This document shows, in pieces, positions 1-25,503 of a stretch of DNA of 25,503 nt. Each line of letters starts with the position of its first letter. Within the stretch, counting starts at the first letter, position 1. The stretch comes from a virus. Under the pieces are notes generated by a model. It searched no databases. It was not told where the DNA came from and was given only the letters and a program-made list of their open reading frames with translations. The stretch lies in the IMG/VR virus record IMGVR_UViG_3300024351_000079, positions 1 through 25,503 of that record. The stretch is one strand, 5' to 3'. The position numbers were made by a program, and so were the translations under genes.

Positions 1-26
1 ATCATTGCCACGGCTTTGGGTGACAC
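1..26 (-). CDS. possible start of next late gene (endolysin?), cut by window edge
   Basis: Two bases after the holin stop, a GTG on the minus strand opens a frame (first residues MSPKAVAM) that stays open to the window edge. An ATG two bases earlier closes after eight codons, so the GTG is the better candidate. A gene directly after a 3-TM holin is often the endolysin, and a short helical N-terminus of this sort would fit a GH24-type lysozyme, but eight residues cannot establish this. No clear ribosome-binding site precedes it. Confidence 0.25.
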
Positions 27-28
27 AT

Positions 29-544
29 TCATTTGCCAAACGCCCGACCACCAAAGTGAAAGGCAATGATGCTGGCAAACAGGGCTTGAGTCTCGTCATC
101 CCAGAGTTGGTCGGCCATATCTTGAAAACCGACATTATTGGTAAATCCGTGGTAGATCAAAGCCGCATCAATCCCGCACAACAGTAGGAAAAACCCGTAG
201 GTAATCACAGGCCGCACGCTGGCACGTAGGTTCTTCATCCACTGGCTTGTACCCTCATTGAGCGCCGTGTCATGGGCATACAGGGCTTGAAGTTCTGCCT
301 GCTGGGCACCGATAACTGCCTGAGTCACGCTGGCCTTGGTTTCCAGTTCGACCTGCTCGGTCTTGATGTGTTCAACCCGCTCCTGAGCCTCAAAGCCCAG
401 TTTGCGCAGTTCCATTTCCCGCTGAATCTGGAGTTGCGCCAAGGCAATCTCGTGGCTTTTGTCTCCCCGATCTTGGAAGAAATCCAACAGTTTGGGCAAA
501 CCGCCGATCAGGAACGAAATGAGAGTTGAGAACAGTGTCAGCAT
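29..544 (-). CDS. 3-TM holin family protein
   Basis: This 171-residue protein probably forms lesions in the inner membrane at the end of infection so that the endolysin can reach the cell wall. It has a hydrophobic N-terminal segment (residues 1-20), a long charged helical middle (about 25-105) rich in Glu, Gln and Lys, then VRPVITY leading into a second hydrophobic segment (112-134) and a third near the end (153-165, IIAFHFGGRAF). The RP-x-x-TY and final FGGRA patterns are typical of the GTA-type 3-TM holin family. Its ATG overlaps the upstream TAA by one base (TAATG), so translation is likely coupled. Family placement comes from motif recognition and layout; lysis function is inferred. Confidence 0.72.
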   Translation of the reverse strand: MLTLFSTLISFLIGGLPKLLDFFQDRGDKSHEIALAQLQIQREMELRKLGFEAQERVEHIKTEQVELETKASVTQAVIGAQQAELQALYAHDTALNEGTSQWMKNLRASVRPVITYGFFLLLCGIDAALIYHGFTNNVGFQDMADQLWDDETQALFASIIAFHFGGRAFGK

Positions 545-816
545 TATTTTTTCCCCATCTTTTCACGCTCTTCGAGCAATTGAACTTTGACTTGTAGGGC
601 GTGGATGTCCCTGTAAATCTCTTCTTTCAGGGCATGTCTGCGTTCGGCTGAAATAGGGCTGTCGGTCGGCACCCCTTCTTTTGTGATCAGGGCAGGCATG
701 GAGCCTTCAATCTTGGTAAGGCGCAAAGAGAAATCGGACACTTGGCCGAGCAACCAAGCCAAGGATGCCACAATTACTGGGATAACTGCCTTGAGTACAT
801 CTGACCAATTCATCAT
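544..816 (-). CDS. small membrane-anchored coiled-coil protein, lysis region
   Basis: This 90-residue protein has one N-terminal hydrophobic segment (about residues 7-26) followed by a charged helical C-terminal part with heptad-like spacing (about 57-88). Its ATG lies in an ATGA overlap with the upstream stop, and a second ATG follows at once, so either start is possible. Small proteins of this shape sit beside holins in many phages and may be antiholins, accessory holins or membrane anchors. No diagnostic motif allows a choice. It has no lipobox, so it is not an obvious outer spanin. Being a real gene is well supported by coupling and position; function is unknown. Confidence 0.6.
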   Translation of the reverse strand: MMNWSDVLKAVIPVIVASLAWLLGQVSDFSLRLTKIEGSMPALITKEGVPTDSPISAERRHALKEEIYRDIHALQVKVQLLEEREKMGKK

Positions 817-1301
817 TTGTCCTTTGCAAACATGACCCCTTGGATCACCAACCAGATCAACGGCGGCACCAAAAGCACGACCAGCACAATTCCAATCACC
901 AGATTAACCAACTCAGCCATCTTTCTGGCCTTGACACGGGCGGCATCGTTGGCTCTGCGTCTGGCTTCCCGTTGCGCTTGCTCGCCTTCTTGAACTCGCT
1001 TCATGATGTTTTCCCAGATGTCCGCATGACCCGTCTGGAAGAAGATCATTTTGAGTTGGTCTTCAAACTGCTTTTGGCTCAACAATTGCATCTCAATCTC
1101 AACAGCCTGCGCCAGAGATGACCCGCCCTTTTTCTTTGCCTCCTCAAGCGCCTTTACAGTTTCCTGTTTGGCTCCAAAATACCGACCGAGCAACGGCCCA
1201 AGGCTTGCTACATCATCAACAGTTTTTTGCGCCTGTTTGATGACCTGAACTGTCTTTTGCACAGCCGCAAACGCGGCAAGGGCAGTTGTGATTGGATCCA
1301 T
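813..1301 (-). CDS. phage protein with long helical domain and C-terminal TM anchor
   Basis: This protein has 162 residues. The N-terminus (MDPITTALAAFAAVQKTV) and residues up to about 128 are helical and charged, with a basic Arg/Ala stretch (about 108-128). Residues 131-158 form a strongly hydrophobic membrane segment with a Pro-Pro pair. It recalls MDPIT-starting proteins in the tail/lysis region of many phages, annotated either as virion-associated or as holin-like. It lies between a cysteine-cluster protein and two membrane proteins of the lysis block and overlaps the next gene by ATGA. Function is not established. A holin-accessory or membrane-anchoring role is inferred from position and the C-terminal anchor. 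Confidence 0.6.
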   Translation of the reverse strand: MDPITTALAAFAAVQKTVQVIKQAQKTVDDVASLGPLLGRYFGAKQETVKALEEAKKKGGSSLAQAVEIEMQLLSQKQFEDQLKMIFFQTGHADIWENIMKRVQEGEQAQREARRRANDAARVKARKMAELVNLVIGIVLVVLLVPPLIWLVIQGVMFAKDK

Positions 1302-1319
1302 GATGCACTGTTGTCCCCT

Positions 1320-1757
1320 TTAAATGTCGTCCAAAAACTCTTTGCTTCCGACCCTGTTCCAACCACCATTTATCTGATATGTAAAGTTTTCGAAATGTCC
1401 ATTGAACTTTGACATGAACAAGAACGACAGCACTTCTGCGTTCATTTTGCCTTTGTATTCAGCCACTTCAATGTACGGAATTTTTTGTGTTTTAGTTTCT
1501 CTTTCCGTAATGATTACATCTGACAGGTCTGGGCGCATCCACTGAGGTACCCAATCAAACTTTAAATATCCGCACTCGTAGGATTTGCATGGGTCGGCTG
1601 GTCTGTCTTTATAAATTGAGCAACCATTACAACCCATAAAATGGCACGGCCTTCCTTTCCAAAAAGCCATACCGTGGGCAGAACCTGTTAAAGTCCCCGA
1701 ACAACAAGCGGTGCATCCACCGCAGGCTTTTTTAAAAGTGATTGTAGTTGTTGTCAT
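1320..1757 (-). CDS. CxxCxxCC (YkgJ-type) cysteine-cluster protein
   Basis: This 145-residue protein holds nine cysteines within residues 12-62: CGGCTACC (12, 15, 18, 19), then C38, C43, C46 (CSIYKDRP), C57 and C62. A CxxCxxCC start, a central CSIYxxRP and a final CxxxxC closely match the YkgJ family, predicted to chelate zinc or an iron-sulphur cluster. The C-terminal half (about 70-145) is Cys-free and mixed alpha/beta, ending in GGWNRVGSKEFLDDI. The start is set by an ATGA overlap with the adhesin gene. Its DNA looks A+T-richer than the neighbours, which may mean separate acquisition. Family match is by motif; its role in the phage is unknown. Confidence 0.68.
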   Translation of the reverse strand: MTTTTITFKKACGGCTACCSGTLTGSAHGMAFWKGRPCHFMGCNGCSIYKDRPADPCKSYECGYLKFDWVPQWMRPDLSDVIITERETKTQKIPYIEVAEYKGKMNAEVLSFLFMSKFNGHFENFTYQINGGWNRVGSKEFLDDI

Positions 1758-2836
1758 ATGGGGAAAAATTGCAAAAATCTACCTGACCCCAAAGCAGTGT
1801 AAGTAATGATGATTGCTCCTTGTGCGCCATCTCCACCATTTCCAGAAGTTCCAGAATCAGTCCCGCCACCGCCACCGCCACCGCCACCATAGTTACCAGC
1901 AGGGCCGCCAACCCCACCAGTTGATGTTGTGTTAGCGTTAATTCCTCCGCCGCCGCCACCACCACCACCGCCAGAGCCAGCAGTAGTACCAACAGTTAGG
2001 GAAAATTCTGTTCCAGCACCGCCAGCACCGCCAGCACCTGCTGTAAAAACAGTAGTAGTGTTTGTTGATATACCGCCACCGCCGCCACCGCCAGAGCCAT
2101 TGCTACCAGCGTTTCCCGCAGTCCCGTTACCTGTAGTGCTGCTTGCGCCGCCAGTCCCGCCAGCAGTTGAAGATGTTCCTGTGCCGCCATTTGCACCAGC
2201 AGAAGGAGAAGTGTTAATAGCAGCATTCGAACCAGCGCTGGCTACACCTCCACCCCCACCCCCACCAGAACCGTTAGAAGTTCCTGAACCACCAATGCCA
2301 CCAGCGCCACCAGTTCCTAAAGAAGAACCCGCAGAACCGCCACCACCACCGCCCGTGCTTCCGTTTGCATTTGGAGAACCGCCATCTCCACCCGCACCAC
2401 CAGCATAAATAGTGGTTCCAATAGCTCCAGAAGTTGCCCCACCTGCCGCACCTAGTCCTCCAGCAATAGCAGATTTTGATGGGTTCCCTCCGGTTCCACC
2501 ATTAGCAACAACGCCATCAGTGGCGATTGTTGGGGCAGCATTTGTAGATTTATTAAACCAAGTTTGGCCACCATTGCTGCCTGCAGCGGCGCTAGATGTA
2601 GCACCAGACCCCTTTGACCCAATGGAGTAATAAGCAGTTGTTATCCCAGAAAGGCTAATAGATGATTGTGACCATCCACCACCACCAGCACCACCGGCAC
2701 CACATCTGTTTGCAGCATCACCGCTACGACCACCACCACCGCCACCACCAATAGCAGTGACAGTGACATTAACCGTTTTGTCAAGGTCGGCGGGGACAGT
2801 CCAAGTCGTGCCAGAAGTTAACAATACTGTTGGCAT
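1754..2836 (-). CDS. glycine-rich putative tail adhesin / receptor-binding protein
   Basis: This 360-residue protein begins with a short beta region (TTWTVPADLDKTVNVTVTAIG, about residues 10-30) typical of phage glycine-rich domain proteins. It then runs through about 300 residues dominated by Gly with Ala, Ser, Thr and Asn, including many runs of five to ten Gly. It closes with GAQGAIIITYTALGSG, the usual end of this class. Glycine-rich runs separated by variable loops recall the polyglycine-helix bundle of S16-type gp38 adhesins, where loops bind the receptor. The start overlaps the upstream TAA by one base with AGGAG eight bases before. Receptor binding is inferred. Antisense proline-rich frames here are composition shadows. 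Confidence 0.68.
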   Translation of the reverse strand: MPTVLLTSGTTWTVPADLDKTVNVTVTAIGGGGGGGRSGDAANRCGAGGAGGGGWSQSSISLSGITTAYYSIGSKGSGATSSAAAGSNGGQTWFNKSTNAAPTIATDGVVANGGTGGNPSKSAIAGGLGAAGGATSGAIGTTIYAGGAGGDGGSPNANGSTGGGGGGSAGSSLGTGGAGGIGGSGTSNGSGGGGGGGVASAGSNAAINTSPSAGANGGTGTSSTAGGTGGASSTTGNGTAGNAGSNGSGGGGGGGISTNTTTVFTAGAGGAGGAGTEFSLTVGTTAGSGGGGGGGGGGINANTTSTGGVGGPAGNYGGGGGGGGGTDSGTSGNGGDGAQGAIIITYTALGSGRFLQFFPI

Positions 2837-3018
2837 TACACAGACTCCTCAGGAGTGGGGTTTATAAAATTTACGCCATCCCATACCCAACCAATATTTA
2901 CAAATTGGTTTGTGACATCAACCAAAAAACAGTTGTCTGGGGGCAAGTCTGTTACCTCGGCAACAATCTTGTTGACCACAATGTTGGTTGTTTTATCAAT
3001 AACAGCGCAGTCTGCCAT
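2836..3018 (-). CDS. small tail-region protein with IGWxWDGxxFxxP ending
   Basis: This 60-residue protein reads as an opening strand (CAVIDKTTNIVVNKIVAE), a short linker and the C-terminal signature NIGWVWDGVNFINPTPEES. Small proteins with the same start (xAVI...VVNxI) and ending (GWxWDGxxFxxP) commonly follow tail-fibre genes and resemble the N-terminal part of tail-fibre assembly proteins. It sits between the long fibre and the glycine-rich adhesin, with a one-base gap to the former and a TAATG overlap with the latter, so it is co-translated with both. A chaperone or virion role for the adhesin is inference only. Confidence 0.65.
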   Translation of the reverse strand: MADCAVIDKTTNIVVNKIVAEVTDLPPDNCFLVDVTNQFVNIGWVWDGVNFINPTPEESV

Positions 3019-3019
3019 A

Positions 3020-4930
3020 TTAAGCCTGTGTAGTTACAGCAATCACGTCCCAACGAGTATTGGCGGCGTTATAGATACATCCCACATAAGTCATTTTGTT
3101 GATCGTGGTGGATGTAGGTAACGTTACGCCAATTGCCGTATAGGTTGCGTTCCAAGTCAATGTTCTTGAGGTTCCGTTGTCCAAAAGCCTGAAGATCAAC
3201 TTATCGCCGTCGACAGGCGTTCCTATGGGGGCGTTGATTGTCAGGTTTGCAGCCAGTGCCGTGTACGCATAAATGTCTGCTGCCGATACGTCAGGAGTAA
3301 GTGAAGAAGCAGAAGTAGTGGATGTGACACGGGGATCAATTCGCTTGTTGGTGAGCGTTGCAGTTCCGTTGCCGGTTGTAAGACCTGCAGCAGCGTTAGC
3401 GTTTGCGGCCAAAGCAGTAGCAACCCCGGTACCCAAACCAGAAACACCGGTGCTTATGGGCAAACCAGTGGCGTTTGTAAGTGTCCCAGAAGAGGGTGTT
3501 CCAAGCGCACCGTTGAAAAGAACCACGGCCCCGGTTGAGCCAGTATTAACTGCAAGTGCAGTAGCAACTCCAGTACCCAAACCAGAAACACCGGTGCTTA
3601 TGGGCAGACCGGTAGCATTTGTGAGTGTCCCAGAGGAAGGAGTTCCAAGCGCCCCGTCAAAAAGAACTACGGCACCAGCAGAGCCAGTATTGACGGCCAA
3701 AGCAGTAGCAACTCCAGTACCCAAACCAGAAACACCGGTGCTTATGGGCAAGCCAGTGGCGTTTGTGAGTGTTCCAGAAGAGGGTGTCCCAAGCGCCCCA
3801 CCGTTGACTACAACAGCACCAGCAGAGCCGGTATTGACGGCCAAAGCAGTAGCAACCCCGGTGCCCAAGCCAGAAACACCGGTGCTTACGGGCAGACCGG
3901 TAGCATTTGTTAGCGTAACCGCTGAGGGCGTACCCAAGTTAGGCGTGGTAAGAGTGGGGCTTGTCGACAAAACAACCGAACCAGAACCCGTAGAAGTGGT
4001 CACGCCGGTGCCGCCGTTTGCCACGGGCAAAGTACCCGTAACTTGCGTAGTCAAGTCAACGTTGGAAAGCGCACCGCCAAGCGTCAGACTGCCGGAAGAA
4101 GTAACAGTCCCAGTCAGCGTAATACCGTTGACAGAACCCGTACCCCCAACAGAAGTAACTGTACCACCAGAGTTTGAAGCGGCAATCGTAATTGAGCCTA
4201 CTCCGTTTGTGATGGTGATGTTTGACCCAGCAGTCAAAGTAGCTGGGGTATAACCCATGGAGTTGCCGATCAATAGCTGACCATTGATAGGCACCGTATT
4301 CAGCCCTGTGCCTCCATTTGCCACGGGCAAAGTGCCCGTAATATCAGCCGTGCTTATATCTATTTGATCCCACGAAGAGTTTGTACCATCAGATTTGAGG
4401 TACTTACCAGCTTGACCAGTTTGGCTGGGAGCCAGCGCATTAAATGCTGCAGTTGCTGTAATTTGCCCCGTGCCCCCAGAAGTAATTGGGATGGTGTTAC
4501 CAAAAGACACCGAAGGGAAATAATTAACTGCGGAAACCACATCAGTGCCGTTTGACACCAATACAACTTTTGCTCCATTGGGGATGGCCACACCAGCCTG
4601 ACCATTCACTTTTACCGTAACAACATACCCCCCAGTAGTGTTGTTATAAATAAAATACAGCTTCTTGTTGGCGGGCACCTCGACAGTACGTGTGGCAGTT
4701 ATCGCCCCGGTAAGTTCTATCGCCATGTTTCGGGCAACGCCAGAAACGCCGTCGGGAATAGTCAATACCGTGGGCGTCGGCACATCTACTACTGTCTGTG
4801 TTACGTAGCCCGAAATGGCTTGCTCGATCAAAGTACCGAGGTTGTTATTTGTTGTAACACCCCAAGTCCCGTCTTGTTCACCAGAACCAATCAGTTCAAT
4901 GGCAAGGTTTGTGGAATAAGTGCTTGACAT
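3020..4930 (-). CDS. tail fibre protein with GGTG segments and tandem 48-residue repeats
   Basis: This 636-residue fibre has a conserved N-terminal domain (residues 1-140; YSTNLAIELIGSGEQDGTWG, then NNNLGTLIEQAISGY), which in related phages attaches the fibre to the virion. The shaft is rich in Gly, Thr and Ser with GTLPVANGGTG-type turns (about 200-210 and 300-310). Four tandem 48-residue repeats start at residues 332, 380, 428 and 476. The C-terminal domain (about 526-636) carries NKRIDPRV, PVDGDKLIFRLLDNG and YVGCIYNAANTRWDVI, a head common to many fibres. The start has GAGGA ten bases upstream. Host recognition is the expected role; the receptor is unknown. Confidence 0.82.
   Translation of the reverse strand: MSSTYSTNLAIELIGSGEQDGTWGVTTNNNLGTLIEQAISGYVTQTVVDVPTPTVLTIPDGVSGVARNMAIELTGAITATRTVEVPANKKLYFIYNNTTGGYVVTVKVNGQAGVAIPNGAKVVLVSNGTDVVSAVNYFPSVSFGNTIPITSGGTGQITATAAFNALAPSQTGQAGKYLKSDGTNSSWDQIDISTADITGTLPVANGGTGLNTVPINGQLLIGNSMGYTPATLTAGSNITITNGVGSITIAASNSGGTVTSVGGTGSVNGITLTGTVTSSGSLTLGGALSNVDLTTQVTGTLPVANGGTGVTTSTGSGSVVLSTSPTLTTPNLGTPSAVTLTNATGLPVSTGVSGLGTGVATALAVNTGSAGAVVVNGGALGTPSSGTLTNATGLPISTGVSGLGTGVATALAVNTGSAGAVVLFDGALGTPSSGTLTNATGLPISTGVSGLGTGVATALAVNTGSTGAVVLFNGALGTPSSGTLTNATGLPISTGVSGLGTGVATALAANANAAAGLTTGNGTATLTNKRIDPRVTSTTSASSLTPDVSAADIYAYTALAANLTINAPIGTPVDGDKLIFRLLDNGTSRTLTWNATYTAIGVTLPTSTTINKMTYVGCIYNAANTRWDVIAVTTQA
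3362..3937 (-). repeat. four tandem 144-bp in-frame repeats in the tail-fibre shaft
   Basis: Units at 3794-3937, 3650-3793, 3506-3649 and 3362-3505 each encode LGTPS-x-x-TLTNATGLP followed by STGVSGLGTGVATALA. The central 29-base stretch ending in CCGGTGCTTATGGGCA (plus strand) is the same in three units. The unit nearest the fibre C-terminus diverges after GVATALA. High nucleotide similarity suggests recent duplication or gene conversion. Confidence 0.85.
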
Positions 4931-4939
4931 GTCTGTTCC

Positions 4940-7219
4940 TCAAGTTGTTACTGGAGCCCAATTAGCTGCTTCTGTGGTGTCTACATCGCCCCAAGTTGGT
5001 GTTTGGCCGTTAGAAACGTCCTGCCAATTTGGTGTTTGTTGGTCACTGACTGCTTGCCACGCCGGGGTCTGTCCGTCGCTTACATTTTGCCAGTTTGGTA
5101 TCTGATTGTCATCAATTGCAGTCCAAGCCAGCCGTTGACCCACATAGTCTACGGCAGTAGCAGTTTGGATGATTCGACACAAAAGATTGTGGTACGGATA
5201 AAACGTATCCGTCGAAATGGCTATTTCTGAAATTGCTGCCTGAAGTGCAACTTTTGATGCTGTGGTGTCTTGTGCGTAAGCAACCTCATCAAGGAACACT
5301 CGGAGACTACGAGTAACGACGTCCTGCGCCGAAACCGACTCATCGACAAATCCTTGATACAAACGCTTGGCGCTGACTGTGTCAGAAACAAAGCCATTTT
5401 CATTAATTTGTGTGGACGCTTGGAAGCGTGCAGCTTCCGTAGTTGAAGCTTGGGCGCTATCTGTCACCAAACATTTGAAATTAATCTGGGACGATGTTTG
5501 GGTTAGAGCCGATACAGTTTCAGACACAGCGCGGCTGTACCGAACAATGGCTGCAATTGCATCTGCTGCCGTGGCGTTTTCTTGTACATCGGCAAAACGA
5601 AGCGTGTTACCCACTTCAGAGTCTGCCCCAGTTACGGCTTCAGAAACAGCCGCAAAAGTGGTAAATTTTGCGTTGAAGCGATCAGATGCCCGGGCAGTTT
5701 GTATGATATTGGATCTAAAGGTTGCTCGGGCGCTTTCGGTCTCGGCCCCTGTTGCGCTCTCAATTACCTGTGGTTTAAAGTTTGCGCGGGCGCTAACAGT
5801 GTCCGATACAGATACGCTAGTGCTTATATCAGTGATGTAGAGCAAACCTGCAAAGTTATATTCAAACATTGAAACAGAATCAATGACACTTCCTTGCAGT
5901 AAAAACTTAGCCGCAAATGTGTCAGAGACGGTTATAGTTTCATCAAGGCTTGCTAAATAATTTGGCAATACTGCCGTAACACCGGTTATTTGAGCAGTTT
6001 CAACAATCGTCCTTGGCACAATTCTGGCCGGAACTATGGAGTCACTGCCAGTGGCAGTTTCTGACACAGCGGTGGGATACACCACGATTGCAGACGGCAG
6101 GTCAGTAGCAATCCCGTTTTCGATAACACCAGCCAGAGAGTTGGCTGCTGCGGAAATAGCGTCTGCGCCGCTACCACTTTCGCTGACAGTGCAAAAAGCA
6201 ATAATGTTGGTGTTTAGCCGTTCGGTTGCTAGCGCATCGTCAAGAGTATAGGCGAGGAATTGGGAAGCGGAAGTAACGCTGTCGGCAATGGATGCGGTTT
6301 CGCTTAGGCTTCTAAATGTAGTAAGCCGCGAGGTAATGGAATCCTCACCTTTAGTGCTTTGTATAATGTTTGATTCAAGGAAAAGCCCCCCTGTAGCGGC
6401 TTCTTGCGCGTTAGCGGTCTCTTCCACATTCCCATAAGGTACCGTAGACCCGTCTATGGTTTCCGCACCTTGTACTAGCTCTGACACATTTGTATTTAGA
6501 GTAGGTAGTGAAGACGTTGTGTCAGTCGCCCCTGCGCTGTCTGTAGTAAAAGCAAATACCGGAGCGCTCCCCACTATAGAATCGGTTGCATGCGCTGTCT
6601 CTTCCATGAATATCTGTTGATACCCTTGGCAAAATATTTCGGCACTTGCCTGCACATTTTCAGAAATATCCCGTACATAGTACGCCGGAGTTGCCACTTG
6701 CTCCGTTGCAGTGGCGCCTTGTTCAATGAGTGTTGCGAATGTCTCTCTAGCGCTTGAACTATCCGTAGCAGTAGCTGATTCATCTACACTACGCGCAATT
6801 TGTTGCGTGCTACTGATGGTGTCAAGTGTTGTTACCCCCTCAATAATGTCGACAAAATAAGTTAACTTACCGGCCACAGTGTCAGAAATACTGACGTTGG
6901 CAGAAAGAGCCGCATTAAATAATGCTCTTGCGTCTATCGTTTCGCTGGCCAGAATTGTTTCACTAATGGAGTTGGGGATTCTCTTAATTGCTGATGTCGA
7001 GTCTGAACCGGTAACAGATTCAGATATATTTGTTAGATAGTTTGGGGTTGCCGCTACGCTATCAGAGGCAGTAGCCGTCTCCAATAACGTCGACTTACGC
7101 AAAATACCGGCAACATTAGTTTCTGAGGCGGTTACAGTTTCTGAAATAGTAGATAACAGCGGCTGAATCTCGTCAGCCGAACTGAACATTGTCCCAGCGT
7201 AAGGTGTAAAGCCCAGCAT
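4940..7219 (-). CDS. repeat-built structural protein: about 34 twenty-residue repeats plus Trp-rich 11-residue tail
   Basis: This 759-residue protein starts with MLGFTPYAGTMFSSAD. From residue 26 it is almost nothing but a 20-residue repeat with consensus [SDI]-E-[TSN]-[VA]-x-[AGT]-x-[DE]-[ST]-x-x-[AS], followed by a hydrophobic-rich half ending in Ile or Val. Thirty units fit a strict 20-residue register to residue 625; unit 31 is two residues short and three more follow. Residues 699-759 are 11-residue repeats of the form W-x-x-[VI]-[SD]-[DN]-x-Q-[TI]-P-x. It lies among fibre genes, with its ATG three bases after the upstream stop. A beta-solenoid or fibrous shaft is the likely fold. Function is not known; a fibre or virion surface role is inferred from position. 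Confidence 0.75.
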   Translation of the reverse strand: MLGFTPYAGTMFSSADEIQPLLSTISETVTASETNVAGILRKSTLLETATASDSVAATPNYLTNISESVTGSDSTSAIKRIPNSISETILASETIDARALFNAALSANVSISDTVAGKLTYFVDIIEGVTTLDTISSTQQIARSVDESATATDSSSARETFATLIEQGATATEQVATPAYYVRDISENVQASAEIFCQGYQQIFMEETAHATDSIVGSAPVFAFTTDSAGATDTTSSLPTLNTNVSELVQGAETIDGSTVPYGNVEETANAQEAATGGLFLESNIIQSTKGEDSITSRLTTFRSLSETASIADSVTSASQFLAYTLDDALATERLNTNIIAFCTVSESGSGADAISAAANSLAGVIENGIATDLPSAIVVYPTAVSETATGSDSIVPARIVPRTIVETAQITGVTAVLPNYLASLDETITVSDTFAAKFLLQGSVIDSVSMFEYNFAGLLYITDISTSVSVSDTVSARANFKPQVIESATGAETESARATFRSNIIQTARASDRFNAKFTTFAAVSEAVTGADSEVGNTLRFADVQENATAADAIAAIVRYSRAVSETVSALTQTSSQINFKCLVTDSAQASTTEAARFQASTQINENGFVSDTVSAKRLYQGFVDESVSAQDVVTRSLRVFLDEVAYAQDTTASKVALQAAISEIAISTDTFYPYHNLLCRIIQTATAVDYVGQRLAWTAIDDNQIPNWQNVSDGQTPAWQAVSDQQTPNWQDVSNGQTPTWGDVDTTEAANWAPVTT
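4943..5125 (-). repeat. tandem 33-bp (11-residue) Trp-Gln-Pro repeats
   Basis: Five full units and a partial one at the protein C-terminus each begin with Trp, carry Val/Ile at position 4 and, in the first four, QTP or QIP at positions 8-10. Units differ at many bases, so they are conserved at protein level. Confidence 0.85.
5126..7144 (-). repeat. about 34 degenerate 60-bp (20-residue) repeats
   Basis: An in-frame array coding for SETVTASDS-like units with an exact 20-residue period, apart from one 18-residue unit near residue 626. Nucleotide similarity between units is low while the spacing and the E-x-x-x-x-x-[DE] pattern hold. Confidence 0.85.
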
Positions 7220-7222
7220 GGT

Positions 7223-8146
7223 TTAGGCCCACCCACCAATGTTGAGGTCTGAAGTGCCGGATATGGGGCCAAGAGGGCTAAACTTTTGCACCAACCCGTT
7301 CGATGTTGTCCAAGTTCCCGTATTTGAACCAAATGCGACCCCGGACGGATAAAACAAAAATTTAATGGTTCCGCCAACAGTCACTCTAATAGTTCCATTT
7401 ACAAAATAGCCTCTTGATTGCGCCGTAGTACCCATTGCAGCGGACGTGGTAAGCAGCGCTGAATTGCTGGTAGCTGTAGGGTCAATGATACAAAACCCAT
7501 CTGCGGTCGTATCCATATAGGTTTGCGTGCTACCAGCAACTTGACCAGATGCTCCAGCATAACAACAGGTAAAAGTTGCCCCTCCGCTACCAACCAAATG
7601 AACCTGCATTACAGGTGAAACCGCCGCTGCGCCTTTGTTATAAGGTATGTTTACTTCAAAATAATACAGAGTGTTGGCAATTACCGTGAACGCCGCGCCG
7701 TTAGAAAAATCAGTAAGGCCCAAAGTTGCGGAGGCAGAACTAGCCCCAAAAGGAGTCAAAATATCCACAAATGGTGACTCGATCAAGCCATCGTTTGCCC
7801 CAACAAGACCAGACCGCAAATACCCATCACCGTCTTGATAGATTGCTCGACCAGCAGATGTATCACAAAATACATCTTTTGTGCCTACACTGAAATTAAC
7901 TGCGCTTCCGCTGTTGCTAGAAGCTATTATTGTGTCTCTTGAAAGGGTTGTTCCCAAAGAAGTATATGTGCCAAGCCCCAATTCCCATTCGGATAACGTT
8001 TGATGGACGATTGCGTAATAGGTTGTATTTCCGTTACCAATTGAAGAAAAAGACTGAAATCCAGAACTTGCACCCAAAAGAGTAACCGTCCCCGTACCGT
8101 TAGTGGCCGTGGTTTCAAGGACTCGGTTACGGATTACAAGTGGCAT
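7223..8146 (-). CDS. tail/fibre-region structural protein, paralogue 3 of 3
   Basis: This 307-residue protein shares its first ~95 residues with the two upstream genes: NGTGTVTLLGA, GFQSFSSIGN, NTTYYAIVHQ, GLGTYTSLGTTLSR, SSNSGSAVNFSVGTKDVFC. The rest is different and beta-rich, with a distinctive VDILTPFG and a CCYAGASGQVAGST segment, and ends LNIGGWA as does paralogue 1. The gene starts eight bases after paralogue 2 with only a weak ribosome-binding site. The shared N-terminal domain is probably a virion attachment or trimerisation module and the variable part an exposed domain. That division of labour is inferred from the conservation pattern. Confidence 0.72.
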   Translation of the reverse strand: MPLVIRNRVLETTATNGTGTVTLLGASSGFQSFSSIGNGNTTYYAIVHQTLSEWELGLGTYTSLGTTLSRDTIIASSNSGSAVNFSVGTKDVFCDTSAGRAIYQDGDGYLRSGLVGANDGLIESPFVDILTPFGASSASATLGLTDFSNGAAFTVIANTLYYFEVNIPYNKGAAAVSPVMQVHLVGSGGATFTCCYAGASGQVAGSTQTYMDTTADGFCIIDPTATSNSALLTTSAAMGTTAQSRGYFVNGTIRVTVGGTIKFLFYPSGVAFGSNTGTWTTSNGLVQKFSPLGPISGTSDLNIGGWA

Positions 8147-8154
8147 ATCTAGAC

Positions 8155-9021
8155 CTATAAATACTCATCAACTTTGGCTATTCTTACATAGGAACCCGGT
8201 AACAGACTAAAGGCCGTCGACGAAAGGCTGTTCTGCACAACAGGCGTAAAATTACCGGCTGTTGATGACGTTGAAAATTGTCCAGACCCCCAAATACCGT
8301 GCGTCTGGTTTGTTTGCGCAGAACTAAAACCAATCAACTGAAGCGTGGTCGTTTGAAACACTTGATTTACAAAATTAAAAGTGTTTGCACTATTAAAATA
8401 GTTTGGCGACGTTGTATTGTATCCACCTACGCCGCCGTAAGAGATTGTCGATCCGGTGGCCGTTGTATTGAACCCAAGTCTAATTCCGTATGATGTTGCA
8501 CCCGCAGTTTTGTTAAACAGGTAACAAAAATCAAAAATGTAAAACGAGTTTGCCGCTACGGGGTAGCTAGGCGTGGCCGTAAAAACGTTTTGTATGGCTG
8601 TACTTGCAAGATACGTTATGGTTGAGGTGTTGGCAACCACAGCATACTGCATGGCAAGGCCGGGGGTCGATTGCCCAACAATAGTGTTTGGGAGCAAGCT
8701 GCTATTGTTTGTTGCGGATCTAGTGGCTGGGACAGAGCAAAACACATCTTTGGTTCCAGCGCTGAAATTAACCGCACTGCCACTGTTGCTGGAAGATATG
8801 ATGGTTGTTCTTGCTAACGTTGACCCGCTGGTTGTGTATGTACCAACCCCAGTTTCCCACTCAGTTGCGGACTGGTGAACTATTGCATAGTACGTTGTGT
8901 TTGCGTTCCCAATTGCAGACGCAAATGATTGAAACCCAGACACCGCACCGTCGAGCGTAAATGTGCCCGTGCCAGTTGTTGTGGACGTCTCTTTCACCCT
9001 GTCGGCAATAACGAACGCCAT
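8155..9021 (-). CDS. tail/fibre-region structural protein, paralogue 2 of 3
   Basis: The protein is 288 residues from the ATG that overlaps the upstream TAA (TAATG). An in-frame GTG three codons earlier was rejected because the ATG start gives MAFVIADRV, matching the start of paralogue 1. The first ~95 residues carry the shared domain (TTTGTGTFTLDGAVSGFQSF, NANTTYYAIVHQS, SAVNFSAGTKDVFC). Residues beyond ~100 are unlike the other two paralogues, and the protein ends in RIAKVDEYL instead of the NIGGWA tail. Beta-rich composition and position among fibre genes suggest a virion surface protein. Confidence 0.72.
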   Translation of the reverse strand: MAFVIADRVKETSTTTGTGTFTLDGAVSGFQSFASAIGNANTTYYAIVHQSATEWETGVGTYTTSGSTLARTTIISSSNSGSAVNFSAGTKDVFCSVPATRSATNNSSLLPNTIVGQSTPGLAMQYAVVANTSTITYLASTAIQNVFTATPSYPVAANSFYIFDFCYLFNKTAGATSYGIRLGFNTTATGSTISYGGVGGYNTTSPNYFNSANTFNFVNQVFQTTTLQLIGFSSAQTNQTHGIWGSGQFSTSSTAGNFTPVVQNSLSSTAFSLLPGSYVRIAKVDEYL

Positions 9022-9917
9022 TATGCCCACCCCCCGATGTTGATGTTACCACCTGTCGATGAGCCTATGGGTGTGATTTTGAAATACGAACCGGCTCGTA
9101 ACGACCAAGATTGGCCGGGGGAAACGTTGATGTTTAACTGCGGTGTGAACGTACCACCTGCGTTAATTAAGACGCCTCCCCTAGCAATAATGCCGGTTGT
9201 GTTTTGGGTGGTGTAGCCAGCGCGAATTTGTTGAATTGCGGTCTGCCCAGAACCAAAAACGCATGGCCCCGCATCATAAGCAGACCCAATCCCAGCACCT
9301 TGCGCCAAACTATAACCAGAAAACTGAATGCTTGTTATAGTTGCGGTACCACCCCACGCCAAAGAAATTGTGTGGGATGTTGATGTTGCCGGTTTGGTGA
9401 GCAGGTAATACAACTCAAATATGTAGAACGTCGATGCTTTGAGTGTGATTGAAGGTGTTGACGTAAACACAGCGAATGAACCCGTTTGGTTAGACGGGTA
9501 TGTAACGCTTGCTCCGTTAGAGATTATGTAATATGCGGGCAACAAATTAGGAGACGCCTGCCCCCTAAAAGCGTACCCGTTTGCGTCCTCAATTGCTAAA
9601 TTTGAGTCGTTTGTAGGGCCCGGAGCGGCCTGAACGCAGAATACCTTTTTGGTTCCCGCGCTAAAGTTCACAGCAGCGTTGCTGTTACTCGACGCAATTA
9701 CTGTTGTTCTGGCAAGCGTTGTGCCGCTGGAGGTGTAAGTACCAAGACCGACCTCCCATTCGTTTAGTCTTGTATGGACAACTGCGTAATATGTGGTGTT
9801 TGCGTTGCCAATCGCGGCAAAAGACTGAGAGCCCGAAACAGCACCGGCCAGTGTTAGTGTGCCGGTGCCTGTTGTCGTTGTAGTCTCTTGTACACGGTCG
9901 GCAACGACGAACGCCAT
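9021..9917 (-). CDS. tail/fibre-region structural protein, paralogue 1 of 3
   Basis: This 298-residue protein is first in a row of three paralogues. The N-terminal ~95 residues (MAFVVADRVQET, GTGTLTLAGAVSGSQSF, NANTTYYAVVH, LARTTVIASSNSNAAVNFSAGTKKVFC) define a domain shared with the next two genes. The middle has LKASTFYIFELYYLLTK, similar in layout to NSFYIFDFCYLFNK of paralogue 2, so the conservation may extend in weak form further down. It ends GGNINIGGWA. ATG directly abuts the TAA of the 59-residue gene upstream. It is a likely virion protein at the tail or fibre; the exact role is not known. Confidence 0.72.
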   Translation of the reverse strand: MAFVVADRVQETTTTTGTGTLTLAGAVSGSQSFAAIGNANTTYYAVVHTRLNEWEVGLGTYTSSGTTLARTTVIASSNSNAAVNFSAGTKKVFCVQAAPGPTNDSNLAIEDANGYAFRGQASPNLLPAYYIISNGASVTYPSNQTGSFAVFTSTPSITLKASTFYIFELYYLLTKPATSTSHTISLAWGGTATITSIQFSGYSLAQGAGIGSAYDAGPCVFGSGQTAIQQIRAGYTTQNTTGIIARGGVLINAGGTFTPQLNINVSPGQSWSLRAGSYFKITPIGSSTGGNINIGGWA

Positions 9918-10097
9918 TTACGCCTCGGTCAGAGCGTCTTCCGCAAACCAGCGCTGTTGAATTTGGCCATCAGCGTCCGTCCACTCAATCAAGTAGAAAA
10001 ACTGGCCATCTTCATCCATGCGCAACGCAAGAACAGGCCCGCTAGGAACAACTGCACGAGTCTTGACGTTAGTGCCTTTGCTAAATTTCGTTGCCAT
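9918..10097 (-). CDS. 59-residue conserved small protein, SH3/KOW-like
   Basis: The frame runs from an ATG preceded by AGGAG at six bases to a TAA touching the next ATG. The product begins MATKFSKGTNVKTRAVVPSG, continues with PVLALRMDEDGQFFYLIEWTD and ends with QQRWFAEDALTEA. The K-G-x-x-V-x-x-x-A start, a strand-rich middle and the RWFAEDxL end match a recurring short phage protein seen near structural genes, with a size and strand pattern like an SH3 or KOW barrel. Its function is unknown. Confidence 0.7.
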   Translation of the reverse strand: MATKFSKGTNVKTRAVVPSGPVLALRMDEDGQFFYLIEWTDADGQIQQRWFAEDALTEA

Positions 10098-10109
10098 TTG
10101 ATGCTCCTA

Positions 10110-10691
10110 TTAAGCGGTCAGGTTGAAGGTGTAGGTGACGGTCAGAATGTCGCCGTTCACAACGTCACGATCACCGGGCGCTTGAAAATCAGCGGCTGAG
10201 AACAAAATGCCGGTGGTGCCACCCTTGGTGCTGTTGTTGGTCAAAAACGCCCCGGCAATCTTCACTGATGCGTTCATGTTAAAAGTCGCGGGAGACAGCG
10301 TGTTGGAAATGACAGACGGGTTAGCGCTGGTGGCGGAACCAAAGCTGCAGCCCGGGCGAGTGGCGTTACTGTACGATACAGATTCAGTCCAACCAGCATG
10401 GGACGACATTGTGTCAGTCGCCGCAAAATTAGTAGATGAAGCAGGGCCAATAATCAAACCCAAATACCAAGCTGCAGTGTAAGAACTGCCGTTAAAGTAT
10501 TGGGTGTTCATGTCTTGCAACCCGACGTTTACAACCAAATTGGGAAACTCTTCTTCCCACTTTAAGTTGCCGTCTTTATCGTAACAAGCCATTTTATAAA
10601 CGCCTTGTGCGCGGGTGCTTTCCGTTGACCCACGAACAGCTTGAACAAGGCCATGCGCGGTTTCTGAAGCTTTGGAAGTTTCTACTGACAT
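10110..10691 (-). CDS. virion structural protein (tail-region, conserved family)
   Basis: This 193-residue protein starts MSVETSKASETAHGLVQAV with GGAG seven bases upstream. A first part reads GVYKMACYDKDGNLKWEEEFPNLVVNVG, followed by LQDMNTQYFNGSSYTAAWYLGLI, then a beta-rich Ser/Thr-rich part ending GDRDVVNGDILTVTYTFNLTA. Phage proteins with CYDKDGxLKWxxxxxNLVxxxGLxxMx and a terminal GDxLxVTYTF are common in structural blocks, and this is a good match by eye. It lies right after a similarly frequent 137-residue structural protein. The exact location in the virion is not known to me. Confidence 0.7.
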   Translation of the reverse strand: MSVETSKASETAHGLVQAVRGSTESTRAQGVYKMACYDKDGNLKWEEEFPNLVVNVGLQDMNTQYFNGSSYTAAWYLGLIIGPASSTNFAATDTMSSHAGWTESVSYSNATRPGCSFGSATSANPSVISNTLSPATFNMNASVKIAGAFLTNNSTKGGTTGILFSAADFQAPGDRDVVNGDILTVTYTFNLTA

Positions 10692-10700
10692 GATTACTCC

Positions 10701-11114
10701 TTAGTTTGAACTGCGAATTAACGCAGAAGTGGCGGTGTTTGTCGGCATCACAACGGTAAAGTTGGATGAGGTTTTGTCAGAGCCAAAATCCAGCACCGCG
10801 ATGGATTTATTACTCTTTGACGCATTGTATATTAAGGCACATCGCGCAGTCACGTTTGCACTGAACTGCACATTGTTAAAGTTAACATACGCGGTGTACC
10901 CAGAGGTGTTGATCGTAACGCCAGTCAGCACCACGCCCCCAGCAGCATAGCCACCACCAGACACTTCATTGCTCGTCGTGTACTGAGTGGTGTCAGCGTT
11001 CAAGTTAGCGTTGCCCGTGTAGAGCGCCATCTTGAGCGTATCAGTGGTCAGGTTATGAACCGCCTGATACAACTCGGCCTTGAAGCTGGTGGTCTGTGTT
11101 TGTACGATGCTCAC
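10701..11114 (-). CDS. virion structural protein, 137 residues, GTG start
   Basis: The recognisable features in order are TTSFKAELYQAVHNLTTDTLKMALYTGNANL, EVSGGGYAAGGVVL, AYVNFNNVQFSANVTARCALIYN and SIAVLDFGSDKTSSNFTVVMP (each cited by its positions in a continuous run: about residues 8-38, 50-63, 74-95 and 103-123). This beta-rich layout is a frequent family in phage tail regions. The start is a GTG inside a GTGA overlap with the adaptor stop; the next in-frame ATG would delete the conserved N-terminus. A plausible role is a small tail or fibre-base protein. Function is not established. Confidence 0.7.
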   Translation of the reverse strand: MSIVQTQTTSFKAELYQAVHNLTTDTLKMALYTGNANLNADTTQYTTSNEVSGGGYAAGGVVLTGVTINTSGYTAYVNFNNVQFSANVTARCALIYNASKSNKSIAVLDFGSDKTSSNFTVVMPTNTATSALIRSSN

Positions 11115-11776
11115 GATACAGCAACCCTAACTTGGCCGTCACGATACGCATCCATACGCTGCTTGCCGTCGCCCAGATTCTTGAGCAGAGCAATTGCTTG
11201 AACATAGCGATCGTTGTAGAGCTTGATCAGGTCAGGTTCACCCTTCATGTAGGTGAGCGCCTCCCACAACGAACCATTCAACAACGCAGAGTCAAAATTG
11301 TCACCAAGCCACGAAGATCCGGCTGAGACGATCGACGCGGGATAGTAGTAATAGTGAAGCTCCGCAGCATAAGAAGTGTCTGGGGTAGGCCCAAGAATGA
11401 AAGTCAGTTCATTGGGGTTAGTGCTATTTGGGCCAAAAATAGCGTAGTGCTTGGGAGCACCCTGAGTGCTTGGGTTGGGGTAAGCCTCCCGCATGAAGTT
11501 CACGTCTTTATTCAGCAAATACGTGTAGCTACCACCGTTTGCCGGGTATATAGCGAGGCTGTACGCAGACAAAAAATCCAAAGGGCACGACAAGTATTGG
11601 TTGCCTTGAGTCAGAACGCCAGTAACGTTCTTGCGCAGGTTGGCAAGTTGCACCGTGTTGTAGATGCGTTGCTCAGCCTGCTTGATGAACGTATCAATAA
11701 TGTCAGGGTTTGTGGAATAGTCAAAGCTATTCTCAGCGTAGTCCTGAATTGCAGTGACGAGTTCTGAATAAAGCAT
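11111..11776 (-). CDS. head-tail adaptor protein (SU10-like family)
   Basis: The protein has 221 residues from the ATG giving MLYSELVTAIQDYAENSF, preceded by GAGG at a suitable distance and seven bases after the upstream stop. The longer open frame upstream lacks conserved features. Helical N-terminal part (IQDYAENSF...FIKQAEQRIYNTVQL), then PLDFLSAYSLAI, LLNKDVNFMREAYP, ELTFILGPTPD, ELHYYYYPASI, SWLGDNFDSALLNGSLWEALTYMKGE and a final RMDAYRDGQVRVAVS. This chain of motifs is characteristic of SU10-type adaptors that bind below the portal and receive the tail. It implies a short-tailed or connector-built virion. Confidence 0.8.
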   Translation of the reverse strand: MLYSELVTAIQDYAENSFDYSTNPDIIDTFIKQAEQRIYNTVQLANLRKNVTGVLTQGNQYLSCPLDFLSAYSLAIYPANGGSYTYLLNKDVNFMREAYPNPSTQGAPKHYAIFGPNSTNPNELTFILGPTPDTSYAAELHYYYYPASIVSAGSSWLGDNFDSALLNGSLWEALTYMKGEPDLIKLYNDRYVQAIALLKNLGDGKQRMDAYRDGQVRVAVS

Positions 11777-11783
11777 AAGTACC

Positions 11784-12047
11784 TCAGGCCATGGGGCCGC
11801 GAGCAATACGCCCTTTAGTTGCCGCTCCGTTGCCACGAGTCTCAATACCCGTAGTTTTAGCAGCAGGGTAGTTGCCTTTGCTGAGCCCGCCAACAGATGG
11901 ATTCATTTCATTGATGCGACTAGCGCCAGTCTGCACAGGCAGAACGGTAGCGGCATCGACTTTTTTACCTTGCATTGTGTGCGGCTCGGCGTAAACGCCA
12001 GCGTCACCCACTTCTTTGCCCATCATTTTTGCGCTGTATTTGGCCAT
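11784..12047 (-). CDS. small basic phage protein with TGIETRGxGAATKG motif
   Basis: An 87-residue protein beginning MAKYSAKMMGKEVGDAGVYAEPHTM and ending KTTGIETRGNGAATKGRIARGPMA. The C-terminal segment (residues 65-80) is a variant of the D-G-I-x-x-[RK]-G-x-x-[TK]-[KR]-G motif found in three other small proteins 2-3 kb upstream. It follows a 52-residue gene by one base and precedes the head-tail adaptor. The N-terminal MAKYSxKMMGKEVG is also recurrent in phage small proteins. Function is unknown; a virion or DNA-associated role is inferred from basic charge and position. Confidence 0.65.
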   Translation of the reverse strand: MAKYSAKMMGKEVGDAGVYAEPHTMQGKKVDAATVLPVQTGASRINEMNPSVGGLSKGNYPAAKTTGIETRGNGAATKGRIARGPMA

Positions 12048-12048
12048 A

Positions 12049-12207
12049 TTAGCCTCCGCGTTGGTTCATGGCACGAGCCATGTTGCGGCCATACTTGCGC
12101 ATGGCTTCGCCGGTCACGCCGCCTTTGGCCATCTTCTTGCCATGCATGCGCTTCTCGTGTGCTTTCACTTCTTTGTCGGCGATTGCCTTAACCTGTTTCT
12201 TGTCCAT
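12049..12207 (-). CDS. 52-residue basic KGG protein
   Basis: ATG is preceded by AAAGGAG at six bases, and TAA is one base from the next ATG. The product starts MDKKQVKAIADKEVKAHEKR, continues MHGKKMAKGGVTGEAMRKYG and ends RNMARAMNQRGG. The pattern K-x-x-x-x-ADKEVKxHEKRMH followed by KGGVT and KYGRNMARxxNQ recurs in other phages as a tiny conserved protein. It is about one third Lys, Arg and His. KGG at residues 28-30 links it to the other small basic proteins of this module. Possible roles are nucleic-acid binding or a minor virion component; neither is shown. Confidence 0.72.
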   Translation of the reverse strand: MDKKQVKAIADKEVKAHEKRMHGKKMAKGGVTGEAMRKYGRNMARAMNQRGG

Positions 12208-12218
12208 TTCTGGCTCCT

Positions 12219-12602
12219 TTAAGATACCGATACTGTACCAACACTTGTCGTTCCCACCAAGTAGTTTGGGGTCAAACCCGTGTCAAAAAAACTTGCCCCA
12301 CCCACCGGGTTCCAACCCCACTGGATGTCCCGGGAACCGCCAGCGGAGAATCCGTTGACGTCCACTCCAGACGTTACATAGGTAGTATCCTTCCTTGGTT
12401 CCCGCACGGCTTGCGGGTCATCTACGGGGTACATACCTAACTGCAACTGGGGATGGTCGGGATCCCAGCACTCTTCGCATACCTTGAGCTGGTACAACTT
12501 GGTCTTGATGACCTCGTACTTTAGCTTTTTGAGCTTGAATTGCTGCCCGCAGCGGTCGCACATGGCGATACTGAACTTGCCGGACGCAAAACGATTGCCC
12601 AT
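12219..12602 (-). CDS. zinc-ribbon protein of the connector region
   Basis: The 127-residue protein has CDRC (Cys 15 and 18) and CEEC (Cys 42 and 45) separated by 23 residues, a zinc-ribbon arrangement, followed by WDPDHPQLQLGMYPVDDPQAVREPRKD, a signature that recurs in phages next to connector genes. The C-terminal third is Gly/Ser/Thr-rich and looks disordered or virion-exposed. Its ATG overlaps the upstream TAA by one base. A zinc-stabilised minor virion or assembly protein is plausible. I found no enzymatic motif. Confidence 0.7.
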   Translation of the reverse strand: MGNRFASGKFSIAMCDRCGQQFKLKKLKYEVIKTKLYQLKVCEECWDPDHPQLQLGMYPVDDPQAVREPRKDTTYVTSGVDVNGFSAGGSRDIQWGWNPVGGASFFDTGLTPNYLVGTTSVGTVSVS

Positions 12603-13537
12603 TAAGGCGTGCCCCCACCAATGAACTGCTGACGAGGCACAAACCGAACTGCGGCTTTCTCTCGGTCTTCGCCAGCGGCCAGCTCAAACTGCTCCATGTA
12701 GGCCATCTTGAGCATTTCAACACGCTGCATCAACTCAGGCACTTTCATGGCAATGTGGTACGCCAAACCTGCCGTAACAGCGGGCAGGAAGCGGAAATTC
12801 ATGTCGGCAATCTCAGCACCAGCCCCAGCATCCTGCACTCGGCGCATGCGCCAGTAAGCAAACGTATATGTCGTGGTGTTGTCCGGAGTTGGCCAAACTG
12901 TGATGGCGGGGAGCTGATTCCAATACACGGGGGTGTTGGACGCATGTGACGCAACGGTTGTGCCATTCTGAGCCCGAACACAGCCATTCAGGGTATTCCC
13001 TGAGATATATTGGTAAAAAATGGTTTCAATACCAAGATTTATGTACCCAAATGCGGGTAAACCCTCGGTAGAAGACAAGGTGATTGTGGTGTCAGAAGTG
13101 CCAATCGAGACCGCCAAAGTGGCCCCAGTGGGGTTCACATTGCCCGAATAGCGCTGAATCCAGACCTGAATCGGTCGGCCTTGAGCTAATTTGTTAGGGA
13201 TCGTAGCGTACGTAGAAACACTAATACGCGTGATGTTTAGATCTGCCTGCGTAGACGCTGTGTTTGCGCCCGTACGTATAACATGCTCAAGCAAATCGAT
13301 GGTGTCGGTCGGCAGTGGGTAGGTGTTCAAGCCAGCTTGCAACGTGATTGTGCCCGGCTCAATCGTCCACATGTTGATGCCACGGTTCGCCCACTCAATG
13401 GTCATCAAGTTCATGGAACGACGAGCAGTACGCAGGTCGTAACCAGAACGCATTTCACGGCCAGCACGCTCCCACGCTTCCTCGGCTATTTCCGTGAAGT
13501 CAAGGTTGAAGAGTGCTGTACCGGTAGTATTTGCCAT
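12602..13537 (-). CDS. head-tail connector / tail-tubular-type protein
   Basis: This 311-residue protein has an N-terminal helical part (DFTEIAEEAWERAGREMRSG, then TARRSMNLMTIEWANRGINMW), a strand region with YPLPTDTIDLLEHVI, then RISVSTYATIPNKLAQGRPIQVWIQR, typical of phage connector or tail-tubular proteins. About residues 136-205 form an inserted beta-rich domain (DTTITLSSTEGLP...NTLNGCVRAQNGTTVASH) whose NTLxGCxRxxxGTxAxxH pattern also occurs in tail fibres. The C-terminus returns to helices (AYHIAMKVPELMQRVEMLKMAYMEQFELA). ATG directly follows the upstream TAA. The role is inferred as joining portal, adaptor and tail. Confidence 0.72.
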   Translation of the reverse strand: MANTTGTALFNLDFTEIAEEAWERAGREMRSGYDLRTARRSMNLMTIEWANRGINMWTIEPGTITLQAGLNTYPLPTDTIDLLEHVIRTGANTASTQADLNITRISVSTYATIPNKLAQGRPIQVWIQRYSGNVNPTGATLAVSIGTSDTTITLSSTEGLPAFGYINLGIETIFYQYISGNTLNGCVRAQNGTTVASHASNTPVYWNQLPAITVWPTPDNTTTYTFAYWRMRRVQDAGAGAEIADMNFRFLPAVTAGLAYHIAMKVPELMQRVEMLKMAYMEQFELAAGEDREKAAVRFVPRQQFIGGGTP

Positions 13538-13789
13538 TTACTTGCCCTTTGCGGCTCTCATGTTGTCAATGAGGTTTGGGTACGGACGACCAGCGGCTTT
13601 TGCCGCAGCTTTGGCACTTGCTTTCTTGGCGGGGCTAAGTTTTTTGTGTTTCTTAGCCGGATTGGGGGTATCCCAAACTTCTCCGCCTTCGGCAAACTGA
13701 TCAAAATCAGTGTCATCCCGGCGGGCTTTACGCTTCGCCTTGGGCATTTTGCTGGGCATTACAGCGCCCATACCACGGCTGGCCATCAT
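13538..13789 (-). CDS. 83-residue basic protein with histone-H1-like Lys/Ala tail
   Basis: The start at 13789 is chosen because it forms an ATGA overlap with the upstream gene; a longer frame begins 24 bases earlier within that gene. The N-terminal 26 residues are Met/Lys/Arg-rich; DDTDFDQFAEGGEVWD (27-40) carries an EGG version of the local KGG motif, and AKKHKKLSPAKKASAKAAAK (45-64) looks like the Lys/Ala tails of linker histones, ending AGRPYPNLIDNMRAAKGK. It may bind DNA or pack inside the head. Family unknown. Confidence 0.62.
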   Translation of the reverse strand: MMASRGMGAVMPSKMPKAKRKARRDDTDFDQFAEGGEVWDTPNPAKKHKKLSPAKKASAKAAAKAAGRPYPNLIDNMRAAKGK

Positions 13790-14085
13790 TTTTTGGCCAT
13801 TCCACCACCGCACATGACGATGGTTCCACGAGTTTTACCCCGTTGGGCGATGCCGTCGGCGCGTTTGGAAGCAGTCATACCGCCCTTGGCGTAACGGTCG
13901 GGAGACGGCATGATTTGGTTGTAGGTAGCCCCTGCAGACTCGCTAGCAGCAGCGTCCTTGACCTCTTGCAAATCCTGTTCACGACGTTTGCGCTCTTCAG
14001 GCGTCACAACATCTTCCAAAGTCGTCCCGGGACGCCGGGGTTTGTACCGGCGTTTCATTTCCTCTTTGGACATCATATTGGGCAT
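13786..14085 (-). CDS. 99-residue basic protein with KGG and RADGIAQRGKTRG motifs
   Basis: ATG has AAGGAG seven bases upstream. The N-terminal half is very charged (KEEMKRRYKPRRPG, PEERKRREQDLQEVKD) and likely helical. The C-terminal part has AKGG (66-69), SKRADGIAQRGKTRG (73-87) and MCGGGMAKK. The second motif is nearly identical in protein sequence to residues 74-88 of the 91-residue protein encoded at 14736-15011, while the two DNA stretches differ at most third positions. This points to selection on the peptide and not to a recent copy. Function unknown. Confidence 0.68.
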   Translation of the reverse strand: MPNMMSKEEMKRRYKPRRPGTTLEDVVTPEERKRREQDLQEVKDAAASESAGATYNQIMPSPDRYAKGGMTASKRADGIAQRGKTRGTIVMCGGGMAKK

Positions 14086-14094
14086 GTTGGCTCC

Positions 14095-14499
14095 TTAGCA
14101 GGCTTTGCCGCCTTTTTTCATGCCTTTGTTACCGGGCATGACGATTTGTTTGCCTTTGGTGTGGCCTTTGGAGACAATGCCGTCGCGGCTGGGGGCAGCC
14201 GTACGCACTTTGCCCATGGCGCTGGGCTTCACAGAACCGCCTTTTTTCATAGCTTTCATTTCAGATTCCTCATGTTTGATCATGGACTTGGGGGCACCTT
14301 TAGCTTTCATGAAGCCAACTTCTTTCTTCACCATCGCTTTAGATTCTTTCATCTCTCCACCTTTTGCAAATTTTTGGCCTTTATCGGCCTCTACGTATTC
14401 CTTGCCAACCTTTTGTGGGATGCCAAGGCGCTTTGCTGCGGCGGGATCATGAGCGACCATCGCCATCAGATTGTGTTGTTTTTTGCTAGTTGAGGGCAC
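14095..14499 (-). CDS. 134-residue Lys-rich protein, DUF3008-like N-terminus, three KGG motifs
   Basis: The start is a GTG with AGGA eight bases upstream, inside a 14-base overlap with the upstream gene. This gives MPSTSKKQHNLMAMV, matching the conserved start of DUF3008-like small proteins (P-x-x-S-K-x-Q-x-x-x-M), followed by AAKRLGIPQKVGKEYVEADK. The rest is Lys/Met-rich with KGG at residues 46-48, 86-88 and 129-131 and SRDGIVSKGHTKGK (104-117), a third version of the local DGI motif. It ends in Lys-Ala-Cys. Charge and repeats suggest nucleic-acid binding or a virion-internal role, both inferred. Confidence 0.7.
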   Translation of the reverse strand: MPSTSKKQHNLMAMVAHDPAAAKRLGIPQKVGKEYVEADKGQKFAKGGEMKESKAMVKKEVGFMKAKGAPKSMIKHEESEMKAMKKGGSVKPSAMGKVRTAAPSRDGIVSKGHTKGKQIVMPGNKGMKKGGKAC

Positions 14500-14734
14500 T
14501 TCTCTGTTCCTTCATGAAGTCATCGATCTTCTTTTCTAGCCGATCCAACCTGTCCAACACTCGGTTGATGTCGGTGTGGACTTCCTGTTTGGTCACATAC
14601 TCCTTGGCGATTTCCTCGCGCGTTCGGTTGAGGAGTATCTGCACCCTTAGAAGTTCCGCAGACTTCTCTCTCAAGCTCCATCCGAGAAGCCCAAGAAATG
14701 TAGTCAGCAAGGCGTTCCATATCATCAGTTCCAT
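14486..14734 (-). CDS. 82-residue membrane-anchored coiled-coil protein
   Basis: An N-terminal hydrophobic segment (MELMIWNALLTTFLGLLGW) is followed by a long charged helix with TREEIAKEYVTKQEVHTDIN and a clear coiled-coil stretch (VLDRLDRLEKKIDDFMKEQ, about residues 58-77). Similar proteins with R-E-E-I-A-x-x-Y-V-T-x-x-E-V are common in phages and are usually unannotated. It is one base from the upstream stop and lies inside the run of small basic genes. It could be a lysis accessory or virion ejection component. There is no direct evidence for either. Confidence 0.65.
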   Translation of the reverse strand: MELMIWNALLTTFLGLLGWSLREKSAELLRVQILLNRTREEIAKEYVTKQEVHTDINRVLDRLDRLEKKIDDFMKEQRSALN

Positions 14735-14735
14735 T

Positions 14736-15011
14736 TCAGATCATCCGACCCTTTGTTTTACCACGTTGGGCAATTCCATCAGCACGTCTGGAAGCAGATG
14801 CCACTTTGCCACCCTTTTTCATTGTTGGGTTACTCCTATTTGGAGGAACGGGGTTAGGAGGCGCAACGGGTGGCCTATACGGAGTAATTTGATCCGGCGC
14901 AACAGGTGGTTTTGAAGGAGGAACGGGGTTAGGAGGCGCAACGGGTGGCCTCAACGGAGTAATCTGATCCGGCGCAACAGGCCGTTTTGCTGGAGTTTTT
15001 GCGCGTATCAT
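14736..15011 (-). CDS. 91-residue proline-rich protein with KKGG and RADGIAQRGKTKG motifs
   Basis: GAGGA at seven bases precedes ATG. Residues 10-59 are two copies of a 25-residue proline-rich unit (VAPDQITP-x-RPPVAPPNPVPP). KKGG follows at 65-68 and then SRRADGIAQRGKTKG at 74-88, the motif shared with other small genes in this module. The extended proline arm next to a basic motif could tether the motif to a surface or act as a flexible linker. No known family is recognised for the whole protein. Confidence 0.66.
   Translation of the reverse strand: MIRAKTPAKRPVAPDQITPLRPPVAPPNPVPPSKPPVAPDQITPYRPPVAPPNPVPPNRSNPTMKKGGKVASASRRADGIAQRGKTKGRMI
14835..14984 (-). repeat. tandem 75-bp repeat coding a proline-rich arm
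   Basis: Two adjacent 75-bp units (14910-14984 and 14835-14909) differ at only a few bases. Both read VAPDQITP then RPPVAPPNPVPP. High nucleotide similarity indicates a recent in-frame duplication. Confidence 0.85.
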
Positions 15012-15020
15012 CTTAATTCC

Positions 15021-15281
15021 TCAACAGTTCCATGCTCTCAAAGACTTGTTGATGCGTGAATCCGGATCTTTTTTGGCTTTTTCACCAGTCAGCTTGGACT
15101 TCATCCCTTCCATACGAGCGCAGAAGGACGCACGGCGTCCGGCGTCTTTCTTTGTCTTTGGGTTGGGAGCAGGGGGCTTTAAGTTCATCCCCTGCTTTTT
15201 GGCAGAGGCGCGGCCCTTGGCGTTCAGTCCGCCTTTGGGGTTCTTGCCTTCTGCTCGTTGCCATGCTGGTGACTTAGCCAT
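15021..15281 (-). CDS. DUF6321-like small conserved phage protein
   Basis: This 86-residue protein has MAKSPAWQRAEGKNPKGGLN, AKGRASAKKQGMNLKPPAPN, SFCARMEGMKSKLTGEKAKKDPDSRINKSLRAWNC. The order of WQRxEGKNPxGGLNAKGRAS, LKPPxP, SFCARMxGMKxKLT and DPDSRINKxLRxWNC is a well-conserved full-length signature in many phages, and the length is normal. It overlaps the upstream gene by 8 bases. Strongly basic, with two conserved Cys. It is located among head-completion genes; function is not known. Confidence 0.8.
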   Translation of the reverse strand: MAKSPAWQRAEGKNPKGGLNAKGRASAKKQGMNLKPPAPNPKTKKDAGRRASFCARMEGMKSKLTGEKAKKDPDSRINKSLRAWNC

Positions 15282-15552
15282 AAAACACCGTTACCTTTGC
15301 GTTGCTCAACGTAGCGTAGACGTCTGTAGCAAACAGAACGCCAGAAGCAGGGATCAGCGCATTGAAAGTTTCGCCTCCAGCGGTGGTATTGATCGTCAGC
15401 ACCGTGGTACCGCTAGAACCGCCATTTTTTAGCACGACAGAACCAGCGCTACCACCGGGCTCAATGATCAAGCCACGCACCCGGGTGCGATCTCCATAGA
15501 CCGTGCCCGAGGCTGCCAAAGATGCGGCTTTAACGTCTGTTTGAATGGACAT
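15274..15552 (-). CDS. 92-residue beta-rich virion-type protein
   Basis: AGGAGG precedes the ATG at five bases, one of the strongest ribosome-binding sites in the window. The protein shows alternating strands (RVRGLIIEPG, SVVLKNGGSSGTTVLTINTT, VLFATDVYATLSNAKVTVFYG). Short proteins with GLxIxPGxxxGSVVLKxG are frequent in phage head regions and may be small decoration or head-closure factors. The assignment to a virion is from composition, neighbours and expected high expression. Confidence 0.62.
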   Translation of the reverse strand: MSIQTDVKAASLAASGTVYGDRTRVRGLIIEPGGSAGSVVLKNGGSSGTTVLTINTTAGGETFNALIPASGVLFATDVYATLSNAKVTVFYG

Positions 15553-15565
15553 AGCGTCCTCCTAT

Positions 15566-16021
15566 TTAGACGTTTTGCTGACCAACCAGAGGATCAACAA
15601 CGAAGTAGGTGATGTAGCCACCAATGGTGCCACCGCCGCCAGTGTTGTCGGCAGAGGTCACATAAGCCAGCTCAGTGGTGGGGGTGCCAGTAACAGCAGC
15701 GCCAACACCAATTGTGGCCACGGAGCTCACGGCCAAGCCAGAAGCAAGGGCAGCAGGAGCCGCAGTTCCGCTGTTGTAGCCAGTGGTGCCCAAGTCAATG
15801 GTGCCGGTGCCAGTGTTGGTGACAACAACAGACAAGACGACTGCGCCAGCGGGAAGAACCAAAGCGGGAGCGCCAGAAGCGGAAGAAACTTTGACGTTGC
15901 CAGAAGCAGAACCGTCAGCGATGTAGAAGTTAGCAGCCATGACGCCAGAGCCACAATATGCGGTGCGAGTTTGATCACCGCCGCCCGAACGCCAAATGCT
16001 TTGGGTAGTAGAGAGAGCCAT
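15566..16021 (-). CDS. 151-residue beta-rich structural protein
   Basis: The start at 16021 (MALSTTQSIWRSGGGDQTRT) has AAGGA eight bases upstream; a longer frame from a GTG at 16090 would run through an inverted repeat and has no ribosome-binding site. The body (about residues 30-151) is Ala/Gly/Thr/Val-rich with strand patterns such as LPAGAVVLSVVVTNTG and TIGGYITYFVVDPLVGQ. It is the first gene after the capsid terminator and possible promoter. A decoration or tail-region virion protein is likely; the family is not known to me. Confidence 0.62.
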   Translation of the reverse strand: MALSTTQSIWRSGGGDQTRTAYCGSGVMAANFYIADGSASGNVKVSSASGAPALVLPAGAVVLSVVVTNTGTGTIDLGTTGYNSGTAAPAALASGLAVSSVATIGVGAAVTGTPTTELAYVTSADNTGGGGTIGGYITYFVVDPLVGQQNV

Positions 16022-16110
16022 TTGAATTGTCCTTCGTACAAAGATCAGCGTGTCAGTTGTGTACGCATCTGCCGGATCAGTCTGACACACCGGGGTTTCC
16101 GGTTTGAAGC

Positions 16111-16139
16111 AATATACCCCAAAAGAAAAGGGGGCGCAA
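16111..16139 (-). promoter_or_regulatory. possible sigma70-type promoter overlapping the capsid terminator
   Basis: On the minus strand TTGCGC (-35, three matches to consensus) and TATATT (-10, five matches) are 17 bases apart. The -35 lies in the loop and stem of the terminator hairpin. It would restart transcription for the genes from 16021 on. The -35 is weak, so this is tentative. Confidence 0.3.
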
Positions 16140-16148
16140 GGCCCCCTT
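16122..16148 (-). terminator. intrinsic terminator after the major capsid gene
   Basis: A perfect 8-bp stem AAGGGGGC / GCCCCCTT (16128-16135 with 16141-16148) has a 5-base loop and, read on the minus strand, is followed by TTCTTTT. It lies 5 bases past the capsid stop codon. Confidence 0.82.
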
Positions 16149-16153
16149 CTCGA

Positions 16154-17062
16154 TTAGGCTCCGGGGGAGCCGTAGACGCCCAGCGGATCCGAGACGCCGA
16201 AGCTGTAACGCTCACGGGCCTTGTAACGGACGTTGCCGGTGTCAAAGTCGCCGTCCATGCCGGTCGACATCGGGGTACGCACAAAGTGCTTCAGACCGTT
16301 GGGAACGTCGGTGGTCAGGAACCATGCGTTCGGGTCGGTCAAGAAGTGGTTAATGGTAAAGCCCTCGGGGACAGAACCATTGTTCTTCAGTGCGTTGATG
16401 TCGTTGTCATTGGTACCGACACGGAGTTCGGTTTCCAACAGACGGGTGGCCACGAACTGCAGTGCCGGGGGCACAATCAGTTTGCGGGGCTTGGCAGCGA
16501 TCAGCAGACCACGTTCGTCCGTCCACGCAGCGATCTGAATCACGGCGTTTTCCAACGAAGTTTCGTTCAGGTCAGCAGCCACAGCGGGGGTGTTGCTGTT
16601 AACACCGCCACTGATCAGGGGGTGCTGGGTGCTGAACAGGGTCTGACCGTCACCGTAGGTGGGGCCACCAGCGAAACCGCTATTCAGAATAGCGGCGGCT
16701 TTGACCTGCTTGGTGTAGGCCATCGCACGAGCCAGAGCCTTGGTGTAGCGGCTAGACAACGAGTCGTACAGGTTATCTTCGATCGCCTCTTCGGTGATCG
16801 AGAAGCCCATAGCGATGGTCTCGTGTGTATAGCGAGCTGTCCAAGCTTCTTGCGCGTTGTCGTACTGGATCGCACTGCCTTCGTTCTTCACCGGAGCGGC
16901 GGAGAAGCCAGACAGCTTGGTTTCCTCTTCGAACGAACGCTCGGAAGTCTCGGTCTCGTAGATTTCCTTGTGTTCCTCGCCGTAGCGAGCATACTCCAAA
17001 CCAAACAGGGCGTTCAAGCCGGGCAGGAGTTCTTTCAGTAGTTGGGCACGAGAAATTGCCAT
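16154..17062 (-). CDS. major capsid protein (gpT-like, HK97 fold)
   Basis: This 302-residue protein is the main shell subunit. AAGGAG eight bases before ATG gives strong expression. It has the Mu gpT-like features: an N-terminal helix (LLKELLPGLNALFGLEYARY), an E-loop-like acidic stretch (ETETSERSFEEETKLSGF), TARYTHETIAMGFSITEEAIEDNLY, then DGQTLFSTQHPLISGG, IAAKPRKLIVPPALQFVATRLL, NAWFLTTDVPNGLKHFVRTP and the final RYKARERYSFGVSDPLGVYGS. All parts are present and the length is normal. It follows scaffold and decoration genes and is closed by a terminator, so the whole head operon could end here. Confidence 0.9.
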   Translation of the reverse strand: MAISRAQLLKELLPGLNALFGLEYARYGEEHKEIYETETSERSFEEETKLSGFSAAPVKNEGSAIQYDNAQEAWTARYTHETIAMGFSITEEAIEDNLYDSLSSRYTKALARAMAYTKQVKAAAILNSGFAGGPTYGDGQTLFSTQHPLISGGVNSNTPAVAADLNETSLENAVIQIAAWTDERGLLIAAKPRKLIVPPALQFVATRLLETELRVGTNDNDINALKNNGSVPEGFTINHFLTDPNAWFLTTDVPNGLKHFVRTPMSTGMDGDFDTGNVRYKARERYSFGVSDPLGVYGSPGA

Positions 17063-17073
17063 GATTTAACTCC

Positions 17074-17667
17074 TTAAACCCCAGTGGTGTTGTTGTATGT
17101 ATGGGTGTTGATCTTGACGACCATTTCCACATACGCGTCTGAGCCGGTGGCCGTGGCAGGAATGACGTCCACAATACGAATAGGCAGAGTATTCGTAGTT
17201 GCAGTGGTGTCGTCAATAGCCTGAGTCGAATCACCAGTGTTTGCATTGCCGGGGTTCAGAACCACCGAAGTGTTCTGGCCAACAGCAGTGCGGCCCAAGG
17301 GGGCAATGGTGGTGCCCGAAGACACAACCGCCACTTGGAACAGGGCACGGGGATCGTCTACCACGTAGGCGACGGCATTGGTCGAACCGGCAGGAGCGTA
17401 TTGCGCCTGAACAGTCTGACCCATCGAGTTGGTGTACTGCACGCCAACACACACGCCCAGAGCTTGCGGAGCGGCAGAACCACTTGCAATCACTTGGCAG
17501 GTGCCAGCGGAGGTGAGCTCGACCAAATCACCGTTATACATAGCGGCAGCAGTGACGCCAGCAGAAACAGCGATGGGGACGAGACGAGTAGACCCCGCAT
17601 ACGGCGTTCCACCGATACTATTGATCGGACGGAAACCGTAGGGAGCACTGACTGTGGGATAAGCCAT
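17074..17667 (-). CDS. putative capsid decoration / head structural protein
   Basis: GGAG seven bases before ATG. The 197-residue protein starts MAYPTVSAPYGFRPINSIGG, a recurrent signature of phage structural proteins located next to capsid genes. The body is beta-rich (MYNGDLVELTSAGTCQVI, APQALGVCVGVQYTN, AVAYVVDDPRALFQVAVVS, DAYVEMVVKINTHTYN). Position just before the major capsid gene and the all-beta composition suit a head decoration or cement protein. No experimental family function is known to me. Confidence 0.72.
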   Translation of the reverse strand: MAYPTVSAPYGFRPINSIGGTPYAGSTRLVPIAVSAGVTAAAMYNGDLVELTSAGTCQVIASGSAAPQALGVCVGVQYTNSMGQTVQAQYAPAGSTNAVAYVVDDPRALFQVAVVSSGTTIAPLGRTAVGQNTSVVLNPGNANTGDSTQAIDDTTATTNTLPIRIVDVIPATATGSDAYVEMVVKINTHTYNNTTGV

Positions 17668-17683
17668 GTTGGACTCCTAAAAA

Positions 17684-18151
17684 TTAAACGCCTTTGCCAA
17701 AAGTCACCTTGGTACGACGCTCGTTGAAGAGCGGCATCCGAGGATCGTTCTCGCGCATGAAGTTGTTATCCACGGACTGCATCTGACTATTGTGCTGTTG
17801 CGTGTAATAGTCATTACGCTGTGCATGGAACTCGGCTGGAATCTTACAGAGCAACAAGCCTCCGATTTCGATGCTGTCGGGAAAACGAGCGTTTGGATTC
17901 GCACCGTACAGAACGATTTCAGGATGCTCAGAAGCCTTGACAGGTTCGTAGCCTTCGCGGAGTTTTGCGGAAATATTCGTGGCATCAGCGTTACCTTGCG
18001 TGGAAACGCGCACCCAATGGAACTCGTACCCCGGTTCGGGATTCGGCTCCGGCAGGAGTTGCGGAGGCGTCCAACGCTTTTGAGGGCGCTGTGACTTCTC
18101 ACGGGTGTCCAGCTCACGGGCGAGACGATTCACTTTGGTTTCTGTTTCCAT
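17684..18151 (-). CDS. conserved head-module protein, 155 residues
   Basis: GAGGA seven bases before ATG. The N-terminal 45 residues are charged and Pro-rich (REKSQRPQKRWTPPQLLPEP). The core has GYEFHWVRVSTQGNADATNI, LREGYEPVKASEHPEI and SIEIGGLLLCKIPAEF, then a helical part (AEFHAQRNDYYTQQHNSQMQ) and a basic end (FNERRTKVTFGKGV). Proteins with YxxHWVR...GNxDxxNIxxKLxEGxxPV...GGLxLxKxP recur between scaffold and capsid genes in related phages. It may be a minor head or scaffold-cofactor protein. No maturation-protease motif is seen. Confidence 0.68.
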   Translation of the reverse strand: METETKVNRLARELDTREKSQRPQKRWTPPQLLPEPNPEPGYEFHWVRVSTQGNADATNISAKLREGYEPVKASEHPEIVLYGANPNARFPDSIEIGGLLLCKIPAEFHAQRNDYYTQQHNSQMQSVDNNFMRENDPRMPLFNERRTKVTFGKGV

Positions 18152-18153
18152 GT

Positions 18154-19113
18154 TTATTTCCTCATTTCTTCCGCAACCTTACGAGCATAGAGATCCAGAG
18201 GAACCCCAAGCCGCTTGGCGATATTCACCTGTGTCTGAGTAAGCACGATCTTTTTGGGCGCAGAGCTTCTCGTCGCAGGCGCGACGTTCGATTTTCGGGG
18301 CGGAGGTGACGCATCCACCGGTTTCTCAGACTCGAACGCATCTGGAAACACTTGATGAATACGAGAATTTAACTTCTCGTAATATTCGTCGGAGTTCGGA
18401 TCGACGCCCTGCTTGATGAGCTTCTGATGAAGCCCTAGCGCAAAGCTGGTCATCTCTTCGTCTACTCCAAACCATTGGTTTGCAGCCTGCCAAGCTTCAG
18501 CCTTACGGTCACGAAACTTGGGCGACACACTAACCTCTTGATGCGTTTGTACATCATTTTGTTCTTCTTTGGAAGAGGGGGGCTTAAAATTATTTACGCG
18601 CTCAACCCTAATCTTGGCTTCAGTTAGCCCTTCCTGAGCTGCCACGATAGCGTCGGCATCGCCTGATTCGTAGGCTTCCTTGTACCTGCGCTTGGCTTCT
18701 TCCAGCTCGGTCGCAACTACTTTTTTGGCCTGTTCAACCAAGGCTTGCTGACCTGCATCTAGGCTACCTTTGAGCTTCTTGTTCTCTTCAACAACGCTCT
18801 GGGCAAGCCGTAGGGCCTCCTCTTTTTCACGCATAGCGGCCTCTTTGGCTCGGCGCTCTTCGTGATAACCTTTTGTGAAGTGTTTGATGCGAGCTTTAAC
18901 ACCTTCATCGTATTTTTCAAGCTCGTCGTCGGCAAAATCCTTGGGGGGTTCGGCCATAGGAGTGCGGTTTCTATCCGCAGGAGGAGTGTCATCTACCACC
19001 TCAATGGCGGTCTCGCCTTCACCCTCAATTTCAAAGTCAATTTTGTCTTCTTTGGGTGCGGCTTTTTTGTTGTCCGGCTTTTCGTCGGGGAACTTAAATT
19101 CTTCCATCGGCAT
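18154..19113 (-). CDS. capsid scaffolding protein
   Basis: This 319-residue, strongly charged protein lies just upstream of the capsid group and has the composition of scaffolds. Residues 1-75 are acidic and disordered; about 78-185 form a long coiled coil (IKHFTKGYHEERRAKEAAMR, VEENKKLKGSLDAGQQALVE); 215-265 are helical (AEAWQAANQWFGVDEEMTSF); the end (KKIVLTQTQVNIAKRLGVPL) is a compact helical tail that may bind capsid subunits. AAGGAG seven bases before ATG. No clear protease is near, so removal of scaffold may occur by exit and not cleavage. Assignment rests on position and composition. Confidence 0.75.
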   Translation of the reverse strand: MPMEEFKFPDEKPDNKKAAPKEDKIDFEIEGEGETAIEVVDDTPPADRNRTPMAEPPKDFADDELEKYDEGVKARIKHFTKGYHEERRAKEAAMREKEEALRLAQSVVEENKKLKGSLDAGQQALVEQAKKVVATELEEAKRRYKEAYESGDADAIVAAQEGLTEAKIRVERVNNFKPPSSKEEQNDVQTHQEVSVSPKFRDRKAEAWQAANQWFGVDEEMTSFALGLHQKLIKQGVDPNSDEYYEKLNSRIHQVFPDAFESEKPVDASPPPRKSNVAPATRSSAPKKIVLTQTQVNIAKRLGVPLDLYARKVAEEMRK

Positions 19114-19123
19114 GATTTACTCC

Positions 19124-19546
19124 TTACGCACGTGTGATTCCACGGGGGTCTTGAACCACGGCTTCAACCGAGTCATCGTTGATGATTCGGAACTCTTTAC
19201 CGTGAATTTTGATCCGGGTGCCAGTGTTGGGTCTAACCAACACAAAGTCACCCACCTTGCATGACGGGCCGCTGGGGAAGCGGGTTTTGTCAGCGTAGGC
19301 ATCGGGGCCCATTTTCACCACAAACAGCACGGGCGAAAGGATTTCTTCAAAGTGAACGGTCTGGGTAGCCTTGACTATCCCATTCTCATACTCCTCGTCG
19401 ATCTCAGGCAGCACGCACAGCAAGTGGAAGGTGGCCGGATCGGGCACCTGTTTAGCTTTTTCCTCAGGGCTGGAGGGCAACGTGGACGTTGGCCCGCCTT
19501 CCGTAAGCGCTATTTTCAAATCCGGCAGTTTGACTTCATCAGTCAT
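19124..19546 (-). CDS. GroES-like co-chaperonin
   Basis: A 140-residue protein from the ATG at 19546, chosen because AGGA lies eight bases upstream; an ATG two codons earlier sits almost on that site. Residues 40-134 follow the GroES fold order: HLLCVLPEIDEEYENGIVKA (GIVKA resembles the GroEL-binding GGIVL tripeptide of the mobile loop), VLFVVKMGPDAY, CKVGDFVLVRPNTGTRIKI and GKEFRIINDDSVEAVVQD. KVGD, the following strands and the D-S-V-x-A-V-V end are the best anchors. The first ~38 residues are an extra N-terminal arm. It probably replaces GroES to fold the capsid protein, like T4 gp31. Location in the head operon supports this. Confidence 0.75.
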   Translation of the reverse strand: MTDEVKLPDLKIALTEGGPTSTLPSSPEEKAKQVPDPATFHLLCVLPEIDEEYENGIVKATQTVHFEEILSPVLFVVKMGPDAYADKTRFPSGPSCKVGDFVLVRPNTGTRIKIHGKEFRIINDDSVEAVVQDPRGITRA

Positions 19547-19730
19547 CGTCATCTTCCTTTAGTTTTCGCACGAGGTCTTGGATTGAATAATTGGCGTGGT
19601 CAAGACCCCGGATAACACCCACCAATTCTCGATACTCGGCGTAGTCTTGGGCCCCGCCGGATACCAATTTCTCAACTGCTTGCTGACGAAATTCGTCGTT
19701 ATAGCGCTTCAAAAGATCGAGCTCAGTCAT
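19539..19730 (-). CDS. 63-residue helical protein of head module
   Basis: It starts MTELDLLKRYNDEFRQQAVE, continues with KLVSGGAQDYAEYRELVGVI and RGLDHANYSIQDLVRKL, and ends in four Asp. Predicted to be two or three helices. Its ATG overlaps the glycosyltransferase TAA by one base and its 3' end overlaps the next gene. Similar short proteins with G-x-A-x-D-Y-x-x-Y-R-x-L-x-G-x-I-x-G-L occur in phage head operons. It might be a small assembly or completion factor. No known function. Confidence 0.68.
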   Translation of the reverse strand: MTELDLLKRYNDEFRQQAVEKLVSGGAQDYAEYRELVGVIRGLDHANYSIQDLVRKLKEDDDD

Positions 19731-20485
19731 TATTTCTCCTCTACAGCCTCTTCTTTTTTCAGAGGCGTGAATGTGATCGGGTCATAACCTGCATGCTTGG
19801 CCCACACTTTGATGAAGTTGCAAATGGGGCGTTCGGTGCAAGTGCCGCACTTTTTGTTTGTGTTGCTCGTGTTGTTGGTGTGCATCCGATGCTTATAGAG
19901 GACTTCAGGAACCCTCATAAAAAGCATCTTGTCTGCTATTTGCATGAACAAATCGCCATCCTCACAGGCGCTGATCAGGTTGGTGTTGTACCCAGTGGTG
20001 CTTTCGTAGGCTGTACGGCGATACATGCCAAAGTGCCGCCACCCAAAATTGGACAAATTCGACTCAGTCGGCTTGTTTGCGTGATATTGAAACGGGTTTC
20101 CAGCAGAGTCTATCCACGCATGATCAGAGAAAAATAGCGCAGATTTCGGGTTTTTTACCGCTGCATCTACCATGGTCTGCACAGAATATGGGTACAACAT
20201 GTCATCCCCATCCAGATGACAAATTAGCTCCCCAGTAGCGTGGCCATAAGCCGCTGCCCGGTTCTTGGGGATACCCAAACGCTGTGGGTTTTGGTGAAGT
20301 TTAACGCGAGGGTCTTTGGACGCTAGCGTTTGTGCCAACTCCCATGTGCCATCTGTAGAGCCGTCGTCGTTGACGATCAGCTCCCAGTTCGGATACGTTT
20401 GCTTCAACACGCTGTCGATAGCAGGTTTAACAAACTGCACACCGTTGTAGGTGAGCATGAGAATTGACACAAGTGGCTGGGTCAT
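19730..20485 (-). CDS. GT-A glycosyltransferase, family 2 type
   Basis: A 251-residue enzyme transferring sugar from an activated donor. The start is the ATG in TGATG with the portal stop; an in-frame TTG one codon earlier is unlikely. Motifs: VSILMLTYNG (7-16), NDDGSTDGT (39-47, nucleotide binding), HLDGDD (90-95, metal-binding DxD), CEDGDL (174-179, catalytic acidic pair) and KHRMHTNN (198-205). A C-terminal extension has CGTC and a further Cys (213, 216, 222), perhaps a zinc site. All catalytic motifs are intact. It lies inside the packaging/head operon, so the target may be a virion protein or host surface glycan; which one is not known. Confidence 0.85.
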   Translation of the reverse strand: MTQPLVSILMLTYNGVQFVKPAIDSVLKQTYPNWELIVNDDGSTDGTWELAQTLASKDPRVKLHQNPQRLGIPKNRAAAYGHATGELICHLDGDDMLYPYSVQTMVDAAVKNPKSALFFSDHAWIDSAGNPFQYHANKPTESNLSNFGWRHFGMYRRTAYESTTGYNTNLISACEDGDLFMQIADKMLFMRVPEVLYKHRMHTNNTSNTNKKCGTCTERPICNFIKVWAKHAGYDPITFTPLKKEEAVEEK

Positions 20486-22971
20486 CAATCGCCTTTATTC
20501 TCGGGTTTCTTGGCAGCTTTCATCAGCGCTTGACGGGCACGAATCTGGGCTTGCTGCTCAGTGTGTCGCATCTTCTGCTGGTGCAACTGTTCTTTCTGCT
20601 GCATTTCTTGCTGGGCCATGGCAGCTTTGACAGCGGGGTCTTCGCCACCTTTTTTGGCCGCTTCCTGCATTTTGAGCTGCAACTCCTGAGCCTTGATCTG
20701 CAAGTCGCCCTGCACTTTTTGTGCTTTGGTCTGGGCTTCTTGCGCACGGATCTCCAGCTCTTTTTGCTGCATCTGCGTGATCGGATCTTGCTGCATCTGC
20801 TGGGCTTGCTGTTGCTGGGCCTCGGCAGTGTTCTTCTGCAACAACTGAACTGACGCTTGCGCTTGCAGGCGGGACAACTCCAGCTCGATAGACTCGGGCA
20901 GGCGCTCTCCGGGAGGCGGCATCGGAACACCCAACTGCTCTTCGATCTTCTTGCGATACACGAAGCCAAGGTGCTCGGCAATATGCGCTTGAATGGCACC
21001 CATCATCTGCTGCGCCATGGGGTTCTGCCCCATAATCTGCGCAATCATCGGATCCTGCATGAACGTTGTGTGTGCTGCAATATGAGCATCGTGATCCTGC
21101 ATGATGAACGCCTTGGTGGGCTCGCCCTTGAGGAAGCCCATGTTCTCGCTGATCGGATCTTTGGGCTGGATGTCATCAGTGACGGGCACGAGTTTGTCAG
21201 CGTTCTTGATGCCCAACACCTCGATCATCTGACGGTGCAACTGAGGCAGGTCATAAATCTGCGGGGCTTGAGAGGCCAACTGAATCACGGCTTGGTACTG
21301 CATGATCCGTTGCGCCATCGTGGCGCTGTTGGGATCGCTGACCGGAATGACCTCGACCATGTCATAGTCAGACTGCTTGGCCTTGCGGTCGCCACCATCG
21401 GGGTCATACTCGTACTCGGTCGGGGCGTAGTCACGGATGATGTTCTTGAGGAGCTTGAACTCCTGCTTCATCGAATAGTGAACCCGCGCCTGCACGGCAG
21501 ACATGGTCTTGAGCTGGCGCTCCAAAATGGCAAGCGTTGTGCCCACAGGAGCATTAGCGCTCATGTCGCTGACCTTCATGTCAGCAATCGACCCAAGGCG
21601 TCGGCCTTCTTCGGTGATGCGCTCAAGCAGCGCGGCCAGCACCTGCGACGGCTCCTTGTACGGGAGCGTCATGATGTTGTCTTTGATAGAGCCCGATGGG
21701 ACGTCTACGTCGCGGAACTCTCCCGGTGCGATGGGGGTGTCGTCTCCTTTGACACGCAAGCCACGAGACTTAAGGCCACCCGGCAAATTAGAGAGCGTAC
21801 CAGCATCCACAAGCTGACGAATGAGAGCAGTGCCAGCACGGGCGTAACCACCGATGAGATGAATGTATCCGAATCCATATGCGCCAAATCCGGGAATGTA
21901 GTCGTATTGAACAAAGTGTTGCCGCTTGAGCTTGAGGACATCTTCCTCTTCCCAGTTGCGGTAGATCGAGAGAATCTTGTTGCTCCCCCGATCGATTGTG
22001 ATGATGTACGGAACAGCGATGCCATCCTCGTCCTCGAAGCCCGGCAGATCAAAGTCCACCTGCATCTCAAGCAACTGATAGCGCTCGTCCTCAGTCAGAG
22101 AATAGCCAGACTCTTCGGCCTTTTTCTTCTCGACGTCCGTGTGAATCTGAGTCGGCTCGCCCAAGTCCACGTCGCGGTAGAACCCAGCCACCTGTAACTT
22201 CTTGACGTCGTTCTTGGTCTTGCGCATCACGTGGGTGACTCGCTCCGCCGTGCGTGCGCCGCTGCTGCCGTAGGGAATGATGATGTCTTCAGCGGGGATG
22301 AACACCGCAGTCTGACGCCCAAGGCTCGGGTCATAGTAGACCTTCTTGAACGCAGAGCCCGCAAGCCCCAAATTAAACAACATGCGCTCGTGCTCGGGGC
22401 GATACTCAGGCATGGCCTCGGTGAGCTGGTAGTTCATGTCGTCACGAACCCGCGCCGCCGCTTCTTCTTTCAGTTTGTCGATCGCCCCAATGATCTCGGT
22501 CTTGACCGGCCCTTGGGCGGGGAATGTCTCAATGATGGTTTCTGACTGGAACCTGACTGCTGCTTCTGTCAGCACTGTAGAGTACACGCCACATGCACCG
22601 TTCCACGGCTCTGTGCGCTCCTCATACTTCATGCCAAGGACTTCAAGGCCCTTGACGAACATCTCAACCCAGTCTTTACGTGAGGCCACGTCGGCTTCAA
22701 ACTCACCAACCAGATCAGACGCCAGACTCTCAAGCTCACCCTCGTCCATGTGCTCAGCGAGGTTGGCATCAAACTCAATCTCGCCCTTGTCGTCCTCGGG
22801 CATCAGGTCAATCTCAACCCCGTCGATGCCAACTCTGACCCCATCAGGGTTCTCAATCTCGATCTCAATGGCGGGCATATCGCCCCCCATCTCGTCTAGT
22901 CCTTCGCCTAACCCTGCGTCAATACCCAGAGGGGCTTGGTACACCGACTTGTCAATTCCGCTTGTGGCCAT
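20485..22971 (-). CDS. portal protein (large, P22/SU10-like)
   Basis: The 828-residue portal forms the dodecameric DNA entry ring and docks terminase and adaptor. After an acidic arm (1-80), the recognisable core has FEADVASRKDWVEMFVKGLE, EPWNGACGVYSTVLTEAAVRFQSETI, FNLGLAGSAFKKVYYDPSLG, IPAEDIIIPYGSSG, YGFGYIHLIGGYARAGTALIRQLVDAGTL, VPVGTTLAILERQLKTMSAVQARVHYSMKQEFKLL (the segments near residues 95-115, 122-147, 195-214, 225-238, 367-396 and 465-500). The C-terminal ~130 residues are a Gln/Lys-rich coiled coil or barrel region. GAGGA lies before the ATG. Length fits P22-type large portals. Two antisense open frames here are shadows. Confidence 0.88.
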   Translation of the reverse strand: MATSGIDKSVYQAPLGIDAGLGEGLDEMGGDMPAIEIEIENPDGVRVGIDGVEIDLMPEDDKGEIEFDANLAEHMDEGELESLASDLVGEFEADVASRKDWVEMFVKGLEVLGMKYEERTEPWNGACGVYSTVLTEAAVRFQSETIIETFPAQGPVKTEIIGAIDKLKEEAAARVRDDMNYQLTEAMPEYRPEHERMLFNLGLAGSAFKKVYYDPSLGRQTAVFIPAEDIIIPYGSSGARTAERVTHVMRKTKNDVKKLQVAGFYRDVDLGEPTQIHTDVEKKKAEESGYSLTEDERYQLLEMQVDFDLPGFEDEDGIAVPYIITIDRGSNKILSIYRNWEEEDVLKLKRQHFVQYDYIPGFGAYGFGYIHLIGGYARAGTALIRQLVDAGTLSNLPGGLKSRGLRVKGDDTPIAPGEFRDVDVPSGSIKDNIMTLPYKEPSQVLAALLERITEEGRRLGSIADMKVSDMSANAPVGTTLAILERQLKTMSAVQARVHYSMKQEFKLLKNIIRDYAPTEYEYDPDGGDRKAKQSDYDMVEVIPVSDPNSATMAQRIMQYQAVIQLASQAPQIYDLPQLHRQMIEVLGIKNADKLVPVTDDIQPKDPISENMGFLKGEPTKAFIMQDHDAHIAAHTTFMQDPMIAQIMGQNPMAQQMMGAIQAHIAEHLGFVYRKKIEEQLGVPMPPPGERLPESIELELSRLQAQASVQLLQKNTAEAQQQQAQQMQQDPITQMQQKELEIRAQEAQTKAQKVQGDLQIKAQELQLKMQEAAKKGGEDPAVKAAMAQQEMQQKEQLHQQKMRHTEQQAQIRARQALMKAAKKPENKGD

Positions 22972-22991
22972 GATGAATCCTCATTCAGCGT

Positions 22992-24524
22992 TCAGTAATA
23001 CGCAGCCCGTCGGCTGGACTTGAACAATTTAATTTCTTCGGGCTCGTCGCTTGGCAACCGCAGGAACCCACCTTGTCTGAACCGCATGAGGGCCAGCGTG
23101 GTCGCATCAACCAAGTCGTCGTGCTCACCTGACGGGAAGGCAGCGATCTCATCCACGAGCTCTTCAGCCCAGCGTGTCCGAGGCACCCACACTTTCCCTG
23201 ACGCAATTATGTCCGAAACACTGTTCAAACGGGCAATTTTGTCCTGCCCCCGGCTTGGCGTGTACTCCTGCACAGGTATACCCATCGCCCGCAAGTCATA
23301 TATAAGAGGAGCTCCTGACGCCTTCTTCTCGATCAAAAGGCCATCTGGCTCAAATTCTTCGTACTCTCTGAGCACGTCGCGCTTCAATTCTGGGAACTCA
23401 ACACGCTTTTTGTAGACGTTAAGCAAGATGATGTTGGGCTGGCCATTGTCTTCATCAAAGTTAAAGATGCCCCAAGTCGTCCCTGCGGAGTAGTCGGCCC
23501 GGTTGGTTTTCTCAAACGCCGTATCCCAAGTCTGGAGGATGTACTCACACACAGGCGGGTCGTCCTCCTCCCACCACTTCCACCAATCTCGTTTGACAAT
23601 CGCACTCTCGTTGCCCACCGGGTTCTGCTGGTACTGCGCCTGCCACTTGGCGTTGGGCAATTCCTCTTGGAGGGCTGACAGCTCCTCAATCGACCAAAAC
23701 TGTGGCCATAGCGGGTTGCCACTTGGGAGGATGGCCGGGAACTCAATGACCTCCCATTCTTCACCACCACGCTGCGCTGCACTTTTTAAGACCTGCCCGG
23801 TGAGGTCGCGTTGCGCCCACCTCGTCATCACGATGACGATCGCCCCACCCGGCTGCAGACGCTGACGCGGGCCTGACGTGTACCACTCATACACCTTGTC
23901 ATACACGTCTGGGTTGATCGCAGCCATGGCTGCTTCTTGTTCTGAGTGCGGGTCGTCAATGATGAGGATGTCGGCACCCTTACCTGTCACTGCACCGCCT
24001 ACGCCAATAGCAAAGTAGTCGCCACCACGAGAAGTATTCCATCGGCCAGCAGCCTTTGAATCTGCGGACAAAGAAAGATCAGGAAAAATCTCATGGTATG
24101 TCTCCGTGTCTACTAAGTTTCTTACCTTACGACCAAAGCCCACCGCCAACTCGGCTGTATGGGAGGTCTGAATTACCTTTTTGTGAGGGAATTTCCCCAA
24201 AAACCAAGCCGGTAGAAGATAAGAGGCAAATTCTGACTTAGTGTGCCGGGGCGGCATGTTAATGATGAGCCTTTTAAGCTCTCCACGCGCCACGCGCTCG
24301 AACGCTTCGGCCATTCTCTTGTGGTGCGCACCTGATATGAAGGTTGGCCACACCTTTTCGACGAATTTAATGAACTTAGTCTGGCAAAGTTCCCTATCCT
24401 TCAACTTCTCCAACCTAATTAACTGTGCCTCAATCGTTCTGAGGTCACTTTCAGTCAGTTTTCCGCTGGCAATCAGCGTTTCAAGGTCTTTGAGTGACGG
24501 TTCGGGGGTGTTTTGGGTGCTCAT
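22992..24524 (-). CDS. terL: terminase large subunit (packaging ATPase and nuclease)
   Basis: A complete 510-residue terminase. N-terminal ATPase: a deviant Walker A PPRHTKS (91-97), Walker B LIIDDP (187-192) and a coupling motif MTRW (233-236). C-terminal RNase H-fold nuclease: D334 in TWDTA, E399 in LLIEKKASG and D470/D473 in EHDDLVDATT. It cuts the concatemer and pumps DNA into the prohead through the portal. Its ATG overlaps the upstream stop (ATGA). PPRHxKS-type Walker A is normal for this terminase group. Symbol terL is used in the generic sense. Confidence 0.95.
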   Translation of the reverse strand: MSTQNTPEPSLKDLETLIASGKLTESDLRTIEAQLIRLEKLKDRELCQTKFIKFVEKVWPTFISGAHHKRMAEAFERVARGELKRLIINMPPRHTKSEFASYLLPAWFLGKFPHKKVIQTSHTAELAVGFGRKVRNLVDTETYHEIFPDLSLSADSKAAGRWNTSRGGDYFAIGVGGAVTGKGADILIIDDPHSEQEAAMAAINPDVYDKVYEWYTSGPRQRLQPGGAIVIVMTRWAQRDLTGQVLKSAAQRGGEEWEVIEFPAILPSGNPLWPQFWSIEELSALQEELPNAKWQAQYQQNPVGNESAIVKRDWWKWWEEDDPPVCEYILQTWDTAFEKTNRADYSAGTTWGIFNFDEDNGQPNIILLNVYKKRVEFPELKRDVLREYEEFEPDGLLIEKKASGAPLIYDLRAMGIPVQEYTPSRGQDKIARLNSVSDIIASGKVWVPRTRWAEELVDEIAAFPSGEHDDLVDATTLALMRFRQGGFLRLPSDEPEEIKLFKSSRRAAYY

Positions 24525-24655
24525 TGGGGCTTATCCTCTTCGGAAAAGTCCATGTCAAGGGGGTGCGGCACGTCATCATGCACAAACACATCATGATCGT
24601 CAGCCTCAATGGCTCGCCCACACACCACGCAATAGTAAATATTGCGCTCACTCAT
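24521..24655 (-). CDS. 44-residue Cys/His mini-protein between terminase subunits
   Basis: The ATG lies in an 8-base overlap with the small terminase 3' end and the stop overlaps the large terminase ATG, so the three are translationally coupled. The product MSERNIYYCVVCGRAIEADD continues HDVFVHDDVPHPLDMDFSEE and ends DKPQ. CVVC (9, 12) with H26 and H31 could bind one zinc ion. A Y-C-V-V-C-G-x-x-I-E start followed by VHDDVxHP is recurrent next to phage terminases. A terminase accessory role is inferred. Confidence 0.72.
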   Translation of the reverse strand: MSERNIYYCVVCGRAIEADDHDVFVHDDVPHPLDMDFSEEDKPQ

Positions 24656-25280
24656 TGGTTTCCCCCTTTTTTTCTTCTTTTTCTTCCTCTTTGGGCACTT
24701 CTTCGGCTTCTTTTTGCATCTCAACCACACTTTTCTCCGGCCCCAACTGCAAGTCGAGGTCGTCTAGCGGGGCTATGTCCGTCACATCTGAGTTCAGCAG
24801 GCGTTTGATCCTGTCTTTGATGCTGTTTTCCAACGCTTCGCTGGTTGTGTGATTGATTGTGATCTCGCTGCGCTCTGTAAAGAGGCCAATATCTGAGTGC
24901 TTGCCCAGCAATTCGAGGGCTTTGAGTTCAAGTTTTGGATCACCGCAGTCGGCAATCGTGATCAACTTGTTTGTGATGAAGTTTCTGGCTTGTAGTGCAT
25001 CTTGGAACGCAGTGAAGTCGAACTTCTTGATGAGTGCGTGCGCAGCTTTTGCTTCGGAAGGGGCAGTGATTGCTCTGGGTGTGGGGGGCTTTTTATTGCC
25101 TACGATCAAATCCGCAGCTTTTTGCAGATCGTCGTCACTGTAGTCGATGCTTCCGCCGAGCTCTTCTATTAGATCTACGGTGTTTGCTGCAATGGAGATG
25201 GAGTCCCGGTGGGTCTTTGGCTGTTCGTCATCCAAATCGAACGGCATCGGGTGGTCTGCTGTGGGTTCAACAGGGATCAT
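24648..25280 (-). CDS. terminase small subunit-like protein
   Basis: 210 residues from the ATG at 25280; a TTG twelve codons upstream opens the same frame but gives no added conservation. The core QARNFITNKLITIADCGDPK (98-117) and LELKALELLGKHSDIGLFTE (118-137), then TSEALENSIKDRIKRLLN, is the typical central and C-terminal part of small terminases that recognise the packaging site. No clear N-terminal helix-turn-helix is seen; residues 45-85 may hold it in divergent form. The last 30 residues are Glu/Lys-rich. Position next to the large subunit supports the call. Confidence 0.75.
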   Translation of the reverse strand: MIPVEPTADHPMPFDLDDEQPKTHRDSISIAANTVDLIEELGGSIDYSDDDLQKAADLIVGNKKPPTPRAITAPSEAKAAHALIKKFDFTAFQDALQARNFITNKLITIADCGDPKLELKALELLGKHSDIGLFTERSEITINHTTSEALENSIKDRIKRLLNSDVTDIAPLDDLDLQLGPEKSVVEMQKEAEEVPKEEEKEEKKGETNE

Positions 25281-25352
25281 AAATTGTTGCGCACCTTGGA
25301 AAAGGGATTGGCGCAAATGTAACAGAAGAAATACAAAAAGAAAAGAGGGGAT

Positions 25353-25382
25353 AAAAATGGCCCCGGCTGTTACACCGGGGCC
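25353..25382 (-). terminator. intrinsic terminator in the leader before the terminase genes
   Basis: Perfect 8-bp stem GGCCCCGG / CCGGGGCC (25359-25366 with 25375-25382), 8-base loop, followed on the minus strand by ATTTTTA. It faces transcription coming from the right, so it may end an upstream operon outside the window or attenuate the late operon. Confidence 0.75.
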
Positions 25383-25503
25383 GAACCTTCAACAGGAAAA
25401 CCATGAACGGGGGAATGGCTAAAAACCCCCGTACAAATACTACAGCAAAAACAAGAGGAGGTGTAACTTCCCTACCCGGGGGGTTTCCCTATATGAGGGG
25501 GGT
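25383..25503 (-). other. non-coding leader with second hairpin and repeated TAGGGAA
   Basis: No gene is supported here. A 7-bp stem ACGGGGG / CCCCCGT (25407-25413 with 25426-25432) encloses a 12-base loop. On the minus strand TAGGGAA occurs at 25485-25491 and again at 25468-25474, 17 bases apart, on either side of a C/G-rich stretch. CTCATATAGGGAAA at the edge resembles the start-site part of T7-type promoters. No convincing sigma70 promoter was found. Confidence 0.45.

Follow-up and report, generated by a model that had tools for sequence, protein, structure and literature searches.

Why should unrelated small proteins encoded among the head genes of a phage end in the same peptide? The question is raised by the window analysed here, a stretch of viral DNA of 25,503 nt, in which an earlier note had grouped six small genes by shared KGG/EGG and/or DGI motifs. 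All six are present on the minus strand. The strict motif D-G-I-x-x-[RK]-G-x-T-[KR]-G is carried by three of them (14736-15011, 14095-14499 and 13786-14085). For the others the grouping holds in part: 11784-12047 has a related motif, 13538-13789 and 12049-12207 have GG/KGG only. The genes are listed below together with those bordering the slot in which the tagged genes lie.

11784-12047, minus strand: small conserved protein, one orthologous family in the lineage, related C-terminal motif TTGIETRGNGAATKGRIARGPMA
12049-12207, minus strand: small KGG protein of 52 aa with the end GRNMARAMNQRGG; KGG only, no DGI tag
12602-13537, minus strand: SU10/Pam1-type head-tail adaptor (profile match), downstream edge of the slot
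13538-13789, minus strand: small basic protein with EGG, without tag or DGI motif; phrog_34011 corresponds to its C-terminal half
13786-14085, minus strand: tagged protein 3, 99 aa, N-part helix-rich/disordered, tag ASKRADGIAQRGKTRGTIVMCGGGMAKK
14095-14499, minus strand: tagged protein 2, 134 aa, GTG start, N-terminal helical domain (phrog_16759), tag variant SRDGIVSKGHTKGK, KKGGKAC end
14486-14734, minus strand: untagged membrane-helix and coiled-coil protein within the cluster; DSL-LC04 has a similar protein (by eye)
14736-15011, minus strand: tagged protein 1, 91 aa, proline-rich arm, two 25-residue repeats, then the canonical tag KKGGKVASASRRADGIAQRGKTKGRMI, 3 residues from the C-terminal end
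15021-15281, minus strand: DUF6321 protein (profile match), upstream edge of the slot
16154-17062, minus strand: major capsid protein (Phage_capsid_4, profile match), conserved more than any other gene of the lineage, and a candidate for the tag's partner

A strict DNA pattern of the motif matches the window exactly three times (13826-13857, 14153-14184 and 14749-14780, all on the minus strand) and matches none of 100 shuffles of the window (0 expected). A chance origin is ruled out by these shuffles and the N-terminal controls given below. The 11-residue tags of 13786-14085 and 14736-15011 differ by K/R only, while 6 of their 10 same-residue codons differ synonymously. Gene 14736-15011 also contains a 75-bp tandem repeat (2 copies, 93%). 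The C-terminal motif of 11784-12047 is related but distinct (consensus KTSGIKIRGTGAATKGVMARGPMA, 90 relatives), reading RG-NGAA-TKG where the tag has RG-K-TKG. For the protein of 14095-14499 there are matches to phrog_16759 and to two families of virion structural proteins at their N-termini; its previous label "DUF3008-like" has to be given up, as no Pfam family matches up to E 0.1. Sequence searches of solved structures returned an insignificant match for this protein (E 0.08) and no relatives of tag, capsid or adaptor. For 14095-14499 and 13786-14085 AlphaFold gave low-confidence models in which the tag is mostly unstructured; the underlying alignments contained few homologues.

Beyond the window, at least 120 viral contig stretches contain the motif. 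It sits exactly 3 residues before the C-terminus in 237 of 372 cases, and its positions D, G, G, T and G are ~100% invariant. The tag as a whole comprises ~20 residues with the consensus x-x-K-G-G-x-V-x-S-A-S-x-R-A-D-G-I-A-Q-R-G-K-T-[RK]-G-[KR]-M-V. In the loci sampled, 113 unrelated N-terminal clusters, 86 of them singletons, stand in front of this one motif. An unbiased comparison of C-termini within loci yielded 19 strong pairs out of 12,819, where N-termini gave 2 and shuffles none; the same comparison in sister lineages gave almost only tail-fibre-like repeats. Every pair of tag and marker gene (1612/1612) is on the same strand, and the tags occupy one slot between capsid/DUF6321 and adaptor. 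Near-complete genomes contain 1-5 tags each, all in the slot except one N-terminal copy. N-terminal tags are found in relatives of 12049-12207 (L154, L155, L165 and L104), and in seven loci the DUF6321 orthologue is itself tagged at the C-terminus. The number of N-terminal clusters, the fixed C-terminal position and the single slot strongly support the view that one common tag follows N-terminal halves of different kinds, and the anticipated occurrence in several copies beside connector genes across phages was likewise observed. These data show that the peptide closes many proteins which are unrelated to each other, change fast, are of low complexity and have their genes among those of the head.

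The tag goes with one capsid lineage, whose members are aquatic phages. It is present in none of the 54 loci with a capsid identity below 74% and in 31 of the 37 loci above 86%. At least 600 related contig stretches fall into this lineage, which water metagenomes contain in abundance but culture collections hardly at all. Within tag-selected loci the capsid protein is conserved best (85%, compared to 44-65% for scaffold, portal, adaptor and TerL). The profiles matching the capsid protein of the window are Phage_capsid_4 and Mu-like gpT, from which family membership we take it to have the HK97 fold. A search of phage records with the consensus tag, giant phages included, gave no match; the one divergent copy found is that of Planktothrix phage Pag-Yong1, the one tagged phage with a name. 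Its hypothetical protein UMO75986.1 ends in YASGGMIGRDGCAKRGRTKGRFI with the motif 3 residues from the C-terminus, and the gene lies between those for minor capsid and portal-adaptor. Hence motif and gene position are alike, whereas UMO75986.1 is the sole tagged protein of Pag-Yong1 and the capsid protein is 75% identical to that of the window. By capsid Pag-Yong1 is nearest to the window, whereas by terminase (48%) it is not. That the tag might be universal in the wider group was rejected since the DSL-LC04-like and HTVC027P-like lineages are without it; DSL-LC04-like genomes have a KGG..KGQGR..KKTR end of their own. The motif strings occurred in no paper found, and among the matches listed there was only the short string GTGAATRG, on unrelated subjects.

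Based on this analysis, we put at about even the chance that the motif is a portable sorting or docking tag for the virion of this capsid lineage. The tag would bind one conserved site of the head, for which the prohead core or the inside of the major capsid protein is the likeliest candidate, and any protein bearing the tag would hence enter the particle. Proteins acquiring the tag would be placed there during assembly, with the KGG stretch as a probable flexible linker. The variable parts may be internal virion proteins, of which some might, more speculatively, leave with the DNA. The tag would act in the manner of encapsulin cargo-loading peptides or of the capsid-targeting sequence of T4, though from the C-terminus and probably without being cleaved. 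Of the three jobs considered in the earlier note, sorting into the prohead or docking on head or neck would fit best. That the tag follows the capsid lineage, that the capsid gene is the best conserved, and that Pag-Yong1 is nearest by capsid and not by terminase, may be read in favour of it, as may the N-terminal domain which one tagged family has in common with families annotated as virion structural proteins. The conservation of the capsid gene may have other causes. Four loci with variant tags (L132, L145, L194 and L203) encode ordinary capsid proteins (86-91% identity) and thus do not help the idea of a capsid partner; moreover, a gene-by-gene comparison of variant-tag with canonical-tag loci singled out no clear partner.

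Selection bears on whether the peptide has a role at all. Tags of the same locus were compared in 328 pairs; of the codons for identical residues 54% differ, compared to 59% expected with independent codons. Tags within a genome are thus near synonymous saturation and selection acts on the peptide, as had been proposed. The pN/pS ratios agree, being lower in the motif than upstream (0.12 vs 0.52 for the 11784 family, 0.26 vs 0.42 for the 14095 family). Repeated 3' ends could in principle stem from recent duplication, gene conversion or a recombination site shuffling gene fronts, the peptide being without a role; mosaic cargo and a hypervariable slot are what one expects of a recombination hot spot. 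The synonymous near-saturation contradicts an explanation by gene conversion or repeated DNA, and with the lower pN/pS of the tag such an origin at the DNA level is highly improbable. A basic C-terminus that binds phage DNA for packaging or condensation, with the variable parts as spacers or modulators, would account for the tag net charge of ~ +6 and the Lys/Arg/Gly-rich ends. Internal T4 proteins do contact DNA via lysines (PMC3012670). However, K and R interchange freely at the basic positions whereas D, G, I/C, A and T are kept, and charge alone explains neither the fixed C-terminal distance nor the restriction to one capsid lineage. The invariant D, G and T, which are uncharged or acidic, together with this distance rather point to a specific protein partner, so that the DNA-binding job suggested before, although possible, appears distinctly unlikely. 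Processing at Gly-Gly, the remaining suggestion, is unsupported: no S78 or ClpP-type prohead protease was detected in 11 near-complete genomes, and the tag is conserved to its last residues. A model of S77 proteases had no match, but had none in control genomes either.

More difficult to separate from sorting into the head is an anchoring of accessory proteins to the adaptor, the portal vertex or the outer capsid surface, as decoration or neck fibres. In nearly all loci the tagged genes are found just upstream of that for the adaptor, and neck docking fits this slot equally well. Decoration-type genes often come after the capsid gene, and the proline-rich extended arms of 14736-15011 would suit a surface appendage. 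On the other hand, conservation of the adaptor in tag-selected loci is only ~61%, compared to near invariance of the tag. Comparing 113 cargo representatives with Pfam, PHROGs and NCBIfam revealed almost only DUF6321, phrog_16759 and marginal matches, with no Ig-like, fibre or carbohydrate-binding domain among them, and the cargo is mostly of low complexity. We regard such docking at the neck, vertex or outer surface as unlikely. Enzymatic effectors as cargo were rejected, given almost no recognisable domains. Low complexity is common among takeover proteins and would fit tagged proteins that stay out of the virion and are recruited late in infection to a phage-made complex or host target. Takeover genes are usually in early regions, however, whereas the tagged genes belong to the late head/neck block on the same strand, with a single N-terminal exception to the slot in near-complete genomes. 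Such an intracellular role is very unlikely.

Sorting into the head can be compared with known systems. The capsid-targeting sequence (CTS) of T-even phages stands at the N-terminus, from which the prohead protease cleaves it off. T-even internal proteins (IPI-IPIII) are described as highly diverse, the targeting sequence alone being conserved (PMC3012670), and likewise one short peptide is found here on otherwise diverse small proteins in 113 N-terminal clusters. In contrast to the CTS, the tag is C-terminal in nearly all proteins, an N-terminal tag being limited to some relatives of the 12049 type. The search for S78/ClpP-type proteases was negative, the genes lie within the head-neck block, and both the sequence and the capsid lineage are different. 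Encapsulin cargo-loading peptides are short, mostly C-terminal, sufficient for loading, possible at the N-terminus and carried by unrelated cargo beside an HK97-fold shell gene (PMC7355545). The tag resembles them as a terminal peptide common to unrelated proteins encoded beside such a shell gene, and it can move to the N-terminus. Encapsulins, however, are cellular compartments without genome packaging, whereas the window encodes terminase, portal and adaptor. In phiKZ-like giant phages such as SPN3US, too, many different head proteins are directed into one capsid, and the N-terminal domain of 14095-14499 has phiKZ-like relatives, e.g. phiKZ PHIKZ165.1. Their heads use a prohead protease (PMC7411985), by which head and ejection proteins are processed, and the consensus tag matches none of their records.

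A phage cargo-loading system may be proposed tentatively, with rather less than an even chance. In it a C-terminal uncleaved code, read by the capsid or prohead core, would load exchangeable, fast-evolving proteins into the head. It would be the phage counterpart of encapsulin peptides, would have arisen independently of the T4 targeting sequence and would have replacement tags in neighbouring lineages. In any case one tag accounts for many orphan genes, turning unrelated hypothetical proteins into one set defined by the last 20 residues. If the tag loads heads, it provides a short code by which these capsids could be made to take up foreign proteins, and sequence alone would suffice to list candidates for the proteins that uncultured phages inject.

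A hydrophobic 19-mer (KD>=1.2) is present in 12 of the 113 cargo representatives (shuffles: mean 2.7, maximum 6). Being confined to this minority, it led us to reject membrane-inserting ejection proteins as a general reading. The cargo of L113 and L123 has an ADP-ribosyltransferase-like look, by eye only.

The tag, a peptide of the form D-G-I-x-x-[RK]-G-x-T-[KR]-G, is a portable, mostly C-terminal element under selection as a peptide, carried by hypervariable proteins encoded among the head genes and confined to one capsid lineage. The window, one whole IMG/VR record of 25,503 bases, is part of a tailed phage genome with the following gene order.

Gene order in the window (part of the gene names is assigned by position relative to the related phage DSL-LC04)
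Start of the order, minus strand: terminase small subunit (named by position), then large subunit
After the terminase, minus strand: portal, glycosyltransferase-like gene, GroES-like protein
After the GroES-like protein, minus strand: putative scaffold, two more head genes
After these head genes, minus strand: major capsid protein, cement-like gene, 92-residue protein
After the 92-residue protein, minus strand: DUF6321 protein, small-gene cluster
After the cluster, minus strand: SU10/Pam1-type adaptor
After the adaptor, minus strand: small protein with two Cys pairs, two further small proteins, tail genes

Isolated or assembled relatives, judged by the portal, are Planktothrix phage Pag-Yong1, Pelagibacter phages HTVC023P and HTVC027P, Roseobacter phages CRP-901/902, DSL-LC04 and Caulobacter phage RW. 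Three GenBank phages named after different cyanobacterial hosts (OL906435.1, OQ594354.1, PP438419.1) share the same portal match and a length of 65,014 bp, hence these host labels are possibly unreliable.

The strict motif is present in three copies in the window versus none in 100 shuffles. A degenerate DNA pattern search matched the tag peptide in at least 120 IMG/VR stretches, such locus counts being lower bounds and, given possible near-duplicate contigs, not counts of independent events. Among 84,980 bacterial and archaeal species genomes the pattern matched a single contig, which carries four tagged genes and belongs to a metagenome bin. Neither the 50,697 phage records nor the 72,556 plasmids searched gave a tblastn match (E 10) to the consensus tag. 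Pag-Yong1 has one divergent copy, detected by pattern and confirmed with the tag profile.

The motif lies exactly three residues from the C-terminus in 237 of 372 motif-bearing open frames, the sampled contigs being mostly fragmentary and gene starts heuristic; the remaining frames mostly have an extra end of 10-20 residues, e.g. TMVMCGGGMAKGK or KGGKAC. An alignment of 226 type-A tags shows virtually no variation at D, G, G, T and G, and most other core positions exceed 70%, with K and R interchanging at basic positions and I or C at the third. A KGG stretch is located upstream. AlphaFold models of 14095-14499 and 13786-14085 have low confidence with few homologues.

In the 120 loci selected by the tag, all 1612 tag/marker pairs are on the same strand, and the tag follows the capsid gene by ~2.8 kb and precedes the adaptor by ~1.5 kb. 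Of these loci, 118 have one or more of the lineage's marker genes; the remaining two are <1.7 kb. Conversely, 29 of 33 loci picked by the capsid protein and long enough have a strict tag, and the other four carry variants that can still be recognised at this position, such as YKKGGKVRGAGCAKKGVRPCKMM. Near-complete genomes (~50-68 kb) contain 1-5 matches within a few kilobases of the capsid gene; the single outlier by position, G006:22647 in one such genome, fits those relatives of window gene 12049-12207 that have the tag at the N-terminus.

Removal of the tag left 338 N-terminal parts of ≥25 residues. They fall into 113 sequence clusters, of which 86 are singletons; the bigger clusters are mosaics of short modules. 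These parts are rich in A, K, G, R, P and E (Cys 0.1%, Trp 0.2%), and Pfam, PHROGs and NCBIfam gave almost no known-family matches for the 113 clusters. Within the tag, codons for the same residue differ in 54% of cases versus 59% expected for independent codons (328 within-locus pairs). In the two alignable families pN/pS falls from 0.52 upstream to 0.12 in the motif (relatives of 11784-12047) and from 0.42 to 0.26 (relatives of 14095-14499); these ratios are rough, since synonymous differences are near saturation. The peptide is therefore kept by selection rather than by recent copying, in line with the earlier note's claim. Neither the near-saturation nor the 86 singletons depends on near-duplicate contigs.

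Leaving out tag-selected loci, the tag follows capsid identity to the window: 0/54 below 74%, 3/10 at 74-78%, 3/14 at 78-82%, 4/6 at 82-86% and 31/37 above 86%. Among the genes of the tag-selected loci, that of the capsid protein shows the highest conservation (median identity 85%), ahead of terminase (65%), portal and adaptor (61%) and scaffold (44%). Pag-Yong1 is the one named phage with a tag. By capsid it is nearest to the window (75% versus ≤67% for others), but by terminase it is not (48% versus 58% and 54% in untagged relatives). Based on these sequence comparisons, the capsid protein may be considered the first candidate partner; comparison of variant-tag loci did not single it out.

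We infer that a conserved head component would read the tag, whereby tagged proteins would be taken into the particle or attach to it. Two known systems come closest as working models. One is the set of T-even internal proteins, described as very diverse apart from a conserved capsid targeting sequence (PMC3012670); the other is encapsulin cargo-loading peptides, usually C-terminal, possibly N-terminal, and sufficient for loading (PMC7355545). The tag system belongs to neither, as position or setting differs. A search of 11 near-complete genomes gave no protease of the S78 or ClpP type; an S77 model likewise matched nothing, in the control genomes too. The main rival, which we consider less likely, is that the tagged proteins dock at the neck or on the outer shell.

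The earlier note had grouped a fourth motif, TTGIETRGNGAATKGR, with the tag. This motif belongs to a single orthologous family (consensus KTSGIKIRGTGAATKGVMARGPMA, 90 unique members). In a by-eye alignment the TGAA stretch is the main difference between DGI-x-x-RG-K-TKG-x-M and [DST]GI-x-x-RG-TGAA-TKG-x-M, which makes the grouping seem reasonable. A broader RG-x-G-A-A-x-[KR]-G type of C-terminus is present in neighbouring lineages, including two HTVC023P proteins.

Other shared ends were observed. In L386, a relative with 79% capsid identity and without the usual tag, two different neighbouring proteins, at 2173-2466 and 3517-3864 counted downstream from the start of the capsid gene, share the C-terminus ENYNDQVKRKFGGGKL, possibly a replacement tag. 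In the pelagiphage-type locus L313, two adjacent proteins located ~3.5 kb ahead of the capsid gene have the ends GGLIDMTKMSYGV and GGLMDMTKMSYDI, another candidate shared end. A GG..KGQGR..KKT end, seen in DSL-LC04-like and some other contigs (L209-L223, and DSL-LC04 itself as L124), lies exactly 3-4 residues from the C-terminus behind three kinds of N-terminal part.

Cys recurs at or near the last tag residue (GKMC, KGGKAC; e.g. 14095-14499), though rare in the N-terminal parts. Thirty of 357 tagged proteins (e.g. in L042, L050, L175) start with an M-K-rich-[YF]-x-x-GG motif (MKKKAKRYQEGG), a mirror of the KGG linker. Tagged proteins L113:5351-6043 and L123:4798-5217 contain a DITHAYRNMSQAEYEAAKKSG... 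domain with no family match that by eye looks like an ADP-ribosyltransferase-type fold. In the window, a tandem repeat at 14842-14989 (75 bp, 2 copies, 93%) codes for the doubled proline-rich arm of tagged protein 14736-15011. The consecutive tail-region proteins 7223-8146, 8155-9030 and 9021-9917, which are alike at their start (e.g. MAFVIADRVKETSTTTGTGTFTL, MAFVVADRVQETTTTTGTGTLTL), have the look of tandem paralogues.
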